This document shows positions 1 to 64,000 of a DNA stretch of 64,000 nucleotides, in pieces; position 1 is the first letter of the stretch, and the number at the start of each line of letters is the position of its first letter. This DNA is from Chloroflexota bacterium (lineage in GTDB: Bacteria > Chloroflexota > UBA11872): assembly GCA_022826485.1 (NCBI GenBank), contig JAJDUU010000005.1, forward strand, positions 1 through 64,000. The letters run 5' to 3'. The position numbers were made by a program, and so were the translations under genes. The notes under the pieces were generated by a model that ran no database searches, was not told the DNA's origin, and saw only the letters and a program-made list of their open reading frames with translations.

Positions 1-1712
1 TATATGACGAAAACAACTCATTTGAGAGCTATGCCAGCGAATTCTTAGCCATAGTACAGCTTCTACGCGGAAATATCGCAAACATAGATTTGGACCATAT
101 GCTTACCAGAAGAGGGTGGGATTTCCCACTAGAGTTCAAGATCGGCTTGGGATCAATCGTGGACTCGAAGAATCCGTTACCCGCTCCGTGGGCCTTGGCA
201 TGGCTGCGGTTGCATCCAGAGATTTCCCTGAGAACTCCAGCGATTCGATGCGAGAGTGAATTCACCGCCCTCTTTCAGTTGAGATACCAGGAACGCTATG
301 GACCTGGTTTACCGATAAAGAGAAACAAAACGCCATTGAAATGTTTCTATCGTCCTGCAAGTGGCAGTTTCGACTCGTTGGTCCACATTGACACCGGCCA
401 ACTTCCCGACGTAACCAAACTGAAGAGACCTGTTCGCCAGCTTCAGAAGATTGCTGAGAATGTAACAGCCGAGCTTGACGCATACAGTCGCTGGGTAGGT
501 CGGCATGGCGACCGTGACAGTCTGGCCGCCCTAGCTCTGCTACCGCATGAATTGCTCAGTGATAGGAATTCTGATGACCTTTGCCGCCTACAGGCCACAA
601 TTGACTCCAGGCTGGATGGCGAGGAGGCGGCCACGATTCCGGTACGTGAACTGATCGCTCATTTCCCATCCCAAAAGTCGGAAGTCTTTTCGACCAAGGA
701 AGCAACATCCTTTTCTAGTCTCTTGGAGCGGATTGGATATGGCATTGCTCCTGACATTCGGTATTCAAAGGTCAACATTGCGAAACACGAATACGCGGCG
801 GTGTTTCGATTGGCCGACCTACCTTCGCCACCGACCGACAGATATCTCGCTGCGTCAGTTCTGCTACAGCTCGGTGCCGCCGTCAGCGCTGCTGACGGAA
901 CGATAACGACAGATGAAGAGCGAGTCTTAGAGACGCATCTCGAAGATTCATTGCAGCTTCCGGCGGCGGATCGAACCCGTCTCCGTGCACACTTGCAGTG
1001 GCTGCTGGTTGACCCGCCTGAACTCAAGACTATGCGGTCACGGATGAAAGCTCTAACAATCTCGGACAGGAGCCTTGTAGCTCGATTCGTCGTTTCCGTC
1101 GCAGGAGCAGACGGCGGCGTCAGCTCCAATGAGATCCGAGTCCTCGGCCGGATTTATAAGCTCATTGGCCTTGAATCAGACCAGCTTCATCGTGATATTC
1201 ACGCGCTCGCTTCGACTCCGGCAGCCCAACCGGTGTCGGTAATCCGCCCCGACAAGAGGACACGGTATCGCGTTCCCTCACCGCCAGCTATTGATCCGGA
1301 GAACGCAGAGCGTGTGGAACTCGATCCACAAAGGATCGCAGAGGTTATGAATGCAACCCGCGACGTATCAGATCTATTGACCTCTATCTTCGAAGGTCCG
1401 GCCGATCCCTCGGAACCTGAGTCTGAGACTACAGACTTCGAGCCAGACGACGAAACTGTGCCGACGACTGATACCGCGGAAGGCCGACTTGACCGCGCAC
1501 ACAGTGAACTCGTGCTGGTGCTGGCAAAGCGCTCACGATGGAATCGGAGCGATGTCGAACAGTCAGCCAAACAAGTCGGTCTTATGCCCGCTGGAGCTAT
1601 TGAGCAGATCAACGACGTGGCCTTTCAGCTCTGTGACGAGCCTCTCATCGAAGGTGATGACGTGCTTGAACTGAATGAAGTCGCACTAAAGGAATTACTC
1701 AATGTCTCGTAG
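1..1712 (+). CDS. TerB-N / TerB / TerB-C domain protein (5' end outside window)
   Basis: The reading frame is open from the first complete codon (base 3) to the TAG at 1710-1712. The first in-window start (TTG at 90) is therefore probably not the real one, and the gene begins upstream of the window. The N-terminal part resembles TerB-N: a stretch containing PLPAxWALAWLRxHPE, then LRTPAIRC, an EFxxLFQLRY element and NKTPL. A TerB-like acidic helical domain follows at about nt 845-1180, with two similar blocks (AAVSAADGTIT and VAGADGGVSSNEI) that look like paired metal-binding loops. The last ~80 codons fit TerB-C. TerB-family domains are linked to the tellurite-resistance/stress modules studied by Aravind and colleagues, some of which pair with DNA-processing ATPases and helicases. 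The stop overlaps the next gene's start by 11 bp, so the two are co-translated. GC is lower than in genes to the right. Biochemical function unknown. Confidence 0.72.
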   Translation, partial: YDENNSFESYASEFLAIVQLLRGNIANIDLDHMLTRRGWDFPLEFKIGLGSIVDSKNPLPAPWALAWLRLHPEISLRTPAIRCESEFTALFQLRYQERYGPGLPIKRNKTPLKCFYRPASGSFDSLVHIDTGQLPDVTKLKRPVRQLQKIAENVTAELDAYSRWVGRHGDRDSLAALALLPHELLSDRNSDDLCRLQATIDSRLDGEEAATIPVRELIAHFPSQKSEVFSTKEATSFSSLLERIGYGIAPDIRYSKVNIAKHEYAAVFRLADLPSPPTDRYLAASVLLQLGAAVSAADGTITTDEERVLETHLEDSLQLPAADRTRLRAHLQWLLVDPPELKTMRSRMKALTISDRSLVARFVVSVAGADGGVSSNEIRVLGRIYKLIGLESDQLHRDIHALASTPAAQPVSVIRPDKRTRYRVPSPPAIDPENAERVELDPQRIAEVMNATRDVSDLLTSIFEGPADPSEPESETTDFEPDDETVPTTDTAEGRLDRAHSELVLVLAKRSRWNRSDVEQSAKQVGLMPAGAIEQINDVAFQLCDEPLIEGDDVLELNEVALKELLNVS

Positions 1713-3024
1713 CATGAGGATACGTCCAAGAGACCGCGATGCGATTCTTCAGTCGTTGGCCGCCGGTGTTGTTCCGCGACGAGGACTGCAACATATTCAG
1801 GTTGGACGAGCAAATGAAGTCTCAGCGCTTCTCCGTGATCTCGAGCGCGTGATTGACGGTGGTTCCTCCATCAGATTCGTAATTGGCGAATACGGGAGTG
1901 GCAAGAGCTTCTTCTTGCACCTAATAAGGACTGCTGCGCTGGAGAAGCAGATGGTCACCATGCACGGCGACCTCACTCCTGATCGACGCATCTTTGCGAC
2001 AGGCGGACAGGCTCGGAGCCTGTACGCAGAACTAGCACGAAATCTTAGCACTCGTACCAGCCCAGACGGAGGAGGCTTACCGTCCGTGGTTGAACGCTTC
2101 ATCGGACAGTCGCAGAGCAGAGCACAAAGAGCTGGCGTGGACACGGAAGACATACTCCGCAAACATCTGGATAGTCTGTCCGAGCTTGTCGGAGGGTACG
2201 ACTTTGCGAACGTGGTCGCCCAATACTGGCGCGGACACGATCAGGGGATACCAGACCTCAAAGCATCAGCCGTTCGCTGGCTGAGGGCCGAATACACGAC
2301 TCGAACAGACGCCCGAAGAGATCTTGGTGTTCGCACGATAATCGACGACGGAAACATTTATGACCAACTAAAACTATTGGCACGCTTCGTGTTCCTTGCT
2401 GGATACAAAGGCCTAATCGTTTGCCTAGACGAGCTGGTGAATCTCTACAAGCTCGCAAACACTCGAGCACGGAACACGAACTATGAGCAGATTCTTCGAA
2501 TTCTCAATGATTGTCTTCAGGGAGCAGTCGCGCATCTTGGGTTCCTAATGGCCGGCACACCTGAGTTCCTCACAGATACGCGAAGGGGGCTCTACAGCTA
2601 CGAGGCACTCCAGAGTCGCCTTGACGAGAACATGTTCGCCTCCGCTAGTGTGCGAGATTTTTCCGGTCCCGTCGTTCGGCTGGCAAATCTCACCGCTGAG
2701 GAGTTGTTTGTTCTCCTCACGAAACTTCGCGACATTCACGGCGGCGGAGATCTGGCACGAATAACACTGCCCAATGAGGCCTTGCATGGGTTTATGGACC
2801 ACTGCTCAAAGCGAGTCGGTGAAGCGTATTTTCGCACTCCGCGAACCACCATACGGGCTTTCGTGCAGCTTCTTACGATCCTTGAACAGAATCCAGCAAC
2901 TTCGTGGGGCGATCTTATTGGTGAGGTTTCAATCGAACCGGATACGGATCCCGCTATCGTCGGACCTAGCCAAAGCACATCAACAAACCCGATAGATGAT
3001 GAATTAGCATCATTCCGGTTGTAG
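1702..3024 (+). CDS. BrxC/BrxD-type P-loop ATPase (BREX ATP-binding domain family)
   Basis: This 440-residue protein matches what I recall of the BrxC/BrxD (former DUF2791) ATPase family. Walker A is GEYGSGKS at residues 62-69, and Walker B is the hydrophobic strand ending CLDEL near 241-245. The N-terminus, with its RRGLQHIQVGR element, is typical of the family. A DNA-linked motor or switch role is expected by analogy with BREX type 2, where brxD sits next to the Lhr-like helicase gene brxHI, the same order seen here. The gene begins inside the 3' end of the TerB-N gene and ends 23 bp before the helicase start, so the three form one operon. No methyltransferase, PglZ or BrxC of a full BREX locus is visible, though more may lie left of the window. 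Confidence 0.75.
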   Translation: MSRSMRIRPRDRDAILQSLAAGVVPRRGLQHIQVGRANEVSALLRDLERVIDGGSSIRFVIGEYGSGKSFFLHLIRTAALEKQMVTMHGDLTPDRRIFATGGQARSLYAELARNLSTRTSPDGGGLPSVVERFIGQSQSRAQRAGVDTEDILRKHLDSLSELVGGYDFANVVAQYWRGHDQGIPDLKASAVRWLRAEYTTRTDARRDLGVRTIIDDGNIYDQLKLLARFVFLAGYKGLIVCLDELVNLYKLANTRARNTNYEQILRILNDCLQGAVAHLGFLMAGTPEFLTDTRRGLYSYEALQSRLDENMFASASVRDFSGPVVRLANLTAEELFVLLTKLRDIHGGGDLARITLPNEALHGFMDHCSKRVGEAYFRTPRTTIRAFVQLLTILEQNPATSWGDLIGEVSIEPDTDPAIVGPSQSTSTNPIDDELASFRL

Positions 3025-3047
3025 CAAATGGTTCAATTCGCGCGTCA

Positions 3048-5321
3048 ATGACCGATCAATCTTCTGCTGCTTTCGAACGTCTGTCTCCATCTATTCAGCG
3101 CTGGATGTGGCGTCAGCAATGGAATGAACTACACGACATCCAAGAACAAGCGATCAATCCGATCCTCGACAGATGTGACGTTCTCATATCATCGCCAACT
3201 GCATCCGGAAAGACCGAAGCAGCATTCTTGCCGATCTGCACCGACTTGGAAGACCTAGCCTCGCAATCGTTGGGCGTAATCTATATCTCACCACTGAAAG
3301 CTCTAATCAATGATCAGTTTCTTCGCCTTGAGCAGCTATTTGAGTGCATAGACGCTCCGGTAACGCCTTGGCATGGAGATATCGGCGCGCACGTCAAACA
3401 GCGCTTGATTAGACGACCCAGGGGAGCATTGCTCATCACCCCCGAGTCGATGGAAGCGCTGTTTGTGAGGCGCGGATCGTCAGTCCCAAGATTGGTCGAC
3501 CACCTTCGCTTTATCGTTGTTGATGAATTACATGCATTCATTGGAACTGAGCGCGGTCGGCAACTTCAATCGCTGATGCACCGACTTGAAGTCGCCGCCC
3601 ACAAAGTCATTCCACGTGTGGGGCTCTCGGCAACTCTGGGTGACGCCGAATTGGCTGCAGAGTTTCTGCGTCCGCGGCACGGCGAGCGCGTGATTCAGAT
3701 TGCATCACTGGCAGCGAGGCGCGAGGTGTTAATGCAGGTTCGCGGCTACAGAACGGTTAGCCCCCAAAGAGTCAAGCGTCCCGTTAGTCAAGCTGAAGCA
3801 ATTCGTAACGGGACTCCCGATCCCACAGAACCGGCTAGGGCCGATGACCTCGATGTTTCACGGCACCTATTCGAGACACTGCGGGGTAGGACGAATCTAG
3901 TGTTTGCAAACCGTCGAATGAAGGTCGAGTTATTTGCAGATCTGATTCGGCGACAGGAGGAACAACGCAATGTGCCGAATGAGTTCTTTCCTCATCACGG
4001 CTCTCTAGCACGCGAAATCCGCGAAGCCGCGGAGGAGAGACTGAGGGGGTCACGTCCTACGACCGTGATTGCGACAACCACACTGGAACTCGGGATCGAC
4101 ATCGGCGCAGTTGATTCAATCGCGCAGATTGGGCCGCCGATATCAGTGGCTTCGCTTACTCAACGCCTCGGACGCTCAGGCCGCACGGAGGGAGAGCCCT
4201 CCGTGATCAGGATTTACATCCAAGAGGCTGAAGTCGATGAGGACACGTCGGTGAATGATCGACTGCGCGTATCGCTGGTTCAGACAATCGCGATGATTCG
4301 GCTACTGCTCAAGAGATGGGTTGAGGCCCCAGTGCCGTCCGCACTTCATCTGTCTACGCTGATTCAGCAGTTGCTATCGCTCACGGCACAGTACGGTGGC
4401 TTTCGGGCCGCGGAAGCCTATCAGGCGCTCTGTTCTTCCGGCCCATTCGCCGCAGTGGACCAGCCGATGTTCGCCCAATTGCTGCGCGATATGGCCAGCC
4501 ACGACCTAATAACTCAGACCCATGACGGCATGCTGGTCCTCGATTTGCCAGGCGAACGGCTGGTAAACCACTACGACTTCTTTGCAGCCTTCACCTCACC
4601 GGACGAGTGGCGACTCGTTGCATATTCCCGACCGCTCGGCACACTTCCAATTACATCTCCCTTGCTGGTGGACTCTTTCCTCATATTTGCCGGGCGTCGC
4701 TGGCGAATAGTTGGAATAGATGAGGAGCGTCGCGAAGTTGATCTGGAAAGCGCAGCTGGAGGGCTAGTTCCCCGATTTGATGGTAACGGGGCACTAATCC
4801 ACGATCGCATCCGAAGGGAAATGCTCCAGGTCTACCTTGATACTGACGTCCCGATGTACTTGGACAACCCAGGGCGAGACTTGCTTACCGAGGGACGAAA
4901 ATGGTTTGAGCGCTTCAATCTCAGCAATCAGTCATTCTTACAGCAAGGACGCGATACGCATCTGTTTCCTTGGGTCGGCGACCAAATCCTAAACACTTTG
5001 GCCCTGCAATTTCGAACTTTGGGAGCTGAAGTTGAAATTCAACGACCAGCGCTAGTATTCAGAAAAGCACTTCCAGACGAGGTGATCACCTACATTAGAT
5101 CGCTCGCTTCGTCCGGCCCATCTGATATCAACAATCTGGCGGCGTCTGTGAAGAACAAGCATTCAGAAAAGCATCACATTTATCTTAGCGAAAATCTCCT
5201 AGTCTCCGACTATGCCTCCAGTCAACTCGACGCCGATGGCGCGTGGCAGACCATCATGCGCCTGAGCAATTCCTCGGCAAGGGCTCAATCCGGAAGACAA
5301 ACTGACGCAAGACAGCGCTGA
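3048..5321 (+). CDS. Lhr/BrxHI-like superfamily 2 DEAD/DEAH helicase
   Basis: This 757-residue SF2 helicase has all core motifs in order: motif I TASGKT at 51-56, DELH (motif II) at 159-162, SAT (motif III) at 194-196, an LVFANRR strand near 284-290, TTTLELGIDIG near 343-353, and QRLGRSGR (motif VI) at 372-379. The DELH box and the ELGIDIGAVD block resemble Lhr-type helicases and the BrxHI helicase of BREX type 2. The C-terminal ~350 residues are an Lhr-like extension without an identifiable nuclease. It is the last gene of the low-GC trio and probably acts on nucleic acid with the upstream ATPase. Substrate and polarity cannot be read from the sequence. Confidence 0.82.
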   Translation: MTDQSSAAFERLSPSIQRWMWRQQWNELHDIQEQAINPILDRCDVLISSPTASGKTEAAFLPICTDLEDLASQSLGVIYISPLKALINDQFLRLEQLFECIDAPVTPWHGDIGAHVKQRLIRRPRGALLITPESMEALFVRRGSSVPRLVDHLRFIVVDELHAFIGTERGRQLQSLMHRLEVAAHKVIPRVGLSATLGDAELAAEFLRPRHGERVIQIASLAARREVLMQVRGYRTVSPQRVKRPVSQAEAIRNGTPDPTEPARADDLDVSRHLFETLRGRTNLVFANRRMKVELFADLIRRQEEQRNVPNEFFPHHGSLAREIREAAEERLRGSRPTTVIATTTLELGIDIGAVDSIAQIGPPISVASLTQRLGRSGRTEGEPSVIRIYIQEAEVDEDTSVNDRLRVSLVQTIAMIRLLLKRWVEAPVPSALHLSTLIQQLLSLTAQYGGFRAAEAYQALCSSGPFAAVDQPMFAQLLRDMASHDLITQTHDGMLVLDLPGERLVNHYDFFAAFTSPDEWRLVAYSRPLGTLPITSPLLVDSFLIFAGRRWRIVGIDEERREVDLESAAGGLVPRFDGNGALIHDRIRREMLQVYLDTDVPMYLDNPGRDLLTEGRKWFERFNLSNQSFLQQGRDTHLFPWVGDQILNTLALQFRTLGAEVEIQRPALVFRKALPDEVITYIRSLASSGPSDINNLAASVKNKHSEKHHIYLSENLLVSDYASSQLDADGAWQTIMRLSNSSARAQSGRQTDARQR

Positions 5322-5584
5322 GGAACCTGTTTACATGCTACAACCGCCTACGCGACGGCTGACTGCACCGATCGTCAGGATGGGACACGACTGGCGAGAT
5401 AACACTTGCTGGCAGGGAAGCCCAGCAAACGCGACTACGCAATCTTCCTTCGATGTCGAAATTAAACGCCGAACACGCAAAGAAACTCGCGGCGGTCGCA
5501 GCGTGCCGGGATCTCCACGCGCCCCGTACTTAGTACGCTGGCGCGCGGATCCAACCGTCTCTGACTCCGAGGACTGAACCCGAG
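5322..5584. other. Intergenic boundary between low-GC island and GC-rich chromosome
   Basis: These 263 bp separate the helicase stop from gltX and contain no convincing gene. An 80-codon open frame at 5335-5577 has low-complexity basic content and no recognisable domain. GC rises across this stretch from about 50% to about 68%. I see no tRNA, integrase or clear direct repeat marking an integration site. The gltX promoter must lie here or upstream. Confidence 0.6.
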
Positions 5585-7042
5585 ATGACCTCCGGCATGC
5601 GCGTGCGGATGGCGCCGAGTCCTACCGGCGACATTCATATCGGCAACGCGCGGACGGCGTTGATGAACTACCTGCTGGCGCGGCAGTCGGGCGGCACGTT
5701 CATCCTGCGCGTGGAGGACACGGACCGGGAGCGCAGCGATGCGCAGAAGGAAGCCGGGATCTACGACGGTCTGCGCTGGCTGTCGCTGGACTGGGACGAG
5801 GGACCGAACGTCGGCGGTCCTTATGGACCCTATCGACAGAGCGAGCGCCATGACGTGCACCGCGAGGCCATCGAGGCGCTGCTGGCGTCGGATGCTGCTT
5901 ACTACGACTACACGACCGCCGAGGAGCGGGCGGCCGAGCGCGAGGCGCAGATCGCGCGCGGCCAGACGCCGCGCTACAGCGGCAGCGGGCGCTCGCTGAC
6001 GTCCGCCCAGATCGCGGAGCGCCAGGCGGCGGGCGTGGTTCCCGCCGTGCGCTTTGCTTCGGGGTCGGGCGCCGTCGGCTTCGAGGATGGAGTGTTCGGA
6101 CCGCTCGAGACCGACGCCTCGGAGATCGAGGACTTCGTGATCGCCCGCGGCGACGGCACGGCGCTCTACAACATGGCCGTTGTGGCCGACGACCACTCCA
6201 TGGCGATCACCCACGTGGTGCGGGGCGCCGACCATACGTCGAACACGTTTCGCCAGGTGCTGCTCTACCGGGCGTTGGGATGGGAGCCGCCGAATTTTGC
6301 ACACCTGCCTCTGCTACTGAACAAGCGGCGTCAGAAGCTCTCCAAGCGCGACGGCTCGCAGTGGCTGGGCGAGTACCGGGCGCAGGGATATCTCCCCGAG
6401 GCGGTGGTCAACTTCATGGTGTTTCTCGGCTGGTCGCCGGGCGACGAGCGCGAGCTGTTCAGCCTGGACGAACTGGTCGACGAGTTCAGTTTGGAACGGG
6501 TCAATCGCGCGGATGCGGTGTACGACGTGCAGCGGCTGGATCACTTCAACGGCGTCTGGCTGCGGCGGTTCGACATGGACACGCTGGCGGAGCGGGCGTT
6601 GCCGTTTGCGCGAGCTGGCGGCCTGCCGGTGGACGAGACGCAGCAGGACTATTTCCAGCAGGCGCTGGCGCTTGAGCAGGAGCGCATCAGCCACCTGACC
6701 GACGTGCCGGACATGATGGGCTTCTTCTTCGATAAGGACCTCGATCCCGACGTGGAGCTGATCCGATTTAGGCGCCACGATCGGGCCGAAACCGCCGCGG
6801 CGCTGAAGACCGTCGAAGGCTTGGTGCGTGAGCTGCCGGAGTTCAGCATTGGGGCGATCGAGACCATGCTGCGCGGGCTGGCCGAGCGGCTGGGCTGGAA
6901 GACGGGCGATCTCTTCATGCCCATCCGGATCGCGGTGACCGGACGACGCGCCACGCCGCCGCTATTCGAGACCATGGCGGTGCTCGGCCGCGAGCGGTGT
7001 TTGGTGCGTCTGCAACGCGCGCGGGCCAAGCTGACCGCATAG
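5585..7042 (+). CDS. gltX: Glutamyl-tRNA synthetase
   Basis: This cytoplasmic class I aminoacyl-tRNA synthetase charges tRNA-Glu, and possibly tRNA-Gln in an amidotransferase-dependent organism. Residues 9-21 read MAPSPTGDIHIGN, so the HIGH-type signature is HIGN. The KMSKS loop is KLSKR at 251-255. The glutamate-pocket region (ALYNMAVVADDHSM, then HVVRGADH) is well conserved. The length of 485 residues is normal for bacterial GltX, with an anticodon-binding helical C-terminus. The ATG at 5585 is used here; an in-frame ATG at 5597 would also give a normal N-terminus. The next gene follows after 7 bp, so the two are probably co-transcribed. Confidence 0.96.
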   Translation: MTSGMRVRMAPSPTGDIHIGNARTALMNYLLARQSGGTFILRVEDTDRERSDAQKEAGIYDGLRWLSLDWDEGPNVGGPYGPYRQSERHDVHREAIEALLASDAAYYDYTTAEERAAEREAQIARGQTPRYSGSGRSLTSAQIAERQAAGVVPAVRFASGSGAVGFEDGVFGPLETDASEIEDFVIARGDGTALYNMAVVADDHSMAITHVVRGADHTSNTFRQVLLYRALGWEPPNFAHLPLLLNKRRQKLSKRDGSQWLGEYRAQGYLPEAVVNFMVFLGWSPGDERELFSLDELVDEFSLERVNRADAVYDVQRLDHFNGVWLRRFDMDTLAERALPFARAGGLPVDETQQDYFQQALALEQERISHLTDVPDMMGFFFDKDLDPDVELIRFRRHDRAETAAALKTVEGLVRELPEFSIGAIETMLRGLAERLGWKTGDLFMPIRIAVTGRRATPPLFETMAVLGRERCLVRLQRARAKLTA

Positions 7043-7049
7043 CCCGCCG

Positions 7050-8147
7050 ATGAGCCGCCTGCGCTTTCACCAGGCGCCGTCGCCAAAGCCCGGGCGCAGC
7101 GACATCTGGGCCGAATGCGACGGCGAGCTGGTGTGCTCGCTGGAAATCATGGCGGCGCCGGTTCGACTGGCCGGGGCGACGCTGCACACGGCCGGCATCG
7201 CGAACGTCTTCACCGAGGAGGGCCACCGGCGCCGCGGCTACGCCAGCGCGCTCATGGCGCACGCCCACGAGGTCCTGGCCGACGACGGGTACTCGACGGT
7301 GGGACTCTTCGGCATTCCGGGGTTCTACGGCCAATTCGGCTACGCGACGATCGGTTGCGACTTCGCGCTGGAGGTGGACACGGATGTCGCGGCACAGACG
7401 GTCGGCGGCCACCGGTTACGTCCCGCGGGCGCTGCCGATCTGCCGGCGGTCGCCGCGATCTACAACGCCGTCAACGCCGGCCTCGACGGATCGGTCGTGC
7501 GCGATCCGACTGACTGGATCGGCCTGCGCCGCGGCTCGACGATCCTCGGCACGACGGGCCTATGGATCGCCGAGGACGCGGCTGGCGAACCTGTCGGCTA
7601 CGTGGCGCTGCGCGACGCCCCCGACAAGGCGGAGGTACTCGACGCCGGGTTTACGGAGCCAGTGGTCGCGCCGTCGCTGGTGGCGCACGCAGCCGCCGAG
7701 GCGGTGAAGCGGCAAGCCGCGACCATACGGTTCGAGCTGCACCCAGAGGTGGGCCTCGGCTCGTTCGTGCGGCGGATGGGGTGCCGGCTCGAGTCCATCC
7801 GGCCCCATGACTCCGGCTATATGTTGCGCATCCTCGACCAGGGCGCGGTGCTCGGCGCCATCGAGCCGGCGTTGCGCGCGCGGGCGGCGGCGCATGACTC
7901 GGAAGCGCCGGCCCGCCTGAGCGTCAAGACGGACTTGGGGACGACCGCCGTCGAAATCGGCGGCCGTGGGCCGGAGCGCACGCTTGCGCTGCCGCACGAG
8001 CGTCTGACCCAGCTTCTCTTCGGCTACTGGTCGGCGGCCGAGGTCGCCGAAACCGAGGGAGCCGGCATCGCGCTGGGGGACGTGTCGTGGCTAACGGCGC
8101 TGTTCCCGCGCGGCGATGCCTACTGCTACGAGCCGGACCGGTATTGA
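7050..8147 (+). CDS. GNAT-family N-acetyltransferase, Eis-like
   Basis: This 365-residue protein opens with a GNAT fold. The acetyl-CoA-binding motif A appears as GHRRRGYASALM near residues 52-63, preceded by a beta strand ending GIANVFTEE and followed by an IPGFYGQFGY element typical of Eis/YhbS-type acetyltransferases. A second, more divergent GNAT-like segment covers the middle, and the C-terminal ~90 residues resemble the accessory domain of Eis-type enzymes. The acceptor substrate is unknown; Eis relatives acetylate amines on antibiotics or proteins. It lies 7 bp after gltX, which suggests shared transcription rather than shared function. Confidence 0.75.
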   Translation: MSRLRFHQAPSPKPGRSDIWAECDGELVCSLEIMAAPVRLAGATLHTAGIANVFTEEGHRRRGYASALMAHAHEVLADDGYSTVGLFGIPGFYGQFGYATIGCDFALEVDTDVAAQTVGGHRLRPAGAADLPAVAAIYNAVNAGLDGSVVRDPTDWIGLRRGSTILGTTGLWIAEDAAGEPVGYVALRDAPDKAEVLDAGFTEPVVAPSLVAHAAAEAVKRQAATIRFELHPEVGLGSFVRRMGCRLESIRPHDSGYMLRILDQGAVLGAIEPALRARAAAHDSEAPARLSVKTDLGTTAVEIGGRGPERTLALPHERLTQLLFGYWSAAEVAETEGAGIALGDVSWLTALFPRGDAYCYEPDRY

Positions 8148-8251
8148 GGGACGCCCGCCGGCTGCCGAAGGGCGCCCACTAGGGGCGCCCCGACGCCGAC
8201 CGAACGGCGGTGGGGAGAGGGAACCGGACCGATTGCAATTGCAGATCCCAC

Positions 8252-8295
8252 GCTGCACGCAGCATGGGCCACCGGGCACGCAGCATGGGCCACCG
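8252..8295. repeat. Direct repeat with imperfect hairpin, copy left of small gene
   Basis: A 27-bp sequence at 8252-8278 beginning GCTGCACGCAGCATGGGCC recurs exactly at 8708-8734 on the other side of the small gene at 8362. A partial second copy of its 3' portion (ACGCAGCATGGGCCACCG) follows directly at 8278-8295. The arms GCTGC/GCAGC form a short hairpin. It resembles a REP-type element rather than an insertion-sequence end, because no transposase is nearby. Confidence 0.7.
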
Positions 8296-8361
8296 ACCAG
8301 CGTTGTGCCCGGTGTGCGTATGCTTTCGGAGTTGCCAAAGGCATGGTGAGCAAGGCGATCA

Positions 8362-8667
8362 ATGACCACTCGACTTGAGGACGAATTCCATCGAGCACTC
8401 GAGAACCACGTGTACGCCGACATCAGGTCCCACGACTTTCCAATGTTCCTCATGCAAGCGATGCGCCGACATGGCGGGGTCTTTGCGGCGAAGCAACTGC
8501 TCAGCATTTCTCCGGTTCGATCAGGGCTAACCGAACTCGGCAAACACGGGCGACTGGACATATCCGTGGAAGCCCTGATGTTGCAGGAGCGATGGAGACC
8601 GCTGTTCAGCGCCGACGAGCTAAATCTCGCGCGCCGGCGTTTGAAAGACCTCGGCCACGAGCCCTGA
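8362..8667 (+). CDS. Small conserved protein of unknown function (101 aa)
   Basis: I believe this belongs to a widespread ~100-residue family with no assigned function. Diagnostic features are a tract of helices around QAMRRHGGVFAAKQLL, a GLTELGKHGRLDISVEALML core and a C-terminal LFSADELNLARRRLKDLG. There is no signal peptide, membrane segment or metal site. The start is ATG 8362; the upstream sequence has no strong ribosome-binding site. The gene sits alone between two copies of a 27-bp repeat. From memory, similar proteins occur near restriction or defence genes, but nothing here proves such a role. Confidence 0.6.
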   Translation: MTTRLEDEFHRALENHVYADIRSHDFPMFLMQAMRRHGGVFAAKQLLSISPVRSGLTELGKHGRLDISVEALMLQERWRPLFSADELNLARRRLKDLGHEP

Positions 8668-8704
8668 TCGGAGTCGACGCGGGCGCGGTCAAGGGTCAGG
8701 CTCC

Positions 8705-8734
8705 CATGCTGCACGCAGCATGGGCCACCGGGCA
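8705..8734. repeat. Direct repeat with perfect hairpin, copy right of small gene
   Basis: Bases 8708-8734 match 8252-8278 exactly. Here the 5' flank completes a perfect 8-bp inverted repeat with a 2-nt loop at 8705-8722 (CATGCTGC ac GCAGCATG). The element ends 4 bp before the stop codon of the minus-strand membrane-protein gene, so it could also act as a 3' stem-loop for either neighbour. Confidence 0.7.
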
Positions 8735-8738
8735 GCAG

Positions 8739-9242
8739 CTAGGGCCGTCGTGATTCCGTCGCCGCCGTGGGCTCCACTTCGCAGGATGCGCAATCGGCGC
8801 GGAATGTGCGCCAGCGTCTGATGAGCAGCACGGTGAGGATCAGCATGGTGGCGACATTGATGAACGGTCGCGCCGGCTCGATGACGTTGAGGACGCCGGC
8901 GGTGCCGAAGAGGCCCACGAGCAGGCCGTTGCACAGCGGACATGAAACGGCGAATGCCGCCAGGAACCCGCCGCTGAAGATGGCCGTGCCGGTCTGCGTG
9001 ACGCGGCGCGAGCGCGCATAGACGCTCAGTCCCGACAGCACGCCCAGGAGCACGGCGTTGACTACCCAGATCGGGTAGTCGATGGCCAGCAGCGGCGTTT
9101 GGCGCTCGAGGACCGGCGTGTCGAGGGCGCCGGTGACGAGCCCGACGACGACGAAGAACAGCACGGCCACGGCGAGTCCGGCGCCGATAGCCCGCCACAG
9201 TTCCGGTGACAGGGACTTGGCTTGCGCGCGCAGGGTCATCAT
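8739..9242 (-). CDS. Integral membrane protein with SCPLCN motif, unknown function
   Basis: Four hydrophobic segments are predicted: around GAGLAVAVLFFVVVGLV, WVVNAVLLGVLSGLSVYA, IFSGGFLAAFAVSCPLCNGL and NVATMLILTVLLI. The third carries a CPLC pair followed by N-G-L-L, which may bind a metal or form a redox disulphide inside the membrane. A further Cys pair (DCASC) lies near the C-terminus. I chose ATG 9242 because GGAG lies 7 nt upstream; an in-frame start at 9284 would add 14 residues. The gene stands alone on the minus strand. Transport or cofactor handling is a guess; I do not recognise the family. Confidence 0.7.
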   Translation of the reverse strand: MMTLRAQAKSLSPELWRAIGAGLAVAVLFFVVVGLVTGALDTPVLERQTPLLAIDYPIWVVNAVLLGVLSGLSVYARSRRVTQTGTAIFSGGFLAAFAVSCPLCNGLLVGLFGTAGVLNVIEPARPFINVATMLILTVLLIRRWRTFRADCASCEVEPTAATESRRP

Positions 9243-9284
9243 GGCGGGACTCCAGCTGCTCGGTCGAGGGCGTTTGGTTGCCAC

Positions 9285-9609
9285 AGTCTACGAAGGCACG
9301 TCTGGGCGGCAGCCAAGTCAAGTGCCCTTCGAGAACGGTGCGTAGTCTCTCGTCATTCCCGCGGAGGCGGGAATCCACCGCGCCGTCACTACCACGTGTG
9401 TCGCAGGGGTAGGTTCCCGCCTTCGGAGACCCTTGAATAAAGAGGCAAGGGCGACGCATGCGTCGCCCCTACGCGTGGGCTCACAGGTTCAGAGTCCGGT
9501 AGACTCCCGCTCCCCGCCTTCGCGGGGACAGGCGCCGCGGGAATGACGGAGGGGTTACGCAAAGGTCTCCCTTCGCGGGAACGACCGATGGCGGCGGCGC
9601 GTGTTGGCG
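9285..9609. repeat. Intergenic zone with degenerate inverted-repeat elements
   Basis: There is no gene in these 325 bp. They hold a 26-bp hairpin element at 9352-9377 (GTCATTCCCGCGGAGGCGGG followed by AATCCA), a perfect 20-bp palindrome at 9449-9468, a second GC-rich hairpin near 9512-9530, and at 9559-9570 the motif GCAAAGGTCTCC. That last motif is also the terminal repeat of the two elements at 13520-13653 and 13864-13995. The zone looks like decayed or partial copies of the same small non-coding element. Confidence 0.6.
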
Positions 9610-10593
9610 CTAGCCCTCGAAGTCGAACTCCAATACGACGCCCAACGTCTCGCCGATCCGGTTGTAGAGCAGGTCGAACGCGTCGGCGACCTGCTCGAAC
9701 GGATAGCGGTGGGTCGTCATGCGCTCGGGGGCGACTTGCCCGGATACGAGCAGATCCATGCCGCGCCTTGCCGACGCCGCGTCGGGGCCGCGCCGGTAGT
9801 AGCCGCCGATAATCCGCCGACCCTGGGCCGCGCCCGAGGTCAGGGGCAGCGGCTGGTCCTCGTAGAGCCCTACCAGATGCAGCGTGCCGCCGCGGGCGAC
9901 CATGTCCATCGCCGGCCCGAAGGCTCGCGGTCCCGCCGAGCCGCCCACGGCGTACACCACCGTGTCGGCCCCCACGCCGTTCGACAGGCGCTGCACGGCC
10001 GCCACGGCGTCTTCCCTGGCCGCGTTGATCACGATGTCGGCGCCCAGCTTGGCGGCCATTTCACAACGCAGGTCCAGCGTGTCGATGGCCACGATCGTGC
10101 CGGTGCCATTGAGCTTCTGCACCTGCATGATCAGGCTGCCGACGAGGCCCTGGCCGACCACCACGACGAGGTCGTCGCGGGCCAATCCCTCGATGTCCAC
10201 CCACGTCACGCCGCCGGCGAGCAGCGGCCAATAGGTGGCCTGCTCGAAGCTGACCCCGTCCGCGATCGGGTAGACCTGATTCTGCGCGTCGGGCCTGGCG
10301 TACACGGCGTCGCGCACGACGTATTCGGCGTGCGGCGCGAGCGACACCACGCGGTCGCCGGGCCGCAGGTGCGTGACCTCGGCCCCGACCGCGTCCACCA
10401 CGCCGGCGAGCGAATAGCCCATGGACTCCGGATTCACGGCGTGCTCGCGGGTATATCGGGCGCCGATCTCCGAGCCGCGGCTGATGAGGCTGGTGACCGA
10501 CCGGATTCGAACCTGTTCCGGTCCGGGCTCGGGAATCGGGACCTCTTCGATGACGACGTTGAACTTGCCTTCGGGCTTGGCGGATCGCTTCAT
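9610..10593 (-). CDS. Medium-chain dehydrogenase/reductase (zinc-type alcohol dehydrogenase-like)
   Basis: This 327-residue MDR-superfamily protein has an N-terminal GroES-like domain (IPEPGPEQVRIRSVTSLISR; GYSLAGVVDAVG; RPGDRVV) and a Rossmann domain with the nucleotide motif VVVGQGLVGSL. The usual catalytic-zinc Cys of the GxCGTD-type motif is replaced by the SLISRGSE sequence. This is typical of an MDR subgroup that lacks that ligand, so the chemistry may be zinc-independent or rely on other ligands. The substrate is unknown. It is followed on the same strand by nothing within 325 bp and preceded by the hypothetical gene at 10663, 69 bp away. Confidence 0.8.
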   Translation of the reverse strand: MKRSAKPEGKFNVVIEEVPIPEPGPEQVRIRSVTSLISRGSEIGARYTREHAVNPESMGYSLAGVVDAVGAEVTHLRPGDRVVSLAPHAEYVVRDAVYARPDAQNQVYPIADGVSFEQATYWPLLAGGVTWVDIEGLARDDLVVVVGQGLVGSLIMQVQKLNGTGTIVAIDTLDLRCEMAAKLGADIVINAAREDAVAAVQRLSNGVGADTVVYAVGGSAGPRAFGPAMDMVARGGTLHLVGLYEDQPLPLTSGAAQGRRIIGGYYRRGPDAASARRGMDLLVSGQVAPERMTTHRYPFEQVADAFDLLYNRIGETLGVVLEFDFEG

Positions 10594-10662
10594 TTCCGGG
10601 TCTCGCGCACTGGGACGTCGCGGTATGAAACCACGGTGCCGCCCGTCTGCGCGAACAGGCGG

Positions 10663-11283
10663 CTAGGGCCGCGCCGCCAGGTCGTTGCGAAAACGCGAGG
10701 CCGTCCGAAACATGGCGGCCAATTCGGTGTGGGTATCGCCGTCCGGCGCCTGGTCGAAACCATCGGTGAACTGGCGCTCGATGAGCGCGGCCTGGGCCTC
10801 GCGGCCCTCGGCCAGCAGATCCCGCAGCCAGCGGTTGTAGAACACGCCGCTGCGCGGCAGCCGGAACTCCATGAAGGTGGTGTTGGCCTGCGTGAAGACC
10901 TCGCCGGTGGCGCCGGCGGCGGCAATCGCGCGCAGCGCGCTGACGTCGCCATGGGCCGCGCGGCCCGCCTCATAGTCCAGGTAGGTCACCGCCGGCTCCA
11001 GGGCGTTGAGGAGACCATCCGCGTCGATCAGATAGAGCAGCAGAGCAAAGGACACGCCCATGCCGATGGGGGCGCGCTCGATTCTCGGAAACGGTTTGGC
11101 GGACGCCGGCGGCGCCTCGGATTCCGTTGGCGCTTCCTCCGCGACCTCCGGCAGGGGCGCGATCCGCGGCGGGCTCGCGGGCGAAGCTTGGCCGGCGGCC
11201 GCCGGCAGCAGGGTCAGGACGATCACCGCCGCCACCGAGAGGACCAGAATCGTGACCGCGGCAATGGGGACGATCCTCAGCAC
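10663..11283 (-). CDS. Hypothetical single-pass membrane or secreted protein
   Basis: This 206-residue protein starts with one hydrophobic segment (VPIAAVTILVLSVAAVIVLTLL), followed by a proline/alanine/glutamate-rich linker to about residue 65 and then a helical soluble domain. It has no Cys lipobox, so it is probably anchored by the N-terminal helix with the rest outside the membrane. I do not recognise the domain (segments such as YLDYEAGRAAHGDVSALRAI). It lies between a dehydrogenase and an isomerase on the same strand, with gaps of 69 and 92 bp, so an operon is possible but unproven. Confidence 0.6.
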   Translation of the reverse strand: MLRIVPIAAVTILVLSVAAVIVLTLLPAAAGQASPASPPRIAPLPEVAEEAPTESEAPPASAKPFPRIERAPIGMGVSFALLLYLIDADGLLNALEPAVTYLDYEAGRAAHGDVSALRAIAAAGATGEVFTQANTTFMEFRLPRSGVFYNRWLRDLLAEGREAQAALIERQFTDGFDQAPDGDTHTELAAMFRTASRFRNDLAARP

Positions 11284-11375
11284 TGCGCGCTCCGCCTCAT
11301 ACGGGACCAGGCCGCCGCGATCCCGCCCGCCGGATCCGCGTTGGCGGGTGGGCGATCCCGATGTCCTCCTGGCGG

Positions 11376-12206
11376 CTAGCCGATGCCGGCACGCCGCGCC
11401 GCGTCGGCCAGGGTGTCGTAGGCAAGCTGCGCATGCGCGAAGGGTTCATAGTCGGGACGGGCCACGACCATCTTGGAGATTTCGACGGTTTCGTAGCCGC
11501 GATAGCCGCATTCATGCATGGTCCCGAGGTACGTGGCGTGATCGAAGTCGTCTTCGCCGGGCGTGAGAAAGGCGTGCTCGGGCCAGCGGCCCTTCACGCC
11601 CTTGATGTGCGTGTGCAGCGCGTGCGGCGCCAGCGGAGGCACGGCCTCGTCCACGCTCATGCCGATCGCCTGGAAGTGGCTGTAGTCGAGGTTGAGACCG
11701 ACGTTCGGTTGTCCGATCTGCTCGATAAGCCACAGGGCTTGGTCGGGCCTGCTGAGCGCTGCGCCGACGTGCGGCTCGAGGGCCAGCGACACGCCGTGAG
11801 ACGCGGCATATTCGCCGAGCCGGGCGTACTCATCGACGACCCGATGCCGCACGGCCTCCCATTCGCCGGGGGCGCCGCCGGGCAACGTATTGATGGGCGG
11901 CGGGTCGTCGGGATCGAGCGCGACGGCCAGATGCACGGCCTCGCGCAGACGCGTGATGCTAGTCAGGTACTCCGGCGGGTCCAGGAGCCGGGAGTGCGCC
12001 GCCAACGCCGTGAGCTGCATGCCGTGCTCGCGCAGCAAGGCCGGGATGCGTTGGCGGGCCGCGTCGTCCAGGTGCTCCAGGGCCGTGGTGTAGCCCGGAA
12101 GGATGGTGAGTTCGAGGCCGATGTAGCCCATCCGCGCCAGGCGCGGCACGGCGATCTCGATGGGCACGTCAGCCATGCCCCAGGTGCTATAGCCGAGCTT
12201 GACCAT
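11376..12206 (-). CDS. Sugar phosphate isomerase/epimerase (xylose isomerase-like TIM barrel)
   Basis: This 276-residue protein has the AP-endonuclease-2/xylose-isomerase-like TIM-barrel pattern: an N-terminal LGYSTWGMADVP strand, GYIGLELT, SLALEPHVG (metal Glu), GLNLDYSHF (Asp and His ligands), HTHIKGVKG (His) and a late GYETVEISK strand carrying the last Glu. Family members isomerise or epimerise sugars, inositols or related keto acids using a divalent metal. The substrate cannot be assigned. HpnB lies 30 bp upstream on the same strand. Confidence 0.82.
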   Translation of the reverse strand: MVKLGYSTWGMADVPIEIAVPRLARMGYIGLELTILPGYTTALEHLDDAARQRIPALLREHGMQLTALAAHSRLLDPPEYLTSITRLREAVHLAVALDPDDPPPINTLPGGAPGEWEAVRHRVVDEYARLGEYAASHGVSLALEPHVGAALSRPDQALWLIEQIGQPNVGLNLDYSHFQAIGMSVDEAVPPLAPHALHTHIKGVKGRWPEHAFLTPGEDDFDHATYLGTMHECGYRGYETVEISKMVVARPDYEPFAHAQLAYDTLADAARRAGIG

Positions 12207-12236
12207 GCGGATGCTTCCGGCGGCGAGCGTTAGATT

Positions 12237-13451
12237 CTAGCGCCCGCCCACCTGCCGCCCGCGCCACCGCCCGCCTTGGCCCGACCAGTGAAGGCGGGCC
12301 GAATCGACCGTCATGAGCGTGTAGAGGGCGGCGGTGATGGGCAGCGCGAGCCCCACAAGCGCGGGGGTTCCATACCAGCGCAACATCGGAACCTGCGATG
12401 CGGTCATGAGCGCCCACGCCGCCAGGCCCGACGTGAGAAGCAGTGCCGCCGGAGCGACCACCGCACCGCTCGCGAGAGCAACCGCGCCTAGAATGGCGGC
12501 GACCGGCGGCCACACGAACACCAGAACCAGCCCGATCACCGTGCCGGCTAGACGCCAAGCGGCATAGTCCAGTTGGGCAAAGGCGGAGCGCGCAACCATG
12601 GACCAGATGTCGCGCAGTCCCCGGTAGCGACGCACGCTGCACACCTCGCGCGAGAGGCCCAGCCAGGTGCGTCCGCCATGCGGTCGACCGTGATCCTTGA
12701 TGCGGCGGGCGAGGGCGCAGTCGTCGATGACGGCTCCGGCGATCTCCGCAACGCCCCCGGCGCGCGCGAGCGCATCGGCTCGAACGAGCATGCAGCCGCC
12801 CGCCGCAGCCGCGGCGCCGTGCTGGGGATCGTTGGACCAGCGGAAGGGGTAGATCATGCCGAAGAACATGACGAATGCCGGAATGAGCAGGTGATCCCAA
12901 AGTGAAGCAACGCGGAGCATCGCCATCTGGGAGACGAGGTCGAGGTCGTGCTCCTGGGCCGCGGCGACCAGCGTCCGGGTCGAACCGGGTGGATGTCGAA
13001 TGTCGGCGTCCGTCAGCAAGATGAACTCCGGGCTCTGGCTCGAGGCCGCGTTCACCCCGGCGTGCATGGCCCAGGTCTTGCCCAACCATCCGGGCGGCCG
13101 GGGCTCGTTGCGAAAGATCGTCAGGCGTGCGGAGTCGCCGACGCCCGCGGCGATGGCGCGAGCCGTGTCGGCGGTGCCGTCGTCGCTTTCGTCGTCGACC
13201 AGATAGACGTGCAGCTCACCGGGATAGTCCTGCGCGAGCAACGACGGCAGCGTGTGGGGCAGCACGTCGCTCTCGTTGCGCGCCGGTACGACGACGGCAA
13301 GCGACGGCCACGCGGACGGGCTGGCGGCGAGAACACAAGCTGGAAGGCGAACGTCCGTGCGCCAAAACCCGCCGCGCGCCAGCAGCAGCACAAGCCAGGC
13401 GCCCAGGACGGCTAGTGCGAGCGCCGCGCCAAGCCAGAGGGCGGTGGTCAT
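12237..13451 (-). CDS. hpnB: Family 2 glycosyltransferase, hopanoid-associated HpnB type
   Basis: This 404-residue membrane glycosyltransferase has an N-terminal membrane segment and a GT-A domain with VVVPARNESDVLP at its start, the nucleotide-binding VDDESDDGTAD element and the DTD-like TDADIRH motif. Three to four C-terminal transmembrane helices follow. The phrase PGWLGKTWAMHAG is characteristic of the hopene-associated HpnB group as I know it. It probably glycosylates a hopanoid or related lipid at the cytoplasmic face. No squalene-hopene cyclase or other hpn gene is in the window, so the hopanoid link rests on family resemblance alone. Confidence 0.78.
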   Translation of the reverse strand: MTTALWLGAALALAVLGAWLVLLLARGGFWRTDVRLPACVLAASPSAWPSLAVVVPARNESDVLPHTLPSLLAQDYPGELHVYLVDDESDDGTADTARAIAAGVGDSARLTIFRNEPRPPGWLGKTWAMHAGVNAASSQSPEFILLTDADIRHPPGSTRTLVAAAQEHDLDLVSQMAMLRVASLWDHLLIPAFVMFFGMIYPFRWSNDPQHGAAAAAGGCMLVRADALARAGGVAEIAGAVIDDCALARRIKDHGRPHGGRTWLGLSREVCSVRRYRGLRDIWSMVARSAFAQLDYAAWRLAGTVIGLVLVFVWPPVAAILGAVALASGAVVAPAALLLTSGLAAWALMTASQVPMLRWYGTPALVGLALPITAALYTLMTVDSARLHWSGQGGRWRGRQVGGR

Positions 13452-13519
13452 GGTGAGTGGGGAGTACGAGGGCTATGCACGCGTGGATGGGTGGAGCTGG
13501 ATTCCCGCTCCCCGCTTGC

Positions 13520-13653
13520 GGAGACCTTTGCGTAAACCCCTCCGTCATTCCGGCGGAGGCCGGAATCCAGTCCGGTCGAACCTGGAAGCGCGCCAGATGC
13601 TTCGCGCCGGGCGAGTCTGAGACACGCCCCTACAGATTTATGCAAAGGTCTCC
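13520..13653. repeat. Small inverted-repeat element, copy A (~134 bp)
   Basis: The element is bounded by perfect 12-bp terminal inverted repeats, GGAGACCTTTGC at 13520-13531 and its complement at 13642-13653. Inside is a strong hairpin (TCATTCCGGCGGAGGCCGGA, then AT) and a conserved tract running to about 13600. Copy B at 13864-13995 is the same sequence in the opposite orientation. There is no coding capacity. The form is that of a MITE-like or large REP-like element. Confidence 0.78.
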
Positions 13654-13863
13654 TTGCACGGGGACATGCTTCGCGGAAATGACGGGCTCCCGACGGCCGC
13701 GAGCAGTTGACCGGCGCTGTGCCCAGTCTCCCGCGCCTTAGATTCCTCGCTGCGCTCGGAATGACAGGTTGGGGTGGCAAGGGATGACCACGGGCACGGA
13801 TATGGCGGAGCGTCCCCACTTGGGAGATCGGACCTGACCCCCATCCTAGCCTTCCCCCTTCCG
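13654..13863. other. Spacer between the two inverted element copies
   Basis: These 210 bp lie in the 561-bp gene-free interval between hpnB and arsC. They include an alternative short match to GATTCCTCGCTGCGCTCGGA, a sequence style common in dispersed metagenomic repeats, near 13741-13760. I see no gene, RNA or promoter that I can defend. Confidence 0.45.
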
Positions 13864-13995
13864 GGAGACCTTTGCATGAGTCTGCCGGGACGGGTCTCGG
13901 ACCCGCCTGACGCCAAGCATCCGGCGCTCTTCCAGGTTCGACCGGACTGGATTCCGGCCTCCGCCGGAATGACGGATGGGTTGCGCAAAGGTCTC
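13864..13995. repeat. Small inverted-repeat element, copy B (~132 bp), inverted
   Basis: It starts with GGAGACCTTTGC at 13864-13875 and ends with GCAAAGGTCTC at 13985-13995. Its reverse complement matches copy A over most of its length, with identical runs across the central hairpin and the following GTCCGGTCGAACCTGGAAG tract. It ends 18 bp before the arsC stop codon, so transcripts of the pho operon may run into it. Confidence 0.78.
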
Positions 13996-14012
13996 TTCCA
14001 GGGGGAAGGGAC

Positions 14013-14444
14013 TCAAGACAGAGACTTCGTAGGCATCGGAGCGGACTGGACTCCCAGCTCGGCAAGCAGTGCTCGGACGTTGCGTTCGATGCCGTCGCGA
14101 ATCGGGCGCACGTCGGCGAGATGGCGACCGGCGGGATCGTCGAAGGGCCAGTCGATGTAGCGCACGTTGGGGAGCACCGGGCACTGGTCGCCGCAACCCA
14201 TGGTGATGCAGATATCGGTGGCGCGGACATCGGCTTCCGAAATGCGGCGCGGCAGGTTCTGGCGAATGTCGATGCCCACCTCGCGCATCGCCACGGCGAC
14301 CGTTGGGTCCACGGTGTCGGCGGGCGCCGTGCCGGCGGACGCCACGATCACCCGTCCCTGGCCGTGGTGCGCCGTGAAGGCGGCGGCCATCTGACTGCGG
14401 CCGGCGTTGCGCCGGCAGACGAATAGCACCCGGGGGGCAGCCAT
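14013..14444 (-). CDS. arsC: Arsenate reductase, low-molecular-weight phosphatase type
   Basis: This 143-residue protein of the thioredoxin-coupled ArsC fold reduces arsenate to arsenite. The phosphatase loop C-X5-R-S is Cys10 to Ser17 (CRRNAGRS). The two further redox cysteines are in MGCGDQCP (Cys84 and Cys88), and a general-acid Asp lies in the late FDDPAG segment. It is the last gene of the phoB-to-phoU block, 16 bp after phoU. That placement makes sense because arsenate enters through phosphate transporters. No arsenite exporter or ArsR is in the window. Confidence 0.88.
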   Translation of the reverse strand: MAAPRVLFVCRRNAGRSQMAAAFTAHHGQGRVIVASAGTAPADTVDPTVAVAMREVGIDIRQNLPRRISEADVRATDICITMGCGDQCPVLPNVRYIDWPFDDPAGRHLADVRPIRDGIERNVRALLAELGVQSAPMPTKSLS

Positions 14445-14460
14445 GGCGGCGCGTCGCCCG

Positions 14461-15195
14461 TTAGACCCCGACCGGCGGAATCCCGCTGTCGACGCCGGGG
14501 CCGGCGCCGTTGCTGCGCTCCGTGAGGCGCTTGTCCCACCACTCCTCGCGGGTGGGAATCTGGCCGGTGCTGACGAAGATCACCCGCTCGGCGATATTCG
14601 TGGCGCGGTCGGCAATGCGCTCGATGTTGTGGGCCACCCAGATCAAATAGGTCGCGCGTTCGATTTTCTTCGGATCCGCGATCATGTGGGTGACGAGCTC
14701 GCGGTAGACCTGCTCGTACAGCTCGTCGACTTCGTCGTCCCGCTGCCAGACGGCGGACGCGGCCTCGGTATCACGGGCCACCAGCGCGTCCAGGCTGTCG
14801 CGGGCCATCTCACGGGCAATGTCAGCCATGCGGGGAATGTCGATCAGGGGCTTGATGGGCGCCTGCTCACCCATGAGCAGCGTGATCTTGGCGATGCCTT
14901 CGGCGTAGTCGCCCATGCGCTCAAGCTCGTCGGCCACGTGCAAGGCGGTGACCAGCTGGCGCAGGTCGCTGGCCATCGGCTGCTGCGTGGCCATGATGTC
15001 GATGGCGTGCTCTTCGAGCTGGATCTGACGCGCGTCGATCTCGTCGTCGGCGTCGATCACTGCCTGGGCCATTGCCGCGTCGCGAGTGCGCAGGGCTTCC
15101 ACGGCGCGCTGGACCGCCTTGTCGACCATGGATCCGACGAGCAGGATCTCGTCTTGGAGTTCATTCAGACGCTGGACGTATTCCTGGCGCGGCAT
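14461..15195 (-). CDS. phoU: Phosphate transport regulator PhoU
   Basis: This 244-residue protein has two three-helix PhoU repeats. The first contains VGSMVDKAVQRAVEAL and the QPMASDLRQL loop, the second AREMARDSLDALVARDTE and AHNIERIADRATNIAE; the E/D-xxRxxD-type metal cluster residues are visible in both repeats. PhoU links PstB to PhoR and represses the Pho response when phosphate is ample. It lies 14 bp after pstB. Length is normal for the family. Confidence 0.95.
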   Translation of the reverse strand: MPRQEYVQRLNELQDEILLVGSMVDKAVQRAVEALRTRDAAMAQAVIDADDEIDARQIQLEEHAIDIMATQQPMASDLRQLVTALHVADELERMGDYAEGIAKITLLMGEQAPIKPLIDIPRMADIAREMARDSLDALVARDTEAASAVWQRDDEVDELYEQVYRELVTHMIADPKKIERATYLIWVAHNIERIADRATNIAERVIFVSTGQIPTREEWWDKRLTERSNGAGPGVDSGIPPVGV

Positions 15196-15209
15196 GAGCG
15201 CCTTCCTCC

Positions 15210-16061
15210 CTAGCCAAAGCGGCCGGTGATGTAGTCCTCGGTGCGCTGATCGGACGGCGCGGTGAAGAGCCGCTGGGTCTCGTCGACCTCCACGAGCGTG
15301 CCGGAGCTCTGCTCGTCAACCATGAAGAAGGCGGTGCGGTCGGAGACGCGCGCGGCCTGCTGCATGTTGTGGGTGACGATCACGATGGTGTAATTCTCAC
15401 GCAGCTCGCGGATCAGGTCTTCAATGCGGGTCGTTGCGATGGGGTCGAGGGCCGAGCACGGCTCGTCCATGAGAATCACGTCCGGCTCCACCGCGAGCGC
15501 CCGGGCGATGCACAGCCGCTGCTGCTGACCGCCGGAGAGCTCGAGTCCGCTCTTCTTGAGATCGTCCTTGACTTCGTCCCACAACGCGGCCTGCCGCAGT
15601 GAGTGCTCGACGAGGTCGTCCATCGAGCCCCGGTAGCCGTTGACCTTGGGGCCGTAGGCGACGTTGTCGTAGATGGACTTTGGAAACGGGTTCGGTTTCT
15701 GGAACACCATGCCAATGCGACGCCGCATCTGCACCGGGTCCACGTTCCGCGCGTAGATATCTTCGCCATCGAAGATGACGCGCCCCTCGACCCGCGCGCT
15801 CGCGATGAGGTCGTTCATCCGGTTCAGACAACGCAGATAGGTGCTCTTGCCGCACCCGGACGGGCCGATGATGGCCATGACCTCGTGCTGCGGAATCTTG
15901 AGTGAGATACCCGAGAGCGCACGCATTTTCCCGTACCAGAATTTCAAGTCCTCGGTGACCAGGACGTCGGGCTTGGCGGGGCCGTTGGCCTGAGCCGCAT
16001 CGTTGGCCGATGGAGACGCCGCGACGTCGGGCTTGCGCGTTCCCGTTGGATTGGCCTCCAT
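15210..16061 (-). CDS. pstB: Phosphate ABC transporter ATPase PstB
   Basis: This 283-residue ATPase drives phosphate import. The Walker A motif GPSGCGKST, the signature LSGGQQQRL and Walker [14 protein letters not shown] are intact, with the H-loop in [11 protein letters not shown]. The PstB-specific [13 protein letters not shown]-loop context fixes the identity. An extra ~30-residue N-terminal leader rich in Ala/Pro/Asp precedes the domain. Its ATG overlaps the pstA stop by one base (TAATG), so translation is coupled. Confidence 0.97.
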
Positions 16062-16942
16062 TAATCAAACCTCCGCTGCAGTCGGAATCGGACGAAGAGC
16101 GCGATCGAGTTTGCGAGCAACAAGACGATGAGCAGAATCACGATGCCTCCGGCTGCCAGGTCGTGGAATTCCCGTTGGGGCAGCGAGACCCAGTTGAAGA
16201 TCTGGATCGGAAGGACGGTGAACAGGTCCATCGGGCCGGTGGGATCGAAGGCGATGAAGGTGAGCGCGCCGATGGTGATCAGAGGCGCCGTCTCGCCGAT
16301 GGCGCGCGCCAGCGCCAGGATCGTTCCCGTGAGGATGCCGCCGCCGGCCGCCGGCAACACGGTGCGGAACACCGTCTGCCACCTGGTGGCGCCCAGGGCG
16401 TATGACGCCTCGCGCTGGCTGTCCGGCACCGCTCGGATCGCCTCGCGCGAGGCGACGATGATGAGCGGCAGGATCAAGAGCGCCATGGTCATGGCGCCCG
16501 CGATGAGACTGCGGCCAAGCGCGAACCAGCGAACGAACAGCCCCAGGCCGAGCAGCCCATAGACGACCGACGGCACGCCGGCCAGGTTGGCGATGTTGAG
16601 CTGAATAAATCGCGTCAGCCAATTGTTGGGCGCGTATTCCTCGAGGTAGACGGCGGCGCCGACGCCAAGCGGGAAGGCGATGATGGCCGTCAGCACCAGC
16701 ATCCACAGCGTGCCCAGGAGGGCCGAGCGCAGCCCGGCGTCCTCAGGGAAGCGAGAGGGATAGTTCGTCAGAAAGTGGCCATCAACCTGCGCACCGCCGT
16801 CGCCGAACACGTCGATCAGCAGGGCGATGAGCACGGCGATGCCGAGCAAGGTCGACACGATGGTCAGCAGGGCAAAGCCTCGCCCAATCGCGTTGCGCCG
16901 CCGGATGCGTGGGCGCCAGCGCGTCGCCGCGTCCTGTGTCAT
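16061..16942 (-). CDS. pstA: Phosphate ABC transporter permease PstA
   Basis: This 293-residue polytopic membrane protein carries a BPD_transp_1 domain with the EAA loop around [20 protein letters not shown]. It pairs with PstC to form the phosphate channel. A typical PstA N-terminal membrane helix ([20 protein letters not shown]) is followed by a long external loop before the core of six helices. Its ATG overlaps the pstC stop by 4 bp (ATGA). Confidence 0.95.
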
Positions 16943-18024
16943 TCGTACACCTCGCGATAGCGGCGCACGATCCAGTCGCTCAGGATGTTCATCACGAACG
17001 TCATCAGGAACAAGAGGGTGCCAACCGCGAAGAGCGTGCGGTACTCAATGGTGTCCTGCGGCGTGTCGCCCAGGCTGACCTGGACGATATAGGCCGTCAT
17101 CGTCTCCATCGAGGACAGCAAGTCGAAGCCGACCTTGGGCTGCAGCCCTGCGGCGATCGACACGATCATCGTTTCGCCAATGGCCCGCGACACGGACAGG
17201 ATGATCGCGGCGAGGATGCCGGACAGCGCCGCCGGCACGACGACTCGAACCGTCACTTGAAACTTGGTGGCGCCGAGAGCAAACGCGCCCTCACGCAAAG
17301 CGCGGGGAACGACGCGCAATGCGTCTTCGCTGATGGAGGCCATCATCGGCAGAATCATGAATCCCATGACGATGCCGGCGCTGAGCACATTGAAGACCTG
17401 CGTCTGCGGAAAGATGTCTCGCAGGATCGGTGTGACAAAGAGCAGCGCGAAGTATCCGTAAACAACGGTCGGGATTCCGGCCAGAACCTCCAGCACCGGC
17501 TTCACGGCGGCTCGCACGCGCGCGGGCGCGTATTCGCTGAGGAAGATGGCGCTCATCAGTCCGATCGGGACGGCCACGACGATGGCGACGAGTGCGACCA
17601 CGAGCGTGCCGTTGACCAGCGGCAGGACCCCGAACGACTGCGAGACGAACAGCGGCGTCCAACGCGTTCCGGTAAGGAAGTCGATGATCGGAACTTCGCG
17701 GAAGAACGCCAGCGTTTCGCCGAGCAGTGTGAAGATGATGCCGGCAGTCGTGAGAATCGATGCCGCGGCGCAGATGAAGAGCACCACGTGGATGCCGCGC
17801 TCGATGAGCGCACGGCGACGGCGCGGCGCGAATTGCGAGCGAACTTCGGGAGCGCCCGGAGAGCTGTTCACGTCCTGTGCGACGGGGATCCGACCGGTGA
17901 GGCGCGCGCCCAGCATACGGGACAGGTCCCGGATCACCGTGGCGCCAAAGCCCCGGCTGGCCGGCTCCCGTACATCCGCGGGTACGGGAGCCGGCGCGCT
18001 GGGAGCAGAGTGGGGGGCTTCCAC
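16939..18024 (-). CDS. pstC: Phosphate ABC transporter permease PstC
   Basis: This 361-residue protein has a BPD_transp_1 permease domain with the EAA loop at [20 protein letters not shown] and the PstC-type TRWTPLF segment after the first helix. It has an unusually long cytoplasmic N-terminus: about 85 residues, first Pro/Ala-rich and then basic, before the first membrane helix ([20 protein letters not shown]). It forms the channel with PstA. It lies 19 bp after pstS. The long N-terminus may mean the true start is internal, but no better ribosome site stands out. Confidence 0.93.
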
Positions 18025-18043
18025 AGCGCTCGGGGGCTTGGGG

Positions 18044-19135
18044 TTAGCTGAGTAGGTCTTCGAGCGACACGCCGACCTTGGCGCCTTCGCCCTCGAAGAT
18101 CGAGCCCGTCACGCGGTTTTCGAACCGCTTGAGCGCCAGGTCGTAGATGTTCGGCGGCAGTGAGACATAGCCCACGTCGCCGGCCAGCGTGCCCGCGTTC
18201 TTCAAGTAGAACTCGATGAACGTCTGCACTTCCGGCCGCTCCGCCGCCGGCACCGAGATGTAGATGAACAAGGGCCGCGACAGCGGCTGATACGTCCCCG
18301 TGTTCACCGTCTCCGCCGACGGCGCCACGCAGCCGTCGCCGCCGTCCACGTGCACCAGCTTCAGCTTGTCCTGGTTCGCCGCGTAGTACGCCAGCCCGAA
18401 GAACCCGGTCGCGCTCCGGTCGCCCGCGATGCCCTGCACCAGCACGTTGTCGTCTTCACTCGGCGTGAAGTCGCCGCGGCTCGCGCCTTCCTCACCCACG
18501 ATCGCGTCGGTGAAGTAGTCGTAGGTCCCGGAGTCCACGCCCGGCCCATAGAGGATCAGCGGCTCGTCCGGAAAGCCGTCGCGGACCTGCGCCCAGCTGG
18601 TGATCGTGTCTTCCGCCGCTGGCTCCCAAATCTTCTGCAGCTCCGCGACCGTCAGGCAGTCCACAAAGTCGTTGGCCGGGTTGGCCAGCACCGCCAGCCC
18701 GTCAAAGGCCACCGGCACTTCCACGAAGTCGATGCCGTTGGACTGGCAGGTTTCGATTTCCGACGCCTTGATCGGCCGCGAGGCGTTGGAGATGTCCGTC
18801 TCGCCGATGCAGAACTTCTTGAAGCCCGCGCCGCTGCCGGAAATGCCCACCGGCACCCGGATCTCGGGGAACTGGGTGCGGAACTCTTCCGCCACCGCCT
18901 GGGTCACCGGACCCACGGTGCTCGAGCCGTCGGCCAGAATCGTGCCGGTCATCGGGCCCGCCGGCGCCGGAACTGTGACGATCTTCTCGACGATGACTTC
19001 CTTGGTTACGACCTTCTCAACTTCCTTGATCACCACTTCCGGCTCGCCGCAGGCGGCGAGAATCCCCGCCGCGCCCGTTCCGAGCATTCCGGCTCCCATT
19101 GCTCGAATTACGTGCCGTCTCGTCAGCTTGGCCAC
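18044..19135 (-). CDS. pstS: Phosphate-binding lipoprotein PstS
   Basis: This 363-residue precursor has a twin-arginine-like signal ([15 protein letters not shown]) and lipobox LAAC at the cleavage site, so it is probably a Tat-exported lipoprotein. After the Cys comes a ~25-residue stalk of V/E/K/I repeats ([16 protein letters not shown]), a style common in Chloroflexota. The PstS domain follows, with GSSTVGP, the [11 protein letters not shown] phosphate-binding loop, an ISNASRPIK segment and the SGTYDYF motif. It captures phosphate for PstCAB. A Pho-box-like repeat lies 85-128 bp upstream of the start. Confidence 0.95.
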
Positions 19136-19219
19136 TCGTGCCTCCCGGTCCTGGGGCTAGCGCGGCTAGATGTTTGCCGCAGCGAGCAAGATACGGGGCT
19201 GACCTAAAGCCAAGTCCGC

Positions 19220-19263
19220 GAACCTTAAACGGCGATTAAGCGCGAGCTAAGCGTTCGCTTAAA
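19220..19263 (-). promoter_or_regulatory. Pho-box-like array of 11-bp direct repeats before pstS
   Basis: On the plus strand, three consecutive 11-bp units (19220-19230, 19231-19241, 19242-19252) each end in a TTAARC/CTAAGC block at the same position, and a fourth unit (19253-19263) repeats it shifted by one base. An 11-bp period (7-bp core plus 4-bp spacer) is the classic layout for PhoB/PhoP dimers. The array lies between phoR and pstS and overlaps the last codons of phoR. The inference is that PhoB from the same operon activates pstS here. The core TTAAGC differs from the E. coli CTGTCAT half-site. Confidence 0.65.
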
Positions 19264-20632
19264 TCTCGGCGGCAACCGGAAGCGCCACGAAGAACACCGA
19301 CCCGCGATTCGGTCCGTCAGACTCGGCCCAAATGCGGCCGCCATGTGACAGGGCGGTGTGCTTGGCGATGGCCAACCCGAGTCCGGCGCCTTCGCCGGCC
19401 CGTGAAGGATCCGCCTTGTAGAAGCGCTCGAAGACGCGGGGCAGCTCCTCGGGCTCGATCCCTACGCCCGAGTCCTGCACGCGAACGACCGCATCGCCGT
19501 TCTCGGCCTGGACGCTGACGCGCACCCGGCCGCCCGGCGGCGTGAACTTGATGGCGTTGTGCAGGAGATTGACCACCATGCGGTCGGTTTGCTCCGGGTC
19601 GGCGCTGACGGTGAGCACGCTGCTGGGCGAGTCGATGTCGAGCACGACGCCGCCGCGCTCGGCCTGCGGGCGCAGCCGCTCGGCGGACTGCCGCACAAGG
19701 TCGCCCAGGTTGACGCGCTCGAACTGCCGGGAGATGCGACCGGCCTCGGCGGCGGCCAAATCGAGCAACTCCGCGGTCATGCCTGCCAGCCGATCGATCT
19801 CGCCATCGATACGGCGTAGAAAGTCGGAGCGCAGCTCGGGATCCTCGGCCGCGCCCGCCTGCAGCGACTCGACCAGGGCCCGGAGCGAGGTGACCGGCGT
19901 CCGCAGCTCGTGAGAAACATTGGCCACGAAGTCGCGCCGCGCCGCCGCCGTCGCCCGGACTTCCGTGAGGTCGTGCAGCACCAGGACGATGTGCCGCATC
20001 TCGCCCAGGCGAATGGGAGCGGCGATGACCTGGACCGACCGCCCATTCGGTCCGACGGCGACCAGCGATTCGCTCACGGTGTCATCCGCCGCGCGGGCGC
20101 GCTGGCAAGCCGCGACTAGCTCGTGATCGCGCAGGGCGTCAGGGAGCGAACGTCCGGGCGCGTTCTCGGCGTCGACGCCGAGGAGCGAGCCGGCCGCGGG
20201 ATTCATCAGCGCCACCGCCTCCTCCTCGTCCACGATGACGACGCCGTCGGCCATGGCGCTGAGCACCGCCCGAAGCTGCGCGTGGCTCTGGCGAATGGCC
20301 CGAAGCCGGATGTCGAGAAGGTGCGCGGCGTCGTTAAACAACCGGGCTAATTCGGCAGTGCCGGCTCCCTCCGCCGGAACGACCGGCACAGACTCCCCAC
20401 CGGTCGCACGCGCGAGCCCGTCCCGCACGGTCGCAATCGTGCGCATGGGCACGCGCAGGGCGTGCAATGTGAGCGCCGCGCCAAGACCGACGCCAATGCC
20501 AAGTCCCACCATGGCCCATGCCGCGAGACCGGACGGTGCTTCGCCGCTTGCGGCCAGCGCAATCCAAACTGTCACGACGCCGGCGAGCACAGCGCTCGCG
20601 CCGCCGAGCACGAGCCGCGTGCGAAGCCCCAT
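19259..20632 (-). CDS. phoR: Phosphate regulon sensor histidine kinase PhoR
   Basis: This 457-residue kinase has two N-terminal membrane helices, a HAMP-like linker, a PAS domain around LSAMADGVVIVDEEEAVALM, a dimerisation/phosphoacceptor H box FVANVSHELRTPV, and an ATP-binding domain with N box NLLHNAIKFTPPGG, G1 DSGVGIEPEEL, F box RVFERFYK and G2 GAGLGLAIAKH. It presumably autophosphorylates when phosphate is scarce and passes the phosphate to the partner regulator. It begins 11 bp after phoB. The PAS plus HAMP layout matches PhoR; partner and stimulus come from context. Confidence 0.93.
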   Translation of the reverse strand: MGLRTRLVLGGASAVLAGVVTVWIALAASGEAPSGLAAWAMVGLGIGVGLGAALTLHALRVPMRTIATVRDGLARATGGESVPVVPAEGAGTAELARLFNDAAHLLDIRLRAIRQSHAQLRAVLSAMADGVVIVDEEEAVALMNPAAGSLLGVDAENAPGRSLPDALRDHELVAACQRARAADDTVSESLVAVGPNGRSVQVIAAPIRLGEMRHIVLVLHDLTEVRATAAARRDFVANVSHELRTPVTSLRALVESLQAGAAEDPELRSDFLRRIDGEIDRLAGMTAELLDLAAAEAGRISRQFERVNLGDLVRQSAERLRPQAERGGVVLDIDSPSSVLTVSADPEQTDRMVVNLLHNAIKFTPPGGRVRVSVQAENGDAVVRVQDSGVGIEPEELPRVFERFYKADPSRAGEGAGLGLAIAKHTALSHGGRIWAESDGPNRGSVFFVALPVAAEI

Positions 20633-20643
20633 GACGAGTTTTC

Positions 20644-21465
20644 CTAGGGGGCGAACCTGTAGCCGACGCCGCGAAGCGTCTGAATCCGGCGCGGATTCGA
20701 GGGGTCGTCCTCGATGCGGGTGCGCAGGCTGCGCACGTGAACCGCCACGGTGCGTGTGTCGCTGGTCGGCGCGTAGCCCCAGACGCGCTCGATGAGTCGC
20801 TCGGCGGAGAAGACGTGGCCGGCGTGGCGCATCAGGAAGTTCAGCAACTCGAACTCCTTGGGCTTGAGCTGCACCGCCCGCCCATCGACCTCGACGCTGC
20901 GGTCAGGGATTGAGAGCCGCACGCCGCCTCCCTCGAGCACGTGGCCGTCCTGCTGCGACGCCGCCACTTCCGCGCGGAGCAACTGCCGGCGCCGCAACAT
21001 GGCGCGGGTGCGCGCGATGAGCTCGCGCATCGAGAAGGGCTTGGTCAGATAGTCGTCGGCGCCGATTTCGAGGCCGACGACCCGATCGATCTCGTCGTCT
21101 CTGGCCGTCAGCATGAGGATGGGCACCGAGCTTCGGCGACGTATCTGCCGGCAGACATCCAACCCGTCCATGCCCGGAAGCATGAGGTCCAGGATGATCA
21201 GGTCGGGGTCCGAGGTGAGGGCTAGGTCCAGCGCCTCCTCGCCGTCGCTGGCCGTCTCGACAGCGTAATGCTCCCGGCGTAGGTTGTAGGTCAGGGCCGC
21301 GCGCAGACTGGCCTCATCGTCGACAACGAGCACGCGCGGCGGGTTGGCATCCGAAGTGTCGATAGCGGTTCGCCCAGGAGACCAATGCAGGCAATGGTAG
21401 GCCCATCTTGCCGCTGCCGACACATCGGGCCGCGGAGTCACGCGGATCGCGTGTGTCCGGCCCAA
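20644..21465 (-). CDS. phoB: Phosphate regulon response regulator PhoB (OmpR family)
   Basis: The receiver domain starts near residue 43 (RVLVVDDEASLR), with the phosphoacceptor Asp in LIILDLMLPGMDG and the conserved Lys in DDYLTKPFSM. A winged-helix OmpR/PhoB DNA-binding domain ends in TLRGVGYRF. The ~42 residues before the receiver are not family-like, so the true start is probably inside the frame. A GTG at 21423 is one candidate and would leave 53 bp for divergent promoters; the ATG at 21465 leaves only 11 bp to the divergent oxidoreductase gene. First gene of the pho operon. Confidence 0.92.
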   Translation of the reverse strand: MGRTHAIRVTPRPDVSAAARWAYHCLHWSPGRTAIDTSDANPPRVLVVDDEASLRAALTYNLRREHYAVETASDGEEALDLALTSDPDLIILDLMLPGMDGLDVCRQIRRRSSVPILMLTARDDEIDRVVGLEIGADDYLTKPFSMRELIARTRAMLRRRQLLRAEVAASQQDGHVLEGGGVRLSIPDRSVEVDGRAVQLKPKEFELLNFLMRHAGHVFSAERLIERVWGYAPTSDTRTVAVHVRSLRTRIEDDPSNPRRIQTLRGVGYRFAP

Positions 21466-21476
21466 GCGGATTGACC

Positions 21477-22553
21477 ATGTCTCTGCCCAGCCACATGCGC
21501 GCGGTGGTGCACCACACGTTCGGTCCGCCGGACGTGCTAGTCCCCGCCCGGCTGCCGGTGCCGGAGCCGGGTCCGGACGAGGTGTTGCTGCGCGTGCTGG
21601 CGGTGTCGGTTGACTACGTCCAACTGCACATTCGGAAGGGCGGCAGCGGGCGAATCGGCTCGGCGCGCGAGCCCGGCTATGGCCTCACCGATCCGCCCTA
21701 CGTGCGCGGCGGCACGGTGTGCGGTGAGGTGGTGGCGGTGGGGTCCGAGGCACAGGACGTGGCGCTGGGATCGCGGCACCTCGTCAGCGGCCTGCGTCCC
21801 GGGTCCTACGTCGAGTATGGGTTGGTGGACGCCGACGCCTTGCGCGCCGAAACCAAGGGTTCGATTGGCCCGACGGCGGTTCCCGCGAGCTTCACCGCAG
21901 CCGAGGCCGCCGCGTTCAACTACGCGCCGGTGGCCTATCACACGCTGCGGGTGGCCGCTGGTCTGTCAGCCGGCGAGTCGGTGCTGATTCATGCCGCGGC
22001 AGGTGGAACGGGCGTGTTGGCGGTGCAGTTGGCAACGTCGTTTGGCGCGCGGGTGATCGCCACAGCGGGCGGAGCGGCGAAGACGGCGCTGGTGCGCGAG
22101 TTGGGCGCCGATGTGGTGATCGACTACCGCGCGGAGGACTTTGTGCCGGCGGTGCTGGCGGCCACGGACGGGCGCGGCGTCGACGTGGTGTGGGAGTCGG
22201 TCGGCGGCGACGTCTTCACCCGCAGCCTGGAGTGCCTGGCCGAGGGCGGGCGCATGGTGAGCTTCGGGTCCAACAGCTTCACCGGCATAGGCCAGGTGGA
22301 CTTCTATCCCTTCTGGACCAAGAACATTCGCCTCATCGGCTGGGGCGGCGCGAGCAACGCGGCGGCGCACGCCCCGGAGATCATGGAAGACCTGCTGGCG
22401 CGCTCCGCGGCGGGCGAGTTGCGGCCGGTGGTGGCGGCCGTGCTGCCGCTGGAACAGGCGGCGGAGGCCCACCGCATGATCGAGGCGCGCGAGACCGTCG
22501 GCAAGGTGGTGCTGGCACCGGACGTGGAGGCGGCTACAGCGCCCCGTCGATGA
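21477..22553 (+). CDS. NADPH:quinone reductase-like MDR oxidoreductase
   Basis: This is a member of the quinone oxidoreductase branch of the MDR superfamily. It starts MSLPSHMRAVVHHTFGPP, carries the catalytic-domain sequence PEPGPDEVLLRVLAVSVDYV without zinc ligands, and has the Rossmann motif HAAAGGTGVLAVQLA plus a VWESVGGDVFTRSL strand. It probably transfers hydride from NADPH to a quinone or enone; the substrate is unknown. I chose ATG 21477; a longer frame from 21408 would overlap the divergent phoB gene, and ATG 21495 is another option. Its 3' end overlaps the convergent ThDP gene by 20 bp. Confidence 0.82.
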   Translation: MSLPSHMRAVVHHTFGPPDVLVPARLPVPEPGPDEVLLRVLAVSVDYVQLHIRKGGSGRIGSAREPGYGLTDPPYVRGGTVCGEVVAVGSEAQDVALGSRHLVSGLRPGSYVEYGLVDADALRAETKGSIGPTAVPASFTAAEAAAFNYAPVAYHTLRVAAGLSAGESVLIHAAAGGTGVLAVQLATSFGARVIATAGGAAKTALVRELGADVVIDYRAEDFVPAVLAATDGRGVDVVWESVGGDVFTRSLECLAEGGRMVSFGSNSFTGIGQVDFYPFWTKNIRLIGWGGASNAAAHAPEIMEDLLARSAAGELRPVVAAVLPLEQAAEAHRMIEARETVGKVVLAPDVEAATAPRR

Positions 22554-24201
22554 TGATGTCGAGTAGCGCCGGCCTGCCCGAGTCGAGGGCGCGCTCGAAG
22601 GCGGGACGAATTCGCTCGGGGTCCTCGATCCGCTCGGACGCCACGCCCATGGCCGCGGCGATGGCGCCCAGGTCGAACTCCTGCGGCAGGTCCATCCCGA
22701 GATAGCTCGTCTCGCGGTCGGGCTCGCCCAGCACTTCCTCGAAGTAGGCGTGCAGGTTCACCTTCAGCACGCGATAGCCGCCGTTGTTGCAGATGGCATA
22801 GACCGCGGGGATCTGGTAGGCGCTGGCCGTCCAGAGGGCCTGAGCCGACAGCATGGCGCTACCGTCGCCGATGATGCCCAGCACCGGGCGGTCCGGCTCG
22901 GCCAGCTTGACGCCCAGCGCGGCGCCCATGCCCCAGCCGATAGCGCCGCCGGCGCGCTCGGAGTGCATGGTGCCCGGCCGGCTGAACTCGAACGCCTCGT
23001 GCAGAATCGGACGCGCGCTGATCGAGTCGTCGACGATCACCGTGTCCGCGGGGGCCGCCTGCGCCAGCTCGTGCATCATGCGGAGCGGCGGCATGGGGCG
23101 GCTCGACCGGCAATCGCGCAGGGCCGCCTGCGTGGCGGCGCACTTGGCCGCCGTTTCGGCCCCAATGCGCGCGGCGCGCTCGCTGGCGGCCTCGCGGCGC
23201 TTCGAGTCGAAGGCTACGTCGAGAGCCTCAGCCAGCGCCTCCAGACCGGCCCGCGGATCGCACAGGATGCCCAGGTCGGTGGGCTGGGAGCGGTTGATCT
23301 CGCTGGCGTTGCAGTCCAGGTGGATGAGCGTGGCGTCCGGCGCGAGCACGCCGGTCGGCAGGTCGAAGAAGTCGTGGAAGACCTTGCAGCCCACGGCGAG
23401 CACTGCGTCGGCCGCGCGCAGCTGCTCCGGATAGAGCCGGGCATAGGGCGGCAGCTGGCCGATCCATTGCGGATGGCCCGTGGGGAACGTCATTTCCGCG
23501 TAACCGGCGCCGTAGACGCGCGCGCCAAGGCGATCCGCCACCGACACGGCGGCATCGACCGCGTCGTACTGCGCCACGCGGTCTCCGACGACCATGAGGG
23601 GGCGCTGAGCCTGCGCCAGGGCCGACGCGGCGGCCTCGACGGCGCGTGGGTCGGGGCTTACCCGGACGAAGGTGTCGCTGCGCGGCGCGATCGAGATTTC
23701 GGCTTCGCTATCGAGCGACTCCGGCGCAAAGCCGACGAAGGTGGGGCCCGTGGGCGGCGTTCGGGCCTCGGCGAAGGCGCGCCGCATGACCGACGGGATC
23801 TGGTCCGCGTGGGTGACCTCGGCGCCCCACTTGGTGAACTGCGCGGTGAGCCCCGCCAGGTCGGTGCGGTAGTCGGCCATCTTCGCCAGGCTGGCGTTCA
23901 CCGACGAGAGCACCAGCGGCGTCCCGCCGGCATAGGCGTTGAACAGCAGGCTCAGCCCGTTCGACAGACCCGTGTCGATGTGCAGGTTGACGAACGGGAC
24001 GTCACCCGACGCCCGCGCATAGCCGTCGGCCATCCCCATGGCGACGCCTTCCTGCGCGGCCAGGATGTATTTCAGGTCTGGCGCACGGTCCAGCGCGTCC
24101 ATCAACGGACTCTCGGTGGTGCCGGGATTGCCGAAGACGTACTTGACGCCCTCGGCGCGCAGCGCCTCGACGACCGCAAACCGCCCGCGCATCACTGCCA
24201 C
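22534..24201 (-). CDS. Thiamine-diphosphate enzyme, benzoylformate decarboxylase/acetolactate synthase family
   Basis: This 555-residue enzyme has the three domains of the pyruvate-oxidase-like ThDP family. The N-terminal Pyr domain reads VFGNPGTTESP, with the catalytic Glu in AAQEGVAMGMADGYAR. A central Rossmann-like domain follows, and the C-terminal PP domain carries the ThDP motif GDGSAMLS with NNGGY about 26 residues on. The GNPGTTE start and His/Asp-rich loops are closest in style to benzoylformate decarboxylases rather than biosynthetic acetolactate synthases; no IlvN subunit follows. The 2-keto acid substrate is unknown. Confidence 0.82.
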   Translation of the reverse strand: MAVMRGRFAVVEALRAEGVKYVFGNPGTTESPLMDALDRAPDLKYILAAQEGVAMGMADGYARASGDVPFVNLHIDTGLSNGLSLLFNAYAGGTPLVLSSVNASLAKMADYRTDLAGLTAQFTKWGAEVTHADQIPSVMRRAFAEARTPPTGPTFVGFAPESLDSEAEISIAPRSDTFVRVSPDPRAVEAAASALAQAQRPLMVVGDRVAQYDAVDAAVSVADRLGARVYGAGYAEMTFPTGHPQWIGQLPPYARLYPEQLRAADAVLAVGCKVFHDFFDLPTGVLAPDATLIHLDCNASEINRSQPTDLGILCDPRAGLEALAEALDVAFDSKRREAASERAARIGAETAAKCAATQAALRDCRSSRPMPPLRMMHELAQAAPADTVIVDDSISARPILHEAFEFSRPGTMHSERAGGAIGWGMGAALGVKLAEPDRPVLGIIGDGSAMLSAQALWTASAYQIPAVYAICNNGGYRVLKVNLHAYFEEVLGEPDRETSYLGMDLPQEFDLGAIAAAMGVASERIEDPERIRPAFERALDSGRPALLDIIIDGAL

Positions 24202-24377
24202 GGAGCACCTCTGTCAACCAAGCGGTGAGCCAGCCCCTGGAACGGTAGATGGGCGACACCCGCCGCCGCAAGCCGGATGGTGATCTGCATCGCGCAGAGC
24301 GCCGCGGCAGCGGTCTGCATGGAATCTGCAAAGGGTGTGGACGGCATCTCGACCGGGCATACGGAGACTCGGACGAT

Positions 24378-25403
24378 ATGCGTCGCATAGGCGTCGACAT
24401 GCGCCAAGGTTGGATCGGCAGAACGGCCGCAGTTGCAGCTGCGGCTGCTGCCGTCGTCCTGGTCGTGGCCGCCTGCGGCGACGCAGCGGATGCGCCCACG
24501 GCAGCGGCTCAGCCCGCGTCGATTGTGAGGACCGGCGCCGAGCAGACGGCGGCGCCGCGAGGGACGGTGCGCGCCGCTCCCCCGACGGCGGCTCCCCAGG
24601 TTCAGGCGGCCACCACGCCAGAGGCGCCGACCACCACACCCGAAGCAACCGCAGCCGTCGCGACCGGCGCCCGTCCGGGCGGCGCGGGGTTCCTGGGGGG
24701 TCGATTTGGCGGCACGGGGCTGGGGGATGCCGTGATTGGCGCAATTGCCGAGGTCGCCGGAACGTCCGAGGAAGAGGTGCAGGCGCTGCAAGAATCGGGG
24801 CAGTCCCTGGCCGAGATCATCGAGGCTGAGGATGTCGACCGTGAGGCAGTCGTCGATCAAGCCGTGGACCAGATCCTGGCCAGCTTTCCCGGGCGGGGCG
24901 GCGGCCAGACTGGTGCTGGCGGGACAGGCGCCCGCGGGCCTAGTGGTGGAGGAGAAGGCGGCGGATTCGGCGGGGGTGGGTTTGCCGGTGGCGGAGGCGG
25001 CGGCGGGTTCGATCCCGGCGTCGCCTTGCGCAATGCCGTCAATGCGCTGATCGACGGGGAGGCGCCGGTCGCGCCGAGTGGAACCCGGCAGTTCGTCGGC
25101 ATGGGTCAGGTGATCATCAATGTCGTCGCCGAGCGCACGGGACGCGACCCGGCCGAGGTGCGCGAAGCGCGCGCCGGCGGCCAGTCCTTCGCCTCGCTCC
25201 TGTTCGTCGCCGGTCAGGACGTGGACGCCGCCATCGACGCGATCGTGGAGGCCATCGGGTCGAATGCCGCGGGCGCATCGCGCCCCGAAGGCGCGCCCGT
25301 ATTGCCGACCGGAAAGGCGCTGCGTGAGGCGATTGACGCAATCATGTACGCCACCGACGACAGCGACGCCGAGCCCACGCCGGGCGCGGCGCAGGGAACC
25401 TAA
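24378..25403 (+). CDS. Predicted lipoprotein with glycine-rich central region
   Basis: This ~341-residue protein starts MRRIGVDMRQGWIGR (an internal ATG at 24399 is equally good). Its hydrophobic signal AVAAAAAAVVLVV runs into the lipobox VAAC. The mature part has a Thr/Pro/Ala-rich linker, two similar helical modules (IAEVAGTSEEEVQALQESGQ and VVAERTGRDPAEVREARAGG) and between them a Gly-rich stretch of about 40 residues. The repeated EVxxxxGxSxxEV...SLAEI/SFASL pattern suggests a duplicated small helical domain on a lipid anchor outside the membrane. Function unknown. The start was moved downstream because the earlier frame has no ribosome site and no signal peptide. The last 4 bp overlap the convergent aldo/keto reductase gene. 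Confidence 0.6.
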   Translation: MRRIGVDMRQGWIGRTAAVAAAAAAVVLVVAACGDAADAPTAAAQPASIVRTGAEQTAAPRGTVRAAPPTAAPQVQAATTPEAPTTTPEATAAVATGARPGGAGFLGGRFGGTGLGDAVIGAIAEVAGTSEEEVQALQESGQSLAEIIEAEDVDREAVVDQAVDQILASFPGRGGGQTGAGGTGARGPSGGGEGGGFGGGGFAGGGGGGGFDPGVALRNAVNALIDGEAPVAPSGTRQFVGMGQVIINVVAERTGRDPAEVREARAGGQSFASLLFVAGQDVDAAIDAIVEAIGSNAAGASRPEGAPVLPTGKALREAIDAIMYATDDSDAEPTPGAAQGT

Positions 25404-26278
25404 GCCGCGGCGTCGATCGCGAGTCTCGGCTCGGGCATGGGCGGACGCTGGGCGGCGATGGCCTCGGCCTGCTCAGCCTCCGTTTGCGGGCGGAATCGCT
25501 CGGCGGCGTCGAGGATCCGGGGCAAGAGTCTAAGGTCGCCGGTGCTCGGGGCGGTGTGCACGGGCTGCGAGAGCACGAACCAGAGCGAGCGGTCGATGTC
25601 CGGCTGCTCGCGGTGCGGGTCGTACCAGACGTTGACTTCGCGCTCACGCCCGCCCCAGCCGCCGCGGGCGAGCATCTTGATGGTCTGCACGCCCACGTCG
25701 CGCGCCGCGGCCTCGGCCAAGAGCGCCTCGGCGTCGCGGCGGTAGTCCGCGTTGCGATAGATGGCGGGCGAGACCGGGAACATGATCGTGTCGAAGTCGA
25801 AACGTCGCAGTGCTTCCAGGTGGACGCGGGGCGCATCGGGTCCGTGTCCCGTGATACCGAGGAAGCGCGTGAGGCTCTGCTCGCGCATCTCGATGAGCGC
25901 CCGCAGCGCGCCGTCGTCGGCGGTCACCGCGTCCAAGTCCTCGAACGTGCTGACGCCGTGGAGCTGGAAGAGGTCGAACGACGCGACATTCGAGCGCTGG
26001 AGACATGAGCGAATGCTCTCCGTGGCGCGCGCATAGGTGCGTTCGCCGGTCTTCGCGCCGAGAAACACCTGGTCGCGAATGGCCGGCATGGAGGGCGCCA
26101 GGCGCTCCATCGCCTCGCCGTAGCCCGGCGCCACGTCAATGTGATTGACACCGCGAGATAGGACGAGGTCGAGGGCGGCGTCGGCGTCCTTCTGGCTCAC
26201 CCCGCGTCCGACTGCGATCGAGCCAAACGTGACCACCGAGCTCATGTGCTCCGTGCGGCCGAGTCGACGGGTTTCCAT
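25400..26278 (-). CDS. Aldo/keto reductase
   Basis: This 292-residue TIM-barrel oxidoreductase has the AKR tetrad in order: Asp in HIDVAPGYG with the catalytic Tyr a few residues on, Lys in LGAKTGER, and His in FQLHGV. LGITGHGPDA is the late NADPH-domain strand. The C-terminus, after a degenerate loop rich in Trp/Arg, is shorter than in long AKRs. It reduces an aldehyde or ketone with NADPH; the substrate is unknown. It is divergent from the efflux operon, with 155 bp between the starts. Confidence 0.85.
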   Translation of the reverse strand: METRRLGRTEHMSSVVTFGSIAVGRGVSQKDADAALDLVLSRGVNHIDVAPGYGEAMERLAPSMPAIRDQVFLGAKTGERTYARATESIRSCLQRSNVASFDLFQLHGVSTFEDLDAVTADDGALRALIEMREQSLTRFLGITGHGPDAPRVHLEALRRFDFDTIMFPVSPAIYRNADYRRDAEALLAEAAARDVGVQTIKMLARGGWGGREREVNVWYDPHREQPDIDRSLWFVLSQPVHTAPSTGDLRLLPRILDAAERFRPQTEAEQAEAIAAQRPPMPEPRLAIDAAA

Positions 26279-26433
26279 GAAATCGCCTCCTACGGGGTTG
26301 TCGCGATCCTGGCGCCTGCGCTACGGGCCAAAATCCACTAAATCTGCATAGCCGGTCAACCGGATGACGACAGCTTCAAGCCTAGATTCGCCATGGTCGC
26401 GGTGCACGTGCGGCCACGAGACTGAGACTCACC

Positions 26434-29262
26434 ATGTCAAGTCTGCTTCGCAGGGCCATCGCGGGCCTGCTGATCCTAGCCGTCGCGGGCGGTGTCGCCG
26501 CCTTTCTGATCATTCGCTTGGAGGTCTTCCAGGCCGAGGAAGAGGCGCCGCCAATAACCGCAAGTGTCGAGCGCCGGGACCTGGTCAGCACGCTCGCCGT
26601 GATTGGCAACGTCGACTTCGGCAACACGGTGGCGCTGGGATTCGGGCAGTCCGGCATCCTGCGGGATCTGAAAGTCGAGCCCGGTCAGCTGATTCCAGCC
26701 GGAACGGTGCTGGCCCAGCTCGATGTCGTCGATCTCGAGCGAGCCGTGGACGACGCCGCGTCCGACCTGCGGCAAGCCGAGTTGCAGCTCGCCAAGCTGC
26801 TCCGACCGGCGGACGCGGCCGACGCCGAACGCGCCGAGCTGGACGTGGAGGAAGCGCACGCGGCGCTCGACGATCTGCTGACCCCGGTGAGCGCGTCGGA
26901 CCTCGCCGCCGCCGAGGCGGCAGTGATCTCGGCACAGATCAGCTACGACCGCGCCGTGAAAGACCTCGAGGACCTTCAGGCGGGACCGTCGGCGCTCGAT
27001 CTGATCGAAGCCGAGGGCGCGATTGCTTCGGCGCAAGCCAGCCTGGCAAGCGCCGAGCTGGGCGTGCAGGAGCTGCTGGACGAGCCGTCAGTCGCCGCGA
27101 TGGCGGACGCCGAAGGCGCGCTCGAGTCCGCCCGCTCCAGCGTCGCCAACGCCAAGGACGCGCTGGCGACGCTGCTGGAAGACCCGAGCGCGAACGACGT
27201 GGCCAACGCCGAGCTCAAGCTGCGGTCGGCGCGCGCGGCGTTCGCCGAGGCTGAGGATCAACTGGCCACGCTGCGCGCCGGCGCCACCCAGGCTGACATC
27301 GACGAGGCCGCCGCCGGCGTGGTCGCCGCCCGTGCCGCGCTGGCCGAGGTGGAAGAGGATCTGGCGGCGCTGACCGCCGATCCAACGGCGGACGAGATGG
27401 CCGACGCCGCGAACGCCGTGCAGAGCGCAAGCGCCGGCCTGCTGCAAGCACAAGCGTCGCTCGACACGCTGATCACCGGACCGACGGTCGCCGAGCTCCA
27501 GGACGCACGCGACCAGATCGCCACGGCGCAGGCCACCCTCGACAGCGCCAGACGAGCCGCCGACGAGGCGCCCGCCAACCAGATCGAGGTGCTCGCCGCC
27601 GCCGAGTCGAGCTACGAGTCCGCACGGGCCACGCTGCTTTCGGCGCACGAGACACTCGCCGAGGTGCGGTTCGACGGATCCACGGAGCAGCAGATCGAAG
27701 CGGCGGAGGCCCGAGTGCGGTCCGCCGAGGCCGGGCTGGAATCCGCCGCCCGGAAGCTCAGCGAGGCGCAGGCGGGACCCGATTGGGCCGCACTCAACGA
27801 GGCCATCGCCGCCGGCGAGCGGGGTCTTGCCGCCGCGCACCGTCGGCTGGCCGAGCTCCAGGAAGCCCCGACCGAGGCGGACCTCGCCGAGGCTCGGGCA
27901 AACGTGGCCCTCGCCCAGGGATCGCTGCGCGATGCCGAAGAGAATCAACGCTCCCTGATCGAGGGACCGGAGGTCACCGAGGTCGCCACCCAGCAAGCCG
28001 CCGTCAGGACCGCGCGGGCGGCGCTGGCATCCGCCCAGGAGCGGCTGTCCGAGCTCACCGATGGTCCGAGTGCCGTCGAAATTGCCGTGCAGGAAGCCGC
28101 CGTGGCCGAGGCGCGGCAGGTGATCGCGGACGCAGAGACCGAGTTGGCCGACCTTCTCGCCGAACCATCCGACATCGATGTCGATGCGCAGGAGAGCGCC
28201 ATCGACGTCGCGTCGCACAACCTCACCGCCGCCGAGGCTCGATTGCAGGACCTCTTCGCCGACCCGGACGCCGCCGAGTTGCTCCGTGAGCAAGCGGGAC
28301 TGCGGTCGGCGCAACTGTCACTCGAAGCGGCCCGGCTGCGGCTGGACGAGTTGCGGGCGAGCCCCGATCCAACCGAGGTCCGGCTCGCGGAACAGGCCGT
28401 GCGGGCGGCCGAGTTGTCCCTGGCCGACGCGCAGGCGCGGCAAAAGGAGCTGCACGAGGGACCCTCCGCGCTGGAGATTCTCCGAGCGGAAAACACCATC
28501 CGCAGGGCCGTGCTGGGTCTGGCCGACGTGCAGGCTCCGCCGGATGCGCTGGACGTGGAGCAAAGCGAGCTGGCTGTGACGGATGCCGAGCGGCGACTGG
28601 CAGCCGCCCAGGAGGACCTGGCCGACGCCCTGATCGTGGCGCCGTTCGCCAGCGTCGTGCTCGAGGTGAACGGGCAAGCCGGGCTTCAGGCGCCCGAAAC
28701 CGTGGTCACGCTGGCCGAGGCGGCGTCGATCCACGTGCTCGTCAACGTCGATGAGTCCGACATCGGGCTCGTCAGGCTGGGCCAGTCGGTGACGCTCGAG
28801 TTCGAGGCCCTGGGCGGGGCAGTCTTCGCCGGCGCCGTCATCCATCGCGGTCAGCAGGGCGAAGCGTCGCAGGGGCTGGTGACCTACCCGGTCCAGATTG
28901 GATTTACATCGCCCGATCCTCGACTGCTGAGCGGGCTGACGGCCGATGTCTCGATCGTGCTGGCCGAGTCCACCGGCGCCCTCGCCATCCCGCGGCAGGC
29001 CCTGCAGACCGTTGGGGCCCGGTCGTTCGTGAGCGTGCTTGGCCCGGACGGCGTCATCCAACAGCAACCCGTCACGGTCGGACTGCAGGATGAGCTGTTC
29101 GTCGAGGTGCTCGACGGTCTGGTCGAGGGCGAGGCCGTCGTCATCACCGGCGCGGCCGTGGCCGGATTCCAACTGCCGCAACTGCCCGCCGGCTTCACGC
29201 CGGGTCAGTTCAGACCCGGGCAATTCGGTGGCGGCGGATTTCGCGGCCCTGGCGGCGGCTAG
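26434..29262 (+). CDS. Giant HlyD/MacA-type adaptor with ~18-19 copies of a 33-residue helical repeat
   Basis: This 942-residue membrane-fusion protein is over twice the usual 350-450 residues. An N-terminal helix ([20 protein letters not shown]) anchors it. A lipoyl/barrel-sandwich half ([20 protein letters not shown]) follows, and then from about nt 26800 to 28630 a run of near-exact 33-residue units, each starting near a G/D-P-S/T and ending in L. Units such as [20 protein letters not shown] and [20 protein letters not shown] show the pattern with Ala/Glu helices. The second lipoyl half and beta-barrel domain come last, with a Gly/Pro/Phe tail. It is co-transcribed with the ABC ATPase and permease (stop/start overlap by 1 bp, TAGTG). 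In a monoderm-like cell, a long helical stalk would span the envelope. Confidence 0.83.
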
Positions 29263-29993
29263 TGGACGCCGACTCACCGGAGAACGGCAAGCCAACGCCC
29301 GTCGTCCGCGTCGAGGACCTCGTCAAGACCTATCACATGGGGTCGATCGACGTGCATGCCCTGCGCGGCGTCTCGTTCGACATCGAGAAGGGCGAAATGG
29401 TCGCGATCATGGGCCACTCGGGTTCGGGCAAGTCGACCTTGCTCAATCTGCTGGGCTGCCTGGATGCGCCCACGGCCGGCAGCTATTTCCTCGACGGTGA
29501 GCTGGTCGGGGACCTGTCCGACGACGCGCTGGCCGCCATCCGCAACCGCAAGATCGGCTTCGTCTTCCAGTCGTTCAATCTGCTGGCGCGCATGTCGGCG
29601 CTGGAGCAGGTCGAGATGCCGTTGCTCTATGCCCGCGACCGCCAGCGGCGGAAACGCGCGGAGGAGGCCCTGGCGGTCGTGGGACTGGACGACCGCATGC
29701 ACCACAAGCCTTCGGAGCTCTCCGGCGGCCAGCAGCAGCGCGTGGCGATTGCGCGCGCCCTGGTGGGCAACCCCAGCATGGTGCTGGCCGACGAGCCGAC
29801 CGGGAACCTCGACACGGCCACGGCCAACGAGATCATGGAGCTGCTGGCGCTCCTGAACGAGGAGCGCGGCATCACCACGCTGATCGTCACGCACGAGGCC
29901 GACGTGGCGGCACGCACGCAGCGCGTGATCCGCATGGTGGACGGGGCAATTGCCGGCGACGACCGCACGGCGCCCGCGGAACACGGCACATGA
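29262..29993 (+). CDS. MacB/LolD-type ABC transporter ATPase
   Basis: This 243-residue ATPase begins at GTG 29262, overlapping the adaptor's stop by one base. Walker A is [10 protein letters not shown], the Q-loop is [11 protein letters not shown], the signature is [15 protein letters not shown], and Walker B is [11 protein letters not shown] with H-loop THEADVA. The [18 protein letters not shown] segment is typical of the MacB/LolD group that powers FtsX-like permeases. Its stop overlaps the permease start by 4 bp, so subunits are made together. The exported substrate is unknown; macrolides, peptides or lipids are possible. Confidence 0.9.
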
Positions 29994-31240
29994 GCATCGC
30001 CGACGGGGTGCGCCTGGCCCTGCGGGCGCTGGCCGCCAACAAGCTGCGCACCAGCTTGACGGTGCTGGGCATGGTGATCGGCGTGGCGGCGGTGATCGCC
30101 CTCATGTCGCTGGGCGCCGGCGCGCAGGCCTCGATCGAGGCGAACATTCGCGGCACCGGGTCCAACCTGCTCTTCATCAGCCCCGGCGTCCAGGCGCAGA
30201 CCGGGGGCAGGTTCGTGGACGTAAGCGCCACGACGCCGACGCTGACGTTTGAGGACGCCGAGGCCATTCGCGACGCCGCTATTCCCGGCATCGTGGACCT
30301 CGCCCCGACCCGCAACACGAACGCATCGCTGGTGGCGGGCGGCAACGCCTTCTCGACGCAGATCATCGGCGTCACGCCGAGCTACGCCGAAGTGCGCACC
30401 TTCCAGCCGCAGGCCGGCAGGTTCATCTCCGAGGACGACCTGCGGCGACGCGCCCGCGTGATCGCCCTGGGACAAACGATCGCCACCGAGCTGTTTCCGG
30501 GGCAGAACCCCATCGGCGCCACCGTGCGGCTCAACAACCAGACCTTCACCGTGATCGCGGTGATGGAGGAGTCCGGTCAGGCAACGTTCCAGAGCCGCGA
30601 CAACCAGGCGCTGGTGCCGCTGACCACGCTGCAGACGCGCATCAACCCGTCGCGCACGCTGGCCGGCGACGACATCGTCGGCGAGATCAGCGTGACGCTG
30701 GCCGACGAGGATGAAGCGACGATCGAGGCGGTCACCAACGAGGTCAGCGCACTGCTGCGGCTGCGTCACGACGTGACCGAGGACGACTTCACCATCCGGA
30801 CGCAGCAGGACATCATCGAGGCGCTGGGAGAAGTCACCGGAACGCTCACGCTGTTCCTGGGCGCGATTGCCGGCATCTCGTTGCTGGTCGGCGGCATCGG
30901 CATCATGAACATCATGCTGGTCTCGGTGACCGAGCGAACGCGCGAGATCGGCATCCGCAAGGCCATTGGCGCGCGGCGGCGGGACATCCTGGGGCAGTTC
31001 CTGATCGAGGCCGTGCTGGTGAGCCTGGGCGGCGGCATCGCGGGCGCTGTCATCGGCGGCCTGCTGGCGACGTTCATGGGCGGCGTGAGCTTCGGCGGCC
31101 GCTCACTCGAGGGCGCCCTCACGCCCGAGCCGGTGATCCTGGCGCTGGCCGTGTCCGTGGCCATCGGCCTGGTGTTCGGCATCTACCCCGCTAACCGCGC
31201 CGCGCGGCTGCGGCCGATCGAGGCGCTGCGGTACGAGTAG
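29990..31240 (+). CDS. MacB/FtsX-family ABC permease
   Basis: This 416-residue protein has the MacB architecture: an N-terminal helix after [19 protein letters not shown], a large extracytoplasmic MacB_PCD domain (from about residue 45 to 280), and three C-terminal helices carrying the FtsX domain ([49 protein letters not shown]). The [15 protein letters not shown] coupling motif contacts the ATPase. It completes a three-gene adaptor-ATPase-permease export system. No separate outer-membrane channel is nearby, consistent with a cell lacking a typical outer membrane. Confidence 0.9.
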
Positions 31241-31258
31241 GCAGGCGTCGCGGCCTGC
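31241..31258 (+). terminator. Short stem-loop directly after the efflux operon
   Basis: GCAGGC at 31241-31246 pairs perfectly with GCCTGC at 31253-31258 around a 6-nt loop, beginning at the first base after the permease stop codon. There is no run of T after it, so intrinsic termination is uncertain. Confidence 0.3.
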
Positions 31259-31384
31259 GACATCGAGGGCTCCGGCACGTCTCATTCGGTCGTCTCGTGG
31301 CCACTGCAGCCGGCAAGCACGGACCCCGCCGGTAGAAGCCTCTTCGCCAAATCGCAGCCGACCATGCCGGATCGGACGGTTGTT

Positions 31385-31461
31385 GGTCGGGGCGGCGAGA
31401 TTCGAACTCGCGACCTCCTGAACCCCATTCAGGTGCGCTACCAGGCTGCGCCACACCCCGG
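31385..31461 (-). tRNA. tRNA-Pro(GGG)
   Basis: On the minus strand a 74-nt tRNA folds with acceptor CGGGGTG/CGCCCCG, D arm around GCGCAGCCTGGTAGCGC, anticodon stem CCTGA/TCAGG with the loop ATGGGGT (anticodon GGG with G37, as expected for proline), and T arm with GTTCGAATC. A73 is followed by an encoded CCA (the complement of 31385-31387). It sits alone between the efflux operon and a glycosyltransferase gene. Confidence 0.93.
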
Positions 31462-31489
31462 TGGCAGGAGTCTAGCAGCGGCGGTCAGG

Positions 31490-32581
31490 CTACGAGCGCG
31501 GCGCGGGGGTCTCGGGCGTTGGGCGCAGGGCGCGGCGAAGGCGGCGGTGGCGGCGCCAGATCGCGAGCGGCGAGCGCAGGGGCTCCATCACCTCCCGCAA
31601 CTCCGACCAGGTGGCGGGGCGACGTGGCCCGGCCGCTTCGAGGCCGGCCATTCCTGGTGCCTGCGAAGATTGCGATTCGCCCGGCGAAAAGTGCGCGCGA
31701 CTGCGCCAGATCTCGGGCAGGCGCCCGAGTCCCGCCAATCGCCCGCGCACGGCGGCCAGGCTGCGCTGCCGCCAGACCGTGACCGGCAACGACGCGGCGT
31801 CGTAGGCCAAGATCAGCGGTAGCCACCGCAGCAGCGGCCCCAGGGGAAAGTTCTTGGCGATCAGCCACACCTTGTTGCGGCCGAGGTGATAGGTCTTGAG
31901 CGGCGAATCCTCCGCCCACGTGGCCGAGTGCATGTGCCGAACCCGCGCGGATGCCACGTACTGGGCGTTCCATCCCAGCCAGCGCGCGCGCCAGGCGAGA
32001 TCGACGTCCTCCAGGTAGGCGAAGAAGCGCTCGTCGAAGCCGCCGGTTGCCTGGAGCAGCTCGCGTCGATACAGCGCCGCCCCGGCGCTGGCGCCGAAGA
32101 TCGCGCCATCGGCATCGTCTGACAGAGGCGTCCCGGCGTTTCGATCCCAGGCAATGCCGAGCGGGTCCAGGCTGATGCCGGCGGAGTCGATGATCTCGGG
32201 GTCGTGCAGATAGACCATGCGGCTGGCGAACATGCCGGCGTCGGGATGCGCCGCGGCAGCGCGCACCAGGCCGGCGAGCCAGTCCGGATCGGGAATCGCG
32301 TCGTTGTTGATCGTGGCAACCAGCGGCGCGCGGGCAGCCTCGAAGCCGCGGTTGTTGCCGGCCGCGAATCCCGTGTTCTCTGAAAGCTCCACCAGGCGCA
32401 CCGACGGATGAGCCTCGCGAACCCAGGCCGCCGTGCCGTCGCTTGAGCCGTTATCGACGACGATTGCCTCGTGCCGGACGCCCTGCTGGCCCACGATGGC
32501 CGGCAGCGACTCGGCCAGCCGCTCGCGCCCGTTCCAGGTCACGACGACGACCGAGGCCTGGAGGTCGTGCGGGGGCGTCAT
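31490..32581 (-). CDS. Family 2 glycosyltransferase (rhamnosyltransferase-like)
   Basis: This 363-residue GT-A enzyme starts with VVVVTWNGRERLAESLPAI, a nucleotide-sugar site VVDNGSSDGTAAWV, the NND metal motif (ATINNDAIPDPDW) and the acceptor-side EDVDLAWRARWLGW motif of the WbbL/rhamnosyltransferase group. The C-terminal ~90 residues are basic and low-complexity. It probably adds a sugar to a cell-surface glycan or lipid. It diverges from the RecB-like nuclease gene, with 33 bp between the starts. Confidence 0.85.
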   Translation of the reverse strand: MTPPHDLQASVVVVTWNGRERLAESLPAIVGQQGVRHEAIVVDNGSSDGTAAWVREAHPSVRLVELSENTGFAAGNNRGFEAARAPLVATINNDAIPDPDWLAGLVRAAAAHPDAGMFASRMVYLHDPEIIDSAGISLDPLGIAWDRNAGTPLSDDADGAIFGASAGAALYRRELLQATGGFDERFFAYLEDVDLAWRARWLGWNAQYVASARVRHMHSATWAEDSPLKTYHLGRNKVWLIAKNFPLGPLLRWLPLILAYDAASLPVTVWRQRSLAAVRGRLAGLGRLPEIWRSRAHFSPGESQSSQAPGMAGLEAAGPRRPATWSELREVMEPLRSPLAIWRRHRRLRRALRPTPETPAPRS

Positions 32582-32614
32582 GCCGCGGCGCGACCGTTAG
32601 ACTTCAGGCGGCAG

Positions 32615-33517
32615 ATGCATGCGCCGCCGCTGGTTGGGTTTCGCGTGGCTCCCCCGCTCCGATTTCTCTCGCCTACCAAGTTGCGAACCTACGCGACCTG
32701 TCCGCTGCAGTACAGGTACCGCTACGTGGATCGCCTCGAGGCCCCCTACACGCCGGCCTCACTGGTTGGCCAGGCCATTCACGAGACGCTGGAAGTCAAC
32801 TTCCGGGCGAAGAAGCATACGCGCCGCGATCTGCCGATGTTCGAGGCCCAGGAGGAGTTCGATCGCGTCTGGGATCGCCACGCGCCCGGCCCAACAGGCG
32901 CCGCCGACTTCGACGATGCCTGGGAGGACGCCTACGAAGGCGGTCGGCAGGCACTGGAACACTACCTGACGGAAGCGGCGGCGGCCCTGGTGCCGCATCT
33001 CGTGGAGCATCGCTTTCGGTTCACGGTCCCCAGCGTGCCATGGCCCGTCGTCGGCACGGTCGATCTGGTGGATCACAACGGCACGGTCATCGACTTCAAG
33101 ACCTCGCGCCGACCCTACGACGCCACCTATCTCGATAGCGATTTGCAGCTCATGTGTTACGCGATTGGCTATGCCGCGTTTCGCGCCGGGTCGCGGGTTC
33201 GCCCCGGTGAGCTGCCCTCGCCGTATTTCATTCCGAATGTCCGCGTGGACGTGCTGGTGATCGGCGATCCGCCGTCGGTGCAGCGGCTGGAGGCGCGCTA
33301 CGACCGGGAACACTTACGCGAGTTCGGGGAGCGCGCGGCGAGCATTGCGGCGGGAATCGAAGCTGAGCGCTTCGAAGCCTTTTGGCGCGCGCCCGACGCC
33401 GTGGAGGACGCCAGCGTATGCCGTCGGTGCGCCTACGCGGATCGGTGCCCGGACGCGCTCGTTTTGCCCGACGAGCTACTGAAAGCGGACGGCGAGGACG
33501 GAGACCAAGAAGAATAA
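32615..33517 (+). CDS. RecB-type PD-(D/E)XK nuclease with probable Fe-S cluster
   Basis: This 300-residue protein starts at ATG 32615, which gives a natural N-terminus (MHAPPLVGF) and avoids overlap with the divergent glycosyltransferase. It has the YATCPLQYRY motif, a GTVDLVDHNGTVIDFKTS core (the D ... DFK of PD-(D/E)XK), a QLMCYA helix (QxxxY motif), and a C-terminal CRRCAYADRC cluster. With the N-terminal Cys this makes four cysteines, the pattern of the 4Fe-4S clamp in AddB/Cas4-type nucleases. It is a stand-alone RecB-like domain without a helicase. A role in DNA repair, recombination or defence is possible. It overlaps the convergent secG by 42 bp. Confidence 0.8.
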   Translation: MHAPPLVGFRVAPPLRFLSPTKLRTYATCPLQYRYRYVDRLEAPYTPASLVGQAIHETLEVNFRAKKHTRRDLPMFEAQEEFDRVWDRHAPGPTGAADFDDAWEDAYEGGRQALEHYLTEAAAALVPHLVEHRFRFTVPSVPWPVVGTVDLVDHNGTVIDFKTSRRPYDATYLDSDLQLMCYAIGYAAFRAGSRVRPGELPSPYFIPNVRVDVLVIGDPPSVQRLEARYDREHLREFGERAASIAAGIEAERFEAFWRAPDAVEDASVCRRCAYADRCPDALVLPDELLKADGEDGDQEE

Positions 33518-33697
33518 GACCGAGATCCCGATGGTGAAGTTGAAGAGCACGCGGTCGATCCCGCGCCGCGAGGCGAAGAACGAGCTGTCGCTGCCGCCGA
33601 GCGCTGAGCCCACGCCGGCATTGCGCACCTGGAGCAGCACCACGGCGATCACAATGATCGCCAGCACCACCTGCGCGGCCTGAAAGCCGGATCCCAC
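33476..33697 (-). CDS. secG: Preprotein translocase subunit SecG
   Basis: This 73-residue membrane protein contains the SecG core: a first helix QVVLAIIVIAVVLLQV, the conserved RNAGVGSALGGSDSSFF loop, and a second helix FNFTIGISVLFFLVSVLAV. It is an auxiliary subunit of SecYEG. I chose GTG 33697 because AGGAG lies a proper distance upstream; the longer frame from 33832 adds an unrelated N-terminus. It is the most 3' gene of the minus-strand block, 174 bp after pdxA, with a dispersed repeat between them. Confidence 0.9.
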   Translation of the reverse strand: MGSGFQAAQVVLAIIVIAVVLLQVRNAGVGSALGGSDSSFFASRRGIDRVLFNFTIGISVLFFLVSVLAVRFQ

Positions 33698-33826
33698 GGA
33701 CTCACTCCTGCCGGGGGATGCCCCCAGATCTTCATCGTGCCCGGCGCGCCACCACTCGAGGGGACATGCGCCACGCCACACGTTCAGCATACCGGAGTCA
33801 ATTCGCGTACGGGGCGACTCTAAACT

Positions 33827-33854
33827 CGTCATTCCCGCGAAGGCGGGAATCCAG
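33827..33854. repeat. Dispersed hairpin repeat (ATTCCCGCGAAGGCGGGAAT type)
   Basis: This 28-bp element CGTCATTCCCGCGAAGGCGG + GAATCCAG contains a perfect stem ATTCCCGC/GCGGGAAT around AAG. It is the same family as the hairpins at 9352-9377 and inside the elements at 13520-13653 and 13864-13995. It lies between pdxA and secG and may act as a transcript 3' structure. Confidence 0.75.
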
Positions 33855-33871
33855 CCCCAGCCCGGCGATCG

Positions 33872-34852
33872 CTAGCCCGTGGCCGCTGCCAGCTTCGCCC
33901 GCGACATCTGCGCCGCGACCTTGATGGCGTGGTCCAGGCTGTCTTCGCGTGCGCGTCCTTCGCCCGCGCGGCCGTAGGCGGTGCCGTGGTCCACGCTGGT
34001 GCGGATGATCGGCATGCCCACCGATACGTTGATGCCGTCGAAGAATCCCGCGGTCTTGACCGCCACGTGGCCCTGGTCGTGATACATGGCCACGATGCCG
34101 TCGAACCGACCGTCGATGGCCTTGTTGTAGACCGTGTCGCCCGGCTCGGGTCCGGTCACGTCCAGGCCTTCGGCCCGCGCCGCTTCAATGGCGGGCAGGA
34201 TCTCGTCCGCGTCTTCGTCGCCGAACAGCCGGTCCTCGCCCGCGTGGGGATTGAGCCCATTGACGGCGATGCGCGGCTGCTCGAAGCCCAGGAGCAGCAG
34301 CGACTCGTGCAGCAGCCGGATGCAGTGCAGCACGTTGTCGCGCGTGACCCGCTCGATGGCCTCGCGCAGTGAGACGTGCGTGCTGTTGTGAATCACCCGC
34401 AGCGTCGGCGCCACCAGCAGCATGCGCGTGCCCGGCGTCTCGGTCAGATCCGCCAACAGCTCGGTGTGGCCGGCGTAGTGATAGCCGGCGCGGTTGATGG
34501 CTTCCTTGTGGATCGGCCCGGTGACGATGGCCGCTGCCCGACCGTCCATGACCAGCTTGGCGGCCTCGATCACGGCCTCGGCGGAGGAGCGCCCGCCCTC
34601 GACCGTCACCTGCTTGAAGGGCAGGTCGCTCAGGTCCTCGCCCCAAGGATCGTAGACCTCGATCGCGCCGTGCACGTAGGCGGCCGATTCCGGGTCGGCG
34701 GCGCGCACGTCCAGGTCCGATTGCAGGATGCCGGCCATGCGCTCGATTGCCGAGACGCTGCCCACGGCGAGCGGTCGGCAGATGTCGTAGGTCTCGGGCT
34801 TGGCAAGGGATTTGATCAGGATTTCCGGCCCGACTCCCGTCGGGTCGCCCAT
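33872..34852 (-). CDS. pdxA: PdxA-family dehydrogenase, likely 4-phospho-threonate/erythronate dehydrogenase (PdxA2)
   Basis: The 326-residue frame from ATG 34852 begins MGDPTGVGPEI. PdxA motifs run through it: TGPIHKEAINRAG, HTELLAD, the GLNPHAGE metal-ligand loop, and DGIVAMYHDQGHV with its His. Residues upstream (PLLAIT) continue the frame and match the first PdxA strand, so the true start is probably beyond 34852; no ATG, GTG or TTG occurs in that extension (see finding). It lies next to a DUF1537 kinase gene, 141 bp away. That neighbour is the known signature of PdxA2, which oxidatively decarboxylates 4-phospho-D-threonate or erythronate to dihydroxyacetone phosphate (Zhang et al., 2016). 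No pyridoxine pathway partner is present, so PdxA2 is favoured over vitamin B6 synthesis. Confidence 0.88.
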   Translation of the reverse strand: MGDPTGVGPEILIKSLAKPETYDICRPLAVGSVSAIERMAGILQSDLDVRAADPESAAYVHGAIEVYDPWGEDLSDLPFKQVTVEGGRSSAEAVIEAAKLVMDGRAAAIVTGPIHKEAINRAGYHYAGHTELLADLTETPGTRMLLVAPTLRVIHNSTHVSLREAIERVTRDNVLHCIRLLHESLLLLGFEQPRIAVNGLNPHAGEDRLFGDEDADEILPAIEAARAEGLDVTGPEPGDTVYNKAIDGRFDGIVAMYHDQGHVAVKTAGFFDGINVSVGMPIIRTSVDHGTAYGRAGEGRAREDSLDHAIKVAAQMSRAKLAAATG

Positions 34853-34993
34853 GGTGATGGCGAGCAGCGGTCGGTCGGCGTCGGCGGTTGCGGTGGCGAT
34901 GCGGGGCTCCTTTGACGTGCGCCCTCGAAGGCGCTCGGCGGCAAGTGTAGTCAGGCCGAGAGGTGTGTGCGCGGGCGGGTTGCGGTTCGCCGG

Positions 34994-36208
34994 CTACGGC
35001 GGTCCAATCGTGCGCAGGGCGTCCACGAGCGCGGTGGGTCCGCCCATGACGCCGGCCTTTGTCACCACCGGCCATCCCTGGCCGCGTCTCGAGGTGAACA
35101 CGCCGTAGGGCACGCCCCAGCCAATCTCACCGGCAAGCTCGATGGCGTCGGCCGGGATCGCGGCGAATGCGGCGCGCGCCGTGTCGCCGCCCGAGAGCAC
35201 GAGTCCGATGGGGTGTGTGCCGCGCCAGATGGTGGCCGTGAACTGGCTGACCAGCGCCAGCTGCGCGGCCTGGGCTTCCGGGGAGGGCGCCTTGACGGGA
35301 ATCACGGCATCCACCAGCGCGGGCCGGTCGAGCGACCACCCGGCGCGCACGGACGCGGCCACCATGATGGAGCTGCCGGGTTGCTGCGGCAGCGGAATCG
35401 GTCTGATCCCAAGCGTGGCCGCCGCCTCGGCAAATTGCTGCTGCGTGTGCTCCATCGGCGATCCGATGATCGCGAGCGTGCGTGTCGTGCGCGACACCTC
35501 GGGAACCGGCTGGGGAAAGGACGCGGTGCACCGCGCCAGGGACGCGGCCAGCCCCGCCGATCCGGCGCTGACCTGCATGAGATCGGCGGCATCCATGGCA
35601 ACCGCCACGCACTCGAGATCGGCATCCTCCGCAATGTCGGGCAGGATCACGTTCACGCCCGCGTCGCGGGCTTCACGCATCGCGTCGGCGAGTGCGGCCG
35701 TGCTCGACCGCACGGTTTCCGTGGAGATGACGCGGCACGTCAAGGGAGAGGTGGACTCGATCAGGGTCGGGATGTGTGACTCCAGCGCCGGAGTCACGGG
35801 GTCGCGGCCGGGTTCGGCCTCGGAAACGGGCGTGCCCCAGAGCGCCAGCCTGCCGGACTCCGTGGTCCGGCCGCCCGAGGGGAATGCCGGCGTGTACACC
35901 AGCGTCGTAACGCCCGAGCCGTCGAGCGCCGCCTGGAGCTCCGCCGCGATGTTCCCGCGAAGCAGCGAGTCGGTCTTCTTGTAGATCAGCGCGGCGGGGG
36001 CGGCCGCGTTTACGGCGCCGCGCACGGCGTCGTACGCCGCGGACGCATCGAGGTGTCGCGACGCGGTGCTCATCGCTGCCGCCTCGGCGTCCCGCGGCCA
36101 GGCGCCGTCGCGGGTGGAGACCAGGGTGCGGCGTCCGGCATTCCGAAACTGCAGCGCCGTGTCCAGGGCGCCGGTCAAGTCGTCGGCGATGATCGCCCAC
36201 TGCGACAT
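34994..36208 (-). CDS. Four-carbon acid sugar kinase (DUF1537 family, threonate/erythronate kinase-like)
   Basis: This 404-residue kinase has the N-terminal DUF1537 half with WAIIADDLTGALDTA and the KKTDSLLRGN motif, and the C-terminal half with VLSGGDTARAAF and TKAGVMGG (usual form TKAGGFG). The family (OtnK/DtnK/DenK) phosphorylates 3-oxo-tetronate, D-threonate or D-erythronate at O4. The gene is immediately upstream of pdxA in transcription order and 3 bp after larA, so the three are probably one operon. The acid sugar used is not determinable from sequence. Confidence 0.87.
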   Translation of the reverse strand: MSQWAIIADDLTGALDTALQFRNAGRRTLVSTRDGAWPRDAEAAAMSTASRHLDASAAYDAVRGAVNAAAPAALIYKKTDSLLRGNIAAELQAALDGSGVTTLVYTPAFPSGGRTTESGRLALWGTPVSEAEPGRDPVTPALESHIPTLIESTSPLTCRVISTETVRSSTAALADAMREARDAGVNVILPDIAEDADLECVAVAMDAADLMQVSAGSAGLAASLARCTASFPQPVPEVSRTTRTLAIIGSPMEHTQQQFAEAAATLGIRPIPLPQQPGSSIMVAASVRAGWSLDRPALVDAVIPVKAPSPEAQAAQLALVSQFTATIWRGTHPIGLVLSGGDTARAAFAAIPADAIELAGEIGWGVPYGVFTSRRGQGWPVVTKAGVMGGPTALVDALRTIGPP

Positions 36209-36211
36209 GGG

Positions 36212-37483
36212 CTAGTTCGTCAGGGGGAGCGTATCGGGCGCGTGCGTCAGCACGCCCACGGACGCGTTGGCGCGGGCAGTGGCGGTTGCCATGTCGAGCG
36301 CCGCTTCAACTGTGTCCGCCCGGTCGAACGCCAGGGCGCGGGCGTCCTCGCGCGCCACGCCGTCCGACACCAGGATGATCCGCGCGTGCTCGCGAACGCG
36401 CGCCCAGGCGGTTGCCAGCGATGCGGCCACCGGGTCGTCGAACTCGCCCTTTTCATACCGGGTGATGAGTGCCTCGGCCGGCGACGCCGCGTAGTCGAGC
36501 ATCTCCGGGTGCATCACGGCCACGCCCTCGGGGCACGGCGTCACCACGATGATCGTGCCTCCCGGTCGCACCATCATGGCCGCCGGGTAGAGGCTCTTGT
36601 GCGCCTGCCAAAATTCGATGTCGCAGGGATGCGAGCCGGCGACGACGATATCGAGCCCCTTCGGCGCCGGGACGCCGTAGATGCGGCGGGCGTCCGCCAC
36701 GGCGCGTCGATAGGCGCCGGGCGTGCTTCCGAAGCGCGCCGTGACGAGCCGGCCATCGCTGTTGAGCGTGACGTTGAGGACGTGGTGCATGCCGGACCGT
36801 TCGGCGATGTGCTCCATCTCCCGGCGCACCGGCGTGACCACCTGGCCGAGCAGCGGCTCGACGGCGCGCGCGCTGAACATGTGGGTCGCCGCGGTGGTGG
36901 CCGCGCCCGACACGCCCGGTTGCACGATCTTGGCCCCCGCCGAGAACCCGGCGATGTGATGGGGCACGACCGCTCCGGTGCCGATCACCAGGTCGCGTTC
37001 GAACAGCCCGGCGTTCACATGCACCGGCGTGCCGTCGGGCGTCGTGCCAAGGTCGCGCAGCGGGGCGACCGTGTGGTCGTGCTGGGTGACTTCGACCCGG
37101 GCGAGCACCTCGTCGCCCAGCTTGGCGCGAACCTCGCGCGGCGTCATTGGACGGTGTGTGCCGAGCGCGATCATCACCTGCACCGCGTCGTCGGGCAGTC
37201 CGCCGGCGCGCAGCTCCTCCAGGATCGCCGGCACGAGCAAATGCGTCGGTGTTTCGCGGGTGATGTCGTCCACCAGGATCAGCGCCGAGCGAGCGTCGCG
37301 GGCCGCCGTGCGCAGCCGCGGGCTGTCAACCGGGTTCGCCAGCGCTTCGCGGATCATGCGCTCGGGATCCGTGGCCGGCGCGGCCGGGTGCGGCGTGAAG
37401 ACGCCGGCCAGCACGGCGTCGTGGTTGACCTGAAAGCGCAACTCCTCCGCGCCGTAGGGAATCGTGACGAACTCGGCTGGCAC
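36212..37483 (-). CDS. LarA-like nickel-pincer racemase/epimerase
   Basis: This 423-residue protein matches the LarA/DUF2088 fold. A DDITRETPTHLL segment, GTHRPMTPREV, a VTQHDH catalytic-His region and the GFSAGAKIVQPGVSG loop with the Lys that carries the nickel pincer in LarA are present, with a C-terminal domain PCPEGVAVMHPEM. LarA-type enzymes racemise or epimerise at C2 of 2-hydroxyacids by hydride transfer. The larB, larC and larE genes that make the cofactor are not in the window. It overlaps neither neighbour but sits 3 bp from the DUF1537 kinase, so its substrate is likely a tetronate or a related hydroxyacid. Confidence 0.83.
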   Translation of the reverse strand: MPAEFVTIPYGAEELRFQVNHDAVLAGVFTPHPAAPATDPERMIREALANPVDSPRLRTAARDARSALILVDDITRETPTHLLVPAILEELRAGGLPDDAVQVMIALGTHRPMTPREVRAKLGDEVLARVEVTQHDHTVAPLRDLGTTPDGTPVHVNAGLFERDLVIGTGAVVPHHIAGFSAGAKIVQPGVSGAATTAATHMFSARAVEPLLGQVVTPVRREMEHIAERSGMHHVLNVTLNSDGRLVTARFGSTPGAYRRAVADARRIYGVPAPKGLDIVVAGSHPCDIEFWQAHKSLYPAAMMVRPGGTIIVVTPCPEGVAVMHPEMLDYAASPAEALITRYEKGEFDDPVAASLATAWARVREHARIILVSDGVAREDARALAFDRADTVEAALDMATATARANASVGVLTHAPDTLPLTN

Positions 37484-37506
37484 GGTGCGCCCCGATCCAG
37501 TCTCCG

Positions 37507-38331
37507 CTACGCGGCCACCACTTGATTGCGGAGCACGCCGATCTTCTCCAGCTCGATTTCGACCGAGTCGCCAGGCGCGAGCGGGCCGACGCCTTCAGGC
37601 GTACCCGTGAAGATGCAGTCCCCGGGTTGGAGCGTCAGGCCCTGCGCCAGATAGGTGACGAGCGACGCAACGTCGAACAGCATGTCGGAGGTGTTGTTGT
37701 CCTGCTTCGTCTCGCCGTTGACGCGTGCCTGGATGCGCAGGTTGTTGGGGTCGATGTCGGTCACGATGCAGGGACCCAGCGGCGCAAAGGTATCCAAGCC
37801 CTTGCCCATCAGGATGCACCCCATGGCCATCTCGGCGAATTGCAGCTTGCGGGCGCTCACGTCGTTGCCGCAGGTGTAGCCCAGGACGTAGTCGAGCGCG
37901 TCGGCGACGTCGACGTTGCGGCAGGTCTTGCCCATCACCACCACGAGCTCCGCCTCGTAGTGGACCTCGCCGAACGGCTCCTCCTGGAGCGCGGGATCGT
38001 TGATGGCGTGGCGGAAGCCGTCCGCTCGGGGCAGCACGATGTCGTCCCCCGGACCGCTGATGGCCGTCGTCGGCTTGATGAACAGCATGGGCATCTTCGG
38101 CACGCCGCTCTCGCCCACGGTCTCCATGATGTGTTCCATGTAGTTCAGGCCGACCCCAATGGCTTTGCCCGGCTCCACCGGCGCCAGCAACTTGAGGTCG
38201 TCGACCGAACCGACGGGATCGCCTACCGAGTAGTCCCCAAAGATGTCCCCGTCGATCGCGCGGACGGTGCCGTCGTCATCGAGTGAGCCGTAGCAAGCGC
38301 CGGAATCGTGGGCATATCGGACGATCCGCAT
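37507..38331 (-). CDS. Fumarylacetoacetate hydrolase-family protein
   Basis: This 274-residue FAH-fold enzyme has KAIGVGLNYMEHI, the metal-binding E-x-E region HYEAELVVVMGKTC, the TCGNDVSARKLQ strand and GDCIFTGTPEGVGPL. Members act as fumarylpyruvate/acylpyruvate hydrolases, decarboxylases or 2-keto-3-deoxy acid dehydratases. It lies 23 bp before larA on the same strand and is probably the second gene of the acid-sugar operon. A dehydratase or C-C hydrolase role for a keto-acid would fit but is inference. Confidence 0.88.
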   Translation of the reverse strand: MRIVRYAHDSGACYGSLDDDGTVRAIDGDIFGDYSVGDPVGSVDDLKLLAPVEPGKAIGVGLNYMEHIMETVGESGVPKMPMLFIKPTTAISGPGDDIVLPRADGFRHAINDPALQEEPFGEVHYEAELVVVMGKTCRNVDVADALDYVLGYTCGNDVSARKLQFAEMAMGCILMGKGLDTFAPLGPCIVTDIDPNNLRIQARVNGETKQDNNTSDMLFDVASLVTYLAQGLTLQPGDCIFTGTPEGVGPLAPGDSVEIELEKIGVLRNQVVAA

Positions 38332-38403
38332 GGTGGTTGGCCGATCAGGAGCGAGAGGAAAGCGACGGTCGGCAGCGTAGCATCGCCCGCGCGCTAGGCC
38401 GGG

Positions 38404-39183
38404 CTATTTCGCGTTTACGAAGTCCAGGATCGCCGCGCGACACTCGTCCGGCGCCTCCAGGTGCGGCCAGTGGCCCGCGTGCGCAACATTGACCTGGGTG
38501 GCATTGGTCGCGCGGGCGGTGAGGATGGCCGCGTCGTCCTCGGTGACGAAGGGGTCGGCGTCGCCGCGCAAGACCAGAATGGGCGCCCTGATCGTGCGGG
38601 ACGCCTCCAGATACTCCGCGCCGATCATGGCGCGCAAGCATCCGGCGACCACGCCGGCGGCGGCGAGCGCCGCCGCCTCGCACATCGACGACAGGTGTTC
38701 GTCGGCCAACTCTTCGACAAGGCCGCGCGTCAGCCAGCGCCTGGCGGCATCGGCATCCCAGCCGCGCATTTTGATTCGCTCGTGCACCGTCCAGAGGCTG
38801 TGCACGTCGCGGACAAACGCGCCCGACCCGAGGAGGACCAGGCGCTGGACGTGGCTGGGATATCGCGCCGCGAAGCACAGGGCGACGAGTCCGCCGTAGT
38901 CGTGAGCCACGATCGGAATCGGATCGAGCTGATTGGCCTGGTGCAGCGAGTGATGCAGCAGCGTGGCGGCCTGGTCGATGTCGCCCGCGAAGCCCGCGGG
39001 CGGGCTCTGGCCGAAGCCGGGAAACTCGAGCATCAGCGCGCGCCGGTCCTCGGGAAGCCCCTGGGTCACCAACTCCCAAACGACCGCGCCGGGCCCCAGG
39101 CCGTGCAAGAACAGAATGCCCGACCCCCGCACGCCCGTGGTTGCCAGGTTGATGCGCTGTCCGCGCACCTGAAGCATTGGCAC
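38404..39183 (-). CDS. Alpha/beta hydrolase with Asp nucleophile
   Basis: This 259-residue alpha/beta hydrolase has an oxyanion HGLGPG motif at 27-32. The nucleophile elbow AHDYGGLVAL puts Asp95 where lipases have Ser, as in epoxide hydrolases, haloalkane or fluoroacetate dehalogenases. An acid lies in VLRGDADPFV, and the catalytic His is in NVAHAGHWPHL near the C-terminus. It is the first gene of the minus-strand block leading to pdxA, 72 bp before the FAH gene. The substrate is unknown. Confidence 0.83.
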   Translation of the reverse strand: MPMLQVRGQRINLATTGVRGSGILFLHGLGPGAVVWELVTQGLPEDRRALMLEFPGFGQSPPAGFAGDIDQAATLLHHSLHQANQLDPIPIVAHDYGGLVALCFAARYPSHVQRLVLLGSGAFVRDVHSLWTVHERIKMRGWDADAARRWLTRGLVEELADEHLSSMCEAAALAAAGVVAGCLRAMIGAEYLEASRTIRAPILVLRGDADPFVTEDDAAILTARATNATQVNVAHAGHWPHLEAPDECRAAILDFVNAK

Positions 39184-39298
39184 TAGCGCGGCCCGTCCGT
39201 GGGGCGAGCGCCAGGACTCTCATTTGTGACGATCGCGAGCATCTCCCGACTGAATGGGCTGGGACGGTGGTTGTGGGTTTGCATGCTGGGGCGCCGGG

Positions 39299-39625
39299 TC
39301 AGGCCTTGGATGGCGTATCCAGGCCGTCGCGAGCGTTGCGCAGCTCCTCTTGCAGGCTGGTCGCGTAGCTCTCGACGGCGGCGCGCACCCGCTCGACCCA
39401 GACGATGGACGGCAGCACGCGTTGGCGTGCCGTGTCGTCGACGGTGTCCTGCACGCGTTCCGTCGAGCGTGCCGTGCGCCGCAGCCCCTGCCTGATCTTC
39501 ACCGTGGTCTCGATGATGGCGATGGACCCAACGACGCCGCCCACGAACAGCGCCAAGAACACCAGGCAACCCTGAATGACCAGGATGATGATCGCCACGT
39601 TGCGGGCGATTTCCCAGCCGTCCAT
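39299..39625 (-). CDS. Small membrane protein, coiled coil after one helix
   Basis: This 108-residue protein has an N-terminal membrane helix (NVAIIILVIQGCLVFLALFVGGVVGSIAII, trimmed to the core ILVIQGCLVFLALF) followed by a helical, charged segment with Arg/Glu/Asp-rich repeats likely to be coiled. It overlaps the preceding gene by the stop/start ATGA (one base shared at 39625), so it is co-translated with the YtxH-like and DUF948-like genes. I do not recognise the family. Confidence 0.65.
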   Translation of the reverse strand: MDGWEIARNVAIIILVIQGCLVFLALFVGGVVGSIAIIETTVKIRQGLRRTARSTERVQDTVDDTARQRVLPSIVWVERVRAAVESYATSLQEELRNARDGLDTPSKA

Positions 39626-39867
39626 CAGCGGCGGCGCCTGCGGCGTCGGCGGGACCGGCCGCGGCGGCGCCGCGACTGTTCATGCCGCTGCTTGGTCTTG
39701 CCCTCAGCGGATTCGACGGCGCGCTGGGCGGCTTCACGGGCCTTGCGCAATCTGGAGCCGACCTGCGTAATCAGCTCGTTGCCTCGCTGCGGGGCGAGCA
39801 CGGTGCCAATGGCGCCGCCGACGATGAACCCAAGCGCGACCCCCAGCATGATCCAGGCCATGTCCAC
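39625..39867 (-). CDS. YtxH-like small membrane protein with arginine-rich tail
   Basis: This 80-residue protein starts MDMAWIMLGVALGFIVGGAIG, a Gly-rich YtxH-type membrane helix, followed by a LAPQRGNELI motif, a helix RKAREAAQRAVESAEGK and a tail of almost pure arginine (the last ~15 residues are mainly Arg). The tail is encoded by a GC-rich tract at 39628-39680. Such a tail could bind nucleic acid or an acidic membrane surface. It is 3 bp after the DUF948-like gene. Function unknown; YtxH proteins are general-stress-linked in Bacillus. Confidence 0.72.
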   Translation of the reverse strand: MDMAWIMLGVALGFIVGGAIGTVLAPQRGNELITQVGSRLRKAREAAQRAVESAEGKTKQRHEQSRRRRGRSRRRRRRRR

Positions 39868-39870
39868 GGC

Positions 39871-40158
39871 CTAGCGCCACTGCCCGCGCAGGAGGCCGAG
39901 GGCGTGGCGGGCGACTCGCACTCCCCGCGAGGTCGTGCGTGAGCTTGCCGCCACGGTCTCCTGCACCGTCTCCGCCGTGGCGCGCACGGTGTCCACCGTG
40001 TCGCGGGCGGAGTCGATGATTGGCGTGACCTCGGCGCGGATTGCCGCGAGCATGCGCCAGAGCAGCAACCCGGTGATCACCAGCATCAGCGCGGCCAGCA
40101 GGCCCACGGACGCGAGGACCACGACGGCGATATCCCGGACGACCTCTAGCGCTTCCAC
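39871..40158 (-). CDS. DUF948-like small membrane protein
   Basis: This 95-residue protein has a single N-terminal membrane helix (VVVLASVGLLAALMLVITGLLL, core VGLLAALMLVITGLLL), then a helical heptad region with RDTVDTVRATAETVQETV, typical of DUF948 proteins that often pair with YtxH-like proteins. It lies 15 bp after the transglutaminase-like gene and before the YtxH-like gene, so the five minus-strand genes from DUF58 to 39299 are probably one transcript. Confidence 0.68.
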   Translation of the reverse strand: MEALEVVRDIAVVVLASVGLLAALMLVITGLLLWRMLAAIRAEVTPIIDSARDTVDTVRATAETVQETVAASSRTTSRGVRVARHALGLLRGQWR

Positions 40159-40173
40159 GAACCCGCCCCGCAG

Positions 40174-42588
40174 CTAGGCGCGCTGGAAGCGTTGCAGAAA
40201 ACGCGTGGGTTGCACGATGCGCCGGATGAGTCGCTGTCGGATGACCCGCCACGCTTCGTCAACGGCTCGCCTTTCTGCCCGCGTCACACGGTGCTGACTA
40301 TAGGTGGCTCGCATGTACGCCACGGCCACGGTCTCGGGAGGACTCGCCCCGTCGGCACCGGCCGCCAAGCTGTCGGGGAATAGCCATGCACCCAGGCGCC
40401 GCGACACCTCGTGCGGCGTCTCGGACGCCCTCGCATTGTAGCCAGCGCGGCGCGCGTATCTCACCATCCGCGCATAGACGCGCTGCACGCCCGTGCTTGG
40501 CTTCTGCAGGCGGTTGCGCGCAAACACGCCCCCGACTGCGACCAACACAATCAGGGCGATCGCGCCCAGCACGACGGCAATTCCGACTAGGGCGCCGGCG
40601 ATGTTGCCGAGCGCTTCGCCAAAGCCATCCTGTTCGTCGGGCTCGACCGCCGAGAATGCCCCTCCGGCGGCGCCGCCCATAAGCTCGAGATCTTCCAGCA
40701 AGTCATCGAATGAGGGTCCAAGTCCGCCGACGACCGAATCCACGGCCAGGCCGCCGTCGGCGGCGTCGGTTTCGCGCTCGACCGGCAAGCGGAACCCGGA
40801 AGGCTCGAACGACACCCAGCCAAAGCCCGGAAAGTAGACCTCGACCCAGGTATGCGCGTGGTCCGGATTGACGAAGTATCGGTTAGTCGCCGGGTCGTAG
40901 TCGCCGACCACGAAGCCGTTCACGAGACGTGAGGGAATGTCCAGGGCGCGAACCAGAACTGCCATGGTAGAGGCGATGTTCACGGCCGAACCGCGTCGCG
41001 CCTCCGTGAGGAAGAAGTCGGTGGCATCGCGATCGCCGGGCAGCGGCGGGGCGTCGACGGCGAACGGAAACCGCCGCATGAAAAACTCGATGGCGAGCAC
41101 CCGATCGAAAGCCGTTTCACCGGCCTCGGCGAAGCGTTGCGCCAGCGCCAGCACGCGCTCCGGCATTTCGGGCAGCTCGAGGTAGGGCCCGATCCACTCC
41201 GGGTATTCCGTTGAGGCTCCGCGGAGCTGGCCGATCGTCGCTCCAGAGAACGTCGAATCCACCGAATAGACCAGGCGCTGTCCCACGCGGCGCGTGGCGC
41301 GTATCGAGGCGTAGTCGGCGATCGGCGCGCCTGAATCGTCCACCTGCGCCAGATAGCGACGGTTGACGCGGATGACGTCGCCGGGTGAATAGAGCACCGA
41401 GGTGGTGAAATCGAGCATCTCCACGTTGGTCCGCACCGGAACGCGCGCTTCGAGACCAAAGGTCTCGGCCAGCGGAGCGCTCGGCTCGCGCTCGGCCAAC
41501 TCGCGGTAGGTGCTGCGCCATCCCTGCCCGGTGTAGATGTCGAACGTTTGCCCCTTCCAATAGTTCGGCGACGTCGACTCGATGATCATGCTGCCGCGGG
41601 GCTGAAATGGTTGTGGGCCGCTCAGACCAAGGGATTCGCGACCGGCAAGCGCCGCGCCGGCGGGGTTCGAGACTCCGCCGAACAAGCGCTGAATGCCGGT
41701 TTCGACGTTGCCCCAGCCGTCTCCGAGATAGGTCCAAAACGCCTCCGCCACGGGATTCCCGGCCGCCCGCGGCAACGCCACCGACAGCACGACCACCAAT
41801 GCGATGACGGCCAAGGTCCACGCGAGCACCGTGTTGCCCAGGCGGCGCGAGTACGTGGTGCCCGTCGTGGCCCACTTGGACTCCAGGGATGTCGTGCGCA
41901 GGTGAACGATGAGCGCCAGCGCCGCCGTCAGGAACACGACGAACGGCACCCAATCGGGTCCGATGTAGGTGACGTTGATCCCCAGCGCCAGCATGCCGGG
42001 GGTCAAGGCCCACAGGGCGCTCCGGCGTCGAAACGCCATCCAGCCCGCGAAATACCCCATGCCCCAGGCGGCCATGGTCATCCAAAACAGGAACACCACG
42101 TTGTCGCGGCTGACCTGAAACGCGAAGGCCGATTGGAACCAGCCCTCGAGCCGGAAATACAGGTCCCGCAAGAGCTCCCAGGTCTCGCTGGCCGCGGCGT
42201 TGAGGGGCGGCTCGCCGCCGAGGGCTCCGGACTGGCGGAGTTGCACCCACTCCACCGTGTCGCCAAACAGGGCGACGAAGTTCCGCACGGCGTCGATGGG
42301 CCCGGGAAATGCTTCCGAGGCGACCACATAGGCCACCGCCAGGTCGGTCACGACGCCGATGGCCACGATCCAGACGGACGAAATGCCGCGGGACGACTGC
42401 CACCACGCCGCCAGCACGGCGAGAATCGCCACGGCGAACAGCACGCCCGTGCCCGGGGCCCAGCCCACGAAGTGAATGCTCGCGAGGGGCGCCAACGTGG
42501 CGGCCAGCAGCAGCGCGAACGTCAGCAGAGAGCCGGCGGGCAGAGTTGGCAACCGGCTTCGGCTCAGGGTCTGGACGGCGGCGCTCAT
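40174..42588 (-). CDS. TgpA-like transglutaminase-fold membrane protein, catalytic Cys replaced by Ala
   Basis: This 804-residue protein has a DUF3488-type run of six to seven membrane helices to about residue 240, an extracytoplasmic region, a transglutaminase-like domain and a C-terminal membrane helix with a DUF4129-like cytoplasmic end. In the transglutaminase core, the site usually written GYCxxFA reads GSAVNIA: Ala535 sits where the catalytic Cys belongs (GCC codon at 40984-40986). The later His (HTWVEVYFPGFGWV) and an acidic residue (SFEPS) remain. It is probably a pseudoenzyme or binding protein. It follows the DUF58 gene by 4 bp. MoxR ATPase, the usual third member, is not adjacent. 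Confidence 0.85.
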   Translation of the reverse strand: MSAAVQTLSRSRLPTLPAGSLLTFALLLAATLAPLASIHFVGWAPGTGVLFAVAILAVLAAWWQSSRGISSVWIVAIGVVTDLAVAYVVASEAFPGPIDAVRNFVALFGDTVEWVQLRQSGALGGEPPLNAAASETWELLRDLYFRLEGWFQSAFAFQVSRDNVVFLFWMTMAAWGMGYFAGWMAFRRRSALWALTPGMLALGINVTYIGPDWVPFVVFLTAALALIVHLRTTSLESKWATTGTTYSRRLGNTVLAWTLAVIALVVVLSVALPRAAGNPVAEAFWTYLGDGWGNVETGIQRLFGGVSNPAGAALAGRESLGLSGPQPFQPRGSMIIESTSPNYWKGQTFDIYTGQGWRSTYRELAEREPSAPLAETFGLEARVPVRTNVEMLDFTTSVLYSPGDVIRVNRRYLAQVDDSGAPIADYASIRATRRVGQRLVYSVDSTFSGATIGQLRGASTEYPEWIGPYLELPEMPERVLALAQRFAEAGETAFDRVLAIEFFMRRFPFAVDAPPLPGDRDATDFFLTEARRGSAVNIASTMAVLVRALDIPSRLVNGFVVGDYDPATNRYFVNPDHAHTWVEVYFPGFGWVSFEPSGFRLPVERETDAADGGLAVDSVVGGLGPSFDDLLEDLELMGGAAGGAFSAVEPDEQDGFGEALGNIAGALVGIAVVLGAIALIVLVAVGGVFARNRLQKPSTGVQRVYARMVRYARRAGYNARASETPHEVSRRLGAWLFPDSLAAGADGASPPETVAVAYMRATYSQHRVTRAERRAVDEAWRVIRQRLIRRIVQPTRFLQRFQRA

Positions 42589-42592
42589 GACG

Positions 42593-43876
42593 CTATTGGT
42601 AGGCGAGTGAGACGGTCGGCCGTTGCTGCTCCCGCGCGGCGGGCCCGCCGTGACGGGCGGGCTGCACCGTCGAGAACGTCGCTCCCTGGGTCACGGATGT
42701 GAAGGCGATGCCGGCGGTTTCCGATCCCTCTCTTAGGCCCGCGTTCGAGGGCGCGTCGTCGAAGGTGGCGGCATCCACGCCGATGGCAATCGGATATACG
42801 GCCCGCTGCGCCAGGTGCGTCAGGCTGCCGATCCAGGCTGGGTCGGCGGACGGCGAGATGGCGACCAGGCTGACCCCGCGGCCCAGGATCGGCGCGGCGT
42901 TCGCGAGCACGTCGGCGAACGACGTCGTGCCGCGCGCCTGCACGATGGCCAGCGACTCCAGGATGCGCCAGAGCTGCCGCAAGCCTCGCTGGGGCTCGAT
43001 GATGTAGCGGGTGCCGCGTCCCTCCGCCAGCAGGCCGACGGACTTGCCGTCGCGCACGAATTGGTACGCGAGCGACGAGACGATCTTGACGCCGTATTCC
43101 TCGGTCGACTCGTCGCCGTGGCCCGCCTGCACCGCGGCGTCCAGGTCGAGCGCCACCCACAGGCTGGCGGTTGGCTCGAGGTCGAACTCCTTGACCAGCA
43201 GCGTGTCGCGGCGTGCCGAGGACGGCCAGTGAATTCGCTTGAGCGGATCTCCGGGCCGGAATTCGCGCAAGCCGCCCGCGTCCGTCGTCACCTGTTGGGT
43301 CCGCAGCGACGATCGCGCGGCGCCCACCAGCGAACCCGCGGGCACGGCCACGTCGTGCATCACCGAGATCGGTGGATAAACCACGATCGTGTTTTCCTGG
43401 GCGAGCCGGCGTTCGGCCGTGAACAGGCCGAACGGGTCGCCCACCGACACATCCGCCGGGCCGAGCTTGTACATGCCGCGCCGTCCAGCCTCGCCGTGGG
43501 TGCGCCAGCGACGCGTGGCGCGGCTGCCGAGACTGATGGCGATTGACGCCCGATAGCCCGGGAGCTCGGAGTAGTCCTCGACCTCCAGCATCAGGATGGG
43601 CAGCCGGCTGCGGCTGCGCAGCTCGAACTCTTCCTCGATGGTGTCGCCAACCGTGGCCCACTGGGTGCGGAGATGGCGTTGAATGGTGAGTCCGCGCGAT
43701 GCCAGCCGTGTCCACAGATAGGACACCACCACGATGCTGAGCAACGCGTACATCAGCCAATAGGCGATGGGTGACGTGGTCACGAGCGCCACGACCACGA
43801 GCAGGCCGAGGAGCACGATGATCACCGGTCGTTGCAGGGTGACCGCAGGATTAGGCTGGCTGGCCGCGACTGCCAC
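42593..43876 (-). CDS. DUF58 domain (von Willebrand-like) membrane protein
   Basis: This ~427-residue protein has two membrane helices (RPVIIVLLGLLVVVALVTT, PIAYWLMYALLSIVVVSYLW) and a DUF58 domain with the hallmark REFRPGDPLKRIHWPSSAR and KEFDLEP motifs, then a vWA-like fold (LWVALDLDAAV). DUF58 proteins act with MoxR ATPases and transglutaminase-like proteins in envelope processes. I chose GTG 43876 (GGAGG just upstream); the open frame runs on to 44491 but crosses the tRNA-Ser gene and lacks any domain there, and ATG 43939 is a possible alternative. Confidence 0.85.
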   Translation of the reverse strand: MAVAASQPNPAVTLQRPVIIVLLGLLVVVALVTTSPIAYWLMYALLSIVVVSYLWTRLASRGLTIQRHLRTQWATVGDTIEEEFELRSRSRLPILMLEVEDYSELPGYRASIAISLGSRATRRWRTHGEAGRRGMYKLGPADVSVGDPFGLFTAERRLAQENTIVVYPPISVMHDVAVPAGSLVGAARSSLRTQQVTTDAGGLREFRPGDPLKRIHWPSSARRDTLLVKEFDLEPTASLWVALDLDAAVQAGHGDESTEEYGVKIVSSLAYQFVRDGKSVGLLAEGRGTRYIIEPQRGLRQLWRILESLAIVQARGTTSFADVLANAAPILGRGVSLVAISPSADPAWIGSLTHLAQRAVYPIAIGVDAATFDDAPSNAGLREGSETAGIAFTSVTQGATFSTVQPARHGGPAAREQQRPTVSLAYQ

Positions 43877-44067
43877 TGGGCCTCCACCGGACGTGAGATG
43901 CGAGCAGCTTCCGCCCAGTATTGGGGCTGACTCTAGCATGCCCCCCCGGTCTCCGGCGGCCGGTGAAGCGACGCGACGGCCAGGTGCTCGGAGCCACGGT
44001 TTCGACGCTGGCGGAAGGTCTCGCCACACAGGCCCGGAAGCGCCCCCAAGCTGGGTTAGACTCCAGC

Positions 44068-44158
44068 GGAGGGGTGCCCGAGTGGTTGAAGGGGACCGTC
44101 TCGAAAACGGTTTGGCGTGTTGAGCGTCACGTGGGTTCGAATCCCACCCTCTCCGCCA
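44068..44158 (+). tRNA. tRNA-Ser(CGA)
   Basis: This long-variable-arm tRNA has acceptor GGAGGGG paired with CCTCTCC, D arm GCCCGAGTGGTTGAAGGG, anticodon stem ACCGT/ACGGT around the loop CTCGAAA (anticodon CGA, Ser UCG), a class II variable arm (GGCGTGTTGAGCGTC) and T arm GTGGGTTCGAATCCCAC. Discriminator G73 at 44155 is followed by encoded CCA (44156-44158). It lies between the DUF58 gene, transcribed away, and an amidohydrolase. Confidence 0.95.
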
Positions 44159-44180
44159 TGGCTCCGGGCGTGATATATCC

Positions 44181-45332
44181 ATGAGCAATCCGATGCCGTC
44201 GCTCGTGATTCGGGCCGGGCGCCTCGTGTGTCCGGCAACGGGTCTCGATGGTGCGGGTGCCGTGACCGTGGCTGGCGATCGCATCGTTGGCGTCCATCTC
44301 GATGGAACAGATGCGCCGCCGCCGGGCCAACGGGAGCTTGACTTCCCGCACGGCATCCTGTCGCCCGGCCTGATCGACCTCCATGCCCATCCCGGCCTGG
44401 GCGATTCCAAGCACGACGTGGATCCCGATCGCTGGCTGCTCGCTCGCGGCACCACGACCGCTATGTCCCAGGGCGATGCCGGCGCGGCCAACTGGCCGGA
44501 CTATCGAGACACCGTCATCAACGCCGCGCGGTTGCGGATCAAGCTCGCCATGCATCTGGCGCTGCCCGGCGAGTCGGCGCCGCACCCGAGCTACTCCAAG
44601 CTGGACGACCTCGACGTGGACGCCTGTGTCCGCGCCGTCCGCGACGGCGGGGATCACATTTGGGGCATCGCGGTCACGGCGAACGTCGTGGTCACCGGCA
44701 GCCTCGACCCACGCGAAATCCTGGCCCGCGGCATCGCGGCCGCCGAGGCCGTCGACCGCCCCATCATCTACGGCACGCACTCCCACCCCGATTGGCCGCT
44801 GGACGAGCAACTCGAGTGCCTGCGCCCGGGCGACGTGGTGACCTACTGCTACCTGACGGGGCCGGACTGCATCGTGAGCGACGGTCGAATCCGGGACTGC
44901 GTCCGCGAAGCGCGCGCCCGCGGCGTGCTGTTCGACATCGGGCACGGGATGAACTCGTTCGGCTACGAGGTTGCCGAGGCCGCGCTGGCAGACGGGTTCC
45001 CGCCCGACACGATCTCGACGGACATCCAGCGCCGGCACATGGGGGCGAATCCGGTGCACGATCTCCCACTGGTGATGTCCAAGCTGCGAGCGGCGGGCAT
45101 GCCGGAAGCCGAGATCTGGCCGCGCGTGACCGAGCGACCGGCACGAATCCTTGGCATGGCCGATGAAATCGGCAGTCTTGCACCAGAGTCCTGTGCTGAC
45201 CTTGCGGTCCTCGAGTGGGCGCCGTCACCCGAGCCGCTGGTGGATTGCAAGGGCGTCTCACGTCCCGGCGGCCGCTGGCACGCCCGGCTGGTCGTGCGCG
45301 CCGGCGACGTTGTCGCGACATCCGAGGCCTAG
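44181..45332 (+). CDS. Metal-dependent amidohydrolase
   Basis: This 383-residue protein is an amidohydrolase-superfamily TIM barrel with N- and C-terminal beta strands. Evidence includes GRLVCPATGLDG at the start, HxH in LSPGLIDLHAHPG, HSHPDW and DIGHGMNSF segments with further metal-ligand His, STDIQRRH with Asp and the LAVLEW-RLVVRAGDVV C-terminal sandwich. It is close in style to the enamidase/deacetylase-like group rather than dihydroorotase. The substrate is unknown. It lies 22 bp after the tRNA and 71 bp before mnmA. Confidence 0.85.
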   Translation: MSNPMPSLVIRAGRLVCPATGLDGAGAVTVAGDRIVGVHLDGTDAPPPGQRELDFPHGILSPGLIDLHAHPGLGDSKHDVDPDRWLLARGTTTAMSQGDAGAANWPDYRDTVINAARLRIKLAMHLALPGESAPHPSYSKLDDLDVDACVRAVRDGGDHIWGIAVTANVVVTGSLDPREILARGIAAAEAVDRPIIYGTHSHPDWPLDEQLECLRPGDVVTYCYLTGPDCIVSDGRIRDCVREARARGVLFDIGHGMNSFGYEVAEAALADGFPPDTISTDIQRRHMGANPVHDLPLVMSKLRAAGMPEAEIWPRVTERPARILGMADEIGSLAPESCADLAVLEWAPSPEPLVDCKGVSRPGGRWHARLVVRAGDVVATSEA

Positions 45333-45403
45333 CGCCGCGTCTTCGCCTCTCCGGTACGGCGCTGCTAGCCTCAACGGGGCGTGGTGCGCCGAGGTGGGAC
45401 GCG

Positions 45404-46477
45404 ATGGCACGGGTGCTGGTGGCGATGAGCGGGGGCGTTGACAGCTCCGTCACCGCCGCATTGCTTGCCGACGCGGGTCACGAGGTCATCGGCGTCACGT
45501 TCAACCAATGGCCGGCCAGCCAAACCCGGCGCAACGTCCGCAGCGGATGTTGCACGCCGCGGACCATCGACGACGCGCGGCACGTCTGCCAGATATTGGG
45601 CGCGCCGCACTACGTGCTGAACTTTCGCTCCGAGTTCGAGGCGGCCGTGGTCCAGCCCTGGTCTCGCAGCTACCTGCGCGGTGAGACGCCGAATCCCTGC
45701 GTGATGTGCAATGACCGCGTGCGCTTTCCCGAGCTGATTCGCAAGGCCGATGAGCTGGGAGCCGAGTTCGTCGCCACGGGCCACTACGCGCGTATCGCCA
45801 ACGGCGCCTCCTGGCGCTTGCTGCGCGCCCGCGATGCGGCCAAAGACCAGTCGTACGTGCTGCACACGCTGCACGAGCACCAACTGAAGCGCATCCTGCT
45901 GCCGCTGGGTGACTTGCTCAAGCCGGACGTGCGCCGGATGGCCGCGGCGTTTGACCTGCCCGTGGCGTCGAAGCCCGACAGTCAGGAAATCTGCTTTGTT
46001 CCCGACGGCGATTACGCGGACGTGGTGCGGCGCGAAGGCACCACCGGCCAAGGCCCCATCGTCGAGCTCGATGGACGCGTGGTTGGCCGCCACGACGGCA
46101 TCGAGACCGCGACCGTCGGCCAGCGGAGGGGTCTTGCCCTTGGTGGAGGCGCGGCGCGCCGCTACGTGACGGCCATCGACGCCGAGCGCAACACGCTGGT
46201 CGTCGGCCCGCGCGCCGCGGCGTTGGTGGATTCCATTGCCGTGCGGGACGTTCGCTGGATCAAGGGGCCCGCCGTCACGCCGCCGGCGCGGGCCGAGGTG
46301 CAGACTCGCTCCCACGCTCGCCAGTCGCCGGCGCGACTCGAGCCTCAATCGCCGTCAGACGTCGTTGTCCACTTCGACGAGCCCGCCTGGGCCCCGGCCC
46401 CGGGCCAGGCCGCCGTGTTCTACCGGGGAGACGAGGTGCTTGGCGGCGGCGTGATCCAGCGACCGGAGGTGGGCTGA
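45404..46477 (+). CDS. mnmA: tRNA-specific 2-thiouridylase MnmA
   Basis: This 357-residue enzyme thiolates U34 of tRNA-Lys/Glu/Gln. It starts at ATG 45404, with PP-loop SGGVDSS at residues 9-15, the catalytic Cys pair in NPCVMC (Cys99, Cys102) and the second Cys in QEICF (Cys197), then the MnmA central and C-terminal beta-barrel domains (GIETATVGQRRGL). The long upstream frame from 45215 is not used. Its stop TGA shares one base with the next ATG, so the small zinc-ribbon gene is translationally coupled. Confidence 0.96.
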   Translation: MARVLVAMSGGVDSSVTAALLADAGHEVIGVTFNQWPASQTRRNVRSGCCTPRTIDDARHVCQILGAPHYVLNFRSEFEAAVVQPWSRSYLRGETPNPCVMCNDRVRFPELIRKADELGAEFVATGHYARIANGASWRLLRARDAAKDQSYVLHTLHEHQLKRILLPLGDLLKPDVRRMAAAFDLPVASKPDSQEICFVPDGDYADVVRREGTTGQGPIVELDGRVVGRHDGIETATVGQRRGLALGGGAARRYVTAIDAERNTLVVGPRAAALVDSIAVRDVRWIKGPAVTPPARAEVQTRSHARQSPARLEPQSPSDVVVHFDEPAWAPAPGQAAVFYRGDEVLGGGVIQRPEVG

Positions 46478-46734
46478 TGCCCGACGTCTATTGCCCGCGG
46501 TGCTTCGATCTTGTCGAAGATCGACAAGTCTTTTGCGAAAACTGCGGCCAGTTCATCTACGAGCACGCGCCCGCGGACTCGCGCGAATGGGACTCGCGGC
46601 CGCCGGACCTCACGCCGGTGGCGCCTGCCGCGGAGGAAGCGCCGGTCGTGATCACGCTGCCCGACGAGCACATGCCCGACGCCCCGACCGACGAGGTCCC
46701 TAACGACGAAAGCGATAGCGCAGCAGCGCCCTGA
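46477..46734 (+). CDS. Small zinc-ribbon protein
   Basis: This 85-residue protein has an N-terminal zinc ribbon: CPRC at residues 6-9 and CENC near 20-23 (two CxxC pairs), followed by an acidic, Pro-rich tail. It begins in the mnmA stop codon (TGATG), so it is made with MnmA. Its 3' end overlaps the convergent glycosyltransferase gene by 35 bp. Function unknown. Confidence 0.7.
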   Translation: MPDVYCPRCFDLVEDRQVFCENCGQFIYEHAPADSREWDSRPPDLTPVAPAAEEAPVVITLPDEHMPDAPTDEVPNDESDSAAAP

Positions 46735-47362
46735 CCGCCTCGGGGCCGTCGACCCACCAGCGCAGCTTCTTGGCGGACCGCGCCTCGTACGAGATTGGCA
46801 ACTGCACGATGGACTCTCCGCGCCGGAGGAAATGCGCCGTGAGCTCCACCTCCAGGTCGAATGAATCCGCGGTCAGCGCGACATCCTCCAGCACCTCGCG
46901 TCGCCACATCTTGTGGCAGGTCTCCATGTCGCGCACCGAGGCGCCGTACAGCAGGTTCGTAAGCAGGGTGAGAAAGCGATTCCCGAGCCGGTAGAGCCGT
47001 GACTGCGAAACCAGCTGACGGTATCCGTAGACCACTCGGGTTTCGCCGCGCAGGATCGGCTGGATCATGGCTACGAAATCCTGCGGGTCGTACTCCAGGT
47101 CGCCGTCGTGGATGACCACCACGTCCCCGTGGGCCTCCCGCAGGCCTGAGCGCACGGCGGCGCCCTTCCCCCGGTTCTCCGGATGATGGATGACCCGGAT
47201 ACCGGGAACGCTGGCGGCCTCGATCTCGGCTGTCGTCCCATCGGTGGAGCAGTCGTTGACGACGATGATTTCAAGATCGACGTCCACGGCGGCGACTCGC
47301 CGGAGCGCTTCGGCAATCGTGGGCGCCTCGTTGTACGCCGGCACGATCACGCTCAAGGTCAC
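46700..47362 (-). CDS. Family 2 glycosyltransferase, polyprenyl-phosphate type
   Basis: This 220-residue GT-A enzyme contains LSVIVPAYNEAPTI, VVNDCSTDGT, GKGAAVRSGLREA, and the DGDLEYDPQDF metal motif, then a membrane-associated C-terminus (CHKMWRREVLEDV). This fits the dolichol-phosphate-mannose-synthase-like family, which loads sugars onto polyprenyl phosphate. I chose GTG 47362, which overlaps the upstream gene's TGA by 4 bp (GTGA); longer GTG starts such as 47374 are possible. Confidence 0.82.
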   Translation of the reverse strand: MTLSVIVPAYNEAPTIAEALRRVAAVDVDLEIIVVNDCSTDGTTAEIEAASVPGIRVIHHPENRGKGAAVRSGLREAHGDVVVIHDGDLEYDPQDFVAMIQPILRGETRVVYGYRQLVSQSRLYRLGNRFLTLLTNLLYGASVRDMETCHKMWRREVLEDVALTADSFDLEVELTAHFLRRGESIVQLPISYEARSAKKLRWWVDGPEAVRALLRYRFRR

Positions 47363-48081
47363 CGCAGGCGCCACCGCAACCGAGCGATATCCAGGAAGGA
47401 GTTGAGCACCACCAGGGGACTGTTGCCGGACTGCTCGCCGGCGGTGCGTGGGTAGTGGGTGACGCCGACTTCCGTGTAGGTGTGGCCCGCATGCGTGGCG
47501 CGGGCGACGAGCTCGGCCGAGATCACCGCGCCCCGCCCGGCGATGAACTCGATGTCCTGCACCACCTCGCGGCGAAACAGCTTGAAGCCACAGTCGATGT
47601 CGCGCACGTTGAAGCCCATCACCAGCCGCACGACGAGCCCCCAAAGGCGGGCGTTCAGTGTTCGGTGCGCTGGATCCGCCCGCTGGATGCGATAGCCGAC
47701 CACGAAGCCGTGGGCTCCCAGCGCGTCCAGCAAGGTCGGCAGGTCCGCCAGCGAAAACTGCCCGTCACCGTCGACATAGCAGATCAGGGGCGCGCGCGCG
47801 GCGGCAAAGCCCGTGCGCAACGCGTGGCCATAGCCAAGGTTCGTGGGGTGTTGCGCCACCCGTACGCGGTCGTCACCCGCAGCCGCCTCGCGGGCCCGCT
47901 CGGCGGTGCCGTCGCTCGACCCGTCGTCGACGATGATCAACTCGTAGTCGTCGCCGAGCGCCCCGACGTGCTGCTGGGCGTCCGCAATGACCGCGGCGAC
48001 GTTATCCGCCTCGTTGTGACACGGAAAAACCACCGAGATTTGCGGCACGGGCTGCCCGGCTGTTGAGGAGGCGGTGGACAT
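47359..48081 (-). CDS. Family 2 glycosyltransferase (DPM1-like)
   Basis: This 240-residue GT-A enzyme starts at ATG 48081 (MSTASSTAGQ) with ISVVFPCHNEADNV, IIVDDGSSDGT, an LGYGHALRTGF segment, YVDGDGQFS as the metal motif, and an IDCGFKLFRREV C-terminal strand. It is a paralogue of the following gene in the same class and coupled to it (4-bp overlap). Both may act in one glycan or lipid-linked sugar pathway. A longer frame to 48144 adds a Pro-rich leader with no domain. Confidence 0.82.
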   Translation of the reverse strand: MSTASSTAGQPVPQISVVFPCHNEADNVAAVIADAQQHVGALGDDYELIIVDDGSSDGTAERAREAAAGDDRVRVAQHPTNLGYGHALRTGFAAARAPLICYVDGDGQFSLADLPTLLDALGAHGFVVGYRIQRADPAHRTLNARLWGLVVRLVMGFNVRDIDCGFKLFRREVVQDIEFIAGRGAVISAELVARATHAGHTYTEVGVTHYPRTAGEQSGNSPLVVLNSFLDIARLRWRLR

Positions 48082-48230
48082 TTGAGTTGGCACGCGGGCG
48101 TCGGCGCGCGGCACGCGCGGCGCTTGTGGATCGACGCCCGCCACCTACCGCCACGTTCCAGGGCGCCGCAACCTACCACACCCCCACGCCCGCCCTGTTC
48201 GCTAGGATTGCCGCGTCGCCGATTCTGGAG

Positions 48231-49052
48231 ATGCCACACGTGCAGTTGGCCGTTACCACCTACTCCGCGCCCCAGTGGACCATTGACGAGCACGCGCGCG
48301 CCGCGCGTGAAATCGGCTGTCATGGCCTCGAGATTCGGATGCTCGGTGGGCAACCGCTGACGCCTGACATTGCCGCCGGGGAGCGTCGGCGGATCGCCGA
48401 GGTGGTCGCGGACAACGGTCTCGAAATCTGCGTGGTCGGCAGCGATTGCCGCCTGGCGCAGCCGGCGACGCCGCGCGCGTCCGAGGTCGAACGGGCGGCC
48501 GGCTTCATCGAGCTCGCGCGCGAGTGGGGGGCGCCGGTGGTCCGTGTGTTTGGCGGCGCGCAGAGTGCCGACGCGCCGCCCGCGGAGGCGGATGCCTGGG
48601 TCGTCGAGGGCCTGCGCGCGGCCGCGGCCTATGCCGAGCCGCACGACGTTCGCGTGGCGCTGGAAACCCACGACGTGTTCAATTCCGCCGTGCGAGTCGG
48701 AGGCATCGTGCGCGCCGCGGATCATCCCAACGCCGCCGTGGTGTGGGACCTGGGACATCCCCATCGCGCCGGCGAAAGCGTTGCCGAGGCCTGGGCGGCG
48801 ATCGGCTCGTTCGTCGTTCACGTCCACGTGAAGGACATCGTCCGCACCAATGACGAGCGCGAATGGGAGAGCGTCCTCGCCGGACAGGGCGAGGTTCCGA
48901 TTGCCGAGATGTTGAGCGTCCTTCGCGCGGCCGGCTACGACGGCTACCTGTCCACCGAGTGGGAGCCGCGCGATGCCCGCACCGGAGGCGGACGCAAGGC
49001 CGCCCTGGCGCAGCACGCCGCCTATCTGCGCACCATTCTGGACGCCGCCTAG
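48231..49052 (+). CDS. Sugar phosphate isomerase/epimerase (TIM barrel)
   Basis: This 273-residue TIM-barrel protein of the xylose-isomerase-like group has the N-terminus PHVQLAVTTYSAP, VRVALETHDVF (Glu ligand), AVVWDLGHPHRAG (Asp/His), HVHVKDIVR (His) and YLSTEWEPR (last Glu). Metal-dependent isomerisation is expected. I used ATG 48231; GTG 48240 is an alternative. It diverges from the glycosyltransferase pair and ends 4 bp inside the convergent selA gene. Confidence 0.82.
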   Translation: MPHVQLAVTTYSAPQWTIDEHARAAREIGCHGLEIRMLGGQPLTPDIAAGERRRIAEVVADNGLEICVVGSDCRLAQPATPRASEVERAAGFIELAREWGAPVVRVFGGAQSADAPPAEADAWVVEGLRAAAAYAEPHDVRVALETHDVFNSAVRVGGIVRAADHPNAAVVWDLGHPHRAGESVAEAWAAIGSFVVHVHVKDIVRTNDEREWESVLAGQGEVPIAEMLSVLRAAGYDGYLSTEWEPRDARTGGGRKAALAQHAAYLRTILDAA

Positions 49053-50404
49053 CGCGAAAGCTCGCGCAGGATTCGCCGCAGCGGTCGCTCGTCGCGCGGC
49101 AGGACCGTGCGCACGTCGAGCCACACGTCATCGTTGTGCACACGGGCGATAACCGGCGGATCCGCGCGGCGCAGGCGCGCGGCCAGCGACTGCCCACCGC
49201 CCGCGATCCGAATCGCGAAGCTGGGCAGCACCTGCCCCGGAAGCGAGCCTCCACCGACCGCCGCGGCCGCCGCCTCGCCGCCGGCGTCGCCGCCGCCGCG
49301 CGCGAGCCGCCCCGCGCGCGCCCGCAGGCCATCCGGACGCGCGGAGATCATCTGCCAGACGGGAACGCTGCTCTCGGCTTCGCCCAGCAGGTAGTGGGCC
49401 AGCGTGGCCTGGAGCGCTGCCAGCGTGAGGGCGTCACAGCGCAGCGCGCGCGCCAGCGGGCGTCCGGCAATCCGCTCCACGCACGCGACGTTGCCGGCCG
49501 CGATCCCGGCCTGCGGACCTCCGAGCAGCTTGTCGCCGGAGAAGGTGACCACGTCGCAGCCCGCGGCCAGCGCATCCTGCACGCGCGGTTCGTTGACCAG
49601 GCCAAACGGCGTCGGATCGAGCAGGGTGCCCGATCCAAGATCGCCGATGAGCGGCACGGCGTGCTTGTGGGCGAGGTGCGCCAGCGCCGCCAGATCGGGT
49701 GACTCGGTGAAACCAATCTGCGCGAAATTGCTGCGATGCACGTGCAGAATCGCCGCCGTGCGATCACCGATGGCCCCGGCGTAATCCTCGAGCCGGGTGC
49801 GATTGGTCGTGCCGACGTCGCGCAGCACCGCGCCGCTGGCGGCGAGAATGTCGGGTACGCGAAATCCACCGCCGATTTCGATGGCCTCGCCGCGGCTCAC
49901 CAGCACCTCGCCGCCGGCGGCCAGCGCTTCGAGCGCCAGAAAGGTGGCGCCGGCGTTGTTGTTGAGCACGATGGCGGCTTCCGCGCCGGTGATCTCGCGG
50001 AGGCTCGCGGTCACCGCCGCTCCACGCCCGCCGCGCCGTCCCGCGTCGAGGTCCATCTCCAGCGCCGCATAGCCCGCCGCGGCGTCGTGAACCGCCGCCA
50101 GCGCCCGGTCGCTCAGGGGGGCTCGTCCCAGATTGGTGTGGATGATCACGCCCGTGGCGTTGATCACCCGCCGCGGGGCATCGCGCACCAGCAACGCCGC
50201 TCGCAGCGCGGCGGCCTCTGCGAGCGATTCCAAGCTCGGGGCGGCGCTGCCGTGGGCGATCTCGTCGCGGGCCGTCGCGATCTCGGCGCGCGCGGCCGAG
50301 ACCAGGAGCGCCGCAGGCATCTCGCCGTGCGCGGCCGCCGCCTGCGCAATCCGGTCGATCGACGGCAGGCGCCGCAGCGACGCGCCTGCCGCGCTAGGCG
50401 CCAT
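49049..50404 (-). CDS. selA: L-seryl-tRNA(Sec) selenium transferase
   Basis: This ~451-residue PLP enzyme converts Ser-tRNA(Sec) to Sec-tRNA(Sec) using selenophosphate. The SelA-specific RRVINATGVIIHTNLGRAPL and IHxNLG region, ASGAVLRDVGTTNRT, and the PLP-lysine motif FSGDKLLGGPQAG (Lys292 from the chosen start) are present. I used ATG 50404, which overlaps the apgM end by 11 bp; a start at 50425 is possible. It implies a selenocysteine system, but selB, selC and selD are not in the window. Confidence 0.93.
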   Translation of the reverse strand: MAPSAAGASLRRLPSIDRIAQAAAAHGEMPAALLVSAARAEIATARDEIAHGSAAPSLESLAEAAALRAALLVRDAPRRVINATGVIIHTNLGRAPLSDRALAAVHDAAAGYAALEMDLDAGRRGGRGAAVTASLREITGAEAAIVLNNNAGATFLALEALAAGGEVLVSRGEAIEIGGGFRVPDILAASGAVLRDVGTTNRTRLEDYAGAIGDRTAAILHVHRSNFAQIGFTESPDLAALAHLAHKHAVPLIGDLGSGTLLDPTPFGLVNEPRVQDALAAGCDVVTFSGDKLLGGPQAGIAAGNVACVERIAGRPLARALRCDALTLAALQATLAHYLLGEAESSVPVWQMISARPDGLRARAGRLARGGGDAGGEAAAAAVGGGSLPGQVLPSFAIRIAGGGQSLAARLRRADPPVIARVHNDDVWLDVRTVLPRDERPLRRILRELSR

Positions 50405-51572
50405 ACTTCGCGAGCCGCTGCCCATGCGCCAGCATGAGCGGCAGAATCGATCGCGCCGGAATGTGGCCCAGGCCGCCGTGAAAGCACGCGGGCTCGCTGA
50501 ACTTCTCGACGCTGTCCGGTCGATTCAGCTCCCCCAGCAGGACCAACGGCACCGGATGCCAGGAATGCGCTCGAAGCTTGGCCGGGGTCGAATGGTCGCC
50601 AGTTACGACGAGCACGTCGGGCTTTAGGGCCCGCACGCGCGGGAGCCAGCGGTCAACCGCCTCGATGGCGCGCGCCTTGCCCTCGAAATTGCCGTCTTCG
50701 CCAAGCGTATCCGTGTCCTTGATGTGCACAAAGAAGAAGTCAAAGTCGTCCCAGGCCTTCTCAAGCTCCGCCATCTGGTTGTTGGGCTCCTCGGTGACCG
50801 GGAGAACCTCCATGCCCACGGCGCGGGCCACGCCGCGATACATGGGATAGACCGCCAGACACGCCGCCCGCAGCTGGTAGAGCGACTCCAGGGACGGCAG
50901 GGCTCGATACTGGCCGTAGCCCCGCATGAGCACGAAATTTGCCGGCTGCTGGTCGCCGATGCTCTGCCGGACGCGGTCGGTAAACCCGGCAAGAATTCGA
51001 CTGGTGTGTGCGGCATCGGGATGCAGCGCGTCCGGAGCAAGTGGCGGCACGCCGGTCGCCTGCGGGTCGGTCTCGCGGACGCGCGCGTCGAGCCCCTCAC
51101 CTCGAAGCACCAGCACCGCACGGTGTCGCCGTTCAGCGGCGAGCTCCAGGCCGACGTCCGGCGCGTGGATGCCGTTGAGCTTCGCGATGAGCTGCTGGTT
51201 CAGCTCCGTGGAGATGCGACCGGCCCGCCGGTCGGCCACATTGCCATTGGCATCAAGGGTGCAGAAGTTCAACCGCACCGCCAGATCGTGATCGCCCAGT
51301 TCGATCCCGAGCCCACTTGCCGACAGCGGTCCGCGTCCGATGCTGTCGGCGACCGGGTCATAGCCGAACAGCGCCAAGTGGGCGGGACCGCTGCCCGGTG
51401 TGATCCCGCGATCCATCGGATGGTGGACGCCGGTGACGCCTTCGCGCGCCAGTTGATCGAGGTTCGGGGTGTTGGCCGCTTCGAGCTCCGTCGGCCCTCC
51501 CGGAACAAGAGGCAATCCACCAAGGCCGTCGAGGACGATCAGCACTAACTTGGTCGCCGCTGGCTGCGCCAA
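50394..51572 (-). CDS. apgM: Archaeal-type 2,3-bisphosphoglycerate-independent phosphoglycerate mutase
   Basis: This ~392-residue ApgM-family enzyme of the alkaline phosphatase superfamily starts near [14 protein letters not shown] and reads [41 protein letters not shown], a VTGDHSTP strand and HGGLGHIPA near its end; these hold the metal ligands. It interconverts 3- and 2-phosphoglycerate in glycolysis. The start is uncertain: TTG 51572 is used, the frame runs open to 51944, and the upstream part is not ApgM-like. ApgM occurs in archaea and some bacteria including Chloroflexota. Confidence 0.9.
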
Positions 51573-51684
51573 CGATGACAGTAAGTTGCCCGTGACTGCT
51601 CCGCCGGTGGGCTTCCCGTCGCAGAGCTTATCATCGGGCGCGCACGGCTTGCTGGAAGCTGTGGATAACTTGCGAGGGGCGCCG

Positions 51685-52647
51685 GTGACCGCCAAAACTC
51701 CCGGGCGCGCTCCGGGCATTGCGGACAGCGTGGCTGATCTGGTGGGCAACACGCCCCTGGTGCGGCTGAACCACGTGGCCGAGGGACTCCCGGCGCAGGT
51801 GGCCGCGAAATGTGAGTTCCTCAATCCGGGCGGCAGCGTCAAGGACCGCATCGGACTGGCGATGATCGACGACGCGGAGCGCGAGGGACGCATTGCCCCC
51901 GACCGCACGGTGATCGTCGAGCCGACGAGCGGCAACACCGGCATCGCCCTGGCGATGGTGGGCGCCGCCCGCGGCTATCGCGTCATCATCACGTTGCCCG
52001 AAACCATGACCATCGAGCGCCGCAATCTGCTGCGCGCCTTTGGCGCGGAGGTGGTCCTGACGCCGGGGGCGCAGGGCATGGTCGGCGCCATCGACCGCGC
52101 GCAACGGATCGTCGACAGCACCCCCGACGCCTGGATGCCGCAGCAGTTCCGCAACGCCAGCAATCCGGCGGCTCACGCGCGCACCACGGCTGAGGAGATT
52201 TGGCGCGATACCGACGGGGAGGTTGACATCTTCGTGGCCGCGGTCGGCACCGGGGGAACCATCACGGGCACGGCGCGCGCCCTCAAGCAACGGAAGTCGT
52301 CGCTGCGGTTTGTCGGCGCCGAGCCCGTGGGCAATCCAGTCATCACCAGCGGTCGCGCGGGACCGCATCGCATCGAGGGCATCGGCGCAAATTTCGTGCC
52401 GCAGGTGTTCGAGCGCGAACTCGTGGATGAAATCCTGCTCGTCGACGACGCGATAGCCGAGGAGACGGCTCGACGGCTGGCCGCGGATGAGGGGCTGCTG
52501 GTGGGCGCCTCGGCCGGCGCCAACGTATGGGTCGCCCTGCAGGTCGCCGCGCGGCCCGAGAACGCGGGCAAGCTGATCGTGACGGTGCTGTGCGACGGCG
52601 GAGATCGCTACCTGACCCACCCGTTGTTCGCCGGATTGGATGTCTAG
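51685..52647 (+). CDS. cysK: Cysteine synthase (O-acetylserine sulfhydrylase)
   Basis: This 320-residue PLP enzyme makes cysteine from O-acetylserine and sulphide. The domain has [13 protein letters not shown], the PLP-Lys in NPGGSVKDR (Lys53), [15 protein letters not shown], the sulphide/acetate loop [14 protein letters not shown] and a C-terminal [13 protein letters not shown] used GTG 51685, giving the usual length; GTG 51661 would add 8 residues. It diverges from apgM with 112 bp between the starts. It could be CysK or CysM; nothing decisive separates them. Confidence 0.92.
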
Positions 52648-52679
52648 GCCCGCGACCCTCGTTGGTAGCATGCCGATAC

Positions 52680-52763
52680 GGAGAGGTCGCCTAGAGGCTT
52701 AGGGCGCACGCCTGGAAAGCGTGTAGGGGACTCCCCTCGTGGGTTCGAATCCCACCCTCTCCG
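52680..52763 (+). tRNA. tRNA-Ser(GGA)
   Basis: This class II tRNA has acceptor GGAGAGG/CCTCTCC, D arm GCCTAGAGGCTTAGGGC, anticodon stem CACGC/GCGTG around CTGGAAA (anticodon GGA, Ser UCC/UCU), a variable arm GTAGGGGACTCCCCTC and T arm GTGGGTTCGAATCCCAC. Discriminator G73 is at 52763. The next bases are CCC, so CCA is not encoded here, unlike the tRNA-Ser(CGA) at 44068. It lies 32 bp after cysK. Confidence 0.94.
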
Positions 52764-52870
52764 CCCATCCCACGCCAGCCGGGCTCGTCCAACGGAGATC
52801 TGCCGCGCACCGCCGCTCGTCATGGAGACGTCAGTCGCGCATGCGGCGTTCTCCGGACGCGCCTTGTTTT

Positions 52871-52920
52871 CCCGTGAGGCATGGGGCAAGGGAGAGGACC
52901 TAGCCCCATGCCTCAGCGGG
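52871..52920. other. Large stem-loop in the interval before the iron-uptake genes
   Basis: TGAGGCATGGGGC at 52875-52887 pairs perfectly (13 bp) with 52903-52915, and the flanks CCCG (52871-52874) and CGGG (52917-52920) extend the stem to 17 bp with one bulged G. The loop is 15 nt. No T run follows on either strand, so it does not look like a simple terminator. It lies 57 bp before the operator at 52977 and could be an mRNA or DNA structure, or the end of a decayed element. Confidence 0.6.
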
Positions 52921-52976
52921 AGAACTCCCCGGTGACCGCCTGTCAGCATCGACTTAGCCAATACTTGCATTCTATA

Positions 52977-52990
52977 TTAGTACTACCTAA
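52977..52990 (+). promoter_or_regulatory. Palindromic operator (TTAG-N6-CTAA) before first iron-binding protein
   Basis: The dyad TTAGTACTACCTAA (reverse complement TTAGGTAGTACTAA) lies 57 bp before the first binding-protein start. Its outer arms are ATTAG/CTAAT. The same 14-bp core with one change (TTAGGTAATACTAA) recurs at 54184-54197 before the second binding-protein gene, where the outer arms are GTTAG/CTAAC. Arm symmetry is kept in both sites, as expected for a dimeric repressor. TTAGGT matches the start of DtxR/IdeR boxes, so an iron-sensing repressor is inferred. Confidence 0.68.
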
Positions 52991-53046
52991 TCTGCTTGCG
53001 CAGGGCAAGGAGTTTCGGACAGTCCCTGCGCCCTGGAGCCGTGCAC

Positions 53047-54054
53047 ATGCCCCTGACCCGACGCGCCGTGATGCGGGGCGGTGTTGCAGCCGCGGCGGCT
53101 TGGCCCCTGCTCGCCGCTTGCGGCGAGTCGCGGACGCTGGTCCTTTACTCGGGCCGCAGTGAGTCCTTGGTCGACCCGATCATCCAGCAGTTTGGCCAGG
53201 CCTCCGGCCTGGACGTCCGAATCAAGTACGCCGGCACGCCGGCCCTCGCCTCCACGTTGCTCGAAGAAGGTGACGCCACGCCGGCCGACGTGTTCTTTGC
53301 GCAGGACCCTGGGGGTTTGGGCGCCGTCGAATCGCTGCTGTCACCCCTGCCCGAGTCGCTGTTGAGCCGCGTACCCGCCTGGGCGCGCTCGCCGCAGGGA
53401 TTTTGGACCGGCATCTCGGGCCGTGCCCGCGTGGTGGTGTACAACACCGACCGCCTCGGTCCGGCCGACCTGCCGGACGATCTGTGGGGCTTCACCGACC
53501 CGACTTGGCGAGGACGTCTTGGCTGGGCGCCAACCAATGCGTCGTTTCAAACGATGGTTACGGGCATGCGCGCCATGTGGGGCGCTGACCGTACGCGCGA
53601 GTGGCTCGTGGCGATGCACGCCAACGAGACCACGATCTACCCCTCGAATAGCCCGATAGTGACCGCCACGGCCGCCGGCGAGATCGACGCCGGCCTGGTG
53701 AACCACTATTACCTGCACCGCTTCCTCGCCGAGGAGGGCGACACGTTCGCCGCTCGGAACTATCACCTTCCCGGCGGTGGTCCGGGTTCGCTGGTGATGG
53801 TGGCGGGAGTCGGGATTCTCAAATCCGCCGCCAACCAGCCGGCCGCCGAGCGGCTGGTCGACTTTCTCCTTTCTGCCGCGGGACAGCAATACTTCGCCGA
53901 CACGACGCACGAATACCCGTTGGTCGAGGGCATGAACGCGTCGCGTCTGCTGACGCCACTGGCTGACATCAACAAGCCGGCAATCGCGCTGAGCGACCTT
54001 GCCGACCTCGAAGGCACGCAGGCCATGCTGCGGCAAGCAGGGGTATTGCCCTAG
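53047..54054 (+). CDS. Iron(III) ABC transporter substrate-binding lipoprotein, short-stalk copy
   Basis: This 335-residue binding protein of the Fbp/periplasmic iron-binding family has twin arginines (TRRAVMRGG) and lipobox LAAC, then directly TLVLYSGRSESLVDPII. Features include the FxxTSGT-like substrate-binding loops (YSGRS, TPALAST, VVVYNTDRL) and an HYYLHRF segment with paired Tyr often used for ferric iron. It is highly similar over its whole mature domain to the next gene, a tandem duplicate, but lacks the repeat stalk. The start is ATG 53047; GTG 53041 is also possible. Confidence 0.83.
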   Translation: MPLTRRAVMRGGVAAAAAWPLLAACGESRTLVLYSGRSESLVDPIIQQFGQASGLDVRIKYAGTPALASTLLEEGDATPADVFFAQDPGGLGAVESLLSPLPESLLSRVPAWARSPQGFWTGISGRARVVVYNTDRLGPADLPDDLWGFTDPTWRGRLGWAPTNASFQTMVTGMRAMWGADRTREWLVAMHANETTIYPSNSPIVTATAAGEIDAGLVNHYYLHRFLAEEGDTFAARNYHLPGGGPGSLVMVAGVGILKSAANQPAAERLVDFLLSAAGQQYFADTTHEYPLVEGMNASRLLTPLADINKPAIALSDLADLEGTQAMLRQAGVLP

Positions 54055-54181
54055 ACGCGATGTGCGGCAGTGTGCGCTCCACGGTGCTGCCGACGGGATC
54101 GGTGGTCGGCCGGCTGCTCACGCCGGGTGTCCCGGACTTTGCCTCGGCGACGCGAAGATATTCGTCTTGGCTTATGGTGAG

Positions 54182-54199
54182 TGTTAGGTAATACTAACA
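54182..54199 (+). promoter_or_regulatory. Palindromic operator before second iron-binding protein
   Basis: TGTTAGGTAATACTAACA is a perfect 6-bp-arm palindrome (TGTTAG/CTAACA) around GTAATA. Its core matches the operator at 52977-52990. It lies 46 bp before the second binding-protein ATG. Probable DtxR/IdeR-like repressor site controlling the iron-uptake operon. Confidence 0.72.
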
Positions 54200-54245
54200 A
54201 CGATGAGGGTCGCATTGGCGATCCGTAGCCTCAGGAGAGGTCTCT

Positions 54246-55472
54246 ATGTCCGTAAGTCGACGTGCCCTGCTGCGTGGCGGCGCTGCCGTCGCGGCCGCTG
54301 CGGCCGCACTGCCCGTGGTCGCCGCCTGCGGCGAATCCGAGGTTGTGACCCAAGAGGTCATCAGGGAGGTCCCGATCGAGAAGGTCGTGACGCGTGAGGT
54401 CATCAAGGAAGTCCCGGTCGAGAAGATCGTTCGCGAAACCGAGGTCAAGGAAGTCCCGGTCGAGAAGATCGTGACCCAGGAAGTCATCAAGGAAGTCGAG
54501 GTCGAGCGAATCGTCACGGTCACGGTGCCCGAACCGCGCAGCGAACCCCAACCGTTGGTCGTCTACTCGGGACGCAGTGAGTCCCTGGTCGACCCGATCA
54601 TCAAGCAGTTCGGCGCGGTGTCCGGCTTGGACGTGCAGGTGAAGTACGCCGGCACGCCGGCGCTCGCCGCCACGTTGCTGGAGGAAGGCGACGCCTCGCC
54701 GGCCGACGTGTTCTTCGCGCAGGACCCCGGCGGCCTCGGCGCCGTCGAATCGCTCCTCTCGCCGCTGCCCGAGGAGCTCCTCGGTCGCGTGCCCTCCTGG
54801 GCGCGCTCGCCGGAGGGCCTGTGGGCCGGCATCTCGGGCCGGGCGCGCGTGGTCGTGTACAACACCGACCGTCTCAGCCCCGCCGATCTGCCGGACGACG
54901 TTTGGGGCTTCACCGACCCGAGCTGGCGCGGCCGCCTCGGCTGGCCGCCGACCAACGCGTCGTTTCAGACCATGGTCACCGGCATGCGGACCGAGTGGGG
55001 CGACGACCGCACGCGCGAGTGGCTGGACGCGATGCACGCCAACGAGATTGGGATCTATCCCAAGAACACGCCGATCGTCGCCGCCACCGGCGCGGGCGAG
55101 CTCGATGGCGGCTTCGTGAACCACTACTACCTGCACCGCTTCATCGCGGCGGAGGGGGAGACGTTTGCCGCGCGGAACTACCATCTGCCCGGTGGGGGGC
55201 CCGGATCGCTGGTGATGGTCGCCGGCGCGGGCATCCTCGGCACCGCGGCCAACCGACCGGCCGCCGAGCGATTCGTCGACTTCCTGCTCTCCACCGTGGG
55301 CCAGCAGTACTTTGCCAGCTCCACGTATGAGTACCCCTTGGTGGAAGGCGTGAAAGCGTCGCGCATCCTGACGCCGCTGGCGGACATCAACAAGCCGGCG
55401 ATCGCGCTCGCCGATCTGGCCGACCTCGAAGGCACGCAGGCCATGTTGCGGGAGGCTGGAATACTGCCCTAA
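54246..55472 (+). CDS. Iron(III) ABC transporter substrate-binding lipoprotein with repeat stalk
   Basis: This 408-residue binding protein has a Tat-like signal (SRRALLRGGAAV) and lipobox VAAC. Between the Cys and the binding domain is a ~56-residue stalk made of four 14-residue units (for example VTREVIKEVPVEKI), encoded by a 42-bp tandem repeat at 54345-54512. The binding domain from PLVVYSGRSESLVDPII on is about 85% like the preceding gene. The stalk style links it to PstS here and to Chloroflexota lipoproteins generally. It probably feeds the permease that starts 2 bp after its stop. Confidence 0.88.
   Translation: MSVSRRALLRGGAAVAAAAAALPVVAACGESEVVTQEVIREVPIEKVVTREVIKEVPVEKIVRETEVKEVPVEKIVTQEVIKEVEVERIVTVTVPEPRSEPQPLVVYSGRSESLVDPIIKQFGAVSGLDVQVKYAGTPALAATLLEEGDASPADVFFAQDPGGLGAVESLLSPLPEELLGRVPSWARSPEGLWAGISGRARVVVYNTDRLSPADLPDDVWGFTDPSWRGRLGWPPTNASFQTMVTGMRTEWGDDRTREWLDAMHANEIGIYPKNTPIVAATGAGELDGGFVNHYYLHRFIAAEGETFAARNYHLPGGGPGSLVMVAGAGILGTAANRPAAERFVDFLLSTVGQQYFASSTYEYPLVEGVKASRILTPLADINKPAIALADLADLEGTQAMLREAGILP
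54345..54512. repeat. 42-bp tandem repeat (4 units) encoding the lipoprotein stalk
   Basis: Four in-frame 42-bp units beginning with GTG, GTG, GTT and GTG encode 14-residue blocks with the consensus V-x-x-E-V-I-K-E-V-P-V-E-K-I. Shared nucleotide runs such as AAGGAAGTCCCGGTCGAGAA show recent duplication. The neighbouring paralogue at 53047 has none of these units, so copy-number change by slippage is likely. Confidence 0.85.
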
Positions 55473-55474
55473 GC

Positions 55475-57136
55475 ATGGCGTCAATCGCGCGTGTGATTCG
55501 CGTCGCCGCGCCCAGCGGGCCCATGGGGCGGATGGGCCGCTGGACGCGGGCGCCTGCCGTGGTCTGGGTCCCGGCGCTGGCCGTCGGCCTGTTGCTGGCA
55601 TTGCCGCTGGTGTACCTCGTCATTCGAACGGTCGGCGCGGGCGACGACGCTTGGGCGCTGCTGCTCCGGTGGCGCACGGTCATGATTCTGCTGCGCACCG
55701 TCGCGCTGGTCGTCACAGTGACGGCGGGGTCGGTCCTGATCGCGGTGCCGGTCGCCTGGCTCACCGTTCGCAGCAACCTTCCGTGGCCGCGCTTCTGGAG
55801 CGTCGTCGCGGCCTTGCCCCTCGTGATTCCCAGCTTTGTCGCGGGGCTGGTGGTCCAGGTGGCGCTCGGCCCGCGAGGGATGGTGCAGCAGGCGCTCGAG
55901 CCGATCTTCGGTGTGACCGAGCTCCCATCGATCTACGGTTTTCCGGGCGCCGCGCTCACGCTGACGCTGCTTAGCTATCCCTACGTCCTGCTGCCCGCGC
56001 AGTCGAGCCTGCGGCGGCAAGACCCGTCGTTCGAAGACGCCAGCCGATCGCTTGGGCATGGCCGCCGCGCGACCTTCCGTCGCGTCACGCTGCCATTGCT
56101 GGCGCCGGCCGTGGGCGCCGGTTCATTGCTCGTGGCGCTCTACACGCTCACCGATTTCGGCGCTGTCTCGCTGCTTCGCTTCGAGACCTTCACCTGGGCG
56201 ATCTTCGTGCAGTTCGAGTCGGCCTTCAATCGCGGTCTGGCCGCCGCCCTGTCGCTCGTGCTGGTTGGGCTAGCCGCGGTGATACTTGCCGCGGAGGCGC
56301 AGGCGCGTGGACGCGCCCGCTTTCACGGCGTCGGTCCGGGGGTGGCGGCTGAGCCAAGTCGCATCCCGCTTGGCCGCTGGATGATCCCGGCCGTTGGCTT
56401 CATGGCCGGGCTTGCGACGCTCGCCCTGGTCGGGCCCATGGGCGTGCTGGCCTACTGGGTCGGACGAGGCGTGGCGGCCGGCGAAACGCTGGTTGGGGTC
56501 GGTGATCTCGTGCTGAACTCGCTGCTCGTTGCCACGCTCGCCGCGCTGGCGGCGGCCCTGGCGTCGCTGCCCGTCGCCGCGCTCGTCGTCCGCTACCCGA
56601 GCCGCTTTGCCTGGGCGATTGAACGGGCCACCTATACCGGCTTTGCCTTGCCCGGCGTTGTGGTTGCCATTGCGTTGGTGTTCTTCGCCGTCAATCTTGC
56701 GCGGCCGCTCTATCAGACGATGCTGCTGTTGATCCTGGCCTATGTCGTGTTGTTCTTTCCGGCCATGCTCGCGGCCGTTCGGACCGCCCTCGCGCAGGTG
56801 CGACCGAGTCTGGAAGAAGCCGCGCGCACGCTCGGTCGCTCGCACCTCGCCACGCTCCTCCAGGTGACGCTGCCGTTGATTTGGCCGGGCATCGCCGCGG
56901 GCATGGGCCTGGTGTTTCTGCTCACGATGAAAGAGCTGCCCGCGACCCTGATCCTCGGGCCCATCGGCTTCAAGACGCTGGCCACGGCCACCTGGTCGGC
57001 GGCCTCGGAGGCCTTCTTTGCGCGTGCGGCCATGACGGCGCTCGTCATCGTCTTTGCCTCGGGCGTGCCGTTGCTGCTGCTGCGGCTGCGCCTGGGACAG
57101 GGGCCGAGTCAGGACCCGCCTCCTGCTCGCCAATAG
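55475..57136 (+). CDS. fbpB: Iron(III) ABC transporter permease (FbpB-like, fused double domain)
   Basis: This 553-residue polytopic protein has two fused permease halves, each with an EAA-type loop: SLGHGRRATFRRVTLPLLAP near residue 195 and TLGRSHLATLLQVTLPLIWP near residue 455. This is the FbpB/SfuB layout for ferric iron uptake, with about 11-12 membrane helices. It starts at ATG 55475, 2 bp after the binding-protein stop. No FbpC ATPase follows; the next gene is an aminotransferase, so the ATPase must be encoded elsewhere. Confidence 0.88.
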   Translation: MASIARVIRVAAPSGPMGRMGRWTRAPAVVWVPALAVGLLLALPLVYLVIRTVGAGDDAWALLLRWRTVMILLRTVALVVTVTAGSVLIAVPVAWLTVRSNLPWPRFWSVVAALPLVIPSFVAGLVVQVALGPRGMVQQALEPIFGVTELPSIYGFPGAALTLTLLSYPYVLLPAQSSLRRQDPSFEDASRSLGHGRRATFRRVTLPLLAPAVGAGSLLVALYTLTDFGAVSLLRFETFTWAIFVQFESAFNRGLAAALSLVLVGLAAVILAAEAQARGRARFHGVGPGVAAEPSRIPLGRWMIPAVGFMAGLATLALVGPMGVLAYWVGRGVAAGETLVGVGDLVLNSLLVATLAALAAALASLPVAALVVRYPSRFAWAIERATYTGFALPGVVVAIALVFFAVNLARPLYQTMLLLILAYVVLFFPAMLAAVRTALAQVRPSLEEAARTLGRSHLATLLQVTLPLIWPGIAAGMGLVFLLTMKELPATLILGPIGFKTLATATWSAASEAFFARAAMTALVIVFASGVPLLLLRLRLGQGPSQDPPPARQ

Positions 57137-57180
57137 CCCCGACCGTTGTTGCGGGGTGGGGCCGGCCGTACCATACGGCC

Positions 57181-58500
57181 ATGCTTGCCCTCTTAGGCGG
57201 AAGTCCGGTTCGCCCGGATCCATATCCGGCGTGGCCGGTCTTCGACGAGACCGAGGTCAACGCCGTGGCGGACGTCGTCCGCACCGGCGAGTGGGGGCGC
57301 CTGGGCAGCCACCGCGTGATTGCGTTCGAGCGCGCCTTCGCCGCCTACCAGGGCGCGACTTATGGGCTCGCGGTCAACAGCGGCACCAGCGCCCTCGAAA
57401 TGGGGCTCGAAGCCCTGCGGCTGCCTCGGGGCTCCGAGGTCATCCTGGCGCCGTTCACGTTCATGGCCAGCGCCACGTCCATCCTCAACGCCGGCCTGGT
57501 GCCAGTCTTTGCCGACATCGACCCGGACACCTACAACCTGGACCCCGCCTGCATCGCCGCGGCGATCACCCCGCGCACGTCCGCCATCATGGCGGTGCAT
57601 TTCGGCGGGCTGGCTTGCGACATGCAGGCCATTCTCGACATTGCCGCGGCCCACGGATTGCGCGTCATCGAGGACGCCGCGCACTCGCACGGCGGCGCCT
57701 GGTGCGATCGGGGCCTGGGGACCATCGGCGACGTGGGGTGCTTCAGCTTCCAGGCCAGCAAGAACCTCAACTCCGGCGAGGGCGGCGCGGTGCTCACCGA
57801 TGACATCGACATCTTCTCGCGCGCCATCGCCCAGCATGACCTCTGGGGCGGCGGCGTCGTGCAGCGCGGCGGACAGCTGGGGCGCGGCAGCCTGGCGACC
57901 GGCGAAGGCTGGGACTTCACCGTGTCGGCGGGCGATCGCCGCATCACGCCGTTCCAAGCCGCCCTGCTCCAGGCGCAGCTGGAACGGCTGGACGATCAGG
58001 CGGAACGACGCGCGGCCAACGGCGCCTACCTCAACGACCTGCTCGACGACCTTGCTGGCATCGGGGTGCGCCGCATCGACGACTTTGCCACCCGACCGGC
58101 GCACCACGTCTACGTTTTCCGCTACCTCCCCGACGCTTTCGAGGGACTGAGCCGCGAGCGCTTCATCGAGGCCATGAACGCGGAGGGCATTCCGGTCTCC
58201 AAGGGCTACCGCCAGCCGCTGCATCGCACGGCGCTCTTCGCCGACGTGGACGGCGCCCTGGCGCGGGCCTGGCCGCGCGGCGACGGCACGCCGGACATTG
58301 ACTACGCCGAAGTCTCCTGCCCGCACGCCGAGCGTCTCTGCGCCGACGAGACGCTGTTTCTGGCGCAGAGCGTCTTGCTCGATGACCAGGCCGGCATGGT
58401 GCAGATCGCCGACGCGATCGAGAAGGTTCGCGAGCACGCGGAAGCGCTCATTGCGGCCGACAGCGCCGCTACGCCACGAAGCGATCCGCCCAGCGCATAA
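57181..58500 (+). CDS. DegT/DnrJ/EryC1 aminotransferase
   Basis: This 439-residue PLP sugar aminotransferase starts at ATG 57181 (MLALLGGSPVRPDPYP). Features are the GTSALEMGLEAL cofactor region, IEDAAHSHGG (Asp165 and aromatic ring contact), CFSFQASKNLNSGEGG with Lys194 and a C-terminal dimer-domain strand near HHVYVFRYLP. Family members transaminate nucleotide-linked keto-sugars in deoxysugar or surface-glycan synthesis, though some act on other keto compounds. The open frame upstream to 56881 overlaps fbpB in another frame and is not used. Its 3' end overlaps a convergent hydrolase by 32 bp. Confidence 0.88.
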   Translation: MLALLGGSPVRPDPYPAWPVFDETEVNAVADVVRTGEWGRLGSHRVIAFERAFAAYQGATYGLAVNSGTSALEMGLEALRLPRGSEVILAPFTFMASATSILNAGLVPVFADIDPDTYNLDPACIAAAITPRTSAIMAVHFGGLACDMQAILDIAAAHGLRVIEDAAHSHGGAWCDRGLGTIGDVGCFSFQASKNLNSGEGGAVLTDDIDIFSRAIAQHDLWGGGVVQRGGQLGRGSLATGEGWDFTVSAGDRRITPFQAALLQAQLERLDDQAERRAANGAYLNDLLDDLAGIGVRRIDDFATRPAHHVYVFRYLPDAFEGLSRERFIEAMNAEGIPVSKGYRQPLHRTALFADVDGALARAWPRGDGTPDIDYAEVSCPHAERLCADETLFLAQSVLLDDQAGMVQIADAIEKVREHAEALIAADSAATPRSDPPSA

Positions 58501-59308
58501 GGTCGTTGGCCACGTCCTCCCAGGCCGGTTCGAGCTGGGGCATGTGCGCCCGACCGGGATAGATCATCGGCAGCACGCGATAGCGCGCGCCCAGCCGGCG
58601 AGCCACCCAGGGGATCACGCCCAGATCCTCCGATCCGGACGTGACGAGCACCGGGCAACGAATGGCCGACCGCGGCACGTGCGGCGGCCAAAACGCGACC
58701 TGGCGCACGAACCGCCGCGGCTCGGGCACCAGGTTCTCGCTCAGCGCCGCGGCCTCGTCGGCCGGGAGGCGGTTGAAGAACATGCGGCGCATGTAGGCGG
58801 GCTCGGGCCGGTAGGGCTCGCTGCGCAGCGGATGTCCGGCGAACTTGAGCAGCGCTCCCAGCGTTGCCCAGCCCCGATGCAGCGTGAGGATGCCCAAAGG
58901 CCCAGCGCTTGACATAAGAATGAGCCCCGGTGCCTCCCACCGCGCCGCCGCCACCTGCGCGATGAGACCGCCGACGCTGTGTCCCACGAGAATCGGCCCG
59001 CCAATCTCGCGCGCCGCCTCGACGACGTCGGCGGCCAATTCTCGTACGCCGACGCCGTGAAGCGAGCGGTGGTCCGCGCCCGGATGGTGATGCCGCAGCC
59101 ACACGGCATGGGTGGCGTAGCCGTGCGCCGCCAGATACGGCCCCATGCGCCGCCACATGTGCGCACCGCCCCACAGACCATGGATCAGCAGGAACCGCGA
59201 AGGCGCGCGCAGGTCCGTCGGCAGCCATCGCAGCGCCCGCAGCGGACCGACGCGGACTACCTCCTCGCCCGGTGTGGGCTCAAAGAGATCCGGCGCGTCG
59301 GCGGTCAA
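58469..59308 (-). CDS. Alpha/beta hydrolase (serine type)
   Basis: This 279-residue alpha/beta hydrolase has HGLWGG for the oxyanion, nucleophile elbow GHSVGGLIAQ, an acid in LVTSGSEDLGVIPWV, and His in MIYPGRAHMPQLEPAW near the end. Esterase, lactonase or thioesterase activity is possible. Its ATG overlaps the threonine aldolase stop by 4 bp (ATGA), so the two are coupled. Confidence 0.85.
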   Translation of the reverse strand: MTADAPDLFEPTPGEEVVRVGPLRALRWLPTDLRAPSRFLLIHGLWGGAHMWRRMGPYLAAHGYATHAVWLRHHHPGADHRSLHGVGVRELAADVVEAAREIGGPILVGHSVGGLIAQVAAARWEAPGLILMSSAGPLGILTLHRGWATLGALLKFAGHPLRSEPYRPEPAYMRRMFFNRLPADEAAALSENLVPEPRRFVRQVAFWPPHVPRSAIRCPVLVTSGSEDLGVIPWVARRLGARYRVLPMIYPGRAHMPQLEPAWEDVANDLMRWADRFVA

Positions 59309-60372
59309 CCGATAGCGCCTGCCGGAGCGTGCAAGGCGGCGGACTCAGCCGCATCGCGCAAGATCTGCCCGGCCTCCTCGATAGCCTGGGCGTCGACCTG
59401 GTGGTGCGTGACGAACCGCAGCCGATGGCCCGGACGAATGTCGGCCACACCGACGCCTTGCGCCCGCGCCGCGTCCACGAAGCGCTTCTGATCGAGCACC
59501 TCCGGATCGACCCGCACGAACACCATGTTGGTCGCCGCCGGGTAAATCAGGTCCAGTCCGGGAATATCGCTCAGCAACTCGCCCAATCTCTGGGCATTGG
59601 CGTGGTCGGCGGCCAATCGCGCCGGTCCGTCGCGCAGGGCGATCAAGCCGGCCGCGGCCATCACGCCGGCCTGCCGCATGGCGCCGCCCAGCATCTTCTT
59701 GTAGCGCGCCACGCGCTCGATCGTCTCGCCGGATCCCACAACCATCGAGCCGAACGGCGCCCCCAGGCCCTTGGACAGGCAGAACTGCACCGTGTCCGCG
59801 CCGGCGGTCAGCTCCCGCACCGAAACGCCCTGGTCGACGGCGGCGTCGAAGATGCGGGCGCCGTCCACGTGGACGCGCATGCCGCGTTCGGCGGCGAGCT
59901 CGACGATGCCCCGCATGACGTCCGGGCCCCAGGACACGCCGCCGCGCACGTTGTGGGTGTTCTCGGTCCAGATCAGCGCGGGACTGGCGGGCGGGATGGT
60001 CGAGGAATCCAGCCGCTCGCGCACCAGGTCCGCGTCAAGCACGCCATCGGTCTCGACCGTCAAGAGCGTGCAGCCCGCGACCACCGCATAGTTGCCGTTC
60101 TCGCCCACCATGTGCGAGAGCCCGTCCACGATCACCGTGTCCCCACGCTGGGTCAAGGCCAGCATGCTGGTCAGGTTGCCCATCGTGCCGCTGGGCACGA
60201 ACAACGCGGCCTCGCGGCCGAACATCTCGGCGGACGTGCGTTCCAACTCCAGCACGGTGGGGTCTTCGCCCCACTGTTCATCCGCCACCTCGGCCGTGGC
60301 CATGGCCTCGCGCATGTCGGGCGTGGGAACGGTCTGCGTGTCGCTGCGGAGCTCGATGCGGTAGGGGGCCAC
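59305..60372 (-). CDS. Threonine aldolase-family PLP enzyme
   Basis: This 355-residue fold-type I enzyme begins at GTG 60372, with AAGGAG upstream at good spacing (start MAPYRIELRSDTQTVPTPDM). It has EDPTVLELE, HVDGARIFDA (168-177) and the PLP-Lys in CLSKGLGAPFGS (Lys201). It probably cleaves L-threonine or allo-threonine to glycine and acetaldehyde. A longer frame to 60444 is not used. It is head-to-head with the SRP RNA gene. Confidence 0.87.
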   Translation of the reverse strand: MAPYRIELRSDTQTVPTPDMREAMATAEVADEQWGEDPTVLELERTSAEMFGREAALFVPSGTMGNLTSMLALTQRGDTVIVDGLSHMVGENGNYAVVAGCTLLTVETDGVLDADLVRERLDSSTIPPASPALIWTENTHNVRGGVSWGPDVMRGIVELAAERGMRVHVDGARIFDAAVDQGVSVRELTAGADTVQFCLSKGLGAPFGSMVVGSGETIERVARYKKMLGGAMRQAGVMAAAGLIALRDGPARLAADHANAQRLGELLSDIPGLDLIYPAATNMVFVRVDPEVLDQKRFVDAARAQGVGVADIRPGHRLRFVTHHQVDAQAIEEAGQILRDAAESAALHAPAGAIG

Positions 60373-60480
60373 AGGCGGGACTCCTTCCGGTGGGTCTGTG
60401 ATTGTAGGCGGTTGTCTCCGCCGTATAGCAGAATCCCGGCGCATTGACCCTCCCTAGCGCTGCGCCTACTATTCATTTGA

Positions 60481-60745
60481 GGCCGCGCTAGGTGGGGAGC
60501 TAGCGGTGCCCTGGAACCGCAATCCGCTACAGCGGGCTGAATACCTGCCTGAGGGTTTCCACCGTCGTGTCTGCCGCCGTTGACCGGTGCTGACGGCTGG
60601 GCCTCGTGCGACGAAGACCTCCTAACCCCGTCAGGTCCGAGAGGAAGCAGCGGTACGGAGTCATCTTTGGGTGCCGCGGGATCACCTGGCTCGAGCCGGG
60701 GGCGTCGGTAAGGCGGCGGCTGGTACTCGAGGGCAGGGCGCGGCC
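60481..60745 (+). ncRNA. ffs: Signal recognition particle RNA, large bacterial type
   Basis: The conserved domain IV apical motif, GTCAGGTCCGAGAGGAAGCA then G, is at 60630-60650 (loop GAGA instead of the common GGAA). The transcript's ends pair perfectly: GGCCGCGC at 60481-60488 with GCGCGGCC at 60738-60745. The 5' segment TAGGTGGGGAGCTAGCGGTG matches the Alu-domain start of the Bacillus-type 6S-sized SRP RNA. The length of about 265 nt is therefore the large form with an Alu domain, not the small 4.5S type. It lies directly before dnaX, a common arrangement. Confidence 0.9.
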
Positions 60746-60780
60746 TCACTTGCAGCCGATTTCGTGACACGATACGCCCC

Positions 60781-62358
60781 ATGACCGACTCGGCGACGCC
60801 TGCATTTCAAGCGCTCTACAACCGCTATCGGCCGCAGCGGTTCGGCGAGCTTGTGGGCCAGACGCACGTGGTGCGCGTGTTGCAGAACGCCCTGGCGCAC
60901 AACCGCCTGAGCCACGCCTACCTGTTTTCGGGCGAGCGCGGCACCGGCAAGACCACCGCCGCGCGGCTGCTGGCGAAGGCGGTGAATTGTCGCGAGGGCG
61001 TGCAGCCCGAACCCTGCGCCGTCTGCGACCACTGCCGCGAGATCGCCGCCGGCGCCTTCGTGGACCTCGTCGAAATGGACGCGGCCTCGCACAGCAGCGT
61101 GGACGACGTGCGCCTGCTGCGTGAGCAAACCCAGTTCGCGCCCGCCGGGGGACGCTACAAGGTCTACATCATCGACGAGATCCACCAGCTATCCGCCTCG
61201 GCGAAAGACGCCTTGCTCAAGACGCTGGAGGAGCCGCCGGCCCGCACGCTGTTCGTGCTGGCCACCACCGAGCCGCATCGGGTGCCCCTCACGATTCGCT
61301 CGCGCTGCCAGCACTTGACGTTCCGGCGCATCGGGACCGTCGAGCTGGTCGATCAGCTCCGCAGCGTGGCGGAAGCCGAGGGCACCTCAGTCGATGAGTT
61401 GGCGCTGGCCGTGCTCGCCCGCAGCGCGGGCGGCAGCCTGCGTGACGCGATCTCGCTGCTGGACCAGGCGCTCGCGTTCGCCCAGGACAAGGTCACGCTG
61501 GACGACGTCAACGGCATGCTCGGTCTGACCGGGCGCGCGGCGGTGCTCGCGCTGGGGGAGGCGATTGCGTCCGGTGACGCGGCCGCGGGCCTCGGCGCCA
61601 TCGAGCAGGCCATGGCCGACGGCAACAGCCCGGGCACGCTGCGCGCGCAGGTCGTCGATCTGCTGCGCGACGTGCTGTTGCTGAGCGCGGGGGCGTCGGA
61701 GGCCGGCCCCGGCAGAGACGATCCGGAAACCGAGGCGCTCGCGCGCCGCATATCCATCGGCCAGGTCGTCCAGGCGCTGGAGGTCTTCGCCGAACCCGAT
61801 CCGCCCTCGCGGGAGGCCGGCGATCCCATCCTCGATCTCGAGTTGGCGTTTGCCCGCGCCGTCTTGCGCGTGCACGGCGATGCCGTCTCGACCGCTCAAC
61901 CACCGCCGGCGCCCGCCAAGCCTGCCCCGCCGCCCCAGACGTCCCGGGCCCAGGTCGCTGCCCCGGCTGCCCCAAGCTCGGGCGAGGTGACGCTCGAGAC
62001 GATCAAGGCGCGCGCGCCGGAGTGGATCGGCGCCGTCCGCGAGGCTTCGCGCATGCTGGCGCCCTATGCCGAGCAGGGTGAGGTCCTGTCCCTCGCCGGC
62101 GACGTGGTCACCATCGGCTACCGAGGCCAGCTGCCATTCGAGCGGATGGAGCAGCCGCAGTCGCGGCAACTCCTGGCCGAGGCGCTGTCGCGGACGTTCG
62201 GGACTGAGTTGCGCGTGCGCAATCGACTCCAGCGCGATGCCGCGCCTGCCCGCCGCCCATCGCCGAAGGCCGCGTCAAGCAGTGACCCTGTGGTCCGTGT
62301 TGCAATGAAGGAATATGGGGCTCAGCCGATTGACGCTGAACTCACCGAAGGAGCCTAG
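60781..62358 (+). CDS. dnaX: DNA polymerase III subunit gamma/tau
   Basis: This 525-residue clamp-loader ATPase has Walker A GERGTGKTT (51-59), zinc-finger Cys residues at 70, 79, 82 and 85, Walker B YIIDEIH, the sensor-1 region LFVLATTEPHRV and SRC motif SRCQH. A Pro/Ala linker near 370-400 precedes a C-terminal polymerase-binding domain. The frame shows no obvious slippery A-run for a separate gamma form. It is the first gene of dnaX-ybaB-recR, with 35 bp to the SRP RNA. Confidence 0.97.
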   Translation: MTDSATPAFQALYNRYRPQRFGELVGQTHVVRVLQNALAHNRLSHAYLFSGERGTGKTTAARLLAKAVNCREGVQPEPCAVCDHCREIAAGAFVDLVEMDAASHSSVDDVRLLREQTQFAPAGGRYKVYIIDEIHQLSASAKDALLKTLEEPPARTLFVLATTEPHRVPLTIRSRCQHLTFRRIGTVELVDQLRSVAEAEGTSVDELALAVLARSAGGSLRDAISLLDQALAFAQDKVTLDDVNGMLGLTGRAAVLALGEAIASGDAAAGLGAIEQAMADGNSPGTLRAQVVDLLRDVLLLSAGASEAGPGRDDPETEALARRISIGQVVQALEVFAEPDPPSREAGDPILDLELAFARAVLRVHGDAVSTAQPPPAPAKPAPPPQTSRAQVAAPAAPSSGEVTLETIKARAPEWIGAVREASRMLAPYAEQGEVLSLAGDVVTIGYRGQLPFERMEQPQSRQLLAEALSRTFGTELRVRNRLQRDAAPARRPSPKAASSSDPVVRVAMKEYGAQPIDAELTEGA

Positions 62359-62361
62359 CCG

Positions 62362-62658
62362 GTGTCCATGAAGATGATGCGGCAGCTGCAGCGACAGATG
62401 GAGAAGACGCAAGAGGAGTTGCGGACCGCCACGCTGGAAGTCACCTCCGGCGGCGGCGCGGTCACGATCGTCATAACCGGCGACCAGCACATCGAGTCCA
62501 TCGCCATCGATCCGGCGGCCATCGACCCCGACGACCCGGAGCTGCTCGGAGACTTGGTGACGGCTGCCGTGAACGAGGCCATCGACCAGTCGCAGGACCT
62601 CGCCAAGCGCAAGCTCGGCGCGCTGACCGGCGGGCTCAACATTCCGGGGCTCACGTAG
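62362..62658 (+). CDS. ybaB: YbaB/EbfC nucleoid-associated protein
   Basis: This 98-residue protein reads SMKMMRQLQRQMEKTQEEL, then a beta-rich middle (GGGAVTIVITGDQHIESIAID) and DLVTAAVNEAIDQSQ, the YbaB pattern. It binds DNA as a dimer. Start is GTG 62362, 3 bp after the dnaX stop, or ATG 62368. Conserved between dnaX and recR. Confidence 0.95.
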   Translation: MSMKMMRQLQRQMEKTQEELRTATLEVTSGGGAVTIVITGDQHIESIAIDPAAIDPDDPELLGDLVTAAVNEAIDQSQDLAKRKLGALTGGLNIPGLT

Positions 62659-62661
62659 GGC

Positions 62662-63288
62662 GTGCCCGACCCGGTTCCACGGCCGATCACGCGCCTCATC
62701 GAGGAGTTCGGCCGGCTGCCCACGATTGGTCCCAAGACGGCGCAGCGCCTGGCCTTCTTCTTGCTGCGCGCGCCCGCCACGCAGGTATCGGCGCTGGGCG
62801 CCGCCGTCAGCGGCCTGCGCGAGCACGTGGTCAGCTGCACGCGGTGCGGGAACTACGCCGACCAGGATCCCTGCGCCATCTGCCGCGACCCTACTCGCGA
62901 TCAGCAACTCCTGTGCGTGGTCGAGGACCCGCTCGATCTGCTGGCCATCGAGCGGTCTGGAGGCTTCAACGGCGTCTATCACGTGCTGCACGGGGTCATC
63001 GCGCCGTTGGACGGCGTGGGTCCCGATGAGCTCAACCTTCCCGCTCTGGCCGAGCGCGTGCGGCGCGAGGGGCTGCGCGAGGTGATCGTCGCGACGAACG
63101 CCAGCATCGAAGGCGACGCCACGGCGGCCTACATCAACGGCCTGCTGGACACGGATTCGCTGCCGGTCACGCGGCTGGCGCGGGGACTCGCCCGCGGCGG
63201 CGACATTGAATACGTTGATGCGGCCACCATCGCCATGGCGCTCGAGGGACGCAGCCGGGTCGCCGATGAGCTCCCGAACGGCCTCTGA
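62662..63288 (+). CDS. recR: Recombination mediator RecR
   Basis: This 208-residue protein of the RecF pathway has a helix-hairpin-helix start (LPTIGPKTAQRLAFFLL), a zinc finger C-x2-C ... C-x2-C (CTRCGNYADQDPCAICRD), a Toprim domain (LLCVVEDPLDLLAIERSG) and a C-terminal dimer strand. Start is GTG 62662, 3 bp after ybaB. It loads RecA at gaps with RecO. Confidence 0.96.
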   Translation: MPDPVPRPITRLIEEFGRLPTIGPKTAQRLAFFLLRAPATQVSALGAAVSGLREHVVSCTRCGNYADQDPCAICRDPTRDQQLLCVVEDPLDLLAIERSGGFNGVYHVLHGVIAPLDGVGPDELNLPALAERVRREGLREVIVATNASIEGDATAAYINGLLDTDSLPVTRLARGLARGGDIEYVDAATIAMALEGRSRVADELPNGL

Positions 63289-63988
63289 GACGACGGCCCG
63301 GCTCCACTGGTTGGGCCACGCGTGCTTTCTGCTGCGCAGCCCCGCGGGCGTGCATGTGCTGATCGACCCGCTCAACGACGCCCTTGGCTATCCGCTGCCG
63401 CCACTACCCGACATCGACCTGGTGCTGCTCAGCCACGAGCATGCCGATCACGCCAACGTGGGGCTGGCGCCCGGACGGCCCAAAGTCGTCCGAGGCGCGA
63501 GCGCCGACGTGTGGCACGCAGCCGAGGTTCAGCTTGGCGATGTGACCGCGACGGTGATCGCCGGCGCCTATCACGACGAGGTGCAGGGGGCCGCCCGCGG
63601 GCGCACGGCGTTGCTCTCGATCGCCGTGGGCGGTGTCCGTCTCTTGCACCTCGGAGACCTCGGGCACGTCCTAGATGCCAATCTCATCGCGCAGACCTGG
63701 GCCCACGACATCGCGTGCGTTCCCGTCGGCGGCCATTTCACTCTCGATGGCATCGGGGCGGCGGAGGTCATCGACCAGATCGCCCCACGGGTCGCCATCC
63801 CGATGCACTTTCGCCCGACGGAAGTCGAGATGCCGCTTCCGATCAGCACGCTGGAGGACAGCGGCTTCTTGACCGGCCGCACCGTGCGGCGCGTGGCCAC
63901 GTCTGAACTCGATCTCGCGCCGGACCTCTTGCCACACAGCCTCGAAGTTACGGTCCTGGAGCCGCCGACTCCTCCAGCGCCCGCGTGA
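63266..63988 (+). CDS. MBL-fold metal-dependent hydrolase
   Basis: This 240-residue metallo-beta-lactamase-fold protein has TARLHWLGHACFLLRS, HEHADH (the HxHxDH motif), GGHFTLDG and IPMHFRPTE, as in UPF0173/UlaG-like hydrolases. The start is ATG 63266, giving a 23-bp overlap with recR, so the gene is likely coupled to it. The substrate is unknown. The remaining 12 bp to the window end hold no further call. Confidence 0.85.
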   Translation: MSSRTASETTARLHWLGHACFLLRSPAGVHVLIDPLNDALGYPLPPLPDIDLVLLSHEHADHANVGLAPGRPKVVRGASADVWHAAEVQLGDVTATVIAGAYHDEVQGAARGRTALLSIAVGGVRLLHLGDLGHVLDANLIAQTWAHDIACVPVGGHFTLDGIGAAEVIDQIAPRVAIPMHFRPTEVEMPLPISTLEDSGFLTGRTVRRVATSELDLAPDLLPHSLEVTVLEPPTPPAPA

Positions 63989-64000
63989 ACAGGCCGGTGA

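Follow-up and report, generated by a model that had tools for sequence, protein, structure and literature searches.

A LarA superfamily protein encoded in a 64,000-nucleotide stretch of a Chloroflexota genome (contig JAJDUU010000005.1; hereafter, the window) appears to be an epimerase that depends on the nickel-pincer nucleotide (NPN) and acts at C2 of a four-carbon sugar acid, in the simplest case interconverting D-erythronate and D-threonate; we assign this reading a probability of about 0.6, and we infer the exact substrate, which way the flow runs and what role it has physiologically. A distinct branch of LarA proteins, with no earlier functional assignment, keeps the company of the same pathway genes across distant bacteria and in at least one archaeal bin, so that these enzymes probably flip one carbon and thereby feed both epimers into one pathway. 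The first-pass annotation of the window had noticed a larA-like gene 3 bp from a DUF1537 kinase gene and beside pdxA2, and the corresponding open frames are indeed present, all on the minus strand:

33872..34852, minus strand: pdxA2, PdxA2-type 4-phosphotetronate dehydrogenase (open frame and Pfam PdxA domain)
34994..36208, minus strand: DUF1537 kinase, D-threonate-kinase-like (SBD_N and NBD_C domains)
36212..37483, minus strand: larA-like gene with a GTG start, encoding 423 aa; the product is proposed to be a nickel-pincer enzyme that epimerises four-carbon sugar acids at C2 (Lar_N and LarA_C domains)
37507..38331, minus strand: FAH-family gene, separated from larA by 23 bp on its upstream side and conserved together with it only within the window's family
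38404..39183, minus strand: alpha/beta-hydrolase gene, with which the operon may begin

Positions 36209-36211 separate larA from the kinase gene, and all Pfam matches at the locus exceed the curated cut-offs (PdxA, 322 bits; SBD_N, 164, and NBD_C, 53; Lar_N, 184, and LarA_C, 43). The operon probably extends upstream of larA into the FAH-family and alpha/beta-hydrolase genes, and the latter might encode a lactonase; inclusion of these two genes in the core set is unsupported outside the window's family.

The dehydrogenase combines the PdxA domain with the conserved histidine triad (His159, His203 and His258) and is closer to PdxA2 than to PdxA1 structures, with 254-257 bits to the D-threonate-4-phosphate dehydrogenase (6e85/2hi1) and less than 200 bits to PdxA1, which places it in PdxA2; its match to NF002891 (D-threonate 4-phosphate dehydrogenase PdxA2) scores 288 bits, under the curated cut-off of 583. 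The first ATG of the gene is at 34852, and the true start probably lies some 16 codons upstream, near 34900 (an ATC after AAAGGAG). PdxJ is absent from the genome and PdxS is present, so that a role of this PdxA in vitamin B6 synthesis is unlikely, and this assignment was rejected. The kinase, with its SBD_N and NBD_C domains, belongs to the DUF1537 family and is the product of the only DUF1537 gene in the genome. The NCBIfam model for the D-threonate kinase DtnK (NF047819) does not reach its cut-off of 450, yet it is the best kinase model, with 198 bits versus 93 bits for 3-oxo-tetronate kinase, itself also below cut-off.

The larA-like product contains the two LarA superfamily domains, and its AF2 model (pLDDT 95) matches LarA_Ip (9eia) with a Z score of 52 and LarA_Lp with a Z score of 50; the structural comparison yields nothing above background except the known LarA family. 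All catalytic and cofactor-binding residues of lactate racemase are retained, and D72, R75, H108, H174, K184, H200, Q295 and K298 (catalytic/NPN) are invariant in 50 of the 50 rows of the clade alignment. The NPN cofactor genes are also found in the genome, namely, larC (C19:20701-21831), larB (C19:21873-22250) and larE (C20:8902-9681). The protein resembles LarA of L. plantarum (5HUQ/6C1W) and its superfamily in fold (Z about 50), in catalytic and NPN-binding residues and in the presence of larBCE, but is only 24-26% identical to LarA_Lp in the structural alignment, differs in the substrate-facing residues (H175/I176/W294/H297/S358/L359 versus F/F/Y/V/W/T) and, unlike lactate racemase, has sugar-acid catabolism genes for company. 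The protein is predicted to bind NPN and to invert the configuration at C2. By analogy with LarA, the equivalents of His108 and His174 would alternately deprotonate the 2-OH group, the C2 hydride would pass to NPN, which the equivalent of Lys184 tethers, and the return of this hydride on the opposite face would invert C2. The single DUF1537 kinase would then phosphorylate O4 of the tetronate, and PdxA2 would oxidise C3 to give a beta-keto acid that would lose CO2 to become dihydroxyacetone phosphate; the epimerase would make both epimers usable by one C2-selective kinase/dehydrogenase pair.

In the phylogenetic tree, the window protein sits in a monophyletic LarA clade (SH-aLRT 97). DUF1537 and/or PdxA genes adjoin the clade larA in 33 of the 47 loci fetched (19 of 32 when the window's family is set aside), versus none of the 29 non-clade LarA proteins examined. 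The partner genes are on the same strand, often 0-50 bp apart, and occur in four gene orders. The linkage is found in Chloroflexota/Thermomicrobiota, Negativicutes (Sporomusa, Pelosinus), Syntrophaceae, Hydrogenedentota, Spirochaetes and one Njordarchaeota bin; a locus labelled Acidobacteriota (L067) was left out of the phylum count and is probably mis-binned because it is nearly identical to L065, a Syntrophales locus from a like-named site (Sandtown). Lack of conservation of the neighbourhood had been named beforehand as an outcome that would refute the epimerase proposal, and the proposal came through this comparison strongly; chance adjacency was rejected on the strength of the conservation and of the non-clade control. 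Across 400 sampled genomes from the phylum, DUF1537 is encoded by 20 of the 21 that have a clade LarA, directly beside larA in all 20, compared with 47 of the 379 genomes without such a LarA (Fisher p about 4e-16, with no correction for relatedness); in the sole exception, the contig ends right after larA. Against the main reading, three relatives (G042, G197 and G252) have DUF1537, and no clade LarA was found in them.

Two further observations count against the main reading. Spirochaete loci include DUF1537 without pdxA alongside, and sugar-acid genes are missing from the sequence examined around eight of the 47 clade larA genes, at least two of these loci being cut by contig ends. For L062, L064, L066, L069, L071, L075, L082 and L092, DUF1537 is encoded elsewhere in the genome, and none was found in the genomes of L056, L058 and L065; the L058 genome carries, in L078, a truncated copy next to larA. 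An IlvD-family dehydratase, another enzyme of 2,3-dihydroxy acids, is encoded beside or near the clade larA in nine loci; in six clade loci that lack DUF1537/PdxA, it lies on the same strand beside or near larA, which also counts in favour of the main reading. Pelosinus propionicus (L062) has the genes dmpF-dmpG-ilvD-MFS-larA in this order and neither DUF1537 nor PdxA among them, as one would expect for a 4-hydroxy-2-oxo acid cleaved by an aldolase. The IlvD loci favour a possible, though clearly less probable, reading in which C2 epimerisation takes place on a different 2,3-dihydroxy sugar acid or stereo-series (the L-threonate/L-erythronate pair, a pentonate or a deoxypentonate), with the kinase/PdxA2 and IlvD arms as alternative outlets for the epimers; against it, most of the clade proteins are encoded alongside DUF1537 and PdxA, for which the characterised substrates are four-carbon acids, and the PdxA2 of the window is closer to D-threonate-4-phosphate dehydrogenase than to PdxA1. 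Also in favour of the main reading, several loci have TRAP transporter genes adjoining the larA of the clade. The binding protein in L068 is nearest to 4pdd/4pdh (38% identity; model pLDDT 76, which is middling), and homologues of this type hold pantoate or erythronate, although the ligand is not firmly tied to individual entries (PMC11668362).

The clade has a signature of its own, H175, I176, W294, H297, A/S358 and L359, with A, S or G at position 358 in 50 of 50 rows, that matches none of the published LarA classes. The window protein, with H, I, S and L at positions 175, 176, 358 and 359, lacks the F175, F176, W358 and E/Q359 of lactate racemases (LAR; PMC11770544), the H/Q358 and K359 of malate racemases (MAR), the E175, V176, A358 and H359 of D-gluconate 2-epimerase (GntE) and the Y175, F176, H/Q358 and T359 of 2-hydroxyglutarate racemases (HGR), and the F/Y358 of hydrophobic 2-hydroxyacid racemases (HHR) occurs in none of the 50 clade rows. 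What the clade shares with sugar-acid epimerases is W294 and the small residue 358, corresponding to the Trp in alpha-11 and the small residue in alpha-14 that are features of groups 18-20 (PMC7583248). GntE (LarAH19/20, 4NAR), a sugar-acid C2-epimerase with these features, agrees with the clade only at these two positions; its loop carries E-V/S, residue 359 is usually H, and it is only 22% identical to the window protein over 366 residues. The hexonate-epimerase model, with a cut-off of 500, gives 74 bits.

It is unlikely that the enzyme is an ordinary racemase for malate, lactate, glycerate or some other simple 2-hydroxy acid and belongs to the operon by happenstance. The best NCBIfam match is indeed to the malate racemase LarAH6, the family of Mar2 (6D6Z), and LarA enzymes are promiscuous (PMC11770544), but the score of 304 bits is far under the cut-off of 500, Mar2 falls outside the clade in the tree, and the H-I-(A/S/G)-L pattern includes neither the lactate Phe-Phe-Trp nor the malate HK/QK pair (Lys359 with His/Gln358) that is thought to bind the second carboxylate (PMC11770544). 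The neighbourhood is, moreover, kept across phyla in several gene orders. Malate and lactate racemases are disfavoured by both signature and profile scores, and, if the proposed function holds, annotators could tell clade proteins from either by the motif VPHHI...PCDIEFWQAHK. It is still less probable that the epimerase takes the product of the kinase, 4-phosphorylated tetronate, in place of the free acid: the gene linkage would be the same, and the clade-specific H175 and H297 could conceivably bind a polar side chain, but the clade alignment has no conserved extra Arg or Lys at the side-chain positions examined, and no phosphorylated LarA substrate is reported in the literature searched. Inherited synteny without shared function would fit the conservation of the flanking genes within the window's family, but other phyla keep the gene set despite different flanks and four gene orders, which largely refutes this reading.

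The tetronate pathways that rely on a DUF1537 kinase and PdxA2, reportedly described by Zhang et al. in 2016 (cited in PMC10971088), involve the same kinase and dehydrogenase families as the window. Accounts of these pathways (PMC10971088, PMC7954711) mention no epimerase step, and since DUF1537 includes both D-threonate and D-erythronate kinases (PMC10971088), an epimerase is not strictly needed. The first-pass statement that no such step had been described holds for the literature searched, where no tetronate epimerase was found, although very near chemistry was published in 2024: LarA enzymes of other classes epimerise 4-deoxy-threonate/erythronate at C2, the same stereocentre in a near-identical substrate (PMC11770544). 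This turnover is a side activity of lactate and hydrophobic racemases, with kcat/KM no higher than a few hundred M-1 s-1, and true tetronates are absent from the reported substrates (PMC11770544). The tetronate C2-epimerase route as originally proposed is partly supported and is the leading hypothesis: the conserved neighbourhood, the intact catalytic machinery, larBCE, the PdxA2 type, the single DUF1537 gene and the distinct signature all lend support, with D-threonate/D-erythronate as the simplest candidate substrate pair.

Not much more than half of the known LarA homologues have so much as a predicted function (PMC11770544). Here, a coherent clade that has a signature of its own and keeps its pathway context points to a specific, easily testable substrate. 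On balance, we lean slightly towards a dedicated nickel-dependent tetronate C2-epimerase subfamily of LarA, present in bacteria and archaea, that joins the epimers to a kinase/PdxA2 or an IlvD-type dehydratase route. If so, an epimerase would be added to tetronate catabolism as a new enzymatic step in the catabolism of sugar acids, and the natural substrates of nickel-pincer enzymes would be extended, with a new physiological use for the nickel-pincer cofactor.

The first-pass annotation placed pdxA, a DUF1537 kinase gene and a larA-like gene side by side, and all three are present on one strand, each with a Pfam match:

33872-34852, minus strand, PdxA
34994-36208, minus strand, DUF1537 kinase
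36212-37483, minus strand, LarA-like protein
37507-38331, FAH-family gene, upstream of larA (23 bp gap)
38404-39183, alpha/beta-hydrolase gene, upstream of the FAH-family gene (72 bp gap)

Only 3 bp separate larA from the kinase gene and, given the close spacing of the two upstream genes, the alpha/beta-hydrolase, FAH-family, larA, kinase and pdxA genes may form a five-gene transcription unit. The likely start region of pdxA2 (34840-34915, minus strand) contains no ATG, GTG or TTG; a perfect AAAGGAG lies 6 nt ahead of an in-frame ATC, 16 codons upstream of the first ATG, and six genomes of the genus share this layout. A conserved AUC start codon is possible. Elsewhere in the window, 26434-29262 encodes a 942-aa protein that, by its translation, resembles a membrane-fusion adaptor of unusual length, with many similar segments of ~30-50 residues each; genes for an ABC transporter ATPase and an FtsX-like permease follow downstream.

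Alignment with solved structures and 50 clade sequences shows that the LarA-like protein retains all the catalytic and NPN-binding positions (D72, R75, H108, H174, K184, H200, Q295 and K298, LarA_Lp numbering). Along most of its length, the AlphaFold model of this protein (pLDDT 95) matches LarA_Ip (Z 52), LarA_Lp (Z 50), Mar2 (Z 42) and GntE2 (Z 36), and the genome encodes adjoining larB and larC, with larE at a separate site. Together, these features make a working NPN enzyme very likely. The same genome encodes three other LarA-type proteins (C50:1335-2513, C28:46577-47128 and C42:2097-2525), the first of which falls near the LarA_Ip/lactate branch.

A profile built from DUF1537-linked LarA proteins retrieved 50 loci from GTDB genomes, with bimodal scores: intact clade frames reach at least 518 bits and the remainder stay below 400. 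A maximum-likelihood tree built from 68 proteins (a quick method, midpoint-rooted, relied on only for the clade itself) separates the clade from LarA_Lp, LarA_Tt, LarA_Ip and Mar2 by a branch whose SH-aLRT support is 97. Two loci carry a second, non-clade LarA (L064:8474-9778 and L066:6519-7781), placed near Mar2 and adjoining a TRAP transporter on the opposite strand.

The neighbourhood is conserved: DUF1537 occurs in 32, PdxA in 28 and either in 33 of 47 clade loci, versus 0/29 loci of non-clade LarA proteins. Among the 32 clade loci outside the window's own family, the counts are 18, 14 and 19. There are four gene orders (larA-DUF1537-pdxA, pdxA-larA-DUF1537, DUF1537-pdxA-larA and larA-pdxA-DUF1537). 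In a phylum sample, DUF1537 is present in 20 of 21 clade genomes, adjoining larA every time, and in 47/379 others. Several clade loci include a TRAP transporter (DctP, DctQ, DctM) and a PrpR-type sigma-54 regulator; others include an RpiR-type regulator or a galactonate-type MFS transporter. Three Spirochaetes loci (L072, L073, L074) group a PrpR-type regulator, DUF1537, larA and a TRAP transporter, with no pdxA alongside.

As to specificity, the clade (n=50) shows H175 (49), I176 (50), W294 (50), H297 (49), D353 (49), A/S/G358 (50) and L359 (44). Lactate enzymes have F-F-W-E/Q, hydroxyglutarate enzymes Y-F-H/Q-T and gluconate enzymes E-V-A-H; malate enzymes carry H/Q-K at 358/359 and hydrophobic enzymes F/Y358 (PMC11770544). 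The clade signature fits none of these five patterns. It shares a Trp and a small alpha-14 residue with the sugar-acid epimerases of groups 18-20, which feature Trp in alpha-11 and Ala/Val in alpha-14 (PMC7583248). The small residue 358 would leave room for a polyol chain, whose hydroxyls H175 and H297 could bind.

An IlvD-family dehydratase lies beside or near larA, on the same strand, in six clade loci lacking DUF1537/PdxA, and three additional loci combine it with DUF1537/PdxA. It adjoins the clade larA at:

L064:1784-4820
L065:4272-7278
L066:2-1808
L067:3-2871
L071:2533-5585

Pelosinus propionicus has a dmpF-dmpG-ilvD-MFS-larA array without DUF1537 (L062:623-7260). Such neighbours suggest a second route or a different sugar acid. 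Given that IlvD is a housekeeping family and that the three neighbours scanned all exceed the dihydroxy-acid dehydratase cut-off, some may be biosynthetic. Both kinase/PdxA2 and IlvD dehydratase demand a 2,3-dihydroxy acid, which independently supports a sugar-acid substrate.

D-threonate and D-erythronate differ solely in their configuration at C2, which disappears en route to dihydroxyacetone phosphate; the site of PdxA2 action is C3. An epimerase is therefore useful only where the kinase or dehydrogenase is C2-selective. The best-scoring model for the window kinase, encoded by the only DUF1537 gene of its genome, is D-threonate kinase, under the cut-off. The window PdxA resembles D-threonate-4-phosphate dehydrogenase (6e85, 2hi1) more closely than it does the PdxA1 structures. 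Its His triad, the metal site of PdxA proteins, is intact; the genome has PdxS and lacks PdxJ.

Other LarA enzymes epimerise 4-deoxy-threonate/erythronate at C2, and true tetronates are absent from the substrates in the tables of the same study (PMC11770544). A nearby sugar kinase is a possible sign of a sugar epimerase (PMC7583248). The first-pass annotation knew of no description of a tetronate epimerase; likewise, neither a LarA-DUF1537 link nor a threonate, erythronate or tetronate epimerase appeared in the literature searched, mostly open-access papers; a context table of the LarA surveys may already list the group. We are confident that these proteins form a distinct LarA clade whose function is linked to the breakdown of sugar acids; that its substrate is a tetronate, epimerised at C2, has a probability of about 0.55-0.6.
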